A stretch of DNA of 64,000 nt from Calothrix sp. 336/3 (GTDB taxonomy: Bacteria > Cyanobacteriota > Cyanobacteriia > Cyanobacteriales > Nostocaceae). Positions within the stretch are counted from its first letter, which is position 1; every line of letters starts with the position of its first letter. Location: contig NZ_CP011382.1 in the NCBI RefSeq assembly GCF_000734895.2, forward strand, positions 5,310,700 to 5,374,699, given 5' to 3'. This document shows positions 1 to 64,000 of this stretch, one piece after another. A model generated the notes under the pieces. It was not told where the DNA came from, searched no databases, and saw only the letters and a list, made by a program, of their open reading frames with translations. The position numbers and the translations under genes are program-made.

Positions 1-34
1 TAACAAATAGTTACATTTAAGGAATCACCCAGCA

Positions 35-256
35 ATGAATATATTGATAGCAGTGGCAGCAAAGGGTAGTTACCAATGGTATCTGCAATCTTCCCTAGTA
101 TTATTGATTATTGGTGGATTTGTTGCTGCCACAGTCATCGGTTCCATTGCATGGTACAGTTCTAAGCGCCCCGCAGGTTGGGAAAGTGCTGAAACTCCTA
201 CTTGGGTGACAAAGATGAATATTAAAGGTGATAGAAAAGATTTTCCCCAAAGCTAG
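35..256 (+). CDS. Small single-pass membrane protein, Psb35-like
   Basis: A 73-residue protein with one clear membrane segment at about residues 19-41, followed by a polar tail that starts SSKRPAGWE (42-50). The single helix with a conserved basic/aromatic SKRPxGWE stretch recalls the cyanobacterial photosystem II assembly factor Psb35, which associates with the CP47 assembly module. I recall this family pattern rather than having aligned it. The gene stands alone and is followed 70 bases downstream by a strong terminator (329-353), so it is probably a monocistronic transcript. It could instead be an unrelated small thylakoid or plasma-membrane protein. Confidence 0.6.
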   Translation: MNILIAVAAKGSYQWYLQSSLVLLIIGGFVAATVIGSIAWYSSKRPAGWESAETPTWVTKMNIKGDRKDFPQS

Positions 257-328
257 ATATAGAGCATATCTGATGGGAGTTAGAGATCAGAATCAATAAA
301 ATGATTTATCTCGGTGATGAGATGCGGT

Positions 329-353
329 AGATGCGCGATCGCGCATCTTTTTT
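329..353 (+). terminator. HIP1-centred palindromic terminator
   Basis: A perfect 20-base palindrome at 329-348 has the HIP1 octamer GCGATCGC at its centre and is followed at once by a run of T residues. This has the form of an intrinsic terminator for the small membrane-protein gene ending at 256. Confidence 0.7.
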
Positions 354-588
354 ATGGCAGCAAATATTTTCACAGATATTATACTAATTCACAAAAATAC
401 TGATATAGATATCAGGGTGTAATGCTGACATCCCAATTAATCACTTGTATCACAAACCCAGTAAAACGGGATTAGGTGCTTATAATTACCTTGAGTTAGT
501 TTGACTTGTAAGCTAAAAGTCAGGCTAATAAATTTGGGACTTAAGTAACTACAAGTCTTATATTATCTAGAAAAATGGTGTGAGAAAT

Positions 589-1500
589 ATGAACATTCGT
601 CAGAAAATTGCAACATTGGCAACTGTTAGTCTATGTATTACCAATACCGCACCCAGTCTCGCTGCGGAAACAGTCATGCAGAAGATTTCCCGTACAGGTG
701 TACTCACCGCAGGTACAAGTAAGGATGCAATTCCTTTTGCCTATGCAGATAATCAGGGTAAGCTGACTGGTTACTCCATAGATATGCTGAATTTAATCAA
801 GGAACAGTTAGAAAAGGAATTAGGTAAAAAAATTCAGTTAAAGTTAATTGCCCTCTCTCCAGCAGAGCGTATCCCAAAAATCACCAGTCGGCAAGTCGAT
901 ATTGTTTGTGACTCCAGTAGTTTTACCTGGGAGCGAGATAAAAAAGTTGATTTTTCCCTCAGCTATGGGGCAACTGGTACGCAATTATTAGTGAAAAAGG
1001 GCAGTAATTTGGGAGATGCTGCTTCCTTAGTAGGTAAGCGAGTTGCTGTTTTGAAAGATACAACTAACGAATTAGCAATTAAAAGAGCGCAACCGAAGGC
1101 ACAATTAATTTATGTGAAAAATCGTGCCGAGGGATATACAGCACTGCAACAAAATAAAATTGATGCCTTTGCTTCTGATAGTATTTTGTTAGAAGGGTGG
1201 CTAGGAACGGTGAAAAATCGTGATGCTTTTCAAGTAGTGCCAGATCGTCCCTACTCTCGTGAGGGTATTGCTTGTATGGTTCCAGAGAATAATTCTAAAT
1301 TTTTAGATAGTGTTAATCTTACCCTCTACAAGTTTATGCAAGGTTTTGTTTCTGAGAAAAGCAAAAATGTTGCTATTTTTGACAAGTGGTTTGGCGCGAA
1401 TGGCGTTGTATTTTTAAATAAAGATTTGCGAGATTTGGCGATAGAAACTATGCAACTAGTCATAGAGTTACGGGAAGAATTCCCCAAAAACCAACTTTAA
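589..1500 (+). CDS. Amino-acid ABC transporter substrate-binding protein (SBP_bac_3)
   Basis: A periplasmic binding protein of the polar amino-acid family (GltI/GlnH type), about 303 residues from the ATG at 589. An in-frame GTG at 580 is the alternative start. Residues 1-26 form a signal peptide ending SLA-AE. The mature start has the family pattern RTGVLTAGTSKDAIPFAY, then GYSIDMLNLI, and a second lobe with a DAFASDSILLEGW segment. The protein should bind an amino acid in the periplasm for an ABC importer, but no permease or ATPase gene lies next to it, so its partner must be encoded elsewhere. The ligand cannot be read from the sequence. Confidence 0.85.
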   Translation: MNIRQKIATLATVSLCITNTAPSLAAETVMQKISRTGVLTAGTSKDAIPFAYADNQGKLTGYSIDMLNLIKEQLEKELGKKIQLKLIALSPAERIPKITSRQVDIVCDSSSFTWERDKKVDFSLSYGATGTQLLVKKGSNLGDAASLVGKRVAVLKDTTNELAIKRAQPKAQLIYVKNRAEGYTALQQNKIDAFASDSILLEGWLGTVKNRDAFQVVPDRPYSREGIACMVPENNSKFLDSVNLTLYKFMQGFVSEKSKNVAIFDKWFGANGVVFLNKDLRDLAIETMQLVIELREEFPKNQL

Positions 1501-1513
1501 CAGTTACCAATTA

Positions 1514-1671
1514 TTAAGTAAGTCGGTGAGAATAAACCTAACTATGTAACAGAATGTAAAATCGGCATAACCCTTGGGATTGCTTCATGTCACTGAGTCG
1601 CAAAGCGACACGCTACGCGAACGTTTCATTCGCAATGACATAGCGTGAATTATTTAAACCGTTCTACTTAA
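1514..1671. repeat. MITE-like dispersed repeat, copy 1
   Basis: This 158-base element recurs at 14917-15074 with roughly 94% identity. Its ends form imperfect 14-base inverted repeats (TTAAGTAAGTCGGT and ACCGTTCTACTTAA), and the interior carries palindromic tracts such as CGCAAAGCG and CTACGCGAACG. It encodes nothing. The size and terminal inverted repeats fit a miniature element moved by a transposase encoded elsewhere. Confidence 0.65.
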
Positions 1672-1753
1672 TTGGTGTGTTTCAGTCACTGACAACTGTT
1701 GACTGTTCACTGATTTAACTATCCCAATCTTCAATTATTTGTCAAAACCAACA

Positions 1754-1783
1754 CCCCGACTTTTCCATCAAATCGGGGTTTTT
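1754..1783 (+). terminator. Intrinsic terminator
   Basis: CCCCGA (1754-1759) pairs with TCGGGG (1773-1778), followed by five T residues. It lies 250 bases past the substrate-binding protein gene, beyond the repeat element, and probably ends that transcript. Confidence 0.7.
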
Positions 1784-1911
1784 ATCTAAAAAATAAGTAA
1801 TTTTACTGGAAAATCATATCTTAAAGTATCTTGGCAAACAGTTATTTGCCCCTACTCATTGGGCAAGGCTTGGTGCTAGTTTAGTGTTGTATATATGACA
1901 TATGCCCAACT

Positions 1912-2334
1912 ATGTGGAAATTAGTCTCAGCAGCCTTAGTTAGTACCTCGATTTTATTGAATATAAACCCTACATTACCTGCTTTTGCAGGAACTTGTGC
2001 TTCCAAATGTGGTACACGTCCACTGCAATTTACTCCTGGTAAATCTCTATACTTAGAAGTAACTAATAAGACTCCTAATACTGTAATTATACAGAAACCA
2101 GGAAGCTCTGACCCCATTGCATTACAACCAGGAAGAATGATGCAGTTATATACTAATGCGGGTACAGAACCGAATATGTCTCTGCTGTTTTGGAGTGATG
2201 CCGGATTATCTTTACAGGCAAATGTCTCTAAACACGGTACAGGGACATTGCGGGTGGAGTTGCGTCCAACATGGCGAGTACATGGCGATCGCGCTGTGTA
2301 TATCATGGATGATGGACGTGTAAATGTCCTCTAG
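1912..2334 (+). CDS. Secreted protein of unknown function
   Basis: A 140-residue protein with a signal peptide at residues 1-26 ending PAFA-GT. Two cysteines follow closely (CASKC, about 29-33) and may form a disulfide. The rest looks like a compact beta domain rich in T, V, P and G, with short hydrophobic strands (LYLEVTNKT, TLRVELRP) and a C-terminal VYIMDDGRVNVL. I do not recognise the family. The gene converges on coaBC with 10 bases between the two stop codons. An antisense frame of similar length over the same bases is best explained as a shadow, because only the plus frame has a signal peptide. Confidence 0.7.
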   Translation: MWKLVSAALVSTSILLNINPTLPAFAGTCASKCGTRPLQFTPGKSLYLEVTNKTPNTVIIQKPGSSDPIALQPGRMMQLYTNAGTEPNMSLLFWSDAGLSLQANVSKHGTGTLRVELRPTWRVHGDRAVYIMDDGRVNVL

Positions 2335-2344
2335 GCAAAGATTT

Positions 2345-3544
2345 TTAGTCCCCAACCCTGATAAAATCAAATAAATAATGGGCTAGCTGTAACTTGGTAC
2401 AATCTGGTATTTCCTGTTGCCTGCCTTGATAATCGAGAAATACTGCTTGATTGCGATCGCTAGCAAAACCACTATTTGGTTTGTCTACAGGGTTGGCAAC
2501 AATCACATCTAACTTTTTCCGTTGCAGCTTTTCCTTCGCTGGTGTGATGATATCACCCGTTTGAGCGGCGAAACCGATAAGCTTTTGTTGGGGTTGCCTG
2601 TGTTGGGAAATTTCAGCAATGATATCACCTACTGGCTCTAGAGCTAAGGTTGATGGTAACGCAGCTTTTGGTAATTTTTCCTGATTATAGTTCTGCGGCT
2701 TCACATCAGCTACGGCAGCAGACATAATTATCACATCATGGTTATGTAATTCTGCCATCATTGCGCCTCGCATCTCCGCCGATGTCACTACAGGAATTCC
2801 CCTGACTCCCAAAGGCAGATTCCAGTGGGCAACACCATACACCAGGGTAACTTCAGCGCCCCGATGCTTAGCAGCTTGGGCAAGAGCTAACCCCATTTTT
2901 CCGGTGGCAGGATTGCCAATAAAGCGCACTGGGTCAAAATGCTCCCTCGTTGCCCCCGTACTAATTAATACCTTTTTTCCAGCTAAATCTCGTTGTCCAC
3001 GGGTATGTAGTAAAGATTGCACGTAGGCTGTAATTTCCCAGGGTTCTGCCATTCTACCTGCACCTACGCGATCGCAAGCCAATAAACCTGATGCTGTATC
3101 CATACCATGATATCTGCCATCAGTTAACAACATCTGCCAATTTTTTTGTACTGTTTGCTGTTCCCACATATCAGTATTCATCGCGGGTGCAAGCAGTACA
3201 GGGCAAGTGGAAGCGAGGATAGTATTAGTTAAAAGATTATCAGCTATACCGTGGGTTAACTTGGCTAAGGTATTTGCTGTTAAGGGGGCAATCAGAAAGA
3301 TATCAGCCCATTCACCTAATTCTATATGTAAAGGGCGAGAATAAATTGGTTGCCAAAAATTATCATCTGTATAGGCTTGATGACGGGATAATGTGGCAAA
3401 GGTAAGGGGAGAAATAAATTTTTCTGCGGAGTTAGTGAGAATAACTTGCACTTCCACACCAGATTTAAAAAGCGTGGAAACTACTTCACAAATTTTATAG
3501 GCAGCGATGCCACCACCAACACCAATCAATACTCTCTGATTCAA
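2345..3544 (-). CDS. coaBC: Bifunctional phosphopantothenoylcysteine decarboxylase / phosphopantothenate-cysteine ligase
   Basis: A two-domain enzyme of coenzyme A synthesis, 399 residues, the usual full length. The N-terminal CoaC flavoprotein half (about 1-185) has [10 protein letters not shown] at the start, HIELGEWAD, the diagnostic PAMNTDMW motif and a GAGRMAEP stretch. It decarboxylates phosphopantothenoylcysteine using FMN. The C-terminal CoaB half (about 190-399) has the ligase signature [17 protein letters not shown], then NPATGKMG and [10 protein letters not shown], and couples cysteine to phosphopantothenate using CTP. It sits upstream of the DUF2555 gene's stop with about 80 bases between them and could share its transcript. 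Confidence 0.96.
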
Positions 3545-3622
3545 GGGATTTGCAATAGTTAAGAATAAAGAAAGGGGAAAGGGGAAATGTTGATTTATTC
3601 CCTATTTCCTATCCCCTATTTT

Positions 3623-3835
3623 TCATGCTTCGTCGTATGCTTCCAAGTCTAAAAGATGGATATATGGTTCAACTAATTCCGGACGTTGGAAGGCGATCGC
3701 TCGCAGTAAATGCCAATCATCTAACCCTTCAAAAGCATTGCTGTAGTTATCTTGTTCCAGACGTGCAGCAAGTTCTTCGACTTCTTTTGGAGTCATCGCT
3801 GCAATATTATTTCTGGAAATGCTCAAAGTTTTCAT
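3623..3835 (-). CDS. DUF2555 family protein
   Basis: A 70-residue cytoplasmic protein found in cyanobacteria, with no known function. I chose the ATG at 3835 (MKTLSISRN). A longer frame reaching 3907 would add a methionine-rich leader unlike the family. The core AAMTPKEVEELAARLE is helical and the region LDDWHLLRAIAFQRPELVEPYIHLLD matches my memory of DUF2555. It lies just upstream of coaBC on the same strand, which hints at co-transcription but not at a role. Confidence 0.8.
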   Translation of the reverse strand: MKTLSISRNNIAAMTPKEVEELAARLEQDNYSNAFEGLDDWHLLRAIAFQRPELVEPYIHLLDLEAYDEA

Positions 3836-4050
3836 CTGCTTGCCCCTCCCAGTCATCAGCATTTGCATTAAGCATGGGTTGAGATGCATCATCATGCACC
3901 CACCCAATCTATATTACTCACTTGTGGGGACTAATTTCCTGAAAATCTTCCGTTTTTTCACGGTAATTTGTAAAAATTTCATAACTAGTAGTGAAGATTG
4001 GATAATTGGCAATTACTGTTTACCGTGTTGAATTTTCACTTACCGATTAT

Positions 4051-4677
4051 CTATTCTCCATTAGCTGTCACAAAATTCCTAAACAAATCTATCGTTTGTG
4101 GTCGAATTTCATGCCCCATATCAAATTCATGGTACTGCACACCAATTCCCATTGATTCTAGAGTCGTTTTCGCTCTCTTTGCTGCTGCTAAAGGCACAAC
4201 TTCATCATATCTGCCATGGGTAATTAAAACTGGAGAAATTTGATTTGGAGTCGTATTTTCTAATTCTGGATGTAAATACCCACTCATCACAACTAAACCA
4301 GCAAAGGGTAATTTTAAGCCGACATCTAATGTCATTGCCCCACCTTGGGAAAAACCACTTAAAATTGTTTGTGATAAAGGAATACCTGTTTCTGCTTCTA
4401 AAGACAGTAACCAATCTATTAATAATTGCCGACTTTCTGGCAATCCCTGATACATTTTCTCCATTCTCAAGTCATACCATGCCTTCCCCATGGGTGAATA
4501 GGGATAAGCATAGGGAGCATCGGGAAAGATAAAGTGATACTCTGGTAACTGAAATATTGATGCTAAGGAAGCAACATCCTGAGCATTGGCTCCCCAACCG
4601 TGGAGAACTACAATTAAACCTTTTGCTGTTTTTGCTGTTTGCGGTGGAACTTGGAGAAAATTGAAAGAATTACTCAT
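4051..4677 (-). CDS. Alpha/beta hydrolase, carboxylesterase/phospholipase type
   Basis: A 208-residue cytosolic serine hydrolase of the bacterial esterase/acyl-protein-thioesterase group (YpfH/EstB-like). The nucleophile elbow is GFSQGG with Ser110. The acid is probably Asp158 (HGRYDEVVP) and the base His189 (DMGHEI). An oxyanion-hole segment LHGWGAN lies at residues 26-32. There is no signal peptide. It probably hydrolyses short acyl esters or lysophospholipids, but the substrate cannot be told from sequence. It is divergent from the SbcD-like gene, and the 79-base gap between them carries a heptamer repeat. Confidence 0.88.
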   Translation of the reverse strand: MSNSFNFLQVPPQTAKTAKGLIVVLHGWGANAQDVASLASIFQLPEYHFIFPDAPYAYPYSPMGKAWYDLRMEKMYQGLPESRQLLIDWLLSLEAETGIPLSQTILSGFSQGGAMTLDVGLKLPFAGLVVMSGYLHPELENTTPNQISPVLITHGRYDEVVPLAAAKRAKTTLESMGIGVQYHEFDMGHEIRPQTIDLFRNFVTANGE

Positions 4678-4708
4678 AATTTATTTAGGGTTCGATAGTT
4701 GTGATTTT

Positions 4709-4747
4709 ACTCATAACTCATAACTCATAACTCATAACTCATAACTC
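4709..4747. repeat. Heptamer tandem repeat (STRR), unit ACTCATA
   Basis: At least five consecutive copies of the heptamer ACTCATA occupy the gap between the esterase gene and the SbcD-like gene, ending about 10 bases before the latter's ATG. Short tandemly repeated heptamers are typical of heterocyst-forming cyanobacteria. The array overlaps the place where the ribosome binding site of the downstream gene should be. Confidence 0.85.
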
Positions 4748-4756
4748 CCTACACCC

Positions 4757-5995
4757 ATGATTAAAGTCTTACATCTCTCCGATATCCATATGGGAAGCGG
4801 TTTCTCCCACGGACGGATTAACCCAGAAACAGGTTTAAATACACGATTAGAAGATTTTGTCAAAACTTTGGGATTGTGTGTAGATCGAGCGATCGCCGAT
4901 GCTGTGGATTTGGTCATTTTCGGTGGTGATGCGTTCCCCGATGCAACTCCTGCACCCTATGTCCAGCAAGCTTTTGCCAGTCAGTTTCGGCGCTTGGCAG
5001 ATGCGGAAATTCCCACAGTTCTGTTGGTAGGAAACCATGATCAGCATTCCCAAGGGCAAGGGGGAGCAAGTCTCTGTATTTACCGCACTTTGGGTGTGCC
5101 TGGGGTAGTAGTCGGTGATACCTTAACAACTCACTTGATTTCCACGAAAAGCGGAGTGGTTCAAGTGATGACTTTACCTTGGTTAACTCGTTCAACTTTA
5201 ATGACAAGACAAGATACTGAGGGTTTATCCATGACGGAGGTAAACCAACTGTTAACAGAGAGATTACAAGTGGTTATGGAGGCAGAAACTCGGCGTTTGG
5301 ATGGGAATATACCCACAATCCTATTAGCTCACTTGATGGCAGATAACGCGAGCTTGGGGGCAGAAAGATTTTTAGCGGTGGGTAAGGGTTTCACCTTGCC
5401 TTTATCACTTTTAACACGTCCCTGTTTTGATTATGTGGCTTTAGGGCATGTCCATCGCCATCAAAATTTAAATAAGGGGAATCATCCTCCGGTGGTGTAT
5501 CCAGGAAGTATTGAACGGGTGGATTTTAGTGAGGAGAAGGAAGACAAGGGTTATGTGATGTTGGAGTTGGAGCGAGGAAAGGTGGAATGGGAATTTTGCC
5601 CCTTACCTGTACGCAGTTTTCGCACCATCGAGGTGGATGTATCTAAATCAGAGTCACCCCAAGCAGATGTGATCAAGGCGATCGCCAAGTATGAGATTAC
5701 AGATGCAGTCGTCAGACTTATCTATAAACTCCGCTCTGAGCAGTTAGATTTGATTGAGAATTCTGTCTTACACCAAGCTTTAAGTAGTGCCCACACCTAT
5801 ACTATTCAACCAGAATTAGTCAGTCAGTTAGCCCGTCCTCGGATTCCCGAACTTACAGCCACTGCTAGTATCGCTCCCATGGATGCATTAAAAACTTACT
5901 TAAATAATCGTGAAGATTTAAAAGATATCGCCTCATTGATGATGGAAGCTGCCCATAAATTGCTGGCAAATGAGACAGAGCTTGGTGTTGAATAA
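4757..5995 (+). CDS. DNA repair exonuclease, SbcD/Mre11-type metallophosphoesterase
   Basis: A 412-residue protein with the full set of metal-binding motifs of the calcineurin-like nuclease family: LHLSDIHMG (Asp9, His11), FGGDAF, GNHDQH, and GHVHRHQN later in the chain. A C-terminal capping region follows (about 260-412). These proteins pair with an SbcC-like ATPase to process DNA ends and hairpins, but no sbcC lies in this window. The last 33 codons are duplicated 2.3 kb downstream (8214-8312), so the 3' end of this gene has taken part in a rearrangement. The frame is intact here. Confidence 0.9.
   Translation: MIKVLHLSDIHMGSGFSHGRINPETGLNTRLEDFVKTLGLCVDRAIADAVDLVIFGGDAFPDATPAPYVQQAFASQFRRLADAEIPTVLLVGNHDQHSQGQGGASLCIYRTLGVPGVVVGDTLTTHLISTKSGVVQVMTLPWLTRSTLMTRQDTEGLSMTEVNQLLTERLQVVMEAETRRLDGNIPTILLAHLMADNASLGAERFLAVGKGFTLPLSLLTRPCFDYVALGHVHRHQNLNKGNHPPVVYPGSIERVDFSEEKEDKGYVMLELERGKVEWEFCPLPVRSFRTIEVDVSKSESPQADVIKAIAKYEITDAVVRLIYKLRSEQLDLIENSVLHQALSSAHTYTIQPELVSQLARPRIPELTATASIAPMDALKTYLNNREDLKDIASLMMEAAHKLLANETELGVE
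5896..5994. repeat. Direct repeat, left copy (3' end of the SbcD-like gene)
   Basis: The last 99 bases of this gene before its final base match 8214-8312 at about 95 of 99 positions, with the differences clustered at 5942-5946. The two copies flank the monooxygenase cassette in the same orientation. This left copy is the one in frame with the nuclease. Confidence 0.9.
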
Positions 5996-6283
5996 TATCG
6001 ATGAATTGTAGAATCTTTTCGGTTGGTAGCACGCAGCTTAACAAGTTGAACGCGATCGCTTCAGACTCAGCCAAACTAGTATTTGGTTAATGGATTTAAT
6101 AATAAATAATGCGATCGCCAATTTTCAAACTAGTACGATAAAGTAATTGAATTCAAAGTTGATGTACTTAATATAATATTTGAATAATTGCAAAAACTTT
6201 ATTTTTCATTAAAATCGTTGAATATTTAGATTTATGTGCAATATCGATTTTATCAACACAACGCTAAATAAAAAGAGTCACAG

Positions 6284-7354
6284 ATGGTTTCTACAAACAT
6301 CAAGATAGGGATTATCGGCGCAGGCACATCAGGAGCTTATCTTGCCAGTTTACTTATTCAAGAAGGATTTCAAGTCCACTTGTTTGAAAAAGCACCTGTC
6401 GTTCGTACCGATGGATGTGGCATTCTGATTGTCCAATCGGGGATGAATGCACTGCATCAGGGAAACCCTCAAATCAGCCAAAGAATTATTGAATTGGGGA
6501 ATCCTGTTAAATTATTTGAGTTTCGCAACCTTAAAGGCGGACTGATCAAATCAGAATCTGTCACCTACGAAGAAGATGAACTCCCCGGAATGCTCGTACA
6601 TCGTAAGGTAATTTTAGAAGCAATTCTTAATACCTTGCCCCCTGGAACAATTAAATTTAATGCTCAGTTGTCCTCGATAACCCAGACCAATCATAGCGCG
6701 ATCGCCCACTTTAAAGACGGAAGTCAATGGGAAGGAGATATCATCGTAGGTGCTGATGGCATTCTCTCCAAGGTTCGTCAGTCCGTAGTTCCAAATGTAG
6801 AACTTTTCTATTTAGGCGATCTAGTTTGGCGAGGGATTGTTGCAGATGATCGCTTCTGTCCAGAAGGAAACTTTTTTGTTTACACCCGTGGTCGAGGAAT
6901 TTATGCGAATTTCTTTCATATTGATGCAACCCATACTCATTGGGGTTTCTTTATAGAAAAGGAGCAAACAGATTCTGAGAAAGCGTTGCTACAACCGACC
7001 AATACTATGATTCCTGCTCAAGAATTAGCTAAACTCCCAGAGGATGCGCGAAAGGTGATTGAGTCAACTCCTTTAGAAAATATCATCTGTCGTTATTCCT
7101 ACGATATTGACCCTCTACCTCAACTTTATCATGGTCGTGTTATCTTAATTGGCGATGCGGCTCATGCCAAAAGTCCCACTCGCGCTAGAGGCATGACTTC
7201 AGGATGGGAAGATGGTCTGGCTTTAATGAAATATCTCACATCTACTGCCAGTATTTCAGAAGCTCTAGAAAACTACCAGACCGAGAGATTACCCATTGTC
7301 CATGAATATCAACGAACGAGTCGAGAAGTGAGCCAAAAAATCGGTCGAAGTTAG
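6284..7354 (+). CDS. FAD-dependent monooxygenase (PHBH/UbiH-like)
   Basis: A 356-residue class A flavoprotein monooxygenase. The Rossmann start IGIIGAGTSGAYLA carries GAGTSG at residues 12-17 and the ribose-binding Glu35. The DG motif GADGILSKVR has Asp158, and the GD motif LIGDAAHAKSPTRARG has Asp291, which binds FAD ribityl. It is slightly shorter than the usual 370-400 residues. It should hydroxylate an aromatic or polyketide-like substrate using NAD(P)H and O2, but the substrate is unknown. It is followed 47 bases later by a lipocalin-like gene, and both lie between duplicated ends of the SbcD-like gene, which suggests they arrived together as an accessory module. Confidence 0.88.
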   Translation: MVSTNIKIGIIGAGTSGAYLASLLIQEGFQVHLFEKAPVVRTDGCGILIVQSGMNALHQGNPQISQRIIELGNPVKLFEFRNLKGGLIKSESVTYEEDELPGMLVHRKVILEAILNTLPPGTIKFNAQLSSITQTNHSAIAHFKDGSQWEGDIIVGADGILSKVRQSVVPNVELFYLGDLVWRGIVADDRFCPEGNFFVYTRGRGIYANFFHIDATHTHWGFFIEKEQTDSEKALLQPTNTMIPAQELAKLPEDARKVIESTPLENIICRYSYDIDPLPQLYHGRVILIGDAAHAKSPTRARGMTSGWEDGLALMKYLTSTASISEALENYQTERLPIVHEYQRTSREVSQKIGRS

Positions 7355-7401
7355 TAATCACAGAATGTAAAATACTGTTTGGAAAAGTCGAAGCTGATTA
7401 A

Positions 7402-7893
7402 ATGAACAACAACCCTATAATTACTGAAGATATTAATATCCCCACAATATCCCCCGATCGTGAAAAAGTTCCTGAAATATTTACCCGTCATATGGACACT
7501 TGGAAGGGTGAGTATATTAAAACTGACAAACACGGACATTTTTCTCCTAGCTTTGTCGGTACTTTTACGATCTCGATTGAAGGAAATCAGTATCGTCAGG
7601 TGAACAATTATGAATACTCAAATGGCTCTCGTCTGCAACTCAATTTTGAAGGCTACTTTGAAGATAAAATTCTGAAATTGTTTTCTAGCAGTTATGCTGA
7701 TTTTTCTGCGATCGCATGGGATGCGGGTCAGGACATAATTTGCTTTCGTGCAAATAAAACTCAAGATGATGGGCTGATTACATTTATGGAAACAATGACT
7801 TTACTGGATGAAAATCATCGTGTTCGTAGTACACAAGTCTTTAAAGATGGCATTTTTGATGGTATCAGCTTTATAGAGGAAATTCGCTGTTGA
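7402..7893 (+). CDS. Lipocalin-like protein, possibly DUF3598-related
   Basis: A 163-residue cytosolic protein rich in beta-strand sequence. The early FTRHMDTWKGEYIKTDKHG segment, followed by SFVGTFTISIEGNQYRQVNNYEYSNG, resembles the start of the cyanobacterial DUF3598 beta-barrel family, but the protein is shorter than the usual roughly 250 residues. The last strand, FKDGIFDGISFIEEIRC, fits a barrel closing. The gene follows the FAD monooxygenase with 47 bases between them and probably shares its transcript. It might bind that enzyme's small hydrophobic product. The family assignment rests on pattern memory and is only moderately certain. Confidence 0.6.
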   Translation: MNNNPIITEDINIPTISPDREKVPEIFTRHMDTWKGEYIKTDKHGHFSPSFVGTFTISIEGNQYRQVNNYEYSNGSRLQLNFEGYFEDKILKLFSSSYADFSAIAWDAGQDIICFRANKTQDDGLITFMETMTLLDENHRVRSTQVFKDGIFDGISFIEEIRC

Positions 7894-7995
7894 GTCGTCG
7901 AAGCAATGCTTGAATCTGTCGTCAACAAGATAGGTATACTGTCGCCATTAATCTCATTTGTGAGACTTATTAACCAAACGATTCTACTTTAATCA

Positions 7996-8133
7996 GACTT
8001 GTTGCGTAATAAAATTTTAAACGACTGAAAAGCTTACGACATAAGGGTTACGTCCGTCTTTGCTCTTAAATCACTGAACGTCTTGATTCACAAGGGTTTT
8101 AGCCACTTTTTTAACTTAATTCGCAACACGTCT
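7996..8133. repeat. MITE/IS-remnant-like element with 12-base terminal inverted repeats
   Basis: AGACTTGTTGCG (7996-8007) and CGCAACACGTCT (8122-8133) are inverted copies with one mismatch, bounding 138 bases of non-coding sequence. No second copy occurs in the window and no target-site duplication is obvious. The ends look like those of an IS-derived miniature element. Confidence 0.5.
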
Positions 8134-8213
8134 ATTGTTTCTTTTCTCAATTTGGGTTTTGCTCAACCTTTGCAGAATAAGCTTTTTAGCCCCTACCTTA
8201 ACCCGAACTCAGA

Positions 8214-8312
8214 TTACTTAAATAATCGTGAAGATTTAAAAGATATCGCCTCATTGATGATATGAACTGCCCATAAATTGCTGGCAAATGAGACAGAGCT
8301 TGGTGTTGAATA
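8214..8312. repeat. Direct repeat, right copy (remnant of the SbcD-like gene's 3' end)
   Basis: This is a second, non-functional copy of the last 33 codons of the SbcD-like gene at 4757-5995. It keeps the residues YLNNREDLKDIASLM in one frame and then has a changed TGA stop where the functional copy reads on. No nuclease coding sequence precedes it. It marks the right edge of the monooxygenase cassette. Confidence 0.88.
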
Positions 8313-8458
8313 GAAATTTGTGATTGTGACGATAAAATTTATAATAATTCTTTGAGGAATCTGTCAAAATTGCCATATTCATCTCAGATGTATATTCACT
8401 TTATGCCTCTGGCTAGATGAAAAAATAAACTTTTTGATAATTGTCAGGTGGACTCCAT

Positions 8459-10294
8459 ATGTCCTTCTACCCTCAGGTTAAAGAATTCTTGCTTGGTAAA
8501 ACTCTACCAACTAGCGCTCATAGCGAAGAAAGATTAAGTAACGCAGCTGCTTTAGCAGTACTTTCCTCCGATGCCTTATCTTCCGTTGCCTATGCAACTG
8601 AGGAGATTTTGCTAGTTTTAGTGACGGCTGGTAGTGGGGCTTTGGGATTCTCCCTACCAATTGCGGTGGCAATTATAATTTTGCTAGGAATAGTAGTTAT
8701 TTCCTACAGACAAACGATTCGTGCATACCCCAAAGGTGGCGGTTCATACATCGTTGCCAAAGATAATCTGGGACTTTACCCTGGTTTGGTGGCAGGTGGC
8801 TCCCTGATGATTGATTACATTTTAACTGTAACCGTCAGTATTTCTGCCGGAACTGCGGCTTTAACTTCTGCTTTCCCATTCCTGCAAACCCACACAGTCG
8901 GGTTGTGTTTGATTTTTATAGTTTTGCTAACGTTAGCAAACATGCGAGGTGTGAAGGAATCAGGCAATCTTTTCATGATTCCTACCTATGCATTTATTGT
9001 CAGTATTTTTGTGATGATTGCCATTGGTTTATTTAAACAAGCCACAGGTTTTACTCCACCCTCCTATCCAGAAATTCCAGTGAAAGAAGGATTAGGATTA
9101 TTTTTTATTTTGCGGGCTTTTTCTGCGGGATGTACAGCATTAACCGGAGTGGAAGCAATTTCCGATGGGGTACTAGCTTTTAAACAGCCAGAGTGGAAAA
9201 ATGCTCGGTTGACATTGCTCTACCTAGGAGGAATTCTTGGCTTAATGTTTGTGGGAATTACTTATTTAGCCACTTCCTATCACATTGTCCCCGAAGAGGG
9301 GCAGACTGTTGTTTCCTTGTTAGGCAGAACTCTGATTGGGAATAATCCATTTTACTTTTTCATTCAGTTAGTCACACTCCTGGTATTACTATTAGCTGCC
9401 AATACGAGTTTTGCTGATTTTCCCCGACTCTGTTATTTTTTGGCACGGGATGGTTTTCTACCCCGACAGTTAGCCTTATTAGGCGATCGCCTAGTGTATT
9501 CTAACGGGATTATTCTCCTCAGTGTCTCTGCTGCCATTTTGGTAATCATATTCCGAGGTGAAGTCAATGCAATCATCCCTCTATATGCAGTAGGAGTTTT
9601 TACTTCCTTTACCCTTTCCCAAGCAGGAATGGTACGTCACTGGTTTAGAGAAAAAACCACAGGTTGGCGTGCAAGTGCAATCATGAATGGAGTCGGAGCG
9701 ATCGCCACTCTCATTGTTTTAGCTGTAATTGTTTCCACAAAATTTCTTCTTGGTGCTTGGTTAGTGGTAATTGCCATACCTTTGGTAGTAATCCTATTCA
9801 TCACCATTCATCGCCACTATAACTATGTTGCAACACGTTTGAGTATCCAAGGACTATCCCCGCGCAGTTATATTCCCCAGCCAAAACCTGCTGTGATCAC
9901 CCATCCAGCTATAGTACTAGTAGGACAATTGAATCGAGGTACCGTAGACGCTCTCGATTATGCACGCACCATAGCTGATGAGATTGTGGGAGTTCATGTT
10001 GATGTTGGAACTACAGATCGAGAGAAACTCCACGATAAATGGCAACAAATGGAATCAGATATTCCCCTAGTAATTCTTGACTCACCCTACCGCTCTCTAA
10101 TCTCCCCTGTAGTCGAATATGTCAGTCAATTTGAGGAACGCTATCCAGATATATTCACCACAGTAATTATACCCGTTTTTGTGACTCGCAATTGGTGGGA
10201 AAGTATACTCCATAATCAAACAACTCTCTTTCTCAAGACAGCTTTAAGAGCCAAAAAAAGTCGTGTAGTTACGACTGTGAGATATTACTTATAA
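8459..10294 (+). CDS. APC-superfamily permease with cytosolic C-terminal domain
   Basis: A 611-residue inner-membrane transporter of the amino acid/polyamine/organocation superfamily. The ATG at 8459 is chosen because AGGTGG lies 8 bases upstream. About 12 membrane helices fill residues 25-450. The first one or two contain the APC-like SSDALSSVAYATEEIL and YPKGGGSYIVAKDNLG. The last 140 or so residues are soluble, with a strand-helix pattern (AIVLVGQLNRGTVDALDYA) that recalls a universal-stress-like regulatory fold. The substrate is unknown; amino acids or potassium are both possible for this subgroup. Confidence 0.88.
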   Translation: MSFYPQVKEFLLGKTLPTSAHSEERLSNAAALAVLSSDALSSVAYATEEILLVLVTAGSGALGFSLPIAVAIIILLGIVVISYRQTIRAYPKGGGSYIVAKDNLGLYPGLVAGGSLMIDYILTVTVSISAGTAALTSAFPFLQTHTVGLCLIFIVLLTLANMRGVKESGNLFMIPTYAFIVSIFVMIAIGLFKQATGFTPPSYPEIPVKEGLGLFFILRAFSAGCTALTGVEAISDGVLAFKQPEWKNARLTLLYLGGILGLMFVGITYLATSYHIVPEEGQTVVSLLGRTLIGNNPFYFFIQLVTLLVLLLAANTSFADFPRLCYFLARDGFLPRQLALLGDRLVYSNGIILLSVSAAILVIIFRGEVNAIIPLYAVGVFTSFTLSQAGMVRHWFREKTTGWRASAIMNGVGAIATLIVLAVIVSTKFLLGAWLVVIAIPLVVILFITIHRHYNYVATRLSIQGLSPRSYIPQPKPAVITHPAIVLVGQLNRGTVDALDYARTIADEIVGVHVDVGTTDREKLHDKWQQMESDIPLVILDSPYRSLISPVVEYVSQFEERYPDIFTTVIIPVFVTRNWWESILHNQTTLFLKTALRAKKSRVVTTVRYYL

Positions 10295-10455
10295 AATTTA
10301 ACAAGGGACAAACAAAATATCGTAAATGTGATTTTGCCAATCCGTTAGATATTATCTATGAGTACATAAGTCCCCCCGATAGACGACGCTCTTATCCCTA
10401 TCCTCGGAGTACATTGAGAATAGTGCCCTAGCTGACAAAATATTGGGAGATAAGA

Positions 10456-11046
10456 ATGCGTGATACTTTCAATAAAATGATGGGTCGTACCCGTTACGTA
10501 GTTTGCCGTCTATTTATCCATCTCAGTGGTTCCGAAGTTGCCCCCCTCCTGGGTACACTTAACCGTAGTGCCCGTGAAGCAATGGACTCAGAAGGGGACT
10601 TGGAAGTCTTAGGGGAAAATTTGGTCGAAATCTGTCAAACCCTCCTGCAATACGATGATTCCTGGATGTCATCAGCCAATGAAGGTGATGTTTTTTGGAG
10701 TGAGGGTGAAGCAGGGGATTATGTCAGCGAACTATTTACAGATTCTGCCCAAAGATACTTGAGTGAAATTGATGTCAATAACTCTGACTTTAATCAGCCC
10801 CTTTCCTTACCTGTAACTAGTAACATTGTTGTCATGCTCACCGTTGCCTATGAGGGTGAGGCTCCAGATTTAGAAACAGACTTGGCAAATATTAATGCTC
10901 TCAAGCAAGCATTTAAAGCCTTAATTAATTTACACTATCAACATAAACTGCGGGCAATTCAGGTGCATTTTTCACCGGCACAGTTAGGTGATGAACTCAC
11001 CAGCGATCAACTGTTGCAGTATTACCCAGAATTAATTCCTTTGTAA
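10456..11046 (+). CDS. DUF1517 family protein
   Basis: A 196-residue protein without signal peptide or membrane segment. The C-terminal half has the DUF1517 pattern: NIVVMLTVAYEGEAP, a helical LANINALKQAFKALINLH, then LRAIQVHFSPAQLGDELTSDQLLQYYPEL. DUF1517 is widespread in cyanobacteria and in plastids, where some members reach the thylakoid. No biochemical function is known to me. It stands alone between the APC permease and a lipoprotein gene, all on the plus strand with gaps of 130-160 bases. Confidence 0.85.
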   Translation: MRDTFNKMMGRTRYVVCRLFIHLSGSEVAPLLGTLNRSAREAMDSEGDLEVLGENLVEICQTLLQYDDSWMSSANEGDVFWSEGEAGDYVSELFTDSAQRYLSEIDVNNSDFNQPLSLPVTSNIVVMLTVAYEGEAPDLETDLANINALKQAFKALINLHYQHKLRAIQVHFSPAQLGDELTSDQLLQYYPELIPL

Positions 11047-11220
11047 TACCATTGATTTTCTTGATGGTTAGTGAAATCAGTCAGTGGGAATGTTGATGTT
11101 GTGACCATTCTCCCTGGGGAAATTTACCATCAAATTTTCAGTGGTAATGACAAGTAGGGTCGTCCGTACTTATCAGTGACAGGGGAAATTGTTAAGCTCG
11201 GAATAGGACAATGGTTTATT

Positions 11221-12084
11221 ATGCTGATGAAAGTTTTGCGTCAATTTACAGTAGTGGTTTTAGCGCTGAGTTTATGTTTAACTACGGTTGCCTGCGGTGG
11301 AAATTCCGAAAAGAATCAACCACAGGCAAGTAATACTAGTCAAGCTACTAATAGTCCCAGCACTAAACTCAGTGATGGTCAGTATCCAGTACAACAGGCA
11401 AGCTATAACGATGGAGACGGAGAATATACTCTGTTTTTATTGAATAGCACTCCACCGACCTATAAAACTGAAAAGTTACAAATGGCAAGGTTGAGTGATG
11501 CGGAAATCAAGGAAGGTAAGAAAGCTTACTTAAAAGTTGAGAGTGGGCAACCTGTACTCTATTTAACAGAAGATTTCAAAATCGAATACGTCCATAACGT
11601 GACTGAAACGAAGAATAATCCTCAAACTGGACAAAAAGAGGTGGTTGTTGTTCGTCAAGAAAACAGTTTTTGGGCACCCTTTGCGGGGGCGATCGCCGGA
11701 CAAGCAATTGGTAGTTTGTTGTTTACACCTCACTACTATTTCCCTCCCGTATACCAACCAGGTGGTGTATTAAATGGTTACGGTGGCTACGGTAGAACCT
11801 ATGATGTTGCCGTGAATGACTATCGCCAACGGTACAACCAACCACCCGCAGCTGTGAGAAATCGTACAGCCTTCCGAACAACAAGTAATCTCAGAAGGTC
11901 GAACCCTGGGAATAATTCTGCGGTTCGTAATACACCTAACAACGCCAACAACCGTCCTACGGGTTCTGGTTTTGGTAGCAACACCCTGAGACAATCGGGT
12001 AAAACGACCACCACTAGACGTAGTCCTAGCGGGTTTGGTAGTGGACGTTCTGTAAGTCGTCCTAGTTTTGGTCGCCGCAGATAG
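11221..12084 (+). CDS. Lipoprotein with basic, glycine/serine-rich tail
   Basis: About 287 residues from the ATG at 11221; a second ATG at 11227 and an upstream GTG at 11176 are alternatives. The start is a lipoprotein signal peptide ending LTTVAC-GGN, with the cysteine as lipidation site. A polar linker rich in N, S and Q follows. The middle has EVVVVRQENSFWAPFAGAIAGQAIGSLLF, a short hydrophobic glycine-containing segment. The last 80 residues are low-complexity R, N, S, G and T with repeated GFGS motifs (TGSGFGSNTL, SPSGFGSGRS). It is probably anchored in the envelope. I do not recognise a functional family. Confidence 0.75.
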   Translation: MLMKVLRQFTVVVLALSLCLTTVACGGNSEKNQPQASNTSQATNSPSTKLSDGQYPVQQASYNDGDGEYTLFLLNSTPPTYKTEKLQMARLSDAEIKEGKKAYLKVESGQPVLYLTEDFKIEYVHNVTETKNNPQTGQKEVVVVRQENSFWAPFAGAIAGQAIGSLLFTPHYYFPPVYQPGGVLNGYGGYGRTYDVAVNDYRQRYNQPPAAVRNRTAFRTTSNLRRSNPGNNSAVRNTPNNANNRPTGSGFGSNTLRQSGKTTTTRRSPSGFGSGRSVSRPSFGRRR

Positions 12085-12123
12085 ATATGAATGTCGGGAG
12101 AAGGTGGAAGCAATTGGCGATCG

Positions 12124-12636
12124 CTAATTATTTTCCCTTTCCCCTTCCTTTGGCTCCTGAGTTGATTCTTCTCGCTCCGGAGTCAAACTATCAATGGCAT
12201 CACACAGAGCAGTGGTAAGACTTTTACGGGTTTGTAAGTGATTATCCTGTTCTGTTTTTAAAGCTTGTTGTAGGCGATCGCGCTCCTTCGTCAGAGTGAG
12301 CAATTTTGCCTGCAATTCTTCTGTGGAAGTGATTTGACTAATTTGCTGCTGAATCGTTTTATGGCTATCTGCGTCATTGAGTTGGGCTGTTTCCAGACCC
12401 TGTAAACGCTGAATTTCACCCTTCAAAGTGGCGATCGCTTGCTGCGATAATTGGGTATCAGTACGTCTTTGTTCCGCCTCTGTATTATACAATTGCCGCC
12501 ATTTCTGCGCACTCTCCCAGGCATTATCTCGCTCCTTTTGTAATTCTACCAATTGTTGTTTGAGTAATTGAATTTCTGTTAGCCACTGTTGAGTCAAATC
12601 TTGAGACATGGGAATTTCAGAATTGTCGATTTTCAA
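12124..12636 (-). CDS. Coiled-coil protein of unknown function
   Basis: A 170-residue soluble protein that is nearly all predicted coiled coil (about 15-150): long runs of L, Q, E, R and K with heptad spacing, for example QLVELQKERDNAWESAQKWRQ. It has no cysteines of note apart from one in TALCDAID, no signal peptide, and an acidic tail (EREESTQEPKEGEREN). Such proteins are often scaffolds. The start at 12636 could also be the internal ATG in NSEIPMSQDL. It converges on the lipoprotein gene with 39 bases between them. Confidence 0.65.
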   Translation of the reverse strand: MKIDNSEIPMSQDLTQQWLTEIQLLKQQLVELQKERDNAWESAQKWRQLYNTEAEQRRTDTQLSQQAIATLKGEIQRLQGLETAQLNDADSHKTIQQQISQITSTEELQAKLLTLTKERDRLQQALKTEQDNHLQTRKSLTTALCDAIDSLTPEREESTQEPKEGERENN

Positions 12637-13265
12637 GAAGCAGATAAGTGATTAAAGCTTCGGCTGAGTCCTATGGACACGCTACGCGAACTTTCAGTTT
12701 AAACATCGACTTGTAATGAGTCTTGTCGAAGTAGCGGAGCCGAGATGTTAATTCTTTTGTGAATATTTAATAGTGCTTTCTAAAAATCAATTCAACAAGA
12801 TTCTTGATGATTCTTAATTTATAGAAAAGCTACAACCACTGTAACTATATAGAGTACAATATTCAACGACTTGATATTTCAGCAAATTATCAAATTAATT
12901 CCATCATCAGTTATCAAGTTACAAATTATATTACTTAATATAACGAACGGCATTATGTCATTCTAGGTGCTTCTGTAGTTTTCCCATTACCTAACCCTAG
13001 TAAAGTCAGAATCACTTCCGTTCCCTTCGGAGTAGCACATTTTCCCTCTGGATGACAAAAATACGGTTACCTAATCCCTAATAACCCACCCAAGCCTCGT
13101 CTATGATGAAACCAGAAGTTGTTTTAACAATTTTAAGTCCGTCATTGGGACGTAAAAAACAATCTCCAGGTTTTTATATCAAAGTTATCACCATAGAATA
13201 GACAAGGTTTAAATTTAGTTTCTGCTTGTTTTTTCTGTTCCCTTCTTTCTTCTCAACTCCAAGCA
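12637..13265. other. Intergenic region with repeat debris and a gene fragment
   Basis: A 629-base gap. At about 12655-12740 it holds an inverted-repeat tract with the cyanobacterial repeat word GACACGCTACGCGAAC. At 12953-13066 on the minus strand an open frame with no start reads CHPEGKCATPKGTEVILTLL and further plausible residues before TAA, directly preceded by a stop codon, so it may be the tail of a decayed gene. A short plus-strand frame of about 32 codons begins near 13101 and is unconvincing. The last 60 bases are the leader of the DUF4112 gene. Confidence 0.5.
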
Positions 13266-13787
13266 ATGTCCCAACCTCGTTACTCCAGTATTGAACCTAG
13301 CGCGAAAGCTCCTACTCTCAAGCGATTACGCCAACTAGCAAATTTACTTGATCAAGCAATAATTATTCCAGGAACTAGGGTGGGTATCGGTTTAGATCCC
13401 CTTTTAGGATTAATCCCTATTGGTGGTGATTTCCTTGGCATTTTTCTCTCAGCCTACATCATACTAGAAGCTGCCAGATTAGGTGTACCTCAATCTACCC
13501 TCGGTAGAATGGTGATCAATATTCTAATTGATGCTCTAGTTGGTGTAATTCCTCTGATTGGCGACTTATTTGATTTTGCCTGGACAGCAAACCAACGTAA
13601 TGTTTATCTTTTGGAAGAACATTTAAAATTTCCCAGTCAACGCAAAAAAGCAGATACTTGGTTTGTTATCCTCGTCCTCGTTGGCTTATTCTTAGTTTCT
13701 ATTCTTTTAGTATCGTTCGCTGTTATAGTTAGTCAGTTTGTCTGGGGAGTCATTGCTGTAGCCTGGACAGCATTAACTGGTAAATAA
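13266..13787 (+). CDS. DUF4112 family membrane protein
   Basis: A 173-residue protein. The family core LRQLANLLDQAIIIPGTRVGIGLDPLLGLIPIGGDFLG (about 20-55) is followed by a hydrophobic repeat unit ILIDALVGVIPLIGDLFDFAWTANQRNV (about 83-113); the two G-x-IP-x-GD motifs are the hallmark. A final strongly hydrophobic segment at about 135-168 is a membrane helix. The function is not established. An alpha/beta hydrolase gene follows 39 bases downstream on the same strand and is probably co-transcribed. Confidence 0.9.
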   Translation: MSQPRYSSIEPSAKAPTLKRLRQLANLLDQAIIIPGTRVGIGLDPLLGLIPIGGDFLGIFLSAYIILEAARLGVPQSTLGRMVINILIDALVGVIPLIGDLFDFAWTANQRNVYLLEEHLKFPSQRKKADTWFVILVLVGLFLVSILLVSFAVIVSQFVWGVIAVAWTALTGK

Positions 13788-13826
13788 TCCCCAACCACTA
13801 GACACAATATTTCCTCAAAAAATAAT

Positions 13827-14762
13827 ATGAAAGATTGGTGGCAAAAAACTTTTCCCAAGGGACGGCAAAGTTTAATTATTACCGATGCTCAGGGGTATCC
13901 AGTAGAAATTGCCTACGGTGAAATCGGTCAAGGGCAACCACTATTTTTATTACATGGTATGGGTAGTTGGAGCTATAATTGGCGTTATAGTATTGCTCCC
14001 CTATCCAAATATTTTCGCGTAATTTGCTTTGATGCCAAAGGCTATGGTTTTTCAGAAAAACCAGTCTATCGACGCGAAGAAACTGGACATCAAGTAATTG
14101 AATTAGAACGTATTATTCAATATTTATGTCATGAACCAGTTATCATTGTTGCCGAATCTCTCGGTGGTTTAATTGCCCTAGCTTTAGCTCAAAAAAATCC
14201 TCATTTGATTGCTCGCTTGATAGTAGTCAATGTTCCCATCTTTGCCGAGCGCTTGCCTCACTGGGGAATGGAAATACTCGCACGCACCCCCTTAGAGATA
14301 ATTCAAACTATTGATGTCCTACGTTTATCTTATTTGCTTTCACCCTTTGTCAGGGAAATTATGGCAATGGAAAGACGGCAAGTTTTATTTGACCCTTCTA
14401 TCCTAACTGAGGATGATGTCTATTGGATTACCTATCCTTTTACCGAGTTTCCTGGAACATTGACAAAAGTTGCCGAAGAATTACAAATTGCTGCCAAGGA
14501 AATTGAAAATTTTCAAGGTAAAAAATCTAACTGGTTGAGTCATATTCAAAATCATCTGGCATCTATCCATGCTCCCACCTTAGTTTTATGGGGAGAACAA
14601 GATAGTTGGTTTCCAGCAATCCACGGAGAAAAATTACATCAAGCTTTGCCCAATTCGCGGTTACAAATTCTCCCTAACTGCTGTCATGATGCTTCTACAG
14701 GTTCTGCACAAATAATTAATCAAGCAATTATCACTTTTTTACAGGAAACTAATTTATTGTAG
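13827..14762 (+). CDS. Alpha/beta hydrolase
   Basis: A 311-residue hydrolase of the lipase/esterase/haloperoxidase-like superfamily. The strand and oxyanion region is FLLHGMGSWSYNW, the nucleophile elbow is VAESLGGLIALALA, the acid is likely in LWGEQDSWFP, and the base histidine is in ILPNCCHDAS. No signal peptide. The elbow reads ESLGG rather than the common GxSxG, with glutamate before the serine. It follows the DUF4112 gene closely, so the two may act on the same membrane lipids or isoprenoid compounds, though this is inference. Confidence 0.85.
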   Translation: MKDWWQKTFPKGRQSLIITDAQGYPVEIAYGEIGQGQPLFLLHGMGSWSYNWRYSIAPLSKYFRVICFDAKGYGFSEKPVYRREETGHQVIELERIIQYLCHEPVIIVAESLGGLIALALAQKNPHLIARLIVVNVPIFAERLPHWGMEILARTPLEIIQTIDVLRLSYLLSPFVREIMAMERRQVLFDPSILTEDDVYWITYPFTEFPGTLTKVAEELQIAAKEIENFQGKKSNWLSHIQNHLASIHAPTLVLWGEQDSWFPAIHGEKLHQALPNSRLQILPNCCHDASTGSAQIINQAIITFLQETNLL

Positions 14763-14785
14763 TTTTCTGAATCTTTCAATTAACG

Positions 14786-14904
14786 TATAGCGTTTCTCAT
14801 TCTAGTGAGTTATGGAAGAACTCCTCCCCAACCCTCCAGGATTTCGGGGAGGGTACCCGATAGGGCAGGTGGGGTTGTATTTCATCTGATTGGGAAACGC
14901 TATA
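14786..14904. repeat. MITE-like element with TATAGCGTTTC ends
   Basis: TATAGCGTTTC (14786-14796) and its exact reverse complement (14894-14904) bound a 119-base segment containing a CTCCCC/GGGGAG inverted repeat. It has the size and form of a miniature inverted-repeat element. Only one copy is in this window. Confidence 0.6.
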
Positions 14905-14916
14905 TTACATATTCTT

Positions 14917-15074
14917 GTAAGTAAGTCGGTGAGAATAAACCTAACTATGTAACAGATTGTAAAATCGTCAAAACCGTTGCGATTGCTTCATTGCACTGAG
15001 TCGCAAAGCGACACGCTACGCGAACGTTTCATTCGCAATGACATAGCGTGAATTATTTAAGCCGTTCTACTTAA
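14917..15074. repeat. MITE-like dispersed repeat, copy 2
   Basis: Second copy of the 158-base element at 1514-1671, in the same orientation, with about nine internal differences. The left end is intact at GTAAGTAAGTCGGT and the right end at GCCGTTCTACTTAA. It begins 13 bases after another inverted-repeat element. Confidence 0.65.
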
Positions 15075-15192
15075 AAAGATATGGTCATACTCGATAAAAT
15101 ATAGGTTAAAAGGGTAAAAGTTAATCCATCCTTCACCCTTTTCCTGAACTTCTATAAGAAGCTGATTGCCTATTCTGTTTTTGGTTAAAAAT

Positions 15193-15235
15193 AAGAGTGG
15201 GAGTCGGCATACCACTTTTCTCGACTCCCACTCTT
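15193..15235. terminator. Strong perfect hairpin, possible bidirectional terminator
   Basis: AAGAGTGGGAGTCG (15193-15206) pairs perfectly with CGACTCCCACTCTT (15222-15235) across a 15-base loop. A-rich sequence lies on the left side and T residues on the right, so it could end transcription in either direction. It immediately precedes the structured element at 15237. Confidence 0.55.
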
Positions 15236-15236
15236 T

Positions 15237-15360
15237 TGCCATTTGTAGCTGTAGCGATTAAGGAATATATAGCAGACGTTGACCTGTATTTAGGGGGCTA
15301 ATGTGTGGGTCAACGACAACGCCTGTCAGCGCTGAATATTCCAATTGCTACAAATGGGCA
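15237..15360. ncRNA. Candidate structured RNA (long interrupted hairpin)
   Basis: Three nested complementary blocks fold this 124-base stretch into one long rod. TGCCATTTGTAGC (15237-15249) pairs with 15347-15360 with one bulged G, GGAATAT (15262-15268) with ATATTCC (15336-15342), and CGTTGACC (15277-15284) with GGTCAACG (15308-15315). It contains no open frame of note. The strand is not decided, since the fold works on either. It could be a small RNA or another inverted-repeat element. I do not recognise it as 6S RNA or a Yfr RNA. Confidence 0.45.
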
Positions 15361-15447
15361 AACTTTATTATTTAATTTCTTGTAGACAACTTTACTTATA
15401 TATCTGCTTAAGAGATAATAAACTTGTTGTCTTGTTGGGGGTAGAAA

Positions 15448-15475
15448 GTGCATCACAATTTTTATTGTGATACAC
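15448..15475. other. Hairpin with 8+3 base-pair stem
   Basis: ATCACAAT and ATTGTGAT (15452-15459 and 15464-15471) pair perfectly around TTTT, extended by GTG/CAC beyond one mismatch. Flanking TTGTTGGGGG and CCCTGATAACAACA may extend the stem. It could be an operator or part of a small RNA. Confidence 0.4.
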
Positions 15476-16206
15476 CCTGATAACAACACCCTTGAAGTCG
15501 TTTATCTTTGTCTAATTTAACGGACTAAACTGGCTTGTGGTTGCCATTTTGGCACTTTTGTGAAAAATTAAATAAAAGGAAAAAAGTAGTCAAATAGACA
15601 GTTTTTTCTATGTTTTATCGTGATAAATATCGGAACGTTTTTCAACTAAAAAACAGCTTTTATCTTCCAGAATAAATATGATTTTTTTGAAGGGGTTGGG
15701 GAGTCACAAAGCCAGGTAAATAGCCCCTGTAACTGCTTCTCTGCCCTCTTGAGGATGAGAAAGGGAATTTGTATCTCAGAGATTGCTGTCAGGGACTGTG
15801 AGGGATTTTCGCTGAGGTGATGATGGGAAATTTCCTGGTAGTCTATGGTTCCCAATGACAATCATCCCAACTTGCTGACAAACAGGGATGACGATGAAAT
15901 GAGATTGTTAGAGATTATGTAAATGGGAAAATTAGGGAAAAAGGTTGACGAATGGGGAAAGATAACAAATTCAACCTTTTCCCTGAAGATTTAAAGGTGG
16001 GTGCTGCTGATTCGTGGGATGATGAGACTCAACCTATGTCAAACCCTTGTAGATGTTGCTTAGGGCTGACTCATCTCCTACACAAAAGCAAGCTACAGCA
16101 TGACAAACTCCCAATCAAACCGTACCCATGCAACCTCTAAAGATAATTCACAGTGCCCTATCCTGGTAAATAGAGAAGTGGGAAATTGGGGAAACGATGC
16201 TGAGAA
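15476..16206. other. Gene-free stretch
   Basis: Several short open frames occur on both strands (15646-15861 minus, 15952-16140 and 16100-16324 plus) but none has a credible start, composition or domain. I see no convincing gene here. The right end borders the stop of the secreted-protein gene at 16207. Confidence 0.5.
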
Positions 16207-16572
16207 TCAACCTTCCGAAGAAAATGCTGATAGTTGTCTTTCCACAGCATTGATATATTCAGCATCGTTTAATATTTCAGCAGGTAGTAAATTAGCTGCA
16301 ATCCCTGCTTTGATGAGTTCTTGACTGTGAATCTTCATTTGGTGATAATCAGAAAGGAAAGCTCCGTAACTGGAAATACCTTGGTTTTTGAAATGTCCTT
16401 GATAACCTAGGGCAACTAAATTAAAAGCCGTGAGACGAGAATTATGACGATTATTTTGGATATTTGGATTCGCTGAAACTTCTTTCCCGTGTCTGGTTTG
16501 TGCTTGAGCAGGATTATTTGCAGCAGCGACTAACAACAAGAAAGACAAACTAGCAGCAATAAAACGTGGCAT
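16207..16572 (-). CDS. Small secreted protein of unknown function
   Basis: A 121-residue protein with a classic signal peptide (residues 1-24: basic start, hydrophobic core SLSFLLLVAAA, cleavage at AQA-QT). The mature part begins with a polar stretch rich in N, R and H and then has a helical region (LTAFNLVALGYQGHFKNQGI, then HSQELIKAGIAANLLPAEIL). It has no cysteines. It should be periplasmic or secreted. I do not recognise a family. It is on the same strand as the sterol-desaturase-like gene upstream, with about 170 bases between them. Confidence 0.7.
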   Translation of the reverse strand: MPRFIAASLSFLLLVAAANNPAQAQTRHGKEVSANPNIQNNRHNSRLTAFNLVALGYQGHFKNQGISSYGAFLSDYHQMKIHSQELIKAGIAANLLPAEILNDAEYINAVERQLSAFSSEG

Positions 16573-16742
16573 ATATTTAACCCTCTCGACAATTTTCCCT
16601 GATGGATTAACTTAATTGTCAGTATGCAGAGGCAAGCTGAATTTTCCTTGATATGCCATTGAGAAAAGGCTGAGATTTGATTAAAGATTGCTAAGTAAAT
16701 TCTCTGCTAGATTTCAGGAATCCTGGGGTAAGGAGCTATCGT

Positions 16743-17273
16743 TTATCGGAAAAATACACCCTTTACCTTTTCCCCTTCCCATCTTCGCTGTACCTTTAAC
16801 AAGCGCAGAAAACGCAACCATGCAGAAGCAGGTAATTCAAAGAAGGTGAAAATATCACCGAATCCTTGACTCGTTTTGTGATGATGTAACCAGTGTCTTT
16901 CAGGTGTTGTAATAAATAAAACTTGACAGGCTAAGTTGACAATGGGGGGTGTTTGCCAACCTAAAATGCTGGTATGTCTCCACCAGACATGAAATTGACC
17001 AAAAATTAAGCCGCTAATGACACCTACAGGAGAATAAGACCACAAAAAAAATGCGACAATACCGTAGGGTAAAGCGCCTAGAATTCCGTCTAGTAAGACT
17101 TGGGAATGAAGCGTTAAGATAGCGTAGTGGCGAAAATTCTTTTTATAAGAATGATGGGTTCTCAGGTGTAGACTACCAAAAACGTGTTCCGGAATGTGAT
17201 AGACAAAGGTTGAAAGAAAGTCACCAATAACTAATAGTATCCAAGCACAAGCGATCGCTGTCAGCATTTTCAC
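16743..17273 (-). CDS. Sterol desaturase / fatty acid hydroxylase superfamily protein
   Basis: A 176-residue membrane protein with the histidine clusters of the di-iron fatty acid hydroxylase fold: HLRTHHSYKK (about 36-45), FGQFHVWWRHT (about 91-101) and ERHWLHHHKTSQGFG (about 125-139). Three or four hydrophobic segments alternate with them. Enzymes of this superfamily use a di-iron centre and O2 to hydroxylate or desaturate a lipid or carotenoid. At 176 residues it is shorter than most sterol desaturases (250 or more) but close to beta-carotene hydroxylase-like or small cyanobacterial members. The substrate is unknown. Confidence 0.8.
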   Translation of the reverse strand: MKMLTAIACAWILLVIGDFLSTFVYHIPEHVFGSLHLRTHHSYKKNFRHYAILTLHSQVLLDGILGALPYGIVAFFLWSYSPVGVISGLIFGQFHVWWRHTSILGWQTPPIVNLACQVLFITTPERHWLHHHKTSQGFGDIFTFFELPASAWLRFLRLLKVQRRWEGEKVKGVFFR

Positions 17274-17497
17274 TCCCTAATTTTCCATGTGCCGACAATT
17301 CCCAAAATGATTATGGGAATTATATATAACTCATCATCGATAAACTTAGTGTTGTTTTGTAAGATACTGTGTTAAACACTCTCGAAAATATAAGATATAT
17401 CGAGTCCCAACAAAATTAAGATGTGGAAAAATTCCGGTTAAGCTTTTCTTGTGACGCTAAAACCTAGTACTGGCAGTCTGCTCGTCCTATTATTTGT

Positions 17498-17848
17498 CTA
17501 AATTCCCACTGCTTTGTCAAAACGCAACATTTCCAAACTGCGATCGCCATACACACCTTCTATCTGTTGACGACAACAGTCAATGGCAAAATCATCTAGC
17601 TCCTCAAGCTCAATTCCATACATATCTTGAAAAACTTCCCCTTCTACCCGACAAAAACGGGGGCGCTGGGCATAAATCTCACACTCCCGCGATTCATGGT
17701 TGTAATTAATACACCATCCATCCTCTCCAACCATACTGAGGTATTCTAATAACTCCTCTGGAGTCAAGTATTCATCTAAATCAGGACGTTCCCTAGGGTC
17801 GAGGTGGCAACAAGCACCGCATCCTTTTATACATTGCCAAGTAGCCAT
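17498..17848 (-). CDS. YkgJ-type cysteine cluster protein
   Basis: A 116-residue protein starting MATWQCIKGCGACCHLDP, with four cysteines at positions 6, 10, 13 and 14. A further set follows in GWCINYNHESRECEIYAQRPRFCRVEG and one late in FAIDCCRQQ. This CxxxCxxCC plus C-x(n)-C pattern defines the YkgJ/UPF0153 family, predicted to bind zinc or an iron-sulfur cluster. The function is not established. It is a single gene with about 215 bases of upstream sequence before psb30 on the opposite strand. Confidence 0.88.
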   Translation of the reverse strand: MATWQCIKGCGACCHLDPRERPDLDEYLTPEELLEYLSMVGEDGWCINYNHESRECEIYAQRPRFCRVEGEVFQDMYGIELEELDDFAIDCCRQQIEGVYGDRSLEMLRFDKAVGI

Positions 17849-18065
17849 AATTGGGGAGAAGGGTTAGGGGAGAAGAAACATTGTGATCATTGGCAGCAGG
17901 GAGAAACTCATCCGAACTGCCTCAATAACTGTAACTCCTACAAATACTGTAACTAGTTTCTTATAGTTTTGTTAAGTAAATTAAAATTACAGGGCAATTG
18001 CCGGATATGATAAATTCCGAGTTTAGAAATTAACGATATAGATTCTTGCTCTATTGGGAGGCATG

Positions 18066-18188
18066 ATGTTTGAAGCTTTAGCTAATATTAACTGGGAAGT
18101 TATTTTTCAATTGCTGTTCGTTGCAATGATTATGTTAGCTGGTCCAGCAGTGATATTTGTATTAGCTTTCCGCAATGGGGATATGTAA
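18066..18188 (+). CDS. psb30: Photosystem II reaction centre protein Psb30 (Ycf12)
   Basis: A 40-residue single-helix protein: [21 protein letters not shown] and then [19 protein letters not shown]. The [17 protein letters not shown] and RNGD blocks match Psb30/Ycf12, a small subunit at the periphery of the photosystem II core that stabilises the complex in thylakoids. GGGAGG at 18056-18061 lies 4 bases before this ATG. An overlapping ATG at 18063 would add one methionine but leaves only one base of spacing. The gene is monocistronic; a hairpin at 18353-18376 lies downstream. Confidence 0.9.
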
Positions 18189-18352
18189 AATTTGATACTT
18201 GTACTGAAAGTTAAGAAAACTGAATGACAAGTTAAGAAAAGGTGTTTTTTGTCAAGGTTTGTGTAGGAATAGAAAGTAAAAGCAACTCTCGTATTTCCTT
18301 TTGTCTTTCTTGGGCATAACACTTGTAATTATTGATTTGTCAAATTATTGTG

Positions 18353-18376
18353 AGAGACGTAGCTTGCTGCGTCTCT
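18353..18376 (+). terminator. Hairpin repeat, possible terminator
   Basis: AGAGACG (18353-18359) pairs with CGTCTCT (18370-18376), followed by ATTATTTTA. Hairpins built on GAGACG/CGTCTC also occur at 57891. It may end the psb30 transcript, 165 bases downstream of the stop. Confidence 0.5.
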
Positions 18377-18605
18377 ATTATTTTATGTCTTTGTCTTGAT
18401 TTTGGCTCAATTTTCAAGCTTTGGTGATACTGCGGGGTGGGGATATTGGGTGTCATTGAGGCTTGCGATATTTATCTGGCAAAATATGCACAACGATAGA
18501 TGTAATAGTGCGTAGAGCCTAACCTAAAATACAGTCTGGTCAATTGTGAATGATTAATTTAAATTGGCACAAATCTGCTAATTTACAGATATTGAAACAA
18601 ACCCA

Positions 18606-21600
18606 ATGCTAAACGTAAACCGTTGGCGGCAGAAAAATTCCTCTCCTCAATCATCCTCTATCAGAATTAGGCAAAATGGTGTCATCAAAATCACCGCTAG
18701 CTTTGCAATATTCGTCGGTTTAATTGTTCTGTTGGGCTGGTGGCTAGATATTGATACTATTAAGACATTTTTTTCTCTTAGTCAGTCATCAATGAAGGTA
18801 AATACAGCCTGCTGTTTTTTGCTTGCAGGAATAGGTTTAATTCTGTTTTTGCCAAAATCAGGCAGGGCAAAGCTCTACTCTCGCGCAGTTTGTCGATTCT
18901 GTGCCGGGGTAATTTTTCTGATAGGGGGACTAACTTTATTAGAGTATTTACTTGGGTGGAATTTGGGCATTGATCGCTTAGTTTTTGGGGAGCAATTAAC
19001 TAGGGGAAGTACGCTTTTTCCTGGGAGGATGGGGTTTAATACTGCGATTAATTTTGTCTTACTAGGTAGGGCATTAGAACTATTAGCTAAACCGAAAAGT
19101 CCGCGAAGTTTCTGGTTATCCCAAAGTTTGACACTAACTGCGACTATTATGGCTTTACAGGCTTTGATAGGGTATGTCTATGAAGTCAAAATATTCTATG
19201 GGATATTACCAAACACAACGGTGATGGCATTGCATACAGCCATAACTTTTCTTGTGTTGTCCTTTGGTATTCTCTGGGTAGAACCAGAACAGGGTTTAAT
19301 GGCAGTAATCACCAACCAAAGTGATGGAGGTTTGTTATTACGTCGTCTATTAATTGGGGCGATCGCTGCTCCTTTAATTCTGGGTTGGTTGATTTTGTTG
19401 GGAATAAAAGCCGGGGAATATAGTACCGCCTTTGCAATTTCTTTATTTACCCTGGTTATCATAGTTATTTTTGCTTTATTGATTTGGGTGACAGCTGCTG
19501 CGATGCAAGGTTTAACCAAGGAACGCGATCGCACTGTTCAAGCATTACACCTTCAAGAAGCGAAACTCCGTAGTTTTGTCGAAGCCAATATTATTGGAAT
19601 TATTAGTGCAGATTTGTATGGTGGTATATATGAAGCCAATGATAAATTTCTAGACATGATTGGCTATACCAGGGAAGACTTCGTGACAGGTAAAGTCAAT
19701 TGGAAAAATATTACACCCCCAGAATACACAGAATTAGAAATAGAAATCATTAATCAAGCTAAAATCACTGGCTCCTGTCTACCCTACGAAAAAAAATATA
19801 TCCATCGAGATGGACATTTAGTACCAGTTGTCGTTGGTTTTAGCTTGGTAGGAGAAGAACAAAATGAGGCGATCGCCTTTATCCTCGACTTGAGCGATCG
19901 CCAGCAAGCAGAAACTGCCCTGCGGGAGAGTGAAGCCAGATTTCGCCTTGCCTTTAATAATATTCCTGATGTTTTTGTGATTTATGATGCTCAGAGAAGA
20001 TTCCAGTTCGTCAACAATAGCGCCATCGAGCGTATACAAAAACCCTCATCTGCAATTATTGGCTGCACCGACGAAGAAATTTTGCCCCCAGAAGTCACAA
20101 ATGTCTATTTACCTACCCTGATTCAAGCTACTCAAACTGCCACCCCCCAAACCCTAGAGACACAATTTCCTGTAGGTAATGATACGAGCCACCTCCTGAT
20201 CAAGTACGTACCAATCCTGAATGAGCAAGGAAAAATGTCTCAAATTCTCGGCTTTGCTGAGGATATTACTGCCCAGAAACGAGTCGAAGCTACCCTACGC
20301 AATCAGCAAAAATGGTTGGAATATATCCTCAACCTCATGCCCCTCGCCTTCTTGTTGATTGAACCGGAAACAGCAAAAGTGACTTTTGCCAATAGAACTG
20401 CTGATATTTTAGCTGGGGGAGAATTTCCTAAAGGAAAACCTGGAGACGAGTATCACACGATATATTACTGTACGGATGAAAACGGCGATCGCATCCCCAA
20501 TGCCCAAATGCCAGGGGTGAGGGTTGCCAAAGGAGAACGATTAGAAGGGGTAGAAATGGATTGGCACACCCCCACAGGTATTCGCTCTCTCCTGATATAT
20601 GCCGATACCTTACCCACCATGCACGGCTATCCGGCAACCTGTGTATTAGTTTTTCAAGATATCAGCAACCTAAAAAATGTCGAAAAAGCTCTCAGCTTAG
20701 GATATAAAAGACTACACCTTTTATTTGATACAGCTAATGAACTACTGACAAGTCAAGATCCTGTAGTTCTAGTTGAGAACGTTTTCAGTAAACTTGCAGA
20801 GCAAATCAGGTTAGATGTTTACTTCAATTACTTAGTTGAGGAAAACGGTACTATCCTCAAACTCGCTTCCTATCGTGGAATTTCGGAAGCCGTCGCCGAA
20901 ACCATTCAATGGTTAGAATTTGGGCAAGCTACCTGTGGCGTTGTCGCCCAAGAACGTCGCCCTATGGGTTTACAGAAGGTTCAGGAGCGCACTGATAACA
21001 CCACGGAATTTATTCGCAGCGTCGGGATTCAAGCCTACTATTGCTGTCCATTGATTGCCCAGGGGAAGTTATTGGGAACCCTGGGATTTGGTAGTTGCTG
21101 TCGTTCCCAGTTCACTCAGAATGAAATTGGCATGATGCAAGCGGTATGCGATCAGGTAGCCACTGCCCTAGAGCGGGCAAGTTTAATCGCAGATTTGCAG
21201 GCACAAACTGAGCAACTGCGCGAAGCTAACCGCATGAAAGACGAATTTTTAGCCATACTCTCCCATGAATTGCGATCGCCACTGAATGCGATTCTAGGTT
21301 GGGCACAATTATTACGTTCGCGCAAACTTAGTGAAGTCCAAATTACCAAAGCCATTGAAACCATTGAACGTAACGCCAAAGCCCAAACCCAGCTAATTGA
21401 AGATTTACTGGATATTTCCCGGATGATTCGCGGACAGTTGCAGTTGAATGTCAAAAACTGCGATTTAATGAGAATTATCGAAGCAGCATTAGATACGGTT
21501 AATCTGGCTGCCCAAGCCAAGGATATTCATTTGATAACCCGCCTTGACCCCAGGGCGACTATGATTACAGGTGATAGCGATCGCCTGCAACAAGTTATTT

Positions 21601-22388
21601 GGAACTTACTTTCCAACGCCATCAAATTCACGCCCCAGGGTGGTAACGTCACCATAGAATTAACAGTTACATCCCCAGAAAGTTCAGCAAAATCTCGCCC
21701 GCACTTAGCTCAACTACGGGTGATAGATACAGGTATTGGTATCACTGCGGAATTTTTGCCCTACGTCTTTGACAGATTTCGTCAAGCAGATAGCTCCAGT
21801 ACCCGCTCCCATGGTGGGCTAGGTTTAGGATTGGCGATCGTCCGCCATTTAGTAGAAATGCACGGTGGTACAGTTCATGTAGCCAGCCCAGGAAAAGACT
21901 TAGGTAGTATCTTCACCATCTACCTGCCCCTAGTCAAAACCGTTAATCCCCCCATATCCACAGATGTCTCTGCCCCAGAAAATCTTCTACCTAACTCCCT
22001 GCGGGGTATTCGAGTGTTAGTCGTAGACGATGAAGCAGACAGTAGGGAATTTCTCACAACTGTATTGGAACAATCTGAAGCAGAAGTTGAAACTGCTAGC
22101 TCAGTCGCTCAAGCATTAGAAATTATCCGTCAGTCTTTACCAGATGTAATTGTCAGCGATATTGGTATGCCCATGGAAGACGGCTATTCCTTCATCCGCA
22201 AACTGCGATCGCTCCCCCCCGAAGCCGGAGGAAAAATACCAGCTACCGCCCTCACTGCCTATGCTAGAGCCGAAGACAGACGACAAGCTCTGCAAGCCGG
22301 TTTTCAACTTCACCTCCCCAAACCCATCGATCCATCCGAATTAATCACCGTTGTTGCCAGTCTCGCCAAACGTCCCGCATCTTTTTAA
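18606..22388 (+). CDS. Hybrid sensor histidine kinase (membrane sensor, PAS x3, GAF, kinase, receiver)
   Basis: A 1260-residue two-component protein. Residues 20-300 contain about seven or eight membrane helices forming a MASE-like sensor. Three PAS-type domains follow (about 322-435, 444-562, 573-690), then a GAF domain (about 700-860). The dimerisation helix carries ILSHELRSPLNA with the phosphoacceptor His887. The ATP-binding domain has NLLSNAIKF, DTGIGI and GLGLGLAIV. The receiver at about 1135-1255 starts VLVVDDEADS, with the phosphoacceptor Asp1185 (VSDIGMP) and a KP near the end. It should phosphorylate its own receiver and pass phosphate to an unknown partner. A PAS-LuxR gene follows 437 bases downstream but lacks a receiver. 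Confidence 0.93.
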   Translation: MLNVNRWRQKNSSPQSSSIRIRQNGVIKITASFAIFVGLIVLLGWWLDIDTIKTFFSLSQSSMKVNTACCFLLAGIGLILFLPKSGRAKLYSRAVCRFCAGVIFLIGGLTLLEYLLGWNLGIDRLVFGEQLTRGSTLFPGRMGFNTAINFVLLGRALELLAKPKSPRSFWLSQSLTLTATIMALQALIGYVYEVKIFYGILPNTTVMALHTAITFLVLSFGILWVEPEQGLMAVITNQSDGGLLLRRLLIGAIAAPLILGWLILLGIKAGEYSTAFAISLFTLVIIVIFALLIWVTAAAMQGLTKERDRTVQALHLQEAKLRSFVEANIIGIISADLYGGIYEANDKFLDMIGYTREDFVTGKVNWKNITPPEYTELEIEIINQAKITGSCLPYEKKYIHRDGHLVPVVVGFSLVGEEQNEAIAFILDLSDRQQAETALRESEARFRLAFNNIPDVFVIYDAQRRFQFVNNSAIERIQKPSSAIIGCTDEEILPPEVTNVYLPTLIQATQTATPQTLETQFPVGNDTSHLLIKYVPILNEQGKMSQILGFAEDITAQKRVEATLRNQQKWLEYILNLMPLAFLLIEPETAKVTFANRTADILAGGEFPKGKPGDEYHTIYYCTDENGDRIPNAQMPGVRVAKGERLEGVEMDWHTPTGIRSLLIYADTLPTMHGYPATCVLVFQDISNLKNVEKALSLGYKRLHLLFDTANELLTSQDPVVLVENVFSKLAEQIRLDVYFNYLVEENGTILKLASYRGISEAVAETIQWLEFGQATCGVVAQERRPMGLQKVQERTDNTTEFIRSVGIQAYYCCPLIAQGKLLGTLGFGSCCRSQFTQNEIGMMQAVCDQVATALERASLIADLQAQTEQLREANRMKDEFLAILSHELRSPLNAILGWAQLLRSRKLSEVQITKAIETIERNAKAQTQLIEDLLDISRMIRGQLQLNVKNCDLMRIIEAALDTVNLAAQAKDIHLITRLDPRATMITGDSDRLQQVIWNLLSNAIKFTPQGGNVTIELTVTSPESSAKSRPHLAQLRVIDTGIGITAEFLPYVFDRFRQADSSSTRSHGGLGLGLAIVRHLVEMHGGTVHVASPGKDLGSIFTIYLPLVKTVNPPISTDVSAPENLLPNSLRGIRVLVVDDEADSREFLTTVLEQSEAEVETASSVAQALEIIRQSLPDVIVSDIGMPMEDGYSFIRKLRSLPPEAGGKIPATALTAYARAEDRRQALQAGFQLHLPKPIDPSELITVVASLAKRPASF

Positions 22389-22825
22389 TCCGCATTATCA
22401 ACTGGCACACCTATCACCCTAGGGTAAAATACACACCATATACCCCAAATACGCGGTAAATTTATATTTCTTCTCTCACTCTTGGGGAGATGAATTGTGA
22501 CAATATCAAAAGTGATTGATTTGACTTGATATTAACTTCTTATCAGCTAACCCCCATCCGAAAAAGTTGATAAGAGATTTGTATTCAAACACACAAGACA
22601 CATCTCAGGTTGCATATTACATAAGAACTTAACATACATAAACCTGATAGAGATATCTCATTTTCAAAGATATTCTGGAAGCACCAAGTCGCGGATTGCT
22701 TACCCGTTGTTTTTCCTTGACGTTTTCTGTCTAGGTAGCAATTTTCATCAGGGCTTATGTCAGTCCTTATGGGACTAATTTTACATCTCAACTCTCAGTA
22801 ATTATTAAAAATTTTTGTTCCTGAT
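22389..22825. promoter_or_regulatory. Upstream region of the PAS-LuxR gene, with an 8-base inverted repeat
   Basis: TCTTATCA (22538-22545) and TGATAAGA (22568-22575) are exact inverted copies 22 bases apart. No T-run follows, so a regulator-binding site or a weak stem are both possible. The rest of the 437-base gap shows no gene. Confidence 0.35.
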
Positions 22826-23425
22826 ATGATTTCCACCCAAGAAAAACCCACTCAATCAGCATTTAGCAACTCAATCATCAGTCATCTCCAAGTTAATTTT
22901 TTCCATGAAGTTATTGAAGGTATCCAAGATGGGATTCTAATTGCCACTGATACAGGTAATATTGTTTACAGCAATACCACTGCCCAACATATCTGCCGAC
23001 AATTACAACCGGAATCCCAACAATCTCTCCAACTACCACCGAGTATTCAGAAAATTTGTTCTTTTCTCATTGAAAATAAAAGTTTGTTTCCCAATCAAAC
23101 TATTACCCTCTCTGATGAAATCTTAGTTGACCAATTACACATTTTCCGAGTCAGGGTAAGATTTTTAGAGCTAAAAACTATCACATCTCCCTATATCCTG
23201 ATCACCATTGAAAACTGCTATGAAAGCATCAAGAACACAACATTTTCGGAAATCAAACAGTATAACTTGACACAGAGAGAATCGGAAATTTGGTCTTTAT
23301 ATCGAGCTAAATATAGCTATAAAGAAATAGCTCAAAAGTTTTTTATCTCTCTGAATACTGTGAAAAAACACATGAAAAACATTCATGCCAAGCGTCATGC
23401 TTTCTTAGAATTGCAGCACCATTGA
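22826..23425 (+). CDS. PAS-LuxR transcriptional regulator
   Basis: A 199-residue DNA-binding protein. The N-terminal part (about 28-125) looks like a PAS fold: HEVIEGIQDGILIATDTGNIVYSNTTAQHIC. The C-terminal part (about 145-195) is a LuxR-type helix-turn-helix: LTQRESEIWSLYRAKYSYKEIAQKFFISLNTVKKHMKNIHAK. There is no receiver domain, so it is probably controlled by a ligand or partner bound by the PAS domain. The preceding gene is a large hybrid kinase on the same strand, but 437 bases separate them and a phosphorelay to this protein cannot be argued from its domains. Confidence 0.85.
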   Translation: MISTQEKPTQSAFSNSIISHLQVNFFHEVIEGIQDGILIATDTGNIVYSNTTAQHICRQLQPESQQSLQLPPSIQKICSFLIENKSLFPNQTITLSDEILVDQLHIFRVRVRFLELKTITSPYILITIENCYESIKNTTFSEIKQYNLTQRESEIWSLYRAKYSYKEIAQKFFISLNTVKKHMKNIHAKRHAFLELQHH

Positions 23426-23469
23426 TATCCCATAATGTCTTGCCCGACAATATCAAATCACACTGAGAA

Positions 23470-23934
23470 TTATTTGCATTCTTTCAACTTATTTAATACA
23501 GCTAAAGCGTGACCTTTGGTTTTGACGTTTGACCAAATATAAATAATTTCCTGTTGGGGGTTGACTAAAAAAGTCGAGCGAATTACGCCCATATATTCCT
23601 TACCCATAAACTTTTTTAAACCCCAAACATCATAAAGCTCACATACTTGATGTTGGGAATCACTTAAAAGTTGAATTTTGAGATCATGCTTATCAATGAA
23701 TTTACAGTGTGATTTTTCCGAGTCAGGACTAATACCAAGAATATTTGCACCTAAATCTCGAAAATCTTGAGAATATTCTGTAAAATCCTTTGCTTCAGTT
23801 GTGCATCCTGGTGTGTCATCCTTAGGATAGAAATAAATTACCAGCCATTGAGATACAAAGTCCTCTAAACTGACTAAGCTTCCATTTTGATTTGTGATGC
23901 TAAAACTTGGTGCTTTCTGTCCAACTTGCAACAT
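23470..23934 (-). CDS. Peroxiredoxin of the BCP/PrxQ family
   Basis: A 154-residue thiol peroxidase. The active site FYPKDDTPGCTTEAKDF puts the peroxidatic cysteine at 44. The fold markers VGQKAPSFSITNQNG at the start and RSTFLVNP near the end are present. It reduces hydrogen peroxide and alkyl hydroperoxides, normally recycled by thioredoxin. In typical PrxQ proteins a second cysteine lies five residues after the first; here that position is Lys49, so either a more distant cysteine (VCELYD or the C-terminal ECK) resolves it or it works as a 1-Cys type. It is divergent from the PhoD-like gene, with 76 bases between the starts. Confidence 0.9.
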   Translation of the reverse strand: MLQVGQKAPSFSITNQNGSLVSLEDFVSQWLVIYFYPKDDTPGCTTEAKDFTEYSQDFRDLGANILGISPDSEKSHCKFIDKHDLKIQLLSDSQHQVCELYDVWGLKKFMGKEYMGVIRSTFLVNPQQEIIYIWSNVKTKGHALAVLNKLKECK

Positions 23935-24010
23935 AATTTGTAATCGTAAATATTGGCAATTTCCTGTAAAGCAAATATTATCATTGATAGGTGTTGCTGG
24001 TGAGTAGAGA

Positions 24011-26500
24011 ATGACGTGGAGTTCATTAAAGGATAGGTTTCAGCAATTACCCTTAGTTCTAGCTGGACCAATTTTACGGCGTACTGAACCAAATCAAGTA
24101 ACTGTCTGGATTGCCCTTAAGGAAAAGCGTACTGTCACCCTAGAAATTTTGAATAGTCAGGGAAGAAAATTATTCCATGGTAGTTATCAAACACTCCAGT
24201 TAGGAACTAATTTACATATTGTGGCAGTAACTGCATACAGCATGGTAAATTTACTGAATGACCATGAAACATATTTCTATAATTTAGATTTTGGTTATGG
24301 GCAAAAACTTTCTCACCCAGGTATAATTACGGCGACAGGAGAACTCTCGCCCATCACCTATCCGCAATATCAACTACCGAGCTTTTGCCTGCCACCAGCA
24401 AATATTAGTCAGTTACGTTTGCTACACGGTTCCTGTCGGAAACCCCATGGTGAAAGCTTAGATGCCTTGGCAACTGTTGATAAAATGATTGCTGAAGCTT
24501 TAATAAATAATCCTGAGAAACGACCTCATCAATTATTTTTAACTGGTGATCAAATCTATGCTGATGATGTGGCAGATGGTTTGTTATTCATGTTAATGGA
24601 TGCGGTACCGACGTTGTTAGGATGGTCAGAAAAACTACCAGATGTAGATAATAATTTAGAATTAAATCCGGGGAGACGGAATCGTTTAGCGACACAAGTT
24701 GCTGGATTAACTGCGAGTCTGACGAAAACTAATCAAGTGGGAAATGTTGCCAAAAGCCATTTGATGACTTTTAGTGATTTCTGTTTGATGTATTTGTTTG
24801 CTTGGAGCGATTTGTTATGGGTAAAACCGGAGGATTTTCCAGATTTTTGTGAAGTTTTTAGTGATGAGCATCGCTTGCAATTGTCAGATAGGGAACTGCT
24901 ACAAAAAGCAGCTTGTTATCGAGCAGAACTCTGTGATTTAAAAGATTTTCACCTGACTTTGCCCCAGGTAAGACGTGCTTTAGCCAATATTCCCACCTAC
25001 ATGATTTTTGATGACCATGAAATTACCGATGATTGGTACTTAAATATGGCATGGTGCGATCGCGTTCTCAGTAAACCCCTAGGTCGTCGGGTGCTGCAAA
25101 ATGGACTCTTAGCATATGCGATTTGCCAAGGTTGGGGTAATACCCCCCATGAGTTTAGACATCCTCAACCAGGTGGAGTGCTGCTGCAAGCTGCTCAAGG
25201 ATGGTTTGCATCTGGTGGTACTAATTCTCACCTAGAACAGGAAATTTCTCGACGTATTGGTTTGCCCACTGTCGCAGATATTCGCAATAACCACCCACGA
25301 CGTTTGTCCCATAGTCATGGTTCTGTGACATGGCACTATACAGTAATTACCCCTAGTTATGAAGTACTGGTTTTGGATACTCGCACCTGTCGAGACTTTC
25401 CTGGTAAAGAATTTGATTTTCCTGGACTTTTGAGTGCTGAAGCTTGTCAGGAGCAAATTCCCCCCTTATCCCCCCAAAATCATCATAAATTAACCTTTGT
25501 GATTTCTCCTGGTCCCGTAATTGGTGTACCTTTTGTGGAGACTCTGCAAGTCGTTGCTAAAAACGTGGCAGAAAAACTTGGTTCTGCTGCTTGGGGTTTC
25601 GATCCCGAAGCTTGGAAATTAGAACCAAATGCTTTTGAGCGGTTGTTGTCTCGTTTAGCGACAAGAAACTTACCCAATCAGCAAAGTCGAGTGATTCTGC
25701 TTTCTGGAGATGTTCACTATGGTTTTGCCGCGCGTTTACAATATGGGGCAAATCATTCCTATGAATATCCCGAAAAGATATCTACAGAGTTAATTGCTGT
25801 GCAATTTACCAGCAGTTCGTTTAAGAATGAAGTCAGTTCTGCTGGTGGTAGTCGTTCCTTGCACCAAAAAGGTTTTATTCCGACAGAAGCAATTAATCAC
25901 TTACCCAGTGCAGAGGTTTTAGGTTGGGCAAATCCTAGTGGTAAGGAGTTACTAGTAGGTGAAATTCATACGATGATGAGTGGTGTATTGTACAGCTTAC
26001 CTTGGAGAATCAAAAATAATCCTGCGATCATTGATTTAGTTGCAGAGCGGAGTATTTTTCGAGGGTTGCAAATTACTAGACACCCAGAATGGTGGTATCG
26101 TGCTGACTTTATCTTGGCAAAACATGAGGCGATCGCCCCACCTCACAAACAATCTCTTCAGAACAATCTCTCGAATTCTGTACCCCTATTTGCTCCCTTA
26201 CCCCAACAAGAACGGATATTTCCCCTAGAGCAATATCTCCAATTAGCCAAACAGCGCCACAAATATCTAGGAGAATGGGGTATGGGAAAGGAGATTGTCG
26301 GTGTGAATAACATTGGCGAAATTACCTTTGAGTTTGTTGATGGTAAGGAAGTTGCCGTACAAACCCTGTGGTGGCGACTAGAAAGTTGGGAAAAAGGTAA
26401 ATTATTAGAACCTTTCCCCCTGACTCGCTATGAAGTTTCCTTGCACTTCGATGATGCAGAACACCCAATGGGTGATGTGTTACAGGAAGTTAAAAGCTAA
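24011..26500 (+). CDS. PhoD-like alkaline phosphatase family protein
   Basis: An 829-residue protein of the PhoD-type metallophosphatase family. The N-terminal beta domain (LVLAGPILRRTEPNQVTVWIALKE, about 16-110) leads to the catalytic domain with LLHGSCRKPHGE, LFLTGDQIYADDV, YMIFDDHEITDDW and VILLSGDVHYGFAARL. These carry the Asp/His ligands for the metal centre. The C-terminal region (about 640-829) is an extension beyond the common PhoD core. No signal peptide is visible at the chosen ATG, so its location is uncertain. The likely role is phosphate ester or diester hydrolysis. No Pho box was recognised upstream. Confidence 0.85.
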   Translation: MTWSSLKDRFQQLPLVLAGPILRRTEPNQVTVWIALKEKRTVTLEILNSQGRKLFHGSYQTLQLGTNLHIVAVTAYSMVNLLNDHETYFYNLDFGYGQKLSHPGIITATGELSPITYPQYQLPSFCLPPANISQLRLLHGSCRKPHGESLDALATVDKMIAEALINNPEKRPHQLFLTGDQIYADDVADGLLFMLMDAVPTLLGWSEKLPDVDNNLELNPGRRNRLATQVAGLTASLTKTNQVGNVAKSHLMTFSDFCLMYLFAWSDLLWVKPEDFPDFCEVFSDEHRLQLSDRELLQKAACYRAELCDLKDFHLTLPQVRRALANIPTYMIFDDHEITDDWYLNMAWCDRVLSKPLGRRVLQNGLLAYAICQGWGNTPHEFRHPQPGGVLLQAAQGWFASGGTNSHLEQEISRRIGLPTVADIRNNHPRRLSHSHGSVTWHYTVITPSYEVLVLDTRTCRDFPGKEFDFPGLLSAEACQEQIPPLSPQNHHKLTFVISPGPVIGVPFVETLQVVAKNVAEKLGSAAWGFDPEAWKLEPNAFERLLSRLATRNLPNQQSRVILLSGDVHYGFAARLQYGANHSYEYPEKISTELIAVQFTSSSFKNEVSSAGGSRSLHQKGFIPTEAINHLPSAEVLGWANPSGKELLVGEIHTMMSGVLYSLPWRIKNNPAIIDLVAERSIFRGLQITRHPEWWYRADFILAKHEAIAPPHKQSLQNNLSNSVPLFAPLPQQERIFPLEQYLQLAKQRHKYLGEWGMGKEIVGVNNIGEITFEFVDGKEVAVQTLWWRLESWEKGKLLEPFPLTRYEVSLHFDDAEHPMGDVLQEVKS

Positions 26501-26537
26501 GTGAATGTATCAATATTTTTGCCTCATAACTTAACTG

Positions 26538-26957
26538 TTATCTAATTGAGTGATTAATTTCTGCTGCTTGTGCTAATTGACATTGATGGCATAAGCCAAA
26601 AAACTCTAGAGTGTGGTAGAAAACGTTAAATTTGTGCATATCTTGTAATTGCACTTCCAACTCATGAACTGGACATTGATGAATGGGGATGGAAACACCA
26701 CAACGTAGGCAAGTAAGATGATGCTTATCCTGTTGGGTAAGACTGTAGAGAGCTTCACCGTTAGCCAAAGTTCGCATTTGTACCATACCCTCAAGTTTCA
26801 GCGATTCTAAAGAACGGTAAACAGTAGCTAAACCCATGCTTTGGTTGCGATTACGTAATTCTACATAGATATCTTGGGCAGAAATACCTTGTTTCAGGGA
26901 TTTGAGCAGACTGAGAATACGCTCTTGACTGCGGGTGCGTACAGCTTTCATAGACAT
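26538..26957 (-). CDS. zur: Fur-family regulator, Zur (FurB) type
   Basis: A 139-residue zinc-responsive repressor. The winged-helix part has ERILSLLKSLKQGISAQDIYVELRNRNQSMGLATVYRSLE. The dimerisation part has KHHLTCLRCGVSIPIHQCPVHELEVQ, with CxxC, and FGLCHQCQ with the second CxxC for structural zinc. The sequence resembles the cyanobacterial FurB/Zur branch more than FurA or PerR (from memory of that family). It should repress zinc uptake genes when zinc is plentiful. It is divergent from purS with about 185 bases between them. FurA and PerR paralogues remain possible. Confidence 0.8.
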   Translation of the reverse strand: MSMKAVRTRSQERILSLLKSLKQGISAQDIYVELRNRNQSMGLATVYRSLESLKLEGMVQMRTLANGEALYSLTQQDKHHLTCLRCGVSIPIHQCPVHELEVQLQDMHKFNVFYHTLEFFGLCHQCQLAQAAEINHSIR

Positions 26958-27143
26958 GGGAACAGTAAGTAAATGCCAATTTATCGAAAATCTTAATTTT
27001 GGCTATGTTATAGCTTAATGATATTGCAGATTGGTCAAGGTTTTTGAGAAGTAGTGTAACAGAGAGAAATATAAATAGATATTGTCTATTCAGGGGTGGC
27101 AGGAAAGATATAGTATAGCGATCGCAGTATTCAGCAAAAGCCA

Positions 27144-27422
27144 GTGCAAAGGAAGTATCGAGCTAAAATTTTTGTTACCTTGCGTCCTTCAGTCTTAGAT
27201 CCTGCTGGAGTCGCAGTACAGTCTGGATTAAAACAAATGGGATACGACGGTGTTGAGCAAGTGAGAATCGGTAAATATATTGAAATGACGCTGATATCTA
27301 GCGATGAACCCACAGCACGGCAAAAGCTCGATCAGATGTGTGATCAAATGTTAGCAAATACGGTCATCGAAAATTATCGCTTTGATTTAGTGGAAGTAGA
27401 AACTCAAACCGGAGTCTATTAG
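27144..27422 (+). CDS. purS: Phosphoribosylformylglycinamidine synthase subunit PurS
   Basis: A 92-residue subunit of the purine-pathway enzyme that converts FGAR to FGAM. The start is GTG at 27144. The pattern KIFVTLRPSVLDPAGVAVQSGLKQMGYDGVEQVRIGKYIEM and the end CDQMLANTVIENYRFDLVE are characteristic. PurS bridges PurQ (glutaminase) and PurL (synthetase). PurQ follows 102 bases downstream on the same strand, while purL is not in the window. Confidence 0.93.
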   Translation: MQRKYRAKIFVTLRPSVLDPAGVAVQSGLKQMGYDGVEQVRIGKYIEMTLISSDEPTARQKLDQMCDQMLANTVIENYRFDLVEVETQTGVY

Positions 27423-27524
27423 AAAAACTAGGGGAGCGAGGGGAGATTTGTTTCTCCATTCCCCCCTGAGACTTCTCCGAAGGCAATTATTCTCCATCAC
27501 TCAATTACTCATCACCCATTCCCC

Positions 27525-28205
27525 ATGACTAAATTTGGCATTGTTGTTTTTCCTGGTTCTAATTGCGATCGCGATGTTGCCTATGTCACCAAGGATATTT
27601 TAGGGCAACCCACACGGATGGTTTGGCACCAAGATACCGATATCAGTGATATTGATGTGATCGTAATTCCTGGGGGGTTTAGTTATGGTGATTATCTCCG
27701 TTGTGGGGCGATCGCCAGATTCTCTCCAGTGATGCGCGAGATCATTAACCATGGGAATCAAGGCAAACTGATTTTAGGTATTTGCAACGGGTTCCAAGTA
27801 TTAACGGAAGCAGGTTTATTACCAGGTGCTTTGACAAGAAATAGAGATTTACATTTTATCTGCGATCGCTCCCCTTTAACTGTGGTACGTAGTGATTTGC
27901 CCTGGACACAAAACTATCACCCCTCAGAAACTATTCACATACCCATTGCCCATGGTGAAGGACGCTTTTATGCAGATGCCAAAACCCTCGCAGAAATTGA
28001 AGCTAATAACCAAGTTGTCTTCCGCTATGCAGAAAATAATCCCAACGGTTCATTAAATAACATTGCGGGAATTTGTAACCGTCAAGGAAATGTGTTAGGT
28101 ATGATGCCCCATCCGGAACGAGTCTCTGATGCCATGCTTGGCGGTACCGATGGTTTAAAACTGTTTCAAGGAATTTTGTCACAGATGGCTGTCTTGGCAA
28201 GCTAG
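27525..28205 (+). CDS. purQ: Phosphoribosylformylglycinamidine synthase subunit PurQ
   Basis: A 226-residue class I glutamine amidotransferase that supplies ammonia to FGAM synthase. It starts KFGIVVFPGSNCDRD. The nucleophile is Cys87 in LGICNGFQVL, and the catalytic His/Glu pair is in MMPHPERVSDAMLGG. Length is normal for PurQ. It forms a unit with purS and needs PurL, encoded elsewhere. Confidence 0.96.
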   Translation: MTKFGIVVFPGSNCDRDVAYVTKDILGQPTRMVWHQDTDISDIDVIVIPGGFSYGDYLRCGAIARFSPVMREIINHGNQGKLILGICNGFQVLTEAGLLPGALTRNRDLHFICDRSPLTVVRSDLPWTQNYHPSETIHIPIAHGEGRFYADAKTLAEIEANNQVVFRYAENNPNGSLNNIAGICNRQGNVLGMMPHPERVSDAMLGGTDGLKLFQGILSQMAVLAS

Positions 28206-28554
28206 TACAGGGCGGCTGAAATAAACCACCCATTTCAAATGTCTGAAACACTTGCAGCAAAGTAATTACGTTAGCGTAGCTCTCCCGCAGGGAGCATTAC
28301 GAATTACGAATTACGAATTACGAATTCCGCGTAGCGGTACTAGGCATTGCGCTGAAACATCTGAAGCCTCTGGCTTTCCCTAGGGGTAGTGATGAGGCTT
28401 CCGGTGAGCGTCAGCAGTTTAACTGAGGTTTTGCCGGCAGGTGGTGAATTCGCGCCTGTGCTTTCCTACGCTAAAAACCAACACATATCATCATATGATT
28501 ATCTTTTACCGTCGATTTGACTGTAAAACCTGATTTTATTTAATTTTCCACACC
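28206..28554. repeat. Repeat-rich intergenic stretch with heptamer array
   Basis: Four tandem copies of ATTACGA lie at 28296-28323. GAAGCCTC (28363-28370) and GAGGCTTC (28394-28401) form an 8-base-pair stem, and a CAGTT/AACTG mini-palindrome follows at about 28413. The tract GCGTAGC and its relatives occur on both sides. This looks like STRR sequence plus a structured repeat rather than a gene. Confidence 0.6.
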
Positions 28555-28947
28555 ATGCTGACAGATTTTTTGCCCTTTAGCTTTGAGTTAAATACAGTGG
28601 CGATCGCCGGTGCTAGTTTATGGTCTTTAGCATTGTATCTGGCTTTTTCACCAATCAGCGAGTGGTTAATGGTGCAATTAACACGATGGTTCAATTTTGC
28701 CGAGCGATCGCTCTACACCAGCAAGGCAGAATTTGAAAGAACTCGTGTGGCAAGAGAATCACAAAATTCTTTCTATGCCTCAATTTTCAGTATTTTCCCC
28801 TTTTTAATTATTGGTGCTTTGTGTAATTGGGGTGTGGAAATTAGCTTGGGCAGTAGTTGGGCAATTAGTATGGGAATGCTTGCCTGTATTGGTTGTGGTG
28901 TGTATGAATTAGGGCGCAGAGACGGAAGCAATGATGATGCAGACTAA
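28555..28947 (+). CDS. Conserved membrane protein of unknown function
   Basis: A 130-residue protein with hydrophobic segments at about 14-38, 72-95 and 97-115. Between them lies a charged loop (AERSLYTSKAEFERTRVARESQNS). The tail is acidic (GRRDGSNDDAD). There is no signal peptide or known motif. I do not recognise a named family. It is a single gene, 349 bases downstream of purQ. Confidence 0.65.
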   Translation: MLTDFLPFSFELNTVAIAGASLWSLALYLAFSPISEWLMVQLTRWFNFAERSLYTSKAEFERTRVARESQNSFYASIFSIFPFLIIGALCNWGVEISLGSSWAISMGMLACIGCGVYELGRRDGSNDDAD

Positions 28948-29520
28948 ATGCGGGATTTGGGATGTTCAATCACGGGGCAAGTCATGTCCTAAACAGCAGT
29001 AAATATACGTAAATAGTAGGCAACTTCTTTATTAAGAATTTACATTTAGCTGTTGTTGAGCGAATTCTGGAAGTGATAGGTTAAAATCGCCAACTGTATT
29101 GCTGTTGTGTCCTTTTTTGGTAGCGATCGCTCTCTCAGACAGGAGGACTTGTGATCACAGGTGGGAAAATCATCATGGCGATCGCAAATCCGCCAATTGT
29201 ATTATCTGTTTTATCCCCAGTACCATAAGCTACTGTCACCGACTATATTATTGTCATCGTTGAGGAGAAATTGATTTGTCTATCCGCAAAAAAATTGCTA
29301 TGGATGGATTAATAAACTGTCAAACAATTGTCAGTTATCCATCTCTCAACAATGTCATAAAGATAATAGTCCGGAAAACAGATTTCCCAGATGGGAGTGA
29401 GAAATAGGCTACTAGTACAAAAAAATCTCTTTTTTACATACCCCTATCACCAAATTGCTGCTGAGAGAACTGTTTACTTGTTCATTGATTTAATTCATAT
29501 CCCTAATTTCCTAAATTTAA
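28948..29520. other. Intergenic region with a possible very short ORF
   Basis: A 573-base gap containing two HIP1 sites. A GTG at 29151 preceded by AGGAGG (29139-29144) opens a frame of about 25 codons ending at a TAA near 29228 (it contains MAIANPPIVLS). It matches no photosystem small subunit I know. Nothing else stands out. The last 100 bases are AT-rich and probably contain the promoter of the MFS gene. Confidence 0.35.
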
Positions 29521-30783
29521 ATGTTTCCAACAGAACCTGCTGCCGTCAATAATGGGTTTGCAACCCTCCTCAAAAATCGTAATTTCATGCTGCTGTGGAT
29601 TGGACAACTTGTTTCCCAGTTAGCAGACAAGGTATTCTTTGTCCTGATGATTGCCCTACTGGAAAATTACCCTGCTCCATCAGGATTAGCACCCAATTCT
29701 ATGTACTCCACCTTAATGGTGGCATTTACAATCCCAGCGATTCTCTTCGGTTCCGCAGGAGGGGTATTTGTCGATCGCTTCCCCAAAAAGCTGATTATGA
29801 TAGGTTCCGACGTTATCCGAGGGATATTAACCATTTGTATTCCCCTATTACCTAGGGAATTTTTAATTTTATTAATTCTGACCTTTTTTATCTCTACAAT
29901 TACCCAATTCTTTGCTCCCGCAGAACAAGCTGCAATTCCCCTGTTAGTCAAACGTGAGTCCTTATTAGCAGCAAATGCCCTGTTCAGCAGTACGATGATG
30001 GGAGCCTTAATTGTTGGCTTTGCCATCGGTGAACCCATACTCAGCTGGGGAAAAAGCTTTTTAGGTGATAATTACGGTCAGGAGCTAATAGTTGCTGTAC
30101 TGTACCTCTCCTCTGGTTTGATCATGCAGCCAATTCACTTCAAAGATCATGCAAAAGTACTAGATGGGGAAAAAGCCATTAACCCTTGGACAGATTTTAA
30201 ATCTGGGTTACGCTACCTCAAGAAAAATCGTCTGGTATTAAATGCCATGCTGCAACTGACGACTTTATATTGTGTATTTGCAGCGTTGACTGTATTAGCA
30301 ATTCGTTTAGCCGCAGAATTTGGTTTAAAAGAAAAACAATTTGGCTTTTTCCTTGCTGCTGCTGGTGTGGGTATGGTGCTGGGTGCAGGAATTTTAGGAA
30401 ATTGGGGCGAAAAATTACACCGCAAACCTTTACCATTGCTAGGATTCTTAATTATGGCGATGGTGTTAGGTGTATTTACCTTTACCCATCAATTACCTAT
30501 CGCGTTGGGATTATGTGCTTTTTTGGGTGTTGGTGCTGCTTTTGTGGGTGTACCAATGCAAACTCTGATTCAACAAGAAACACCACCCACCATGCATGGT
30601 AAAGTTTTTGGTTTCCAAAATCATGCTGTCAATATTGCTCTCTCTGCACCCTTAGCAATAACTGGACCTTTGACTGATTTTTACGGTTTACGTACAGTTT
30701 TAGTGAGTATGAGTGTAATTGTGGCAATTGTGGGTGTATGGGCTTGGAAAAATACGAGAAAAGTTTTGCAAGATGTAATTTAG
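29521..30783 (+). CDS. Major facilitator superfamily transporter
   Basis: A 420-residue inner-membrane protein with about 12 membrane helices. The N-terminal helix motif NRNFMLLWIGQLVSQLADKVFFV and the loop GGVFVDRFPKKLIMIGSDVIRG (the MFS motif A equivalent) place it with the MFS_1/MFS_3-like drug or siderophore exporters. It lacks any soluble domain. The substrate is unknown. A terminator follows at 30898-30925. No neighbour suggests the cargo. Confidence 0.88.
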   Translation: MFPTEPAAVNNGFATLLKNRNFMLLWIGQLVSQLADKVFFVLMIALLENYPAPSGLAPNSMYSTLMVAFTIPAILFGSAGGVFVDRFPKKLIMIGSDVIRGILTICIPLLPREFLILLILTFFISTITQFFAPAEQAAIPLLVKRESLLAANALFSSTMMGALIVGFAIGEPILSWGKSFLGDNYGQELIVAVLYLSSGLIMQPIHFKDHAKVLDGEKAINPWTDFKSGLRYLKKNRLVLNAMLQLTTLYCVFAALTVLAIRLAAEFGLKEKQFGFFLAAAGVGMVLGAGILGNWGEKLHRKPLPLLGFLIMAMVLGVFTFTHQLPIALGLCAFLGVGAAFVGVPMQTLIQQETPPTMHGKVFGFQNHAVNIALSAPLAITGPLTDFYGLRTVLVSMSVIVAIVGVWAWKNTRKVLQDVI

Positions 30784-31501
30784 GAAACATCCATAACTAA
30801 ATCTTCCTAGATACTAACTCATTACGTTTCATCAGCTTGGGTGTCAACATTACACCCCTATATATGTATCAATATTTGCGTGAATTAGTATAGTCTCTAT
30901 CCCATAATCTGTGGGATATTTTTTTGAGTATTGCAACTAAATATTGGCAGTTATACCTCTGGCTTGATTTGCAATAACTGAGTCATACAGTGACACGTTA
31001 ACAGAGGAACCACACGAAAGTCATTGAAAAATCTCCGTTTGACAAGGATTTTAGAACTTTTATTAGTTTCAGAATTTTTGTGAAATGGTGTTTATTTATA
31101 TTTCTTCACATTTATCAAGAGATCCAAGTCAATGGCACCTACGTATACCTGATTGAAATGATGAAGGAGTTTCCAAAAATCGAGCTGCCATCTTGGGAGC
31201 AAGATAGACAATATTGATTCTAAAAATGTTTGTAATCGGATAAACCCGTAGAGACAACCAAATGTCACTACTAAAGTATCCGTCGCATTTTCTCAAATTG
31301 GTATCAACTCTTCAGACTTTGCTAAATGCAAATTTTGAGGGGAGATTTCCCATGGGTATTTGACTTCAACTTTTGAGAATAAACAAAAAGTGAACAGTTT
31401 TTGGTCTGGAAAATGAACAGTTAAATACCCGAAGATATAAAGCCATCCAATCAATTCTCTCTCCAATTCATTACTCAAATTTTAGTCCTAGGAGTAAAAA
31501 A
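30784..31501. other. Intergenic region upstream of the DUF4331 cluster
   Basis: A 718-base gap. Besides the terminator at 30898 it contains no credible gene; frames near 31293-31478 on the minus strand lack family features. The long AT-rich leader before 31502 probably holds the promoter of the DUF4331 gene. Confidence 0.5.
30898..30925 (+). terminator. Intrinsic terminator after the MFS gene
   Basis: TATCCCA (30898-30904) pairs with TGGGATA (30912-30918) around a 7-base loop, followed by a T-run. It lies 115 bases downstream of the transporter stop codon. Confidence 0.75.
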
Positions 31502-32758
31502 ATGGTTGCAAGCAATAGTACAAATCAGAGTCAATTACCGTTAAATTTTCGCACCCGAAAAATCAGAATACTGGCTGGGGTGGCATTTTTAGCTCTCAGT
31601 TTCACAGTCAGTTTAGCTGCGATCGCCCCCAAATATGTGACAGCTTCTGACCATGATGATGGAGAAACCGATACCAAGGGGCGGAATGTCAATTTAACAG
31701 ATTTGTATGTGTTTCGGGAAAAAGACCAAAATCCCTACGCTAGCAAGGATGATTTAGTCTTCGTCATGAATACCAATCCTCGCTCCGTAGCACGTCAGCA
31801 ATATTATTTCAGTACTAACGCTCTCTATGAATTCAAAGTTACCCGTGTAGCTAATCGGGATGGAACTCCTACGGGTAAAGAAGACGTAGTTTTACGGTTT
31901 CAATTCAATCCCCCTAGTTATAACGGTGAGCAGACATTTCAACTTACAGCGATCGCCGATGGGAATAAAAGAACAGCTACAGGTAAAACCACACCTTTAA
32001 GTCCTAATCCCAAAAATTCTCCAACTCTCAACCATCTCAACCTTGGAAAACATAACGTCACAGTGTTTGCAGGATTGCGAGAAGACCCCTTTTTCTTTGA
32101 TGTGGAGCAATATTTCCGGGTGCGTGCAGGTGCATTGGGAATTGGTCCCGCAGTCGGTTTCCGTCCCGCAAACAAAGCTCTGGACTTTGCCACAGGATAC
32201 AATGTCAACGCGATTGTCGTGAAAATTCCGCGCTCTCTCCTTGCAGGGAACAGTAACACCACCACCTTTGACGTGTGGCAAACCATTTCGGTAAAAAACC
32301 CCCAAACAGGGAAATTCCAACAGGTAGAACGTCTTGCTAGACCTGCTATTAACGAAGGTTTAGTAGTGACTAACGATTTTCTCAACGCTTTTAATAGTAT
32401 TCCCCCCACCGCAGACTTAAGCAAAGCAGCAGCACCGGTGGTGGCAGAAGCCAAGAAAACACTGAAGGCAGTTGGTAACGATGATAACCGAGCTAACGCC
32501 CTCTTAAATGCGTTTCTACCAGATGTGATGCGGATAGATACTAATGTACCTAGTGGTTACGGTAAGGCTTTGAATGCTAAAGGCGCTCCTGTGACGGGTA
32601 GATTACTGAAGGATGATGTTATAGATACGACTTTAACGGTGGTCACTAACGGCAAAATTACCACTGATAACGTTTCCTACGAAGGTGCCCCAGGAAACCC
32701 TGCCCAAGGGCATAAACCCTTAGAAAGTCAATTTCCCTACTTAGCTGTACCGAATTAA
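31502..32758 (+). CDS. DUF4331 family protein, exported
   Basis: A 418-residue protein. A signal peptide or anchor lies at about residues 25-45 (ILAGVAFLALSFTVSLAAIAP). The mature part starts SDHDDGETDTKGRNVNLTDLYVFREKDQNP, the hallmark of DUF4331. The acidic SDHxDG...D cluster suggests metal binding, which is inference. DUF4331 proteins are found in many bacteria and have no firm function. It leads a cluster with a TPR protein, a HupE/UreJ-like membrane protein and an SDR, spaced 139, 42 and -4 bases apart. Confidence 0.9.
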   Translation: MVASNSTNQSQLPLNFRTRKIRILAGVAFLALSFTVSLAAIAPKYVTASDHDDGETDTKGRNVNLTDLYVFREKDQNPYASKDDLVFVMNTNPRSVARQQYYFSTNALYEFKVTRVANRDGTPTGKEDVVLRFQFNPPSYNGEQTFQLTAIADGNKRTATGKTTPLSPNPKNSPTLNHLNLGKHNVTVFAGLREDPFFFDVEQYFRVRAGALGIGPAVGFRPANKALDFATGYNVNAIVVKIPRSLLAGNSNTTTFDVWQTISVKNPQTGKFQQVERLARPAINEGLVVTNDFLNAFNSIPPTADLSKAAAPVVAEAKKTLKAVGNDDNRANALLNAFLPDVMRIDTNVPSGYGKALNAKGAPVTGRLLKDDVIDTTLTVVTNGKITTDNVSYEGAPGNPAQGHKPLESQFPYLAVPN

Positions 32759-32831
32759 GAAGTTAGGTAATGGGTGATGGGTAACGCTCTTGCAAGTTCC
32801 TCGAAAAACACTTTTCTCTGCAAACAAACCC

Positions 32832-32890
32832 CTTACTCATTACTCCTTACTCCTCACTCCTCACTCCTTACTTCTTACTCCTCACTCATT
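32832..32890. repeat. Heptamer-like tandem repeat (CTTACTC/CTCACTC)
   Basis: A run of about eight imperfect 7-base units of the form ACTCCTT/ACTCCTC lies just before the TPR-protein start. Read in the wider open frame it gives LTPHSLLLTPHS, which is translation of a repeat and not a protein domain. Confidence 0.75.
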
Positions 32891-32897
32891 TCCGAAT

Positions 32898-34295
32898 ATG
32901 AATCAAGCTTTACCACAGAATAAATCGGTAAAAACCTATTGGTTAGGGGTAGTTTCCATCGCGATCGCTACTACCTTAGGAATTAGTATTTATACTTTTC
33001 TCAATTCTCAACTCACGAAAGTACCTGCACCCTACGGTTATCCCTTCGCTGTTTCTATACCAGGTGGGGGAAATCGCCAAGCAACTCTCCAAAAGGAAAT
33101 TACATTTTATCAAGGAAAAGTACGTCAAAGTCCCGATAGTGGTTTACCCCTGGCGAGTCTGGCTCAAGCATACCTAAAAATGGCAAAAGCCACTGGTGAC
33201 AACAATTGGTACTTATTTGCAGAGCAGTCAGCTCAGCGTTCCCTGGGGAATCTACCTTTTAACAATTCTGGTGCAACGATAGTACTTGCTCGTGTTGCCC
33301 AAGCCAGACATGAATTTACCACCGCCATTCGTCTTGCACAACAGGTATTGCAAGAACAACCCCGTAATGATAGTGCCCTGGCTATTCTAGTCACATCAAA
33401 TCTGGCTATGGGTAATCTCTCCCAGGCAAAAATCGCCGCCGATACACTGGTAAATACGATTCCTACCCAAGGTCACTTTACCCTACAAGCTTTGGTACTG
33501 GCTGCCCAGGGACAGGAAAAAGCCGCAAATGATGCCTTTAAATACGCTTTAGCCGCAGAGGAACCGGGAGACATTAGTAATTCTGCTTCTACGAGAATCT
33601 TTCTCGGTCAATTTTATTACAAACATGGCAAGCTCACCTTAGCAGAGCAGCTTTACCAAGAAGCCCTGCGGATTTCACCTGGAAATCAACTGGCAATGCT
33701 CTATTTAGCTGAACTCAAAACCAGAAAGGGAGATTACCAAGGGGCAGGTAGACTTTATGCTCAAATTTTACCTGATTCCGAACAATCATCTGTTTATGAC
33801 TATGCGGTATTTCGGGGACAAGCCAAGCTACAAAAGTTACAGGGTAATACTCAGGCAGCTAGTCAAATTTTAGACAAAGCTGAAACCCGACTGCGACAGG
33901 AAAATGCTACCGCAAATGGGAATGCTTCCTTTGGACATCGGCGAGATTTAGCACGGTTGTTATTAGAAAAAAATACCCCCACAGCCACCGCAGAAGCCCT
34001 ATTTCTGATGCAAACGGAAATTAATATTCGCCGAGATGCCCAAACCTGGGATACCTTAGCTTGGGCATTTTTACGGTCTGGTGAAGTAAAAAAAGCACAG
34101 TCAGCAATTCAACAAGCTTTAAAAATGGGGACTAGGGATAGTGGCATTTTTTATCGTGGGGCGATGATTGAGCAAGCTTTGGGGAATCAATCCCAAGCAA
34201 CAACTTATCAGAAATTAGCCCAGGAAGTAGACCCAACTTTTGATGAGCAAGCACGACGGACATCAGATATGGGATTAGATAGTTTGGGATTCTAG
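32898..34295 (+). CDS. TPR-repeat protein, membrane-anchored
   Basis: About 465 residues from the ATG at 32898. An earlier frame start at 32790 runs through the heptamer repeat and is less likely. Residues 14-36 (YWLGVVSIAIATTLGISIYTF) form a signal anchor. The rest is a string of helical TPR-like repeats (for example LTLAEQLYQEALRISPGNQLAMLYLAELKTRKGDYQGAGRLYAQIL), probably 7 or 8. TPR proteins hold partners together, and here the likely place is the periplasmic face of the membrane beside the DUF4331 and HupE-like proteins. The partner is unknown. Confidence 0.85.
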   Translation: MNQALPQNKSVKTYWLGVVSIAIATTLGISIYTFLNSQLTKVPAPYGYPFAVSIPGGGNRQATLQKEITFYQGKVRQSPDSGLPLASLAQAYLKMAKATGDNNWYLFAEQSAQRSLGNLPFNNSGATIVLARVAQARHEFTTAIRLAQQVLQEQPRNDSALAILVTSNLAMGNLSQAKIAADTLVNTIPTQGHFTLQALVLAAQGQEKAANDAFKYALAAEEPGDISNSASTRIFLGQFYYKHGKLTLAEQLYQEALRISPGNQLAMLYLAELKTRKGDYQGAGRLYAQILPDSEQSSVYDYAVFRGQAKLQKLQGNTQAASQILDKAETRLRQENATANGNASFGHRRDLARLLLEKNTPTATAEALFLMQTEINIRRDAQTWDTLAWAFLRSGEVKKAQSAIQQALKMGTRDSGIFYRGAMIEQALGNQSQATTYQKLAQEVDPTFDEQARRTSDMGLDSLGF

Positions 34296-34337
34296 TAATT
34301 TTTTTATTCTTGATTAATCTTACAATTAGCAAATAAT

Positions 34338-35438
34338 ATGAAACTCAAAATACGTCAGTTCTGGTTATTTATTTTCTCTTGCTTTTTAGTATTATTATCT
34401 TCTGTGGTTTTTCACTCTCCCACCCTTGCCCACTGGGCAGATTTAGCAGTGGCAGAAATTACTGTGAATCCGACTAAAACCCAGATGGTAATAACTTTTC
34501 CTACAGATTTAGTCAGTTTTGCAGATGATAATCGAGATGGACAACTGTCATCCCAGGAAGTAACTAATCATAAAGGAGAATTAGAAAAGTTCATCGGGGA
34601 AAAAATTCGCCTACAAAATGAAACTTCTACCGATGGTTCCTTAGTTGTCGCGTTTTCCCGCAGTTTGCCCAAGAATCTCCAAAATAATGTTAATACCCAC
34701 ACTACCCTAGAGTTAACTTATAATTGGTCGCAACCTGTAACAGAATTGTATCTCAATTATGATTTATTTCTGCCCAATGTTTCAACTGCTCGTTGTTTAG
34801 CAACTGTCACCCAGGGGGGAGAAACTCAAAATTTGGTATTGAGTCCTGAAAAGAAAGAATTTGCTTTAATTAAAGGTTCTGTATGGCAGCAAATAGGTAG
34901 CTTTATTTTACTGGGAATTGAGCATATTCTCTCTGGCTATGACCATGTTTTATTTTTAGTTAGCTTGTTGATGCTGGGGGGAGGTTTAGGTTATCTCCTG
35001 AAAGTAGTCACAGCTTTTACCATTTCCCATTCTGTAACTTTATCTTTAGCAGTCTTAAATATTGTCACTCTTCCCAGTCAGTTTGTTGAGAGCGCGATCG
35101 CCCTCAGTATAGTTTACGTTGCTGGGGAAAACTTCTGGCGTAAAGATATCAAAGGACGCTGGATACTGACTTTTATTTTTGGACTCGTCCATGGATTGGG
35201 TTTTGCTGGTATCCTCAAGGAAACCCATCTTTCCCAAGGAAATTTAGCTCTATCCCTGGCTAGTTTTAATATTGGTGTGGAAATTGGACAAATTATCATC
35301 GTTTGTTTGGCATTTGCTATCCTCCATACCCTACGCAAATATCCTTGGGAGTTAAATTTACGCCGTGTTTTATCTGCCGGTGTGGTTGCTATTGGGTTAT
35401 TTTGGTTTGTACAACGAGCTTTTGGATTATTTGCATGA
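34338..35438 (+). CDS. HupE/UreJ-like membrane protein with an EF-hand in its exported domain
   Basis: A 366-residue protein. Residues 1-31 form a signal peptide ending LAHWAD. Residues 32-180 are an exported beta-rich domain containing a complete 12-residue EF-hand loop: Asp63, Asn65, Asp67, Gly68, Leu70, Glu74 at positions 1, 3, 5, 6, 8, 12. The membrane part (about 185-365, six or seven helices) contains GIEHILSGYDHVLFL and GLVHGLGFAG, with histidines and aspartate typical of HupE/UreJ, a family linked to metal (nickel/cobalt) transport. The EF-hand suggests calcium sensing, which is inference. The SDR start overlaps its stop by 4 bases. Confidence 0.9.
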   Translation: MKLKIRQFWLFIFSCFLVLLSSVVFHSPTLAHWADLAVAEITVNPTKTQMVITFPTDLVSFADDNRDGQLSSQEVTNHKGELEKFIGEKIRLQNETSTDGSLVVAFSRSLPKNLQNNVNTHTTLELTYNWSQPVTELYLNYDLFLPNVSTARCLATVTQGGETQNLVLSPEKKEFALIKGSVWQQIGSFILLGIEHILSGYDHVLFLVSLLMLGGGLGYLLKVVTAFTISHSVTLSLAVLNIVTLPSQFVESAIALSIVYVAGENFWRKDIKGRWILTFIFGLVHGLGFAGILKETHLSQGNLALSLASFNIGVEIGQIIIVCLAFAILHTLRKYPWELNLRRVLSAGVVAIGLFWFVQRAFGLFA

Positions 35439-36187
35439 TTTCTGGTAACGGGTTAATTCTGGGTGCAAGTCAAGGTATCGGTTTGAGTCTGGTAAAGCAG
35501 CTACTTGCAGAATCTCAAGTAAATCGAGTCTACGCAACTTACTGTCACCCCGAATCCGCTACAGAGCTTTTTTCCCTGCAAGCAACCTATCCAGACAAGT
35601 TATTCTGCCACCAACTAGATATTACAGAAGAATCGCAAATCGTCGATTTTGTCAAGTTTTTACAGCAAGATATTCAGCAACTCCACCTAGGAATTAACTG
35701 TGTGGGGTTTTTACATGATGCCATCCAACAACCAGAAAAAAGCCTGAAACAGATAAACTCTGATAATTTACTCCGCTATTTCCAAATCAATAGTATTGGT
35801 GCAGTCTTACTGGCAAAACATTTATTACCTTTGTGGAAACATGGCGATCGCAGTGTTTTTGTCAGTATTTCTGCCAAGGTCGGCAGTATTGGAGATAACC
35901 ATCTCGGTGGTTGGTATGGCTATCGCGCTTCCAAAGCAGCGTTGAATATGTTCATGCGCACTGTAGCCATTGAGTACGCTAGGGTATCCCCCCGCACAAT
36001 TGTTATTACCTATCACCCTGGAACTACTGACACCCGTCTTTCCCGTCCCTTCCAAAAGAACGTCCCCCCAGAAAAATTGTTTTCCCCAGAGCGGACTGCA
36101 TCTCAATTATTGCAACTAATTACCAAGCTAGAAATGCCAGATAGTGGACAGTTTTTCTCCTGGGACTCTAGTAAATTGCCTTGGTAG
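35435..36187 (+). CDS. Short-chain dehydrogenase/reductase
   Basis: A 250-residue NAD(P)-dependent oxidoreductase. I chose the ATG at 35435, which overlaps the HupE-like stop by 4 bases (ATGA), a sign of translational coupling. The dinucleotide-binding start is GLILGASQGIGLSL, with an NCVGFLHD segment replacing the usual NNAG. The catalytic Tyr163 and Lys167 lie in GYRASKAALNM, after the active-site serine (SISAK). The substrate is unknown. Its tight link to an integral membrane protein is unusual for an SDR. Confidence 0.9.
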   Translation: MISGNGLILGASQGIGLSLVKQLLAESQVNRVYATYCHPESATELFSLQATYPDKLFCHQLDITEESQIVDFVKFLQQDIQQLHLGINCVGFLHDAIQQPEKSLKQINSDNLLRYFQINSIGAVLLAKHLLPLWKHGDRSVFVSISAKVGSIGDNHLGGWYGYRASKAALNMFMRTVAIEYARVSPRTIVITYHPGTTDTRLSRPFQKNVPPEKLFSPERTASQLLQLITKLEMPDSGQFFSWDSSKLPW

Positions 36188-36453
36188 AATTTATACTTTA
36201 AATAGAGAAAAATTAATAAGCAGCTTTTTAAATTCTTTACACAAATGCTTGATAATTTCCAGAATCTCTCTTAGAGATGATGTGCGAAATAGGGAAAAAT
36301 CATAATCTGAATAGACCAGGTAAACTATGGGCTAAATCTCCTAATTTATCTGATTACTCCCTGTCTTAGATACTGGAATTTTCTCCCTAGGGAGATAGAA
36401 AAACTAACCTTAAATTTCTAACAATTTTACAAAATCAATTTTCTGGATTCTCT

Positions 36454-37038
36454 ATGTCTCAACCAGGGCAACTGTCACAGGATTTGAAAATAGACAACCC
36501 CCAAGCAAGACAAGATGCAGAGCGAATGCGTGACGTACTGCTCTTGGTGGAAAATTTAACTACTAGAGAAGAGACAAATATTAAGCTGATTATCGACTGT
36601 CTATATGATGTCGGCGCACCACATTTAATCCAGAAAAAATTCCGTTCCACCACCTTGCAAAAAGTTCTACAGATAACAGCGAAAATGTCGAAACCCGCAT
36701 TTCGTATTTTTGCTTGGCGTTGGTTGCAGAAAAATTTACCAGGATTAATTACTAACTGGCTACATCAACAGGTTAAATTTCAAAATATAACCCAAGTAAC
36801 TACAACAGTAGTAGAAGTTAACCCCACAGCAATAGAGACAAGGGAAGAAAAAGAAAACATTCCTTTATCAACTCAAATCAAAGTCTTGAGAGGTTCATTA
36901 ATTTGTGTAACTGCTGTACTCGGTAGCAGTTTACTATGGTTGAGCTATGACTTGACTCTGACGCGATCGCAACTACAAAGTCTGCAACAATCACAGATAC
37001 AGACTGTACACAAATCAATGGTTAACGCCCATCGGTAA
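36454..37038 (+). CDS. Conserved protein with a C-terminal membrane segment
   Basis: A 194-residue protein. The N-terminal 110 residues are helical and charged (RQDAERMRDVLLLVENLTTREETNIKLIID, then GAPHLIQKKFR). The segment ALQKVL...AFRIFAWRWLQKNLPGLITNWL is amphipathic. A hydrophobic helix at about 148-170 (LICVTAVLGSSLLWLSYDLTL) is likely a membrane anchor, with a short tail. I do not recognise the family. It converges on the small minus-strand genes at 37046 with only 7 bases between, so neither side has room for a terminator. Confidence 0.65.
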   Translation: MSQPGQLSQDLKIDNPQARQDAERMRDVLLLVENLTTREETNIKLIIDCLYDVGAPHLIQKKFRSTTLQKVLQITAKMSKPAFRIFAWRWLQKNLPGLITNWLHQQVKFQNITQVTTTVVEVNPTAIETREEKENIPLSTQIKVLRGSLICVTAVLGSSLLWLSYDLTLTRSQLQSLQQSQIQTVHKSMVNAHR

Positions 37039-37045
37039 TTAATAC

Positions 37046-37297
37046 CTAGAACGAAGTATTACGAGAAATATGGGGAATTGTGATATCGGAATAACCTGGC
37101 TGGATAATAATAAATCTATCAACACCGATATCCAAGTTAGCGATCGCTGTGGCATTTTTAAGTATTGCCTCTCTTCTCCCCGGTGTCTGGCAATGAATAT
37201 AAATCGTTCGGCTAGAAGGTTCAAAACTTAAATGACATACTCCCCACCAAGGAAATGTCCAAGCAAAAAACTCTGCTAGCGCTTGCAAATAAGTCAT
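37046..37297 (-). CDS. Small protein of unknown function, downstream of DUF1830
   Basis: An 83-residue protein with no signal peptide. Its middle part is rich in hydrophobic beta-like stretches (TIYIHCQTPGRR, IANLDIGVDRFIIIQPGYSDI) and it starts with an aromatic amphipathic helix (YLQALAEFFAWTFPWWGV). The start lies 2 bases after the stop of the DUF1830 gene, which implies translational coupling and a shared role. I do not recognise a family. Confidence 0.65.
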   Translation of the reverse strand: MTYLQALAEFFAWTFPWWGVCHLSFEPSSRTIYIHCQTPGRREAILKNATAIANLDIGVDRFIIIQPGYSDITIPHISRNTSF

Positions 37298-37299
37298 CC

Positions 37300-37572
37300 C
37301 TACTCACCCTTTTCTTTATACGTTTCAACTTGAAGAGTCTTAACTGAAAGCTTGTCAGATAGCATCGCCGTGGGCGGAGAACTAGCATATACCTCTAATT
37401 CTGCTTCTATTGACGCAGTAAACATTATCCGTTGCCCAGGGAAAACCACCCTTTCCCAATAGCAGTCGGAAATATTCGCAATGCGTACCACTTGAAGCTG
37501 TTGCGTCCAATTAACGTAATAACAGAGAACCGGACTAGAATTTTGTTCTTGGGGAGTCAGTAATTGATTCAT
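37300..37572 (-). CDS. DUF1830 family protein
   Basis: A 90-residue protein. The sequence VLCYYVNWTQQLQVVRIANISDCYWERVVFPGQRIMFTASIEAELEV matches the DUF1830 pattern, restricted to cyanobacteria as far as I know. No membrane segment. The function is unknown. It is transcribed with the 83-residue gene that starts 2 bases after its stop codon. Confidence 0.85.
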   Translation of the reverse strand: MNQLLTPQEQNSSPVLCYYVNWTQQLQVVRIANISDCYWERVVFPGQRIMFTASIEAELEVYASSPPTAMLSDKLSVKTLQVETYKEKGE

Positions 37573-38384
37573 AAAGGTGTTTTTCTCCCAAAATAAAGCG
37601 CCATTCTCGATACAAACGAGTTGACGCTTTATTTCAGGCTGCCGATTAGGGCTTTATATTCAGGGTCTTTATATTAGCTGACCCCGTTTAGATTAATAAA
37701 GGTTAACATCTATTTAGATTTACATCAAAATTATAAGAAACGCTAAAACTTAAGGTTTTCTTCAGATTTGAGATATATGATAGTAACTATCAGATGTTTC
37801 GCAATAACTAACAATACCGATGATGCCTCAGTCTACGACTGGGGCTTTTTTTTGAGGCAGGAAATATCGTTTTTTTCCCCGAAGGGAGTACAGTTATAAA
37901 AACTCATGGAGTAAGCACATATACTTTGTGACTCCAAGTTTTACTAGCCCAACATTAATAGTTTGCCTTGATTTTTCCTACCTAATACTTATTCTTAACT
38001 TTTTCTTAAGTCTGTACAAATATTCATAAACATAACAATTAGACCCATACTTAGAAAGCATGAGTCTAGTTGTGAATCGACAAAATTACCACTCAGTGAG
38101 AAATGGAAACCCAAAGAAACCGATTTTCTCTAGATAATGCCGACTATCTCGTATTATTTATTTGTATCGAACAAATCTTTAGTCCCATCACTCTATATTT
38201 TGAAGGAAAGTATAGAGTATGTCTCGCAATGGGATACCGTTGACAGAAATTATCATAATGTTTACAAACAGACCGAAGCAAATAAGATTTTGCACACAGG
38301 TCAGCAGTTTGGGAATTGGGGATTTATGCCAGCAATTCTACCCAAAGGCTAAAATCAGAGTCTTTTTTTTCAACTTTGGTTGCT
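37573..38384. other. Gene-poor stretch with an orphan terminator
   Basis: An 812-base gap. It contains the terminator at 37825-37853 and a TGATAGT/ACTATCA palindrome near 37778. A short frame from about 38103 (METQRNRFSLDNADYLVLF) and the frames at 38137 and 38219 have no convincing features. The terminator is plus-strand and has no gene before it for about 790 bases, which points to a small RNA. Confidence 0.5.
37825..37853 (+). terminator. Orphan intrinsic terminator
   Basis: GCCTCAG (37825-37831) pairs fully with CTGGGGC (37839-37845, one G-U pair), followed by eight T residues. A competing pairing, GCCTCA with TGAGGC across the T-run, is also possible. The nearest upstream plus-strand gene ends at 37038. 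Confidence 0.75.
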
Positions 38385-38633
38385 TTAATAGCATTCAGCC
38401 ATTCGTGCTTCTGCTAAATCACGTATCAAAGCAGTACGAGCGTGAATATAATCGGTCAGATTATTACTTTCCTCGTTGCTCAGTGCTTTTCTTTGGTCTA
38501 ATTCCTTCAGCAATTGTTTAACTAAATCCGCATCATTGAGCTTGAGAATCAGGCTGCTTTGCATAACTTCAACCACAGACCACAGCTGACGCAAGGTATT
38601 AGCGTCGCCCCCATATACATTAAGTCTGTTCAT
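38385..38633 (-). CDS. Small helical protein of unknown function
   Basis: An 82-residue cytosolic protein, nearly all helix by composition: LRQLWSVVEVMQSSLILKLNDADLVKQLLKELDQRKALSNEESNNLTDYIHARTALIRDLAEARM. It has no cysteine until the end and no membrane segment. I do not recognise a family. It is a lone minus-strand gene, about 160 bases from the hydrolase end at 38793. Confidence 0.65.
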   Translation of the reverse strand: MNRLNVYGGDANTLRQLWSVVEVMQSSLILKLNDADLVKQLLKELDQRKALSNEESNNLTDYIHARTALIRDLAEARMAECY

Positions 38634-38792
38634 AACGGTTTAAATTTAATATTGTTTTTATATTCTACTCCAATATTCTCCAATTTAGTCCTGTTGGTAT
38701 TTAGATATTTGTTAAGTGGCTTCTCAGGAAGGCGAAATGGAGTAGTGGATTTTTTAGGGAGGGCATTTTCTCGCTATTCTTGTGCTTACCTG

Positions 38793-39707
38793 TTACCTTA
38801 CACCCTTGCCATGACGAATCCAAGTTAAAATGGCTTGATTGACTTCTTCTGGGGATTCATCATGGGGACAATGCCCGACATCCTCCAGATACATGATTTG
38901 TAAATTTTTATTGTATTGTGCAAATTGACTGGCAAGGCTGGGTGGAACAAATCTATCCTTGGTACCCCAAATTAACAGCATGGGTACGGAAATGTCCGGT
39001 AGCATGGCTTTGACACCCAGGGAGAAATTTATGCCAATGGTGGCTTTAAATAGGGCACTAAAAGCTCTGGCAGAACCTCTATCTTGGGGAGGGGCTGCTA
39101 AAATATCGATGAGTTCGTCGGTAATGGCTTCAGGGTTTGCGTAGGCGATCGCTGCCCATTTTCGTAATACACCCGGTCGGCGTAACAAGTTAAAAACGGG
39201 CTTTAAAATCAGAGGGGAAGCAACTAGACTTTTAATACCATTAACTACTGGACGTAGGGCGACAGGAATGGCTTCCTGTTCTAAGGATGGATCCGGTAAG
39301 CTCATCATCACTATCCCCTGAACCATTTCAGGATAAGTAGCTGCCACTGCAAGGGAAACCAGGGAACCCAGGGAATTACCAATCAAAATTACTGGTTGGC
39401 GAATAAAAGTTTGCCAAAATTCATAAACCTGCTCCACCCAAAGTTGGATGCTATAGTTGGCAGGAGCTTTTTCCGAAGCCCCAAAACCCAACATATCTAG
39501 GGCATAAACTGTATGAGTTTGTGACAGTACTTCTAAATTGTGTCGCCAATGACCTATGGAAGCGCCAAATCCATGAAGTAAAATTAAAGGCGGAGATTGG
39601 CGATCGCTTTCCACAGCACGCAGATATGTATAACGAGTTTGATAACCCCGCCATAACCAGTCCCTTTGATTACCTACTCTTTGCCGCCAATTAACTAGAT
39701 TATTCAT
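38793..39707 (-). CDS. Alpha/beta hydrolase
   Basis: A 304-residue hydrolase. The oxyanion region is LILLHGFGASIGHWRHN, the nucleophile elbow is ILIGNSLGSLVSLAVA (GNSLG), the acid is likely in LLIWGTKDRFVPP, and the base in EDVGHCPHDESPEEV. No signal peptide. Related cyanobacterial and plastid enzymes act on lipids, pheophytin-like or small ester substrates, but the substrate here is unknown. It is a single gene with about 160 bases to its downstream neighbour. Confidence 0.88.
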   Translation of the reverse strand: MNNLVNWRQRVGNQRDWLWRGYQTRYTYLRAVESDRQSPPLILLHGFGASIGHWRHNLEVLSQTHTVYALDMLGFGASEKAPANYSIQLWVEQVYEFWQTFIRQPVILIGNSLGSLVSLAVAATYPEMVQGIVMMSLPDPSLEQEAIPVALRPVVNGIKSLVASPLILKPVFNLLRRPGVLRKWAAIAYANPEAITDELIDILAAPPQDRGSARAFSALFKATIGINFSLGVKAMLPDISVPMLLIWGTKDRFVPPSLASQFAQYNKNLQIMYLEDVGHCPHDESPEEVNQAILTWIRHGKGVR

Positions 39708-39987
39708 AGAATTTTATTTTTGGAGTCAGTTACCCACTGTTGAGAAAATGTAGGGTTCTGGACAAGATAGTCTTCTATATACAATGTCTGAAGGGAGGTT
39801 TGAATTCTTCCACCTCCAGGGTTAATTCACGACATCCTCAGCCCGATTTATTATCCTAACCATAGACAATTCCTTGATTGAATTGACGAGAATCACCCAA
39901 TATCAGTAATCATATACTAGTCAAGGTCAGTAAAATCATGAAAAAATAATACACGTGTGAGAGTTCTTACCGTGAATTAACGATTCC

Positions 39988-40680
39988 ATGGCGAAAAAAC
40001 TGATGATTTCCTTAGTCAAAGTCTGTTTACCTGGATTAGGGATAGCAGCTTTGATGAATTGCATTCCCAGTTCCGATAACGTCAATGCTGTAGAATTGAA
40101 ATCTCAGCGTTTAGCCACATCTAACCCTTGGTCAACAGCCTCATTTCCTGTAGAAAATTTTCAGGCTTATACATCACCCTTTGGTTATCGACGTTCTGCT
40201 GTTGGTGGTGATGGTTGGGAATTTCACAATGGCTTAGATATTGCCGCTCCCATGGGTAGTTATATTCGTAACTGGTGGGGGGGTACAGTAGTTAAAGTTG
40301 GCGATCGCACTGCCTGCGGAACCCACGTAATTATTAAATCTGGGAACTGGCAACATTCCTACTGTCATATGCAGGGACAGGTGGGAACTGCTTCTGGGCG
40401 GCGTTACATGATAGACCGTCCCGGTGGTCTGGTAATCTGGGAAGGGCAATATATGCCCCCAGGTGTACGTATTGGACGTGTTGGAATGACCGGACGCACC
40501 ACGGGACCCCATCTACATTGGACACTTAGATACAGTGGAAACTACGTAGACCCAGCTTTAGTATTGCGAGAGATGTTTTCCCAACAGAAAATATCCACTA
40601 GTAATCGCAACTATTCTGTTCAACCACAAAGACAGGTAACTATCGAAGAATCTAAATATATCAAGGATTCCGGATATTAG
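39988..40680 (+). CDS. M23 family metallopeptidase (LytM type), exported
   Basis: A 230-residue cell-wall peptidase. An N-terminal hydrophobic segment (VCLPGLGIAALMNCI) is a signal peptide, perhaps of the lipoprotein type. The catalytic part has GWEFHNGLDIAAPMGSYI, with the HxxxD zinc ligands, and GPHLHWTLRYSGNYVDP, with the HxH ligands. It probably cleaves peptidoglycan crosslinks. It lies divergent from the hydrolase gene at 38793 and converges on ftsH. Confidence 0.9.
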   Translation: MAKKLMISLVKVCLPGLGIAALMNCIPSSDNVNAVELKSQRLATSNPWSTASFPVENFQAYTSPFGYRRSAVGGDGWEFHNGLDIAAPMGSYIRNWWGGTVVKVGDRTACGTHVIIKSGNWQHSYCHMQGQVGTASGRRYMIDRPGGLVIWEGQYMPPGVRIGRVGMTGRTTGPHLHWTLRYSGNYVDPALVLREMFSQQKISTSNRNYSVQPQRQVTIEESKYIKDSGY

Positions 40681-40736
40681 GGTCATGGGCAAGGGTAGGG
40701 TATTTTTTACCGATTACCCATTACCCATGAGCATTT

Positions 40737-42638
40737 CTAACTTGACGCAGCTAACTGCTTTTCTGGGAGTTGGGTATACTCAGAGACGATTTCTCGGAAT
40801 TGCTCCCCTTCTATAGTTTCCTGCTCGATGAGTAAATCAACCAAGCGATCAACTAGAGAGCGATTCTCGCGGATAATGCGTCTTGCTTCTTCGTAGGAAT
40901 TAATGGCAATTTCCCGGACTTTGCGGTCAATTTTTACAGCCATTTCTTCTGAATATTCCGAGCGATTCATCCAATCTCTACCTAAAAAGACATCACTACC
41001 CTGCCCTTCCAAAGCAACTAAACCCAGGTCAGTCATTCCATACATTGTCACCATTTTGCGAGCCAGATTCGCTACAGCTTTTAAGTCACCGCTCGCACCA
41101 CCTGTGACTTCCGGTTCTCCAAACACTTCCACTTCGGCAGCTTTCCCGCCTAAGGTCATGGTGATATTATCCTGTAACCAAGCACGGGTATAAAGACCAC
41201 TATCAATCATTTCCTCATTGTAAATTTGCTGGGAGAACCCACCAATACCACCGGAGCGGGGAATGATAGTCACTTTATTTAAAGGATCGGAATGCTTTAG
41301 TAAGGTTGCCAGCAGTGCGTGTCCAATTTCATGGTAGGCAATTAGACGCTTCTTCTTACTATCCAGTAAAGGATTGAGAGTTAAACCAATAGTTAGGCGA
41401 TCGATAGCATCATCAATTTCTAATTGAGTGACTGCCTCTTTGCGACGACGTGCGGTTAAGATAGCTGCCTCATTTAATAAATTGGCTAAGTCTGCACCAG
41501 TAAAACCAGGAGTCCGACGGGCAACGACTTCCAGGGAAACGCTGGGGTCGATTTTTTTGTTGCGAGCATGGACTTGGAGAATTGATAATCGTCCCTTGCG
41601 GTCGGGTGCATCAACTATTACCTGTCTGTCGAAACGACCGGGGCGTAGAAGGGCTGCATCTAGGACATCTGGGCGGTTAGTGGCAGCAATAATAATAATT
41701 CCGGTGTTACCTTCAAAACCATCCATCTCCGTAAGTAATTGGTTGAGGGTTTGTTCCCGCTCATCATTACCACCACCAATTCCCGCACCCCGTTGTCTAC
41801 CAACAGCGTCAATTTCATCGATGAAGATTAAACAGGGGGCATTTTCCTTAGCTTTCTTAAACAAGTCACGGACACGGGAAGCACCCACACCCACAAACAT
41901 TTCTACAAACTCGGAACCAGAGATGCTGAAAAATGGAACACCTGCTTCCCCGGCGATCGCCTTCGCAAGTAAGGTTTTACCAGTTCCAGGAGGTCCCACC
42001 AGTAATACACCCTTGGGAATTCTCGCACCCACGGCGGTAAATTTCTCTGGCTGTTTCAAGAAAGTCACTACCTCTTGTAGTTCTTCCTTCGCTTCCTCAA
42101 TTCCAGCCACGTCATCAAACTTCACCCCAGTTTTCGCTTCCATTTGAAAACGCGCTCTGGTTTTACCAAAGCTCATCGCTTGGTTAGAAGCATTGGCGGA
42201 ACGGCGCAAGAATAGTAACATCAAAGCGACTAAGGGCAGAATCCACATCAAGTTAATTAGCAAGCTCACTGCTGCTCTGCTATTAGCTGAGGAAACCTCC
42301 GCAAAGTCCACCTTATTGTCTCTGAGCTGATTGATTAACTCGTTGTTCTGCTCCAGCAACCTGACTTGCAGAGGTGATTCATCTTGCTTCTTATTCTTGA
42401 GATAAACCTTAGCTACCTGCTCTGTTTCATCTAATTCCACCTTTTGGACTTGGTCTTTTTTGATTTTTTGAATTAGCTCACCATAACTGAGGGTATTGCG
42501 CTCTGCTTTCTGAGCAAATACTGGAGTTTCCCCCAATGGCAGCATAACTAAACTCGCAGCTAAAGCACTAGTCAAGGCTAGACGCTTCGGCGAGGATAAA
42601 TTTTTGTGCTTTACTTTTGTTTCATAATTTTTCATCAT
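40737..42638 (-). CDS. ftsH: ATP-dependent zinc metalloprotease FtsH
   Basis: A 633-residue membrane AAA+ protease. Membrane segments lie at about 20-42 and 124-145. The AAA domain has Walker A GPPGTGKT (215-222), Walker B LIFIDEID (270-277) and the SRH region ([18 protein letters not shown]). The zinc site is HEIGH (436-440), the form seen in many cyanobacterial FtsH paralogues, with the third ligand later. It degrades damaged membrane proteins, notably photosystem II D1 in thylakoids for some paralogues. Which of the cyanobacterial FtsH types this is cannot be decided from sequence reading alone. Confidence 0.96.
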
Positions 42639-42912
42639 AATTATCCTTAATCTGCTGCCATCAGATGAGCGCTCACTTTATATAGCTAAATTCCTAGCAG
42701 AATTTGCAATTACCTTTCTCAATCTAGTGTAGCTCTCACAAAAACGATTCCCAACTTTTTATCAGTAAGGATAGTTCAACAGTACATAAGTGAAATAAGT
42801 TTCCTGAGTCTTCCATGAAAAATTTCTTCCCCTAGGGAAATATGGCAAAGCATGACGATAATCGCTATACTAATCATAATCGTAATGACTTCGCTTTTAG
42901 GGAAATTGAATT

Positions 42913-43458
42913 ATGGTGAAAATAGTAGGTATTGCGGGTAGTTTAAGGACAGGTTCCTATAGCCAGATGGCTTTAGAGTTAGCCGCACAAAGAGTCAGAG
43001 CATTGGGTGCAGAGGTAGAAATTTTAGATTTAAGACAAATGCAGCTACCTTTTTGTGATGGGGGAGATAGTTATCCTGATTACCCTGATGTGAAACGGTT
43101 GCAAGATACGGTGAGTGCTGCTGATGGACTGATTTTAGCAACACCAGAGTACCACGGTAGTATCAGTGGTGTGTTGAAAAATACCTTAGATTTGATGAGT
43201 TTTGAGCAACTGTCAGGTAAAGTTGCAGGAATGATTAGCATTTTGGGTGGGCAATCCAACAGTAACGCTTTGAACGATCTCCGGGTGATTCTCAGATGGA
43301 CTCACACCTGGAGTATCCTAGAGCAGGTAGCAATTGGGCAAGCTTGGAAAGCTTTTAGTCCAGAGGGTAAGTTAGTAGATGAGAAGCTATCTCAAAGATT
43401 TGACCAATTTGCCCAAAGTTTAGTGGATAACACTCAAAAGCTGCGGGGTGTTAATTGA
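42913..43458 (+). CDS. NADPH-dependent FMN reductase
   Basis: A 181-residue flavodoxin-like oxidoreductase. The phosphate-binding loop is GSLRTGSYSQMA (about 8-19), and the FMN-contact segment is ATPEYHGSISGVLKNTLDLM (about 76-95). The length and motifs match NAD(P)H:FMN reductases and azoreductase-like proteins. It should reduce FMN, quinones or metals. The likely promoter region before it (42839-42912) is AT-rich with near-palindromic ATAATCG and TAATCAT words, but I could not match it to a known operator. Confidence 0.85.
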   Translation: MVKIVGIAGSLRTGSYSQMALELAAQRVRALGAEVEILDLRQMQLPFCDGGDSYPDYPDVKRLQDTVSAADGLILATPEYHGSISGVLKNTLDLMSFEQLSGKVAGMISILGGQSNSNALNDLRVILRWTHTWSILEQVAIGQAWKAFSPEGKLVDEKLSQRFDQFAQSLVDNTQKLRGVN

Positions 43459-43621
43459 TAGGGGGAGTAGGGGTAAGGGAAAAAGATTGCGTTTTCTCTT
43501 TCCCTGTTAGCAATTAACTGTCAACCATTACCCAGTAACATCACTTCTCTAGACAGATACTAGTGATTGTGGAATTCTGTCAAAATCTGAGTAATTGGCT
43601 TGGGTATGTAGAGGTGGCAAG

Positions 43622-44551
43622 ATGAAAGATGAAGAGGTGAGAATTGTTTCCTTGATTCCCAGTGCGACGGAAATTTTAGCAATTTTGGGTTTGACTGATG
43701 CGATTGTTGGGCGATCGCATGAATGTGATTATCCAGCAGAAATTCATAACCGTCCAATTTGCACCCAAGCACGTTTAAATACGAATGCTAGTAGTGGTGA
43801 AATTAATCAGCAGTTAAATAAATTTATCCAATCTGCTTTAAGTATTTATCAAGTCAAAACAGATGTTTTAGAGGAATTACAACCTACCCATATTTTGACC
43901 CAAGACCAATGTGATGTTTGTGCTGTCAGTTTTGGTGAGGTCGAAAAAGCTGTTGCTACCCTGACAAAATCATCGCCAAAAATCATTTCCTTACAACCTA
44001 ATTTGTTGCAAGATGTGTGGGCAGATATTGAGAAGATTGCCAATATTTTTGGTGTAGACTCACTGCAAGTATTAGAAAATTTAGAAGCACGAGTACAAAT
44101 TATTGCTCGGAGAACCAAAGGCTTAAGGGAGACGGAAAAATTACCTACCGTTGCCTGCATTGAGTGGATAGAACCTCTAATGGCTGCTGCAAACTGGATT
44201 CCAGAATTAGTAACTCAAGCCGGAGGACAGCCACTATTTACGATGACAGGTCAACCATCCCCTAACCTCTCCTGGGAAACACTGGTAGCAAGTAATCCAG
44301 ATGTAGTAATTTTTATGCCCTGCGGGTTTGATTTACAGCGTACTCGTCAAGAAACAGAATTAATCACCCATCTTCCAGAGTGGAAAAATTTACACGCAAC
44401 TCAAACAGGTAGGGTTTATATTACCGATGGTAACGCTTACTTTAATCGTCCTGGACCACGATTAGCTGATTCCATAGAGATTTTGGCAGAAATTCTCCAT
44501 CCAGAAATTTTTGCCTATGGTTATAAGCAGAAAGCTTGGGAAATTCTGTAA
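43622..44551 (+). CDS. BtuF-like substrate-binding protein (cobalamin-type)
   Basis: About 309 residues from the ATG at 43622, with AGAGGTGG just upstream; a TTG at 43595 is less likely. The start RIVSLIPSATEILAILGLTDAIVGRSHECDYP and the end EWKNLHATQTGRVYITDGNAYFNRPGPRLADS match the type III periplasmic binding protein fold of cobalamin and siderophore ABC systems. There is no signal peptide at this start, so it may be cytoplasmic, as in many cyanobacterial members. No permease or ATPase gene is adjacent, and no cobalamin riboswitch was recognised. Confidence 0.82.
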   Translation: MKDEEVRIVSLIPSATEILAILGLTDAIVGRSHECDYPAEIHNRPICTQARLNTNASSGEINQQLNKFIQSALSIYQVKTDVLEELQPTHILTQDQCDVCAVSFGEVEKAVATLTKSSPKIISLQPNLLQDVWADIEKIANIFGVDSLQVLENLEARVQIIARRTKGLRETEKLPTVACIEWIEPLMAAANWIPELVTQAGGQPLFTMTGQPSPNLSWETLVASNPDVVIFMPCGFDLQRTRQETELITHLPEWKNLHATQTGRVYITDGNAYFNRPGPRLADSIEILAEILHPEIFAYGYKQKAWEIL

Positions 44552-44875
44552 AAACATCGAGAATCGAAAGCAAAAATCCCCTGGAATATTAATGAGAACG
44601 TGAGTTCGATGAGTTATGCAGCCTGAAACTCTTATCCGGTATTATGTGTGATAACCAAGAGTTTCTAGAAAGCTTTGAGTTTATTGAGAATAGAATCAGT
44701 AACCCTTGAATTTGCGAATTATTGACTTGTTTCTCAACTTAATGATTGAGGCAGTCTTTGAGCATGTCCAAAACCATTGATTCACAAGCTTTATCGCGTT
44801 TGAAATCCATCGAACTCACGTTAATGAGAAATATCCTCTACAATTTTCTCAGTGATAATTGAATAACTAGAAGTT
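44552..44875. other. Intergenic stretch with no recognised feature
   Basis: A 324-base gap between the BtuF-like gene and the TIGR04282 gene. I see no gene, terminator with a clear stem, or repeat in it. Confidence 0.5.
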
Positions 44876-45520
44876 GTGCTGTATTCAGAAAAGATTTTTC
44901 CAAAACACTTAGTTATTTTTACCCGTTATCCGGAACCAGGAAAAACCAAAACTCGGATGATATCAGCTCTGGGAGCAGAGGGAGCAGCAGCTTTGCAACG
45001 GGAAATGACGGAATATACCCTATCCCAGGGGAGAGAACTACGTAAATCTGGAGATGTATCTTTAGAAATCAGGTTTGTAGGTGGAAATCAGGAATTAATG
45101 CAAACTTGGTTAGGGGATGATTTGCTTTACTCTCCCCAAGGTGAGGGGGATTTGGGGGAGAAAATGTGGCGATCGCTCTGGCAAAGTTTTCACCATGGAG
45201 CCACACAAGTCATTATCATTGGTACCGATTGTCCAGAATTAGATAGTTCTCTACTCCACACAGCCTTTAGCCAACAGAATCCAGAATGGGACTTACTTCT
45301 AGGTGCAGCACTGGATGGAGGTTATTACTTAATTGGTTTACACAAACCCATACCAGAATTATTTATTAACATAGACTGGGGAACTTCCCAAGTGCTAGCT
45401 CAAACTGTGGCGATCGCCAAACAGCAAAATCTGCAAATTCACTATTTACCCACCCTCAGAGATATTGATCGTCCGGAAGATTTAGCAATCTGGAGAAAAC
45501 AGAGAAACTTTCACCGATAA
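44876..45520 (+). CDS. TIGR04282 family glycosyltransferase (DUF2064)
   Basis: A 214-residue nucleotidyl/glycosyltransferase-like protein starting at GTG 44876. The family signature is LVIFTRYPEPGKTKTRM near the start, then VIIIGTDCPELDSSLLHTAF and LLGAALDGGYYLIGL, the GT-A fold residues for nucleotide and metal. Members have been proposed to act in arsenosugar synthesis in some bacteria, though the real role is unsettled. It precedes an HpsJ-like and a GT2 glycosyltransferase gene on the same strand, with gaps of 256 and 148 bases, which may link it to surface glycans. Confidence 0.85.
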   Translation: MLYSEKIFPKHLVIFTRYPEPGKTKTRMISALGAEGAAALQREMTEYTLSQGRELRKSGDVSLEIRFVGGNQELMQTWLGDDLLYSPQGEGDLGEKMWRSLWQSFHHGATQVIIIGTDCPELDSSLLHTAFSQQNPEWDLLLGAALDGGYYLIGLHKPIPELFINIDWGTSQVLAQTVAIAKQQNLQIHYLPTLRDIDRPEDLAIWRKQRNFHR

Positions 45521-45776
45521 TTTTCAGAGGAACCCTTACGTATATGCCCATCTCTAGCTAAACTAGTAGCCGCAAACACGAGGATTCTCTGAAGACATAG
45601 TCAAATACAGATGCTAGCTTGGTATAGTTTACAACTTAGGACTCTCAATTACTAAATTAAATATCACAGGGACATTGAGGTTGTAAATCACAGGTAGCAT
45701 CATGGGAACAATATGGAAACATTCCATTAACTTGAACATAGAACAACCTCCCTGATTAACTACGAGAAGATAAATT

Positions 45777-46613
45777 ATGAATAATCGTTTTGCTGCCAGT
45801 AGTGCTAGTCGCACCTTTAAAGTGGTAGGAACAGTTCTCCTACTATCCTTTGTCCTTGACTTGGTAATTTTGTTAATTGATTTCAAACCCACAGATAAAG
45901 CATCACAAATTGCCCTTGCTTCTAACCTTGTAGAGCGGGGAATTGTTCCTATGGTGGGTTTAGCATTAATGTTTGCTGGTTATTGGGTAGATACCACCGA
46001 TGATAGTCGTTCATCAGGTATTGATTTACGTTTTCCTGCCTTGATTCTATCCAGCATTTTAGGGTTGATGTTTTTCGTCATCGCTCCCATTCATACAACG
46101 AATGTGATTGCTCAGAAAAACCAGAATTTAGAACAAATTCGCAAAGACGCGGAGCAAGCAGAAACTGCACTCACGAACCAAGTGAATCAAGTCAAAGCTC
46201 AATTGAACAGTAATGAGCAAGTCAAAGCAGAGTTAGAAAAGCAAAAAACCCAAGTCAAAACACAATTTTCCGAATTGTTGAAGGATGAAGAACGTTACAA
46301 ACAAGCCTTAAGCAATCCTAACTTGCCACAAACACAAAAAGATTTACTCAAGAAATTTAAAGCTAATCCCCAAGAATTAGATAAATACATAGCTCAACAA
46401 AGTGACCCCGAACAGTTAGCCAATCAACGTTTAAGCCAAATTCGTACCCGCAAAGAGGAGCTAGAAAAACAAGCTGAAAGTAGCTTAAGACCTGGAATGC
46501 GAATTGCTTTAAGTAGTTGGTTGTTGTCCATTGGTTACGTTATTATTGGTTGGAGCGGATTAAAGAATATGGGTGCTCTCAAAGGTAGTATCAAGAAAGC
46601 TACTGCTAGATAA
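45777..46613 (+). CDS. HpsJ-like protein (hormogonium polysaccharide type)
   Basis: A 278-residue membrane protein. Membrane segments lie at about 15-36, 50-66 and 85-106, followed by a long coiled coil (about 110-240, rich in K, E, Q and N, for example EQVKAELEKQKTQVKTQFSELLKDEERYK), then a last segment at about 246-266. The early RTFKVVGTVLLLSFVLDLVILLI and ERGIVPMVGLALMFAGYWV resemble HpsJ, a protein of the hormogonium polysaccharide locus in Nostocales. The other hps genes are not here. The identification is by pattern memory. Confidence 0.7.
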   Translation: MNNRFAASSASRTFKVVGTVLLLSFVLDLVILLIDFKPTDKASQIALASNLVERGIVPMVGLALMFAGYWVDTTDDSRSSGIDLRFPALILSSILGLMFFVIAPIHTTNVIAQKNQNLEQIRKDAEQAETALTNQVNQVKAQLNSNEQVKAELEKQKTQVKTQFSELLKDEERYKQALSNPNLPQTQKDLLKKFKANPQELDKYIAQQSDPEQLANQRLSQIRTRKEELEKQAESSLRPGMRIALSSWLLSIGYVIIGWSGLKNMGALKGSIKKATAR

Positions 46614-46761
46614 TTTGAGAATTGAGATTTACAGCCGTTATGGATAGCTAATTACTGATTGCTAATCACTGTGTGAATATGTATTCAGCTATTAGTAATT
46701 AGCATCTATAATGTTCTGCAAATATTTTGATAGTAAAATTTTTTTTGATTTTGAGTAAAGA

Positions 46762-47640
46762 ATGTTTTCTATTTATATATTGACCTATAACGAAGAATTA
46801 GATATTGCCCCTTGTATTGAGTCGGCAATGTTAAGTGATGACATTATTGTGGTGGATTCTTGTAGTAGCGATCGCACTGTGGAAATTGCTAGTCGCTACC
46901 CTGTGCGCGTTGTGCAGCATCCCTTTGAAACCCATGGCAAGCAACGTACATGGATGTTAGAAAATATACAACCTAAGTATGATTGGGTGTATATTCTGGA
47001 AGCCGATGAAAGAATGACCCCAGAATTATTTGCTGAATGTGAACAGGCAAAGGAAAATCCAGATTACATTGGTTACTACGTCGCCGAACGGGTGATTTTC
47101 CTCAATACCTGGATTCGTCGTAGCACCCAATACCCTCGCTACCAGATGCGTCTTTTCCGTCATGGGAAAGTTTGGTTTACAGACTACGGTCATACAGAGC
47201 GGGAAGTTTGCCAAGGGGCAACCAGTTTTTTACTGCAAACCTATCCCCATTACACCTGTAGCAAGGGTTTGAGTCGTTGGATTGAAAAACATAACCGTTA
47301 TTCCACGGATGAAGCCAAGGAAACTCTGCATCAATTAGAACGTGGCTCCGTGAGTTGGCGAGATTTATTATTAGGTCGTTCGGAAGTGGAGCGCCGCCGC
47401 GCCCTGAAGGATTTATCCCTTCGCCTACCAGCTCGACCTTTGTTACGCTTTTTCTATATGTATTTTATTTTAGGTGGTTGTTTAGATGGGCGGGCGGGTT
47501 TAGCCTGGTGTACTCTCCAAGCTTTTTATGAATACTTAATTCTACTGAAGGCGTGGGAAATGAAGTATTTACCGACACCATCTATTGAAGAAAAATTGCC
47601 AGATATCCTCAAGAGTCCAGCATCAACAGTTAACAGTTAA
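46762..47640 (+). CDS. Glycosyltransferase family 2 protein
   Basis: A 292-residue GT-A enzyme. The start FSIYILTYNEELDIAPCIESAM is followed by DIIVVDSCSSDRTVEIA and VYILEADERMTPEL, the metal-binding DxD-equivalent, with a charged C-terminal half and a hydrophobic patch near the end (FFYMYFILGGCLDGRAGLAW) that suggests membrane association. It probably adds a sugar to a lipid-linked surface glycan. It follows the HpsJ-like gene by 148 bases. Confidence 0.85.
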   Translation: MFSIYILTYNEELDIAPCIESAMLSDDIIVVDSCSSDRTVEIASRYPVRVVQHPFETHGKQRTWMLENIQPKYDWVYILEADERMTPELFAECEQAKENPDYIGYYVAERVIFLNTWIRRSTQYPRYQMRLFRHGKVWFTDYGHTEREVCQGATSFLLQTYPHYTCSKGLSRWIEKHNRYSTDEAKETLHQLERGSVSWRDLLLGRSEVERRRALKDLSLRLPARPLLRFFYMYFILGGCLDGRAGLAWCTLQAFYEYLILLKAWEMKYLPTPSIEEKLPDILKSPASTVNS

Positions 47641-47718
47641 CGGATAAGATATTTGATTAGATAATTTATTTATAGGGAGGGGCGATCGCTCCTCTCTTTT
47701 GTTTATTGGGGGAATATT

Positions 47719-48405
47719 GTGCATTTACTAATTCCAGCTGCGGGAATGGGCAAACGAATGGGCAGTGATCGCAACAAATTGCTCTTGACATTGCGATCGC
47801 AGACAATTATTCATTGGACTTTAGCAGCAGCGATCGCCTCCGAGGAAATCACCTGGATTGGTATCATTGCCCAACCTGCCGATTTGCCAGACTTACAAAG
47901 AATCATAGAGGCAGCACAACCTTCCAAACCCATACAATTCATCCAAGGAGGTTCCACACGCCAGGAATCTGTCTACAATGGCTTACAAGCCTTACCTGAG
48001 GATGCCCAGCAGGTTTTAATCCATGATGGAGCCAGATGTCTCGCCACACCCAGCTTACTGGATAGATGCGCGATCGCTATCCGTCACTGCCCCGGTTTAA
48101 TTGCTGCCATCCCGGTAAAGGACACAATCAAAGTCGTAGACGACAACAAAATTATCCAAAGCACCCCAGACCGAAGTCAACTCTGGGCAGCACAAACACC
48201 CCAAGGATTTAATGTCCAACTCCTCAAAGAATGCCACGATATGGGAGTTCGCCAAGGTTGGGAAGTCACCGATGATGCGGCTCTATTTGAGAAATGTGGC
48301 TATAGTGTACGCATCGTTGAAGGAGAAGAAACGAATTTGAAAGTCACAACTCCCCAAGATTTGGCGATCGCCGAGTTCATTCTGGCAACAAGATTCGGAG
48401 CATAA
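47719..48405 (+). CDS. ispD: 2-C-methyl-D-erythritol 4-phosphate cytidylyltransferase
   Basis: A 228-residue enzyme of the MEP isoprenoid pathway that joins CTP to MEP. The start is GTG at 47719. The nucleotide-binding N-terminus is HLLIPAAGMGKRMGSDRNKLLL. The conserved blocks QGGSTRQESVYNGL, VLIHDGARCLATP and WAAQTPQGFNVQLL are present, and the end VEGEETNLKVTTPQDLAIAE matches the family. Length is normal. IspF is not adjacent. Confidence 0.96.
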   Translation: MHLLIPAAGMGKRMGSDRNKLLLTLRSQTIIHWTLAAAIASEEITWIGIIAQPADLPDLQRIIEAAQPSKPIQFIQGGSTRQESVYNGLQALPEDAQQVLIHDGARCLATPSLLDRCAIAIRHCPGLIAAIPVKDTIKVVDDNKIIQSTPDRSQLWAAQTPQGFNVQLLKECHDMGVRQGWEVTDDAALFEKCGYSVRIVEGEETNLKVTTPQDLAIAEFILATRFGA

Positions 48406-48577
48406 ATTAGGGCGCAAGGAGAAGGGTATTTTCGCAATATAACGTTGACTTGGGCTTGATAATATGCTAATCTCCCTTCCACTTGACATCCGTGGGGGCT
48501 GTCCAAAATTCTATAATTAAATCCCAAATTGGATGACCTTCACTCCAGATAGCGCAGAGTTATGAATCAGTAACTAA

Positions 48578-49099
48578 ATGAATGCAGCGACAAAGATAGA
48601 AGCCATTCTCTATTTAAAGGGTAAACCCTTGTCAATTAGTGAAATAGCAGAGTATGCCGCCTGCGATCGCGCCACGGCAGAAGAGGGAATTATCGAGCTA
48701 ATTGATGAATATGCCCACCGAGAGAGTGCCTTGGAAGTCATTGAAACACCAAACGGGTATAGTTTACAACTACGTTCTGACTTTCAGGACTTAGTCCAAA
48801 CTTTAATCCCCGTAGAGTTGGGTTTAGGAGCATTACGAACCTTAGCCGCGATCGCTCTCAACAACCCCATATTACAAAGTGACTTAATTAACCTCCGAGG
48901 TTCAGGAGCATATCAGCACGTTCAAGAATTAGTGGAACAGGGTTTTGTTAAAAAACGCCGCAATCAAGATTCCCGCTCCTATGCTCTACAAATTACCCCG
49001 AAATTTCATCAATATTTTCAAGTTGAACAACTACCCCAACTACTCACAGCGAATATTGAACCCCAACAATTAGAATTGACCCTCGCAGTCGGAGAATAG
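48578..49099 (+). CDS. scpB: Segregation and condensation protein B
   Basis: A 173-residue winged-helix protein of the SMC-ScpAB condensin complex, which compacts and segregates chromosomes. The start NAATKIEAILYLKGKPLSISEIAEY and the middle LGLGALRTLAAIALNNPILQSDLINLRGS match ScpB. The C-terminal wing (VKKRRNQDSRSYALQITPKF) is present. ScpA is not in the window. The start is ATG at 48578; no close upstream gene in the same strand except ispD, 173 bases before. Confidence 0.92.
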   Translation: MNAATKIEAILYLKGKPLSISEIAEYAACDRATAEEGIIELIDEYAHRESALEVIETPNGYSLQLRSDFQDLVQTLIPVELGLGALRTLAAIALNNPILQSDLINLRGSGAYQHVQELVEQGFVKKRRNQDSRSYALQITPKFHQYFQVEQLPQLLTANIEPQQLELTLAVGE

Positions 49100-49218
49100 A
49101 TTCAGAATTTCTACTCCTTTTCCTCCCCCTGATCTCCCTCCCCAGACAAACTAAATTGCCAGTCACCTTATACTATGGTTTACAGTAGAATTAGCAACTC
49201 AGCTATAAAAAATCGCCA

Positions 49219-49566
49219 ATGGTGTTTGATCCTAACTTTCTGAATGACAACTTTGAGGAACACCCCCATCAGCATCTGAGTGACAACTTTGAGGAACAGT
49301 CTAACCAGTTACTCAAATACTTGCAGCATCAGTCTCCTGAGGTTTTAGCTATTGTCGCCCAGTCTGTCAGTCCGGAAATCAAGCAAATCATCTCTCAAAA
49401 CGTCCAAGGACTGGTAGGGATGCTGCCTACAGAAAATTTCAACGTCCAAATTACCACAGACCGAGATAACCTTGCAGGTCTCCTCGCTTCCGCCATGATG
49501 ACGGGGTATTTCCTCAGGCAAATGGAACAAAGAATGCATTTGGACATCTCGGTTAATGGTCAATAG
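49219..49566 (+). CDS. DUF760 family protein
   Basis: A 115-residue protein. The stretch SNQLLKYLQHQSPEVLAIVAQSVSPEIKQIISQNVQGLVGMLP and the following DRDNLAGLLASAMMTGYFLRQMEQRMHL match DUF760, which is shared by cyanobacteria and plastids and has unclear function. The N-terminus has two repeats of an LxDNFEEHP/Q motif (about 8-12 and 21-28). No signal peptide is visible. Confidence 0.88.
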   Translation: MVFDPNFLNDNFEEHPHQHLSDNFEEQSNQLLKYLQHQSPEVLAIVAQSVSPEIKQIISQNVQGLVGMLPTENFNVQITTDRDNLAGLLASAMMTGYFLRQMEQRMHLDISVNGQ

Positions 49567-49683
49567 TCATTGGTCAATAGTCATTACTTATCAGTCCATG
49601 GTTAACAGATATCTCACATCACCTGCTAACCACTCACTACCTGGCAATAATGACGACCAATGAATTGACTCCCCAGGGAATAA

Positions 49684-50916
49684 CTACTTTTGTGGATAAG
49701 ATCCAGACTGGACTTGCAAAGAAATAATTTGCCCTTCTCTGTTGATTTCCATGTGTAGAATGTCACCCACTGAGCTAGATTCCACTAGCTTCTGAACTTG
49801 TGCGGCTGTTTTTACAGCTTTCCCATTCACCTTTTGAATCACATCTCCTGGACGCAGTCCCCCCTTTTCGGCTGGTGACTTTTCTAACACCCCTTTAATG
49901 GCGACACCCGCATTTTGGGTGATATTAAGTCTATTTTCCTGGTTAATTTGCTGTTTTTTACTAGGTGATAGGTCTACCATTTCGATACCAATAAACGGAT
50001 GTTCAACCTTACCTTTAGTAAATAATTCCGTGGCAATCCGCGCCGCAGTTTCAATGGGAATAGCAAAACCTAGTCCTTGAGCATCAGCACGAATTGCAGT
50101 ATTCACACCAATAACCTCTCCGTTGGAGTTAAGCAGGGGTCCACCGGAGTTACCAGGGTTAATCGGAGCATCCGTTTGAATAAAACTGACACGCTTGTCG
50201 GGGACTCCCACCTGAGCGCTTGTACGGTCTGTGGCGCTAATAATACCGAGGGTGACTGTATTATCTAATCCCAAGGGATTACCAATCGCGATCGCCCATT
50301 GTCCAGGAATAAGATTTTGGGAATTGCCTAGTTTCACCGTAGGTAACTTAATGGCAGGAATTTTGACCACAGCCACATCAGTCATCGTATCAATACCTAT
50401 AACCTTACCTTCAAAAGAACGACCGTCTTTCAAAGTCACCTGTACAGTATCTGTATTCGCCACAACATGAGCATTAGTTAGCAACCGACCATCTTCACTT
50501 AAAATAAATCCCGAACCCGTCCCCCTTTCAATTCTTTCCTGGGGTATTTGCTGCTCATCATCCCCAAAAAAACGCCTGAGCAAGGGATTTTTTAAAGCAT
50601 CAGAAATGGGATTTGCCACTTTGCGTGTTGCATTAATTCTGACCACCGCCGGTCCTGTTCGTTGGACAGCCGCCGCCACAAAATTAACTTTATCATTCCC
50701 CGCTACTTCAATACTGCCGCGTATTGGGTGGGAAAAGACTGTCTCCGTAGGTGAGGTGACTGTCACGTTTCTCAATTCTTGAAAGGAGCGACTTCGCGTT
50801 AAAAGATAAGGACTGCCTAACAACACCGCGCTCCCACCGATTCCACCACCTACTAATACTAAGGAGAAATACACGGCTAGTTGTTTCCAGGGTAAGTTCA
50901 TAATCATTCCGCTCAA
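49684..50916 (-). CDS. HtrA-type S1C serine protease with PDZ domain
   Basis: A 410-residue envelope protease (HhoA/HhoB/HtrA group of cyanobacteria). Residues 8-32 form a signal anchor. The catalytic triad lies in LTNAHVVANTD (His), DVAVVKIPA (Asp) and INPGNSGGPLLN (Ser). A PDZ domain lies at about 305-395 (GLRPGDVIQKVNGKAVKTAAQV). It degrades damaged proteins outside the cytoplasm or in the lumen. Which of the three paralogues it is cannot be decided here. It is divergent from the LysM-M23 gene with about 190 bases between. Confidence 0.94.
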   Translation of the reverse strand: MSGMIMNLPWKQLAVYFSLVLVGGGIGGSAVLLGSPYLLTRSRSFQELRNVTVTSPTETVFSHPIRGSIEVAGNDKVNFVAAAVQRTGPAVVRINATRKVANPISDALKNPLLRRFFGDDEQQIPQERIERGTGSGFILSEDGRLLTNAHVVANTDTVQVTLKDGRSFEGKVIGIDTMTDVAVVKIPAIKLPTVKLGNSQNLIPGQWAIAIGNPLGLDNTVTLGIISATDRTSAQVGVPDKRVSFIQTDAPINPGNSGGPLLNSNGEVIGVNTAIRADAQGLGFAIPIETAARIATELFTKGKVEHPFIGIEMVDLSPSKKQQINQENRLNITQNAGVAIKGVLEKSPAEKGGLRPGDVIQKVNGKAVKTAAQVQKLVESSSVGDILHMEINREGQIISLQVQSGSYPQK

Positions 50917-51102
50917 AGAAATGCAGGCGCTAACTTCTAAGTGTAGTCAAGCAAATGGCAATTTGACAGTTTTGTTCTCAGGAAAATTTTATCAATTAGC
51001 GATAAATTAGCGATTAGATGTTACTGATTATTTGTGGCTTGTGGTACAGAAGCAATGTAGGGCATCTGTACAGTAGTTAGTATTAGTCCTTGTTGCCTAA
51101 GC

Positions 51103-52056
51103 ATGATAAATGACCAAAGACAAATGAACACAAATAAAATTTATTTTCGCTTCATCAATATATATATGAATTTGAGAAAAAGTCTAGGATTTTTCTCCCA
51201 TTTCCTCAGTTTTATCTGGCTGATGCTTACACCATACCAGATGGCTTTTGCACAAACAACAACTAAAAACTGCCCGATACCAGCTTTAGAACGTTTTCAG
51301 CGCCATCGAGTTGGACGTGGTGAAACTATTGCCAGCATTGCTGAGAATTACAACTTGTCACCAGCTACTATTATTAACATGAATCCGACTTTACAGAGCG
51401 GGAAAGTCACAATTGGTAGTGATATTTTAATTCCTCCCTACAATGGCATTATCATCGCTGTCAGTAATGGTGAAACTTGGGGACAAATAGCATCTCGATA
51501 CAAAGTCCGTGCAGATGCTCTGTTTGAAATTAATGGCTGCAAACCACCCTCCAAGTTTGCGTTTGTTCCCGTAGTGCAGAAGTCAGCAAATCCGAACATT
51601 TCCAGAGTTAATATCAATACATCCCCTGGGGATTCCAGTCAGATAAAACTAGTGGGCTATCCTTTACCAAATGTCAGCAAAACTACTCTACCCTATGGAT
51701 GGCAAATCAACCCGCAAACTGGGGACGTGTTTTTTCACAGTGGCATTGATTTAGTGGCAACAGTGGGGACACCCGTCAATAGTTTGGCAGCAGGAACCGT
51801 TGTTTTTGCAGGTTTTCAGGACAGTTATGGTAATTTAGTAGTGATTAATCATGATGGTGGGTTACAAACTCGCTACGCTCAACTAGAAAGTATTCGAGTT
51901 TCTGTGGGACAAAGGGTCAAAATCGGCGAAATTATTGGCAATGTGGGTACTACAGGGCAACCGACATCAAAACAGCCTCATTTACATTTTGAAGTTCGTT
52001 CTAGCTCATCCTTAGGCTGGAAGGCACAGGATCCAAAGACGTATTTACAAAAATAA
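51103..52056 (+). CDS. LysM and M23 domain peptidoglycan hydrolase, exported
   Basis: A 317-residue exported enzyme; an internal ATG at 51124 is an alternative start. A hydrophobic segment (FFSHFLSFIWLMLTPYQMAFA, about 27-49) is the signal peptide. Two LysM-like units follow: HRVGRGETIASIAENYNLSPATIINMNP and IAVSNGETWGQIASRYKVRADALFEINGC. The M23 part has VFFHSGIDLVATVGTPV and KQPHLHFEVRSS, the zinc ligands. It should bind and cleave peptidoglycan. It is a second M23 gene in the window after 39988, with LysM as the difference. Confidence 0.93.
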   Translation: MINDQRQMNTNKIYFRFINIYMNLRKSLGFFSHFLSFIWLMLTPYQMAFAQTTTKNCPIPALERFQRHRVGRGETIASIAENYNLSPATIINMNPTLQSGKVTIGSDILIPPYNGIIIAVSNGETWGQIASRYKVRADALFEINGCKPPSKFAFVPVVQKSANPNISRVNINTSPGDSSQIKLVGYPLPNVSKTTLPYGWQINPQTGDVFFHSGIDLVATVGTPVNSLAAGTVVFAGFQDSYGNLVVINHDGGLQTRYAQLESIRVSVGQRVKIGEIIGNVGTTGQPTSKQPHLHFEVRSSSSLGWKAQDPKTYLQK

Positions 52057-52184
52057 TTATGTCCGATTCCAAGGTTGATTAAATATTCTCAATTTAGCGA
52101 TCGCCCCCTGATTTTAGTCTCCAGTTAAATAACCCCTTGATAGGACAAAATCTATCTTAATGAGACTAACCTAAAAATTTCTTC

Positions 52185-53258
52185 ATGACTTCTACCAATT
52201 CTCAAACTAAAGATTTTACAGAAAAATTTAGTGGCACTCTTTCGGATTACATCACGGCGATCGCCTGGTCTGGTGATACCTTAGCTTTAGCCTCTGCTGC
52301 GGGTGAGGTGGTATTGTGGCAGCAAGGCAATCTGGTGAATTTACAGACATCTGCAAATGGTACATCTGTCGATTGTTTAGCTTTTTCCCATGATGGCAAA
52401 TTCCTAGCAGTTGGCGGACAGGATGGCAAGGTAAAAATCTGGGAGCATACAGAGTTAATTTATACCTGGGAAAATGCCCCTGCTTGGGTAGATAAGTTAG
52501 TTTGGAACCCGAAAAGTCACCAGTTAGCTTTTAGTTTAGGTCGGCGAGTACAAGTTTGGGATATTCCTAGTCACCAGATGCTCGTTGATTTAAATTTTGC
52601 TTCCTCTTCCGTTTTAGGTATAGATTGGCGCAGCGATGGTAAATATTTAGCCATTGGTGGTTATTTGGGAGCGAAAGTTTGGAGTTGTGAGGATTGGCAA
52701 CAGGAACCCTACATTATTGATATACCTTCTGCCAGTTTAGCGATCGCCTGGTCTCCCGATGGTAAGTACTTTGCTACTGGTAACTTAGATCGGACAATCA
52801 CTGTGGTGGAAAGTCAACTTCTGACTTCCGGAGCAGACCCCAACCCGTGGATTATGCGAGGTTTCCCTGGTAAAATTCGTCAGATAGCTTGGTCTGATAT
52901 CGGCAATCAAATAGGGGTTCCCATTCTTGCGACTTGCAGTGTGGATGGAATTGTTGTGTGGGAAAAATCTCCCGATGAAGCGGTAGGTTGGGAAGCCAGA
53001 GTTTTAACTAACCATGTGGATATTATTCAGGCGATCGCCTTCGCACCCAAAAGCTTTTTACTTGCTTCTGCGGGAAGCGATGGTTGGTTGTGTCTGTGGA
53101 AAAAAGCCAAGCAAATTTCCCAAATTCTCACAGGTACAGAATCCGGTTTTTCCTCTGTTGCTTGGGATAACTCCGGTAAACAAATTGCCGCAGGTTGTAG
53201 TAGTGGCGAATTTATGATTTGGTCAAAGAATACCAAAGGTCAAGGTTTTGCACGTTAG
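52185..53258 (+). CDS. WD40 repeat protein
   Basis: A 357-residue protein made of about seven WD40 units, for example AFSHDGKFLAVGGQDGKVKIWE, AWSPDGKYFATGNLDRTITVV and AFAPKSFLLASAGSDGWLCLWKK. It should form one beta-propeller. No kinase or other domain is attached, unlike many cyanobacterial WD40 proteins. It has no signal peptide, so it is likely a cytoplasmic scaffold. The partner is unknown. Confidence 0.9.
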   Translation: MTSTNSQTKDFTEKFSGTLSDYITAIAWSGDTLALASAAGEVVLWQQGNLVNLQTSANGTSVDCLAFSHDGKFLAVGGQDGKVKIWEHTELIYTWENAPAWVDKLVWNPKSHQLAFSLGRRVQVWDIPSHQMLVDLNFASSSVLGIDWRSDGKYLAIGGYLGAKVWSCEDWQQEPYIIDIPSASLAIAWSPDGKYFATGNLDRTITVVESQLLTSGADPNPWIMRGFPGKIRQIAWSDIGNQIGVPILATCSVDGIVVWEKSPDEAVGWEARVLTNHVDIIQAIAFAPKSFLLASAGSDGWLCLWKKAKQISQILTGTESGFSSVAWDNSGKQIAAGCSSGEFMIWSKNTKGQGFAR

Positions 53259-53338
53259 CAAAGGAACAAAACAACTGCGTGACTAATCAGTAAGAATTAG
53301 TTATGCTTATTTTCAAGAGTGTTGATATTCGGAATTTT

Positions 53339-53608
53339 ATGAATTTAATCAAACTGGTTTTACTCGCTTGCCCTGCATTCATTGCCTCCATACTACTGGT
53401 AGCTAATCCAGCACAAGCAGCAGTCACTGATATTACCCATCCTATACCCCAAGTGGTTCAAGTCTCCGTGCAATCTCATCACACTGTCTTCACTCCCCAT
53501 TTAGCCACATCCAACCCAATTAAAGACCAACTGGGCTGTAATTGTTCTAGTTGTGTGAAAGTCAGAATGCAACTAGAAGGCAAGCTACCTTTATCCAGTG
53601 TTCTCTAA
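53339..53608 (+). CDS. Small exported protein with a CNCSSC motif
   Basis: An 89-residue protein from the ATG at 53339; the longer frame at 53303 has a poor start. The signal peptide (about 1-25) ends NPAQA-AV. The mature part is polar with many H, S, T and P, and ends with KDQLGCNCSSCVKVRMQLEGKLPLSSVL. The CxCxxC triplet could bind metal or form a disulfide. I do not recognise a family. A hairpin at 53644-53671 lies 35 bases downstream. Confidence 0.65.
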   Translation: MNLIKLVLLACPAFIASILLVANPAQAAVTDITHPIPQVVQVSVQSHHTVFTPHLATSNPIKDQLGCNCSSCVKVRMQLEGKLPLSSVL

Positions 53609-53643
53609 ATTTCAGCTTGACCAACAATCAAATAGTATAAGAC

Positions 53644-53671
53644 CTAGAGGTTGAGTATTTTCATCCTCTAG
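53644..53671 (+). terminator. Terminator after the CNCSSC protein gene
   Basis: CTAGAGG (53644-53650) pairs with CCTCTAG (53665-53671) across a 14-base loop, followed by ATTTTG. It fits an intrinsic terminator of moderate strength. Confidence 0.55.
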
Positions 53672-53778
53672 ATTTTGCGTTGATGCTAAAAACTTACACA
53701 CATTTTTCTAATTTGATGTTTCTGGTAAACCTCATAGCTGTTGTCCATGGCTACTTTTGGTTATAACAAAAGAAAATC

Positions 53779-54267
53779 GTGATGAAGTTACTAAACGTGC
53801 GAAAACGTTATCTCGGATATCTTTTGGTTGTGATGATATTTTTCGGAACTATTAGCAGTGTAGTTGCCTACTCTGTGATATCTGAGCGATCGCCAGTCTT
53901 AGAATGTCAGGAATGGGGATTCTACCGCTCCAAAGGTAAAAGATACTATACCTATCCCGAAAAAATTGTAGTTCAACCCTGGCGTGGTCAACATCACGTA
54001 TATGCTATTTTCAATGTCCCCAGTGAATATATCAACGATAAGCAGTTCACCTTGAATATCTCCGATAACGATACATTTTGCGGTATTCTCAAATATGAAG
54101 GCACAGGTTCTATAGATAATGTCTCCCCCAAACCCGGACATTATTTGATGAAAGGATTTATAAATACTCGTCAGGCTTTAGGAATCATCATTCAAGGTAA
54201 AGGAGACGAGTTAAAACAGGCAAGTAACTGGAGAATGGGTTACGTCAAAAAAGACGAAAAATTATAA
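53779..54267 (+). CDS. Exported protein of unknown function
   Basis: A 162-residue protein with a signal anchor at about residues 12-33 (LGYLLVVMIFFGTISSVVAYSV). The rest is a likely beta domain, with one cysteine in VLECQEW and one in TFCGIL that may pair. The start at 53779 gives MMKLLNV, with the second ATG equally possible. It converges on the CNT transporter gene with 3 bases between the stop codons. I do not recognise a family. Confidence 0.65.
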   Translation: MMKLLNVRKRYLGYLLVVMIFFGTISSVVAYSVISERSPVLECQEWGFYRSKGKRYYTYPEKIVVQPWRGQHHVYAIFNVPSEYINDKQFTLNISDNDTFCGILKYEGTGSIDNVSPKPGHYLMKGFINTRQALGIIIQGKGDELKQASNWRMGYVKKDEKL

Positions 54268-54270
54268 AAA

Positions 54271-55479
54271 CTATACCAAAATTCCAGCAATACAAGCAGT
54301 AATAAAACCTGCTAACAAACCCCCCACCATGGAACGCACACCCATCTTGGCTAAATCATGCTGACGATGGGGAGCCATTCCTGTAATTCCACCAATGGCA
54401 ATTCCAATTGAGCCAACATTCGCAAAATTACACAGAGCATAGGTAGCAATAATTATCCCCCGCTCAGATATTTTCTTCTGTTCAATTAAGGTTTTCAAAT
54501 CCAAATAGGCAATAAATTCATTCAGAATAGTTTTCTTACCCAGTAATGCTCCCACCTGTGCACAGTCTGCCCAGGGTACACCCATTAACCAAGCCACGGG
54601 AGCCATAATAAAGGATAGCATCCATTCCAAGGACAACTGAGGTAAACCAACGCGAGAACCCAACCACCCCAGTAAAGCGTTTGCTGCTGCCAATAAACCT
54701 AAAAAGGCAATAATCATCACACCAACATTGACAGCCAACTTTACCCCATCGATCGCCCCCGTAGTTGCCGCATCAACAGCGTTAACATAGTTACTTTTCA
54801 CATCCATTTTCACATTGCTGGCTGTGTCAGGAATCTCAGTTTCGGGATACATTAACTTGGCAACAACCAAAGCAGTCGGTGCAGTCATAAAAAAGGCAGC
54901 AACTAGATGTTCTGCTGGCACACCAAAGGATAGATAGGCTCCCAACACCCCCCCTGCAACCGTCGCAAAACCCCCAGTCATCACCGCAAATAGCTCAGAT
55001 TGGGTCATCGTTGCTACATAGGGTTTGACCAATAGGGGTGACTCAGTGGGACCAAGGAAAATATTACCAGCCGTAGAAAGGGACTCCGCACCGGATGTTT
55101 TCATGGTTTTCATCATCACCCATGCCAAACCATTCACAACGAGTTGTAAAATTCTGTAGTGATATAAAACACTGATAAATGCGGAGAAGAAAATAATAGT
55201 TGGTAGTATCTGAAAAGCAAAAAAGTGGTCTTTGTAATTGTCACCGAAGACGAATTTAGCACCAACATCCGAAAAAGAGAGAAAATTACTGATCACATCA
55301 CCTAAGGATTTGAAGACTGCTAAACCTCCCGGTGTTTTCAGAATCAAGATGGCAAAAACGAATTCTAACCCCAAACCCCAGGCAATTGTCTGCCATCGCA
55401 CTGCCTGACGATTAGAGGATAAACCGTAGGCTATGACGATAAAAACGATGATTCCCAGAAAAGATATGGCACGTTCCAT
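54271..55479 (-). CDS. Concentrative nucleoside transporter (NupC/CNT family)
   Basis: About 402 residues from the ATG at 55479; a TTG at 55500 would add seven residues. Eight or more membrane segments are visible. The GNIFLGPTESPLLVKPYV, FATVAGGVLGAYL and YALCNFANVGSIGIAIGGITGMAP stretches match the CNT family, which imports nucleosides with sodium or protons. It is a single gene converging on 53779. Its presence fits nucleoside recovery. Confidence 0.92.
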   Translation of the reverse strand: MERAISFLGIIVFIVIAYGLSSNRQAVRWQTIAWGLGLEFVFAILILKTPGGLAVFKSLGDVISNFLSFSDVGAKFVFGDNYKDHFFAFQILPTIIFFSAFISVLYHYRILQLVVNGLAWVMMKTMKTSGAESLSTAGNIFLGPTESPLLVKPYVATMTQSELFAVMTGGFATVAGGVLGAYLSFGVPAEHLVAAFFMTAPTALVVAKLMYPETEIPDTASNVKMDVKSNYVNAVDAATTGAIDGVKLAVNVGVMIIAFLGLLAAANALLGWLGSRVGLPQLSLEWMLSFIMAPVAWLMGVPWADCAQVGALLGKKTILNEFIAYLDLKTLIEQKKISERGIIIATYALCNFANVGSIGIAIGGITGMAPHRQHDLAKMGVRSMVGGLLAGFITACIAGILV

Positions 55480-55698
55480 AGATAACACCCAAAAGAACAA
55501 TATACACTGTTGAATATATCAGGGTAGATGATTCTATAGATACATAGCAAATTATCATGTCTGTCAATAGGTTGGTGCTATGAAGTCTGGTAAATAGCTT
55601 AATTCCATATGTTTTTCTCCCATTACTCCTTAGCTATTACTGACCTTAAGGAATAGTATAAGTATTCAAGCATACACGACATATACTACTCAACATCC

Positions 55699-55953
55699 AT
55701 GTCTTCCGGCATCTATGCAATCGCCCACATCGGCAATTTTCAGCTTTATGTGGGTGAGGTTCACCGAATTAGTCAAAAATGGCCCCCCCTCTTGGCACTA
55801 TTGAATAGTGGTGGCTATCCCCATCAGCAGTTACAGGAGGAATGGCAACGAGAGGGAGATAAACGGCATTTTTCCTTCCATACCAAGGAAGAAATTCTTG
55901 CAGATAAAAAAATTATCGGGATTGAAGAATTAATCACACTCGTAACTGAGTGA
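55699..55953 (+). CDS. GIY-YIG-like small protein
   Basis: An 84-residue protein. The start SGIYAIAHIGNFQLYVGEVHR contains the two tyrosine motifs of the GIY-YIG nuclease fold (GIY at 4-6, YVG at 16-18) with an Arg soon after. The later HQQLQEEWQREGDKRHFSF resembles the family's fourth-strand region. At 84 residues it is only the minimal domain, with no obvious DNA-binding extension. It may be a nuclease or a decayed derivative. It overlaps the end of surE by 20 bases on the opposite strand. Confidence 0.6.
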   Translation: MSSGIYAIAHIGNFQLYVGEVHRISQKWPPLLALLNSGGYPHQQLQEEWQREGDKRHFSFHTKEEILADKKIIGIEELITLVTE

Positions 55954-56638
55954 TGGCAATATTGCCCCCAAAACAGACATCAACATCACTTCCAGGAGTG
56001 CGATCGCGGTTTTGGTATACCCCAGCGTAGTAAAATTCATTACCTTCAACTCGATAATTAATTGGCAGAGGTTTAGTACAAGCTGGGCAAAAAATAATTT
56101 CTGGTTCCGGTGCTTCTGGTAACAAGTGCGGTAAATTAACGTTCCAAAAACTACCCGCTTCCAAAGGACGCTGGAGTAAATCTACTATGATTTTCCCCGT
56201 CCACATCGCTGCACGTTGCCAGTCATATTCCCGTTTTCCCTGACGGTAGTGGGAGATAGCGATTCCAGGAATTCCATGCATTGCCGCTTCCCGAACAGCT
56301 GCCACCGTACCAGAAATATACGCATCCACACCCAAGTTACCACCAGCATTAATTCCCGATATTACCCACTGAATTTCCTGGCTAATGTGGGCGATCGCAA
56401 TCCTCACACAATCAGCTGGAGTCCCCGCGATCGCATAGGCAAATTCCGAACGACGAGAGACTGATATTGGGCTAATTGTCGTCACCTGATGTCCACACCC
56501 CGATTGATGTTCCTGAGGTGCAGCAATAATTATTTTCAGAGAATCATCCTTACTGAGCGCAGTCGAAGTAATAGCCTTTTCTAAGGCTTGAATTCCCGGA
56601 GCATCTATCCCATCATCGTTAGTCAGAATCAGTGTCAT
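55934..56638 (-). CDS. surE: 5'/3'-nucleotidase SurE
   Basis: A 234-residue nucleotidase starting MTLILTNDDGIDAPGIQAL, where the Asp pair binds metal. The family blocks AAPQEHQSGCGHQVT, GTPADCVRIAIAH, SGINAGGNLGVDAYISGTVAAVREA and GIPGIAIS are all present. It removes phosphate from 5'- and 3'-nucleotides. The final 20 bases overlap the small GIY-YIG-like gene on the other strand. Confidence 0.95.
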   Translation of the reverse strand: MTLILTNDDGIDAPGIQALEKAITSTALSKDDSLKIIIAAPQEHQSGCGHQVTTISPISVSRRSEFAYAIAGTPADCVRIAIAHISQEIQWVISGINAGGNLGVDAYISGTVAAVREAAMHGIPGIAISHYRQGKREYDWQRAAMWTGKIIVDLLQRPLEAGSFWNVNLPHLLPEAPEPEIIFCPACTKPLPINYRVEGNEFYYAGVYQNRDRTPGSDVDVCFGGNIAITQLRV

Positions 56639-57054
56639 TGGATAACCGACATCAAATAATTATGTTTTCCAGTGCGACTTTATCAGTTTTCACTGAGATT
56701 TTCCGAATTTTCTCACACATCAAATTCTTTACAGGTTATTGCCAAAGTAAATCTACATAAAACTAAACCAATTAATTCTGAAAATGCCAAGAGCTATTTA
56801 TTATTCCAACAAAAAAGATTAATTTGCGATTCGTGTAATTAAAATCTATTTAAAATCAGTAAAATTACTGTAATTTTTGAGCATTAAAGCCTCAATATAA
56901 AGTGTTTTTGAATTATTACCAAAAGCTATAGACAAATTTCAATACAATGCTTAGATTGATGGGGAGTATGTCAGATTATCAAACTCACCATAAAATAGTC
57001 AGACTTCACATAAAAACACTTTTTCTCGATATCGAACAAACAAATAATATTCAA
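56639..57054. other. AT-rich intergenic stretch before the PEP-CTERM gene
   Basis: About 416 bases between surE and the chosen start at 57055. An open frame from 56947 runs into the PEP-CTERM protein but its first 36 residues lack exported-protein character. I see no other feature. The promoter is probably here. Confidence 0.5.
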
Positions 57055-57831
57055 ATGATAAAACAGTCTGTAAAACTTCTTTCCACTTCTGCCGTCATTG
57101 CTAGTACTATTGCTGTTAGTACATCTGCCTTTTCCCGTGCAGAAGCAGCCTCATTCACTTTTAATCTAGATTGTGTAATTTCTGGAACAGTTGGCGGTAA
57201 TACCTATTCGGGTGGTAATACCTGTGCTAAGGTTAATCAATCATTTGGAACAGTAACCATTAAAGATAGCACTACCAACAGTAAAACAGTTGATGTAATT
57301 GTTGATTTAGCAGGGAATAAAGTCCATAAAGTTTTGGATCTTTATTTGAATTACAACGACTCTAAATTTCAAGGTCCAGATTTTAATGTATCTGCTGGTT
57401 CTGGCTATAGCATTCAAAGTGATACAGTCAATGAGAATAAGCTGAAAGCTTCTGGTTATAAAGGTTCTTTAGATTTCAATATCAAACCCAAAGCTACAAC
57501 TTCCAGTAATGATGGTTTCAATGCAATTATCGCCTTAAAAGAGAGTTGTCAGTCCTTGTTCGATTTAAACGCATCTGACTTTAACTACAAAGATACCCTG
57601 AATCAGATTCTCGCAGCAGTCCATATAGGTAACTACGGTAATAATCCAGGAATCTCAGGTGGAAACTCGATTTGGGTAGGTTCCAGTTCCTATTATCAAG
57701 CTTCCATACCACCTAAGAAAGTTCCAGAACCTACGGCAATTGCATCCCTTGGCATATTTGCTGCGGGAGCTTGGAAAATGAAAAAGAAAAACCAGGAGAA
57801 AAAACAAGAAGATTTACTGGTTCTTTGTTAA
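57055..57831 (+). CDS. PEP-CTERM sorting-signal protein
   Basis: About 258 residues from the ATG at 57055, which begins MIKQSVKLLSTSAV and gives a signal peptide ending EAAS. The middle part is a beta-rich domain of low-complexity S, N, T, K and G. The C-terminus carries the sorting signal VPEPTAIASLGIFAAGAWKMKKK, a hydrophobic helix and a basic stop. The sorting signal is recognised by an exosortase and directs envelope attachment. A tail of about ten residues (QEDLLVLC) follows the basic cluster, longer than usual. No exosortase gene is in the window. Confidence 0.85.
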   Translation: MIKQSVKLLSTSAVIASTIAVSTSAFSRAEAASFTFNLDCVISGTVGGNTYSGGNTCAKVNQSFGTVTIKDSTTNSKTVDVIVDLAGNKVHKVLDLYLNYNDSKFQGPDFNVSAGSGYSIQSDTVNENKLKASGYKGSLDFNIKPKATTSSNDGFNAIIALKESCQSLFDLNASDFNYKDTLNQILAAVHIGNYGNNPGISGGNSIWVGSSSYYQASIPPKKVPEPTAIASLGIFAAGAWKMKKKNQEKKQEDLLVLC

Positions 57832-58565
57832 GCAAATACTTGAATTTCTCATTAATATATACAGGGGCTTTACCTTCATAGATAAACCAAGAGACGTTCC
57901 TATGGAGCGTCTCGGAAGTTATTTGGGGTGCAAGCTAATTCACGCACAATGCTTATATCAAAAATCCTATGTCAATTACTGCTTCTCGGTAAATACTGAC
58001 AGTGACAAGTTCGTAATGGAAAAATTATCAGTGTGATTGCGGAGGTTAGACGTATCTTTGCTCGAATATGATTTAACTGTTACGCAACTGGATGCAAGTC
58101 AACATAACCACTACGAAATAAGGGTTTTTATAGGTCTATCATTTTTATAAATGTGTGATTTACTCGTAAAAACCCTTAGGTTTTCTTTTTTTATATAGTA
58201 TTTAAATTATCATAAATAGATAAACTAAACCATACTTGTATAAGTAATAAATACCTCCGTACTATTCCCTAGAATTTATCAAAATATTGCCATTGCAATT
58301 ATTTAGCCCGTCAGCTTTATTTTGATGGGTATCGAGATTGTGCTGGCATTTTATCCCGCGTGAGCTAGTGCGAGCAAAGGAAATTGACTATTCTTACAGG
58401 CTGCTAACACCAGATTTGAGTCTTGTATCCTAGCCCAAATATGAGTTTTACTGTCAGTACGTTAACTGGTTACGGAAATTCCCCCCTCAAGCAGCACCCA
58501 TGACAAGAAGGAACGATACTAAAATTAAAAATTGTGAAATTAGTAACTAGCGATTTGAGGATAAC
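57832..58565. other. Intergenic stretch with two hairpins
   Basis: A 734-base gap. A 10-base-pair hairpin (GAGACGTTCC/GGAGCGTCTC, one G-U pair) lies at 57891-57913, and a plus-strand terminator at 58169-58192. Between them is AT-rich sequence without a gene. The terminator is about 340 bases past the PEP-CTERM stop, so it may belong to a small RNA. Confidence 0.5.
58169..58192 (+). terminator. Intrinsic terminator with CTTA loop
   Basis: AAAACC (58169-58174) pairs with GGTTTT (58179-58184), then C and a run of seven T residues. No gene ends close by; the nearest upstream stop is at 57831. Confidence 0.65.
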
Positions 58566-58823
58566 ATGGCTGCAACAGTAGAAATCTATACTTGGAGTAC
58601 TTGCCCTTTTTGTATTCGCGCTAAAGGTTTACTGAAGAAGAAAGGTGTGGACTTTACGGAATATTGTATTGATGGTGACGAGGTGGCTCGTGGCAAGATG
58701 GCAGAAAGAGCCAACGGCAAACGTTCCTTGCCACAAATTTTCATCAACGATCGCCACATTGGTGGTTGTGATGATATCCACGCTTTAGATGCTCAAGGCA
58801 AGTTAGATGGGTTATTAGCTTGA
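58566..58823 (+). CDS. grxC: Glutaredoxin 3
   Basis: An 85-residue thiol-disulfide oxidoreductase with active site CPFC (Cys13, Cys16) in TWSTCPFCIRAKGLL. The glutathione-binding RSLPQIFINDRHIGGCDDI has the cis-proline (SLPQIF) and the GG pair. It reduces disulfides at the expense of glutathione. The glutathione synthase gene follows on the same strand, which fits a shared transcript. Confidence 0.95.
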   Translation: MAATVEIYTWSTCPFCIRAKGLLKKKGVDFTEYCIDGDEVARGKMAERANGKRSLPQIFINDRHIGGCDDIHALDAQGKLDGLLA

Positions 58824-58941
58824 CAAAGGGGAAAAAGGGAAAAATTCACAGATGAGATGAATTCCCCATCCCAAATCTTCATTCTGTCCCACAGAGGCGG
58901 GATAATTTAACTTGGCAAACCCTGGCATTGAGGCGAAAAGT

Positions 58942-59910
58942 GTGAAACTGGCTTTTATTATTGATCCCATCCAGACTCTCGATCCCTGTCACGATAGCAG
59001 TGTGGCATTGATGGAAGCATCTGTAGGGCTAGGACATCAAGTTTGGGTGACGCAGGCAAATCTCCTGAGTGTCGTGGATGGTAAAGCTTGGGCAATTTTA
59101 CAACAGGTGGAAATCATTCCTGTGGAGCTAGAGCAGGGAAAATGGGTGGCAGCTAATCCTTGGTATCGTCTAGGCGATCGCACTTTTACTTGCCTAGAAA
59201 CTATGGATGTAGTATTAATGCGGACAGACCCCCCTGTAAATGACCCCTACCTTTTCGCTACCTATATCCTGGACTACATTGACCAAAGCAAAACCCTAGT
59301 TGTTAATAATCCTAGGGGTATCCGAGCTGCTAATGAGAAAATGTATGCCCTGCAATTTACCAAGGTAATACCAGAAACCATTGTCAGTACCGATAAACAG
59401 GTGATTCGGCAATTTGTGGAAGCCAAGGGGGCAGCTATTTTAAAACCCCTGGGTAACAAAGCAGGAGAAGGAATTTTATTTTTACAAGCTGGCGATCGCA
59501 ATTTTAATTCCATTGTCGAACTCAGTACCCAACAAGGAAGGGTACCTGTTATGGTACAAATGTATTTAGAGTCTGCAAAGGAGGGAGACAAAAGGATAAT
59601 TCTTCTCCACGGTGAACCTATTGGTGCAGTGAATCGACTGTCTGCCAGTGGAGAATTCCGCAATAACATGGCGGCAGGTGGTACTGTTGCTCACACAGAA
59701 ATCACCCCTAGGGAGCTAGAAATTTGTCAAGAATTGGCGGATACTTTGCGTCGAGATGGTTTAATCTTTGTCGGAATTGATGTGATCGGCGGTTACTTAA
59801 CAGAAGTTAATGTGACCAGTCCCACTGGTATCCGAGAAATCGATCGCTTAAGTGGAACTCGTCTGGGTCGCCAGGTAATTCAGTGGCTGGAACGCGCCAA
59901 AAAATCCTAG
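58942..59910 (+). CDS. gshB: Glutathione synthase
   Basis: About 322 residues from the GTG at 58942, chosen because the family begins MKLAFIIDPI and a GAGG lies 8 bases before. A TTG at 58912 is the alternative. The ATP-grasp fold shows LMEASVGLGHQV, NNPRGIRAANEKMYALQF, AAILKPLGNKAGEGILFL and GIDVIGGYLTEVNVTSPTGIREI. It joins glycine to gamma-glutamylcysteine, using ATP. grxC is 118 bases upstream and the MBL-fold gene starts 29 bases downstream. Confidence 0.95.
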   Translation: MKLAFIIDPIQTLDPCHDSSVALMEASVGLGHQVWVTQANLLSVVDGKAWAILQQVEIIPVELEQGKWVAANPWYRLGDRTFTCLETMDVVLMRTDPPVNDPYLFATYILDYIDQSKTLVVNNPRGIRAANEKMYALQFTKVIPETIVSTDKQVIRQFVEAKGAAILKPLGNKAGEGILFLQAGDRNFNSIVELSTQQGRVPVMVQMYLESAKEGDKRIILLHGEPIGAVNRLSASGEFRNNMAAGGTVAHTEITPRELEICQELADTLRRDGLIFVGIDVIGGYLTEVNVTSPTGIREIDRLSGTRLGRQVIQWLERAKKS

Positions 59911-59939
59911 TTCTTCGTGCTTTTGTAGTGGCTTAATAT

Positions 59940-60740
59940 ATGAAAATTACTCGCATTGATTTAAATAGCTGGCTGCTGCAAATAGCCAACCAAACTATCC
60001 TTGTTGACCCCTGGTTAGTTGATCCCCTGGTATTTTACGGGCAACCCTGGCTGTTTACGGCGTATCATAATACACCTGTTGCCTACACTCCAGCAAGCTT
60101 ACCCCAAGTAGACTTAATTCTCATATCTCAAGGGCTAGATGACCATTGCCATAAACCCACCCTAGAGCAACTAGATCGGAATATACCTGTGGTGGCATCT
60201 CCAACGGCGACATCTACTGTGAAAAGTTTAGGTTATAAGACTATTGTCTCCTTGGCTCCTTGGCAAAGTTATACTCTGGGTAACAAAGTAGAAATTACCG
60301 CAGTTCCAGGTGCAGAGGTTCAACCTGGTCAAATGGAAAATGGTTATGTTGTAGAAGATAGGGAAAAACAGACCAAGCTCTACTACGAACCCCACCTTTT
60401 CCGACCGGAATCAGGTATCGGAGAACGTTTTAGCCAAGTTGATGTGGCGATCGCCCCTGTAGTGGAACAGATTTTCCCCCTCTTGGGACAGGTAATCATG
60501 GGAGCAAAGGAGGCAATGAAATTAATCGAGACTCTCAATCCCCGCTTTATCTTACCCAACGCCCAGGGAGATATCCGTGCTAGTGGAATTCTACCGAAAT
60601 TTATTCGTACCGTTGGTAGCGTTGAGGAATTTCGTCAGCAATTAATCGCTTCTGGTATGAAAACAGAGCTAATCACCCCTGAGCCAGGGGAGACAGTCAA
60701 TATAGAATTAACTTCTTTCAGTACTACAGAGCGCTGCTGA
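59940..60740 (+). CDS. MBL-fold metallo-hydrolase-like protein
   Basis: A 266-residue protein with the metallo-beta-lactamase fold pattern: TRIDLNSWLLQIANQTILVDPWL at the start, then DLILISQGLDDHCHKPTLEQLD, and LVVASPTAT-like and ALTAVPGAEV-like strands. In place of the usual HxHxDH metal motif the chain reads QGLDDH, so two metal-binding histidines are missing. The protein is therefore either metal-free or uses other residues. It may act in a pathway linked to glutathione, given that gshB ends 29 bases before it, but the substrate is unknown. Confidence 0.75.
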   Translation: MKITRIDLNSWLLQIANQTILVDPWLVDPLVFYGQPWLFTAYHNTPVAYTPASLPQVDLILISQGLDDHCHKPTLEQLDRNIPVVASPTATSTVKSLGYKTIVSLAPWQSYTLGNKVEITAVPGAEVQPGQMENGYVVEDREKQTKLYYEPHLFRPESGIGERFSQVDVAIAPVVEQIFPLLGQVIMGAKEAMKLIETLNPRFILPNAQGDIRASGILPKFIRTVGSVEEFRQQLIASGMKTELITPEPGETVNIELTSFSTTERC

Positions 60741-60824
60741 TAAGTACAAAAATCTAACACCAGAGTGAAAAGTTCTTCTTCTGGCTGATAATTGCAAACT
60801 TATCACCGAAAGTCTCCTCTGGAA

Positions 60825-62114
60825 TTAATTTTTCGGCTTTTGTCTGTCCCGTAAAAACCCTGGCAAATCAAGTATCGTTCTATCCTTCGGTTCTGGTGCT
60901 GGAGCCGGAGGATTCATCGTTGGTTGAGGAGGAGTCATCGGTCGCCTAGCTTGGGGCTGTACAACTCTAGAATTGGTAGTATTTTGCGGTGGCTGGGCTT
61001 GTAATTCACCAGTAAAGCCAGTGGCAATAACCGTAATTCTCACTTCCCCTTGCAGTCTGTCGTCAATTACCGCCCCAAAGATAATATTGGCGTTGGGATC
61101 AACCACTTCATAGATAGTTTCTGCTGCTGCGTTGACTTCATGGAGAGTAAAGTCACTACCACCAGTAATATTGAAGACAACACCCCTTGCCCCTTCAATA
61201 GAACATTCCAACAAAGGTGAAGAAATAGCTGCCATTGCAGCTTCCCGTGCCCGTGATTTGCCAGAACTGACACCGATACCCATCAATGCAGAACCTGCAT
61301 CTGCCATTACTGCTCGGACATCGGCAAAGTCAACGTTGACTAAACCGGGGATCGTGATGATATCCGAGATACCTTGCACACCTTGTCGCAAGACATCATC
61401 AGCGTAACGGAAGGCATCCTGCATAGGAGTTTGTTCAGGAATAACTTCCAGCAACTTGTTATTGGGAATAATAATCAGAGTATCAACTCGACTCTTGAGG
61501 GCTTCAATTCCTTGCTCAGCTTGACTGGCACGACGACGACCTTCAAAAACAAAGGGGCGGGTGACAACACCAACAGTAAGTGCTCCCATTTCCTTGGCGA
61601 CTTCTGCCACAATTGGTGCGGCTCCAGTACCTGTACCACCGCCCATACCAGCAGTAATAAAAACTAAATCAGCCCCTTCTAAGGCTGTAGCAATCTCATC
61701 CCGTGATTCTTCTGCTGCCTTGGTACCGATCGCGGGGTTGCCTCCTGCTCCCAGCCCCCTGGTGAGCTTCTGACCAATTTGTAAACGGCTAGGAGCTGCT
61801 GCTAAGGTCAAGGCTTGGGCATCAGTGTTAATTGTCCAGAATTCTACGCCGCTCACATCAGAGGCAATCATGCGGTTGACAGCGTTACCACCACCACCAC
61901 CAACACCAATGACTTTTATGTTGGCAACTCGACCGGGAACTATGTCACCAATGCGAGGATCGTCATGAGGAATTTTCTTAATATCGTTGTTTTGCCCAAA
62001 ATTTAGTCCGGAGTGGTTAAAAGGATTCGTAGAATTAACTGCTAGGGAAAATCCTGGCTGCCCCGAAGATTGGGAATTTTTATAGGTAAGCCCTTGGTTA
62101 TTATCAAGTGTCAT
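60825..62114 (-). CDS. ftsZ: Cell division protein FtsZ
   Basis: A 429-residue tubulin homologue that forms the division ring. The GTP-binding motif GMGGGTGTG is at 156-164. The N-terminal 55 residues form a Q/N/S-rich extension typical of filamentous cyanobacteria. The core runs from about 60 to 375, and the C-terminal tail is P-rich ([15 protein letters not shown]) before the partner-binding peptide DLPGFLRDR. The ftsQ gene lies upstream on the same strand, 1284 bases away. Confidence 0.98.
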
Positions 62115-63398
62115 GGATTCACAAAGGTAGATAAACGACTTATAAAGGTGTTATTCACCTAGGAGTCAACTATAAGTTGAACGCCGCCATATTTTTAACG
62201 CTGCTGTTGTTTCTTATCCAGCCTACCTCTGGGGAGGAGAGAAGGAAAAGAGACTTCGCCATCAAGACTGAGAAGTGTTTTTAAGGATGCTGTGTCACGG
62301 GCTTTGAATCTCCCATTGCATCCCACACCCCAAGGCAACATATAGCTAATTCTAGAGAAGTATACCTATATTTACCTAAAATTGACCTGTATAACTTCCA
62401 GCAAACCTTCAGATAGTCTCTGTAATTTTCTGGTTTTGGCTCAGTAGATGCTTGGTGTTGCCAAAAACTTCCCATTTTTCCTGTCAGTAATTCATCTCGG
62501 TCATTAATTTTACAACTGTCAAGGTGATTTTTGTGTTTTTTTATGAATATGGATAACGATTTTATCCAATTTCTGTGGAAAACTAAGCAATCTTTTAGAT
62601 TAATGAAGCAATTGTTGTTACTGAGTTGCCAAACACAAATACGGTCTAAATATGCGTGATTACGTATACACGTACTTAGAAAAACTGTCTTTTGACACAC
62701 AAAAATTCCTATTCCTGGTATTACTTGTAAAGACGCGCGATCGCACGTCTTTCTAGCTTTAATCATAAAATGCTGAATGCTAGGTTTTTGATGTGATGGC
62801 AGGGAGCACAGAGCGATTCGCAAGTTTTATCCCTGTGATGATTAGTCAATTTCCTAATCTATCTGGCAATGGCGATAACTACGAAGGCTAGTAATAACTT
62901 TGAGTTATACCATGAGGCATTTGAGATTTTGTCAGAGGAGTGAGGAATATGGTTATACCGCCCATCTAGAGAAAATAGATAAAAATGCCTGACGGGGTAT
63001 GGATTTTATCCATCTATCCATCGCATTCGTGGAAAAAATAGCTTTTACTTGGGTTGATTCCTTTAGCGATGCTCTAGGAAGAGACACCTTCGGCGATACT
63101 CTAGGAAGAGCCACCTTTGGTGAACGCCATCACTAGATTTAGTTGATAGATGCTTTTTCACAAAGACATCATTACTTAAAATTGTCTAACATCTTGCACC
63201 CATACATCAGATGTTGCATTGCCAAGGAAAAAAATTTCTTCCTAGAGATATAATTCTCCAGTTACCCCCAAATGGGAAATCTGTAATTAAGGTAGCCCTG
63301 GTATTCTTTTCTGGAATATCAAAAATAACAGATATATTTATCAACTTCAAACCTTCTTCATGAGTATTATCTTTTTCAGAATCAGACTTACCCAGATT
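62115..63398. other. Long ftsQ-ftsZ intergenic region with repeats
   Basis: A 1284-base gap. At 62729-62752 a 24-base hairpin with a HIP1-like core sits on the same strand pair as the ftsZ leader. At 63066-63119 two 27-base tandem units (24 of 27 matching) appear. An open frame at 62281-62823 (minus) lacks protein character. The region likely contains the ftsZ promoters. Confidence 0.55.
63066..63119. repeat. 27-base tandem repeat, two units
   Basis: Units starting GCGATGCTCTAGGAAGAG and GCGATACTCTAGGAAGAG match at 24 of 27 positions and abut each other. It resembles cyanobacterial long tandem repeats and is not coding. Confidence 0.7.
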
Positions 63399-64000
63399 TC
63401 AAGGTTTTTCTGGTGGGATATCCTTAACTTTTTGGTTCATTTGTACTAAAGGAAAGTTAGGTTTTCTCAAGTCAATGTAGTCAATTTGTTGAGAATCTAA
63501 CTGTGAGTGTAAGTAGCGCATTTGAGTGAGTGTTTTGATTTGTTCTGGAATTTGTGAGCTAGGAGTGCCTAAATGTACGCTCCCTAATTCTGTTTTCAAG
63601 ATGAGATTATTGGAGTCTTGCCAATTAATTTCATTGACTTTTAGGGAGCTTTGGCTAATAGATTGGTAGAGTAATGCCCAGTAGAGGCGATATTGTTCTG
63701 GTAAGCCGATAACTTTCAGGCTAGGTAGTTTTGCAGATAACTTATCCGCAGTCATCTTATCTAGTGGCATCCATACACCCTTGGCATCAAGTAAACCTAC
63801 AGATGTTTTGTTCCTGTTGCTATTAGTAGATTTACCCCGAATTTTCACCCCGGTTGTGCGCTCGGCGATCGCCGTAGGCGGCTCTTTTGAGACCATCGCC
63901 ACTGGAATTCTTTCTTGTACCTGCACCAATAACCCTGGTGGGAATAGACGACGAGTTACCTGAGCTTGGACAATTATCGGTTGCTTTTGCAAAGTCTGAG
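63399..64000 (-). CDS. ftsQ: Cell division protein FtsQ, C-terminal part (cut by window edge)
   Basis: The 3' two-thirds of ftsQ; the frame is still open at base 64000, so the true start lies outside the window. The visible residues IIVQAQVTRRLFPPGLLVQVQERIPVAMV are the end of the POTRA domain and the start of the FtsQ beta domain. The C-terminal part reads GVWMPLDKMTADKLSAKLPSLKVIGL, which fits the family. FtsQ bridges cytoplasmic and periplasmic division proteins. Its order before ftsZ is the usual cyanobacterial arrangement. Confidence 0.88.
   Translation of the reverse strand, partial: QTLQKQPIIVQAQVTRRLFPPGLLVQVQERIPVAMVSKEPPTAIAERTTGVKIRGKSTNSNRNKTSVGLLDAKGVWMPLDKMTADKLSAKLPSLKVIGLPEQYRLYWALLYQSISQSSLKVNEINWQDSNNLILKTELGSVHLGTPSSQIPEQIKTLTQMRYLHSQLDSQQIDYIDLRKPNFPLVQMNQKVKDIPPEKP

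Follow-up and report, generated by a model that had tools for sequence, protein, structure and literature searches.

A recurrent DUF4331-TPR-permease gene set in cyanobacteria and other bacteria with a predicted role in envelope transition-metal handling

The gene cluster of Calothrix sp. 336/3

The analyzed window is a 64,000-nucleotide stretch of the 6.42 Mb genome of the cyanobacterium Calothrix sp. 336/3, and all positions are counted from its first letter. The open reading frames and their Pfam matches confirm the four-gene, forward-strand cluster described in the initial annotation: genes for a DUF4331 protein (31502..32758), a TPR protein (32898..34295), a HupE/UreJ-like permease (34338..35438) and an SDR (35435..36187), the last two overlapping by the four bases ATGA (35435-35438). 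The DUF4331 and HupE_UreJ_2 domains each occur in a single copy in the genome, both in this cluster. A terminator-like hairpin with a T-run (30898-30926) is located in the gap that separates the MFS gene upstream from the cluster; shuffled sequences are equally rich in such matches. A Fur-family-regulator-like protein is encoded on the reverse strand approximately 4.5 kb upstream (26538-26957).

The first protein (418 aa) shows a full-length match to PF14224 (profile positions 1-421; 224.7 bits against a cut-off of 27; E = 3.3e-66) and is predicted to be exported via a signal peptide spanning residues 1-48 (31502..31645), which ends in Val-Thr-Ala; the hydrophobic stretch and the Ala at position -1 are conserved across its relatives. 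The second gene was listed with a TTG start at 32790; however, that start precedes, and its frame reads through, the cyanobacterial CTCACTC/CTTACTC heptad repeats situated between the first two genes (32830-32890), and the ATG at 32898 is therefore preferred. The resulting protein of 465 aa has an N-terminal hydrophobic segment followed by TPR repeats (TPR_19, 6.9e-15, along with other TPR models). The permease (366 aa) combines a predicted signal peptide, an exported domain and a C-terminal membrane domain that matches PF13795, HupE_UreJ_2 (4.8e-45; residues 189-334; 34902..35339).

The fourth protein, an SDR (adh_short, 8.1e-26), had been counted as part of the set, a proposal that does not survive comparison across genomes. 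Homologs with 65-70% identity are encoded by 12 of the 15 sampled members of the host family, all but one of these 12 lacking DUF4331, and in two such module-less relatives (L174, L175) the SDR gene is followed by the homolog of the next Calothrix gene (36454-37038). Moreover, clustering of the genes neighboring DUF4331 recovered no recurrent SDR. Its genomic distribution thus marks it as belonging to the core gene complement of the host lineage, and its overlap with the permease gene is a local feature.

Conservation and phyletic distribution of the module

DUF4331 shows a patchy distribution: PF14224 is found in 29 of the 148 genomes of the host's order, and sampling one genome per genus from 15 other members of the family yielded only two distant copies. 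Where it occurs in cyanobacteria, a TPR gene follows directly on the same strand in 26 of 28 loci, and the order DUF4331-TPR-permease is retained in 22 of the 26 loci whose flank reaches 4.5 kb or more, the permease mostly adjoining the pair on its downstream side. The presence of DUF4331 is likewise strongly correlated with that of the permease, with a strong HupE_UreJ_2 or NicO match in 27 of the 29 genomes with DUF4331 as against 20 of the 119 without it (Fisher p ~1e-14, computed over 148 genomes of one order, whose species are phylogenetically non-independent).

Beyond the cyanobacteria, scanning a single genome of each species recovered 80 further DUF4331 loci, distributed across Actinomycetota, Chloroflexota, Acidobacteriota, Bacteroidota, Verrucomicrobiota, Planctomycetota, Myxococcota and Proteobacteria. 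The association is looser here: where enough flank was available, a TPR gene is present in 44 of 68 loci and a permease in 24 of 59, so that the TPR gene is missing from about a third and a recognized permease from more than half. Neighbor clustering over the loci found only two gene families recurring at a set place behind DUF4331, the TPR genes in 61 loci and the permeases in 50; a further cluster of opposite-strand frames from 56 loci was discarded as an artefact of reading frames in GC-rich DNA. The order of the module is retained across genera and phyla at protein identities of just 25-30%. Comparable arrangements are also seen in plasmid records, namely DUF4331-class F sortase-TPR-"nickel transporter" in a Streptomycetaceae plasmid, DUF4331-TPR-"nickel transporter" in Streptomyces (the transporter names being those of the annotation), DUF4331-hypothetical-HupE/UreJ in Croceicoccus and DUF4331-HupE/UreJ in Rhizobium. 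DUF4331, TPR and permease hence form a recurrent three-gene module. The initial annotation had proposed an undescribed, metal-related envelope set that includes an exported DUF4331 protein, a TPR protein anchored in the membrane and a permease of the HupE/UreJ type, and had named a failure of the pairings to recur elsewhere as a refuting outcome; their presence in cyanobacteria and other phyla, with conserved order across loci, does not refute this part of the proposal and supports it.

Several loci display variant architectures. The two cyanobacterial exceptions without a TPR gene (L059, L060) encode a divergent DUF4331 subfamily starting with SDHQDSP (7866-9110 and 7899-9080 of the respective loci); these also lack the permease and are instead accompanied by a GMC-oxidoreductase-like and a cation-diffusion-transporter-like gene. 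In six cyanobacterial loci (L055-L058 and two more) a secreted protein of about 200 aa is encoded between DUF4331 and TPR. Tandem DUF4331 genes are observed in seven loci (L041, L045, L113, L115, L119, L121, L146), and in some of these every copy has a TPR gene to itself. In the Streptomycetaceae plasmid (L064), where the class F sortase gene (8881-9624) is inserted between DUF4331 and TPR, the DUF4331 protein ends in a hydrophobic C-terminal tail suggestive of cell-wall anchoring. The Croceicoccus locus (L066) has DUF4331 split into two frames and genes for an ECF-type sigma factor and an anti-sigma factor directly after the module (10909-12259).

DUF4331 proteins display a predicted metal-binding N-terminus

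Cleavage at the predicted site would leave the Calothrix DUF4331 protein with the mature N-terminus Ser49-Asp50-His51 (31646..31654). A free amino terminus with His as the third residue, NH2-X-X-His, constitutes an ATCUN site for Cu or Ni. Among 122 recognized DUF4331 N-termini, which were picked by a motif search, making the third-position His true by construction, Ser/Ala-X-His comes right after Ala in 102, Gly in seven, Met in 11, and Thr and Ser in one each, while the second residue is Ser, Asp, His or Asn but never Pro. The nine remaining DUF4331 frames comprise one with the motif (L048), seven that are fragmentary, split or cut by the sequence edge, and a single copy without it (the first of L077). 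The His is also invariant in two untrimmed alignments (A1 and A2).

Ten of the 11 Met-preceded proteins have no signal peptide and start with Met-Ser-X-His; in five loci (L108, L112, L114, L131, L063) the open frame extends only 1-6 codons ahead of the start Met. The initiator Met is normally removed when Ser is the next residue, and the His would accordingly become third by both routes, signal cleavage and Met removal. The predicted free N-terminus thus lies two residues before the His, whether generated behind an Ala or Gly at -1 or by loss of an initiator Met before Ser, and this spacing is conserved in both exported and signal-less forms. With His at position 3 and a residue other than Pro at position 2, the predicted mature N-terminus has ATCUN geometry in nearly every intact member of the family. 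Signal-less proteins starting with MSSHREAP (L108, L109, L110, L112, L114, L131, L090), mostly from the Actinoplanes group, occur without TPR or permease and are predicted to constitute a cytosolic branch of the family.

Other invariant positions of DUF4331 are D19, Y61, R145, D147, N250, G318 and R319. An AF2 model of the mature chain is strand-rich (pLDDT 89.2, pTM 0.91; an earlier model was weak at pLDDT 71.6) and has its lowest confidence over the first ten residues, which fits an exposed N-terminus, though it is no proof of one. Foldseek searches of PDB recovered no match at E <= 0.001, and VIA-align retrieved domains of a generic Ig type, the best with Z 6.3 and an rmsd of 3.2 across 122 residues, which may merely indicate a common arrangement. 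Sequence-profile searches against PDB returned nothing beyond helical proteins of designed origin and weak matches to S17, which were taken as compositional. We found no mention of DUF4331, PF14224 or the SSHREAP motif in the open-licence literature searched.

The permease: a shared exported domain with an exchangeable membrane half

The third gene of the cyanobacterial loci codes for a HupE_UreJ_2 membrane domain in six and for a NicO domain in 16 of 26 cases. Searches initiated with the Calothrix exported domain nevertheless recover its counterparts in NicO-type proteins at E values from 1e-35 to 1e-53, just as strongly as those in the HupE types; the exported domain is thus common to both, and the membrane half has been exchanged between two nickel/cobalt-transport families. 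The two versions differ in their His content within 40 residues, with 6-28 in the NicO types, which have a His-rich loop, as opposed to 3-5 in the HupE types.

By rule-based assignment of the signal-peptide sites, the exported domain begins with His in 55 of 60 third-gene candidates, with Ala or Ser occupying position -1 and A, S or V predominating at -3. In Calothrix, the corresponding His1 (precursor residue 32; 34431..34433) comes right behind the predicted site Thr-Leu-Ala. Further downstream, mature residues 32-43 (34524..34559), DDNRDGQLSSQE, match the EF-hand pattern D-x-[DNS]-x-[DNS]-G-x-hydrophobic-x3-E. A looser version of this pattern is found in 39 of 55 relatives, compared to 0.9% of shuffled domains, and in all but one it lies at a family-specific position (32, 35-36 or 42-44). 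Invariance across an alignment of 11 diverse exported domains (A5) is confined to His1, Asp32 and Glu43, and a profile built from this alignment and searched against PDB matches the EF-hand loops of calcium-binding proteins. The calcium-dependent transport suggested in the initial annotation gains some support from this EF-hand-type loop in the exported domain, a candidate Ca2+ site.

Comparison with known systems

The closest parallel is furnished by the anglerases, in which His1 domains that bind Cu and Ni are borne on HupE/UreJ_2 permeases (PMC12537917). They share with the Calothrix permease the succession of signal peptide, exported His1 domain and HupE/UreJ_2 membrane domain, and a second ligand has been reported near residues 33-41 (PMC12537917), the region in which the Calothrix loop is located. 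However, the Calothrix exported domain, compared by sequence only, has no match to the structurally solved Ang-1 chain (9GCE) in phmmer or profile searches, and the anglerase study makes no mention of DUF4331, TPR, NicO, EF-hand/calcium or cyanobacteria (PMC12537917). Similarly, the membrane domains fall into the families of the HupE/UreJ (PF13795) and NicO (RcnA-type; PF03824) permeases, including the His-rich loop of the NicO types, but differ from them in having an exported His1 domain fused in front and DUF4331 and TPR encoded upstream. The CopC-CopD copper uptake pair likewise combines a His1-bearing exported protein with a membrane permease, to which it is sometimes fused. The presence of His1 in CopC has been noted (PMC12537917), but the proteins described here give no CopC or CopD Pfam match up to E = 0.1. 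DUF4331 itself is comparable to ATCUN proteins such as serum albumin (PMC7701195) in the predicted third position of its His in the mature chain and the lack of Pro at residue 2, but belongs to an unrelated bacterial family in which the metal site is predicted. The layout of a His1 domain on a HupE/UreJ_2 permease is known; what appears to be undescribed is its partnership with DUF4331 and TPR proteins, the version with a NicO domain, the loop of EF-hand type and the N-terminal motif of DUF4331.

Mechanistic interpretation

These observations lead to the proposal, to which we assign a probability of roughly 0.55, that the three proteins constitute an envelope transition-metal module, in which a periplasmic relay feeds a Ni/Co-type permease. 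The exported DUF4331 protein is predicted to pick up ions of the Cu(II)/Ni(II) type at its mature N-terminal Ser-X-His, and the membrane-anchored TPR protein would contact and tether it close to the permease. The exported domain of the latter would then take over the metal at His1, beside the EF-hand-type loop, which might either coordinate Ca2+ or contribute carboxylate ligands, and pass it on to the HupE/UreJ_2 membrane domain, or in relatives to the NicO domain with its His-rich loop, for transport.

The most likely form of that transport would be import of Ni or Co, which is favored because of the families involved (PMC4284471). The client is probably not primarily hydrogenase: NiFe hydrogenase is rarer in genomes with DUF4331 than in those without it (6/29 versus 71/119 across the 148 genomes of the order; p = 2e-4), a deficit that may be an effect of phylogeny. 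These counts contradict a role of the module in hydrogenase supply, and urease is uninformative as a client, being near universal in the genomes. A search upstream of the module for metal riboswitches or shared, conserved operators found none.

The identity of the metal is the first point at which other readings have to be weighed. Copper is a serious alternative because both types of N-terminal site prefer it, ATCUN sites in particular favoring Cu(II) over Ni(II) by orders of magnitude (PMC7701195). The module might then capture copper, detoxify it or hand it to cuproproteins, with the HupE/NicO-type domain moving Cu, and the negative association with NiFe hydrogenase would be in keeping with this; but both versions of the membrane domain are of Ni/Co families, and the genes neighboring the module include no recurrent CopC, CopD or other copper gene, leaving copper handling the less probable choice. 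The direction of transport poses a related problem. The NicO family includes exporters such as RcnA, so that the membrane domain could instead expel Ni or Co, with DUF4331 buffering the exported metal outside; the His-rich loops of the NicO versions and a patchy distribution befitting a tolerance trait speak for such an efflux role, which we nonetheless regard as unlikely, given that the HupE/UreJ proteins studied are importers (PMC4284471; PMC12537917) and that no metal-resistance genes recur beside the module.

A more fundamental objection is that the Ser-X-His of DUF4331 could be a structural element or part of an inner site and not a free ATCUN, in which case the protein might be an enzyme or adhesin with an indirect link to the permease. 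The additional invariant residues are compatible with this, as are the low model confidence over the first ten residues and the occurrence of signal-less Actinoplanes-group members without TPR or permease. Yet the His keeps an exact spacing from the predicted free N-terminus whether the protein is exported or lacks a signal peptide, and this, together with the repeated linkage to Ni/Co-family permeases, makes such a reading rather doubtful. That the genes are chance neighbors devoid of a common function, as indeed holds for the SDR, is highly improbable for DUF4331, TPR and permease, being contradicted by the order kept across phyla at such low identity and by the co-occurrence within one order.

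Under the preferred reading of a relay feeding a Ni/Co-type permease, DUF4331, a widespread family with no function in the literature searched, gains a first testable role via its N-terminus and permease partner. A bolder and correspondingly tentative extension is that DUF4331 represents a new, widespread class of ATCUN-type metal carriers, both exported and cytosolic, which, jointly with a tethering TPR protein and with His1/EF-hand permeases whose HupE and NicO membrane halves are interchangeable, might form an undescribed and possibly calcium-gated metal relay across the envelope in many bacterial phyla. The module also carries the anglerase idea of 2025 over to permeases with NicO domains and into the cyanobacteria, Chloroflexota, Acidobacteriota and Verrucomicrobiota, besides suggesting that permeases of the anglerase type may operate with a carrier protein and a tether.
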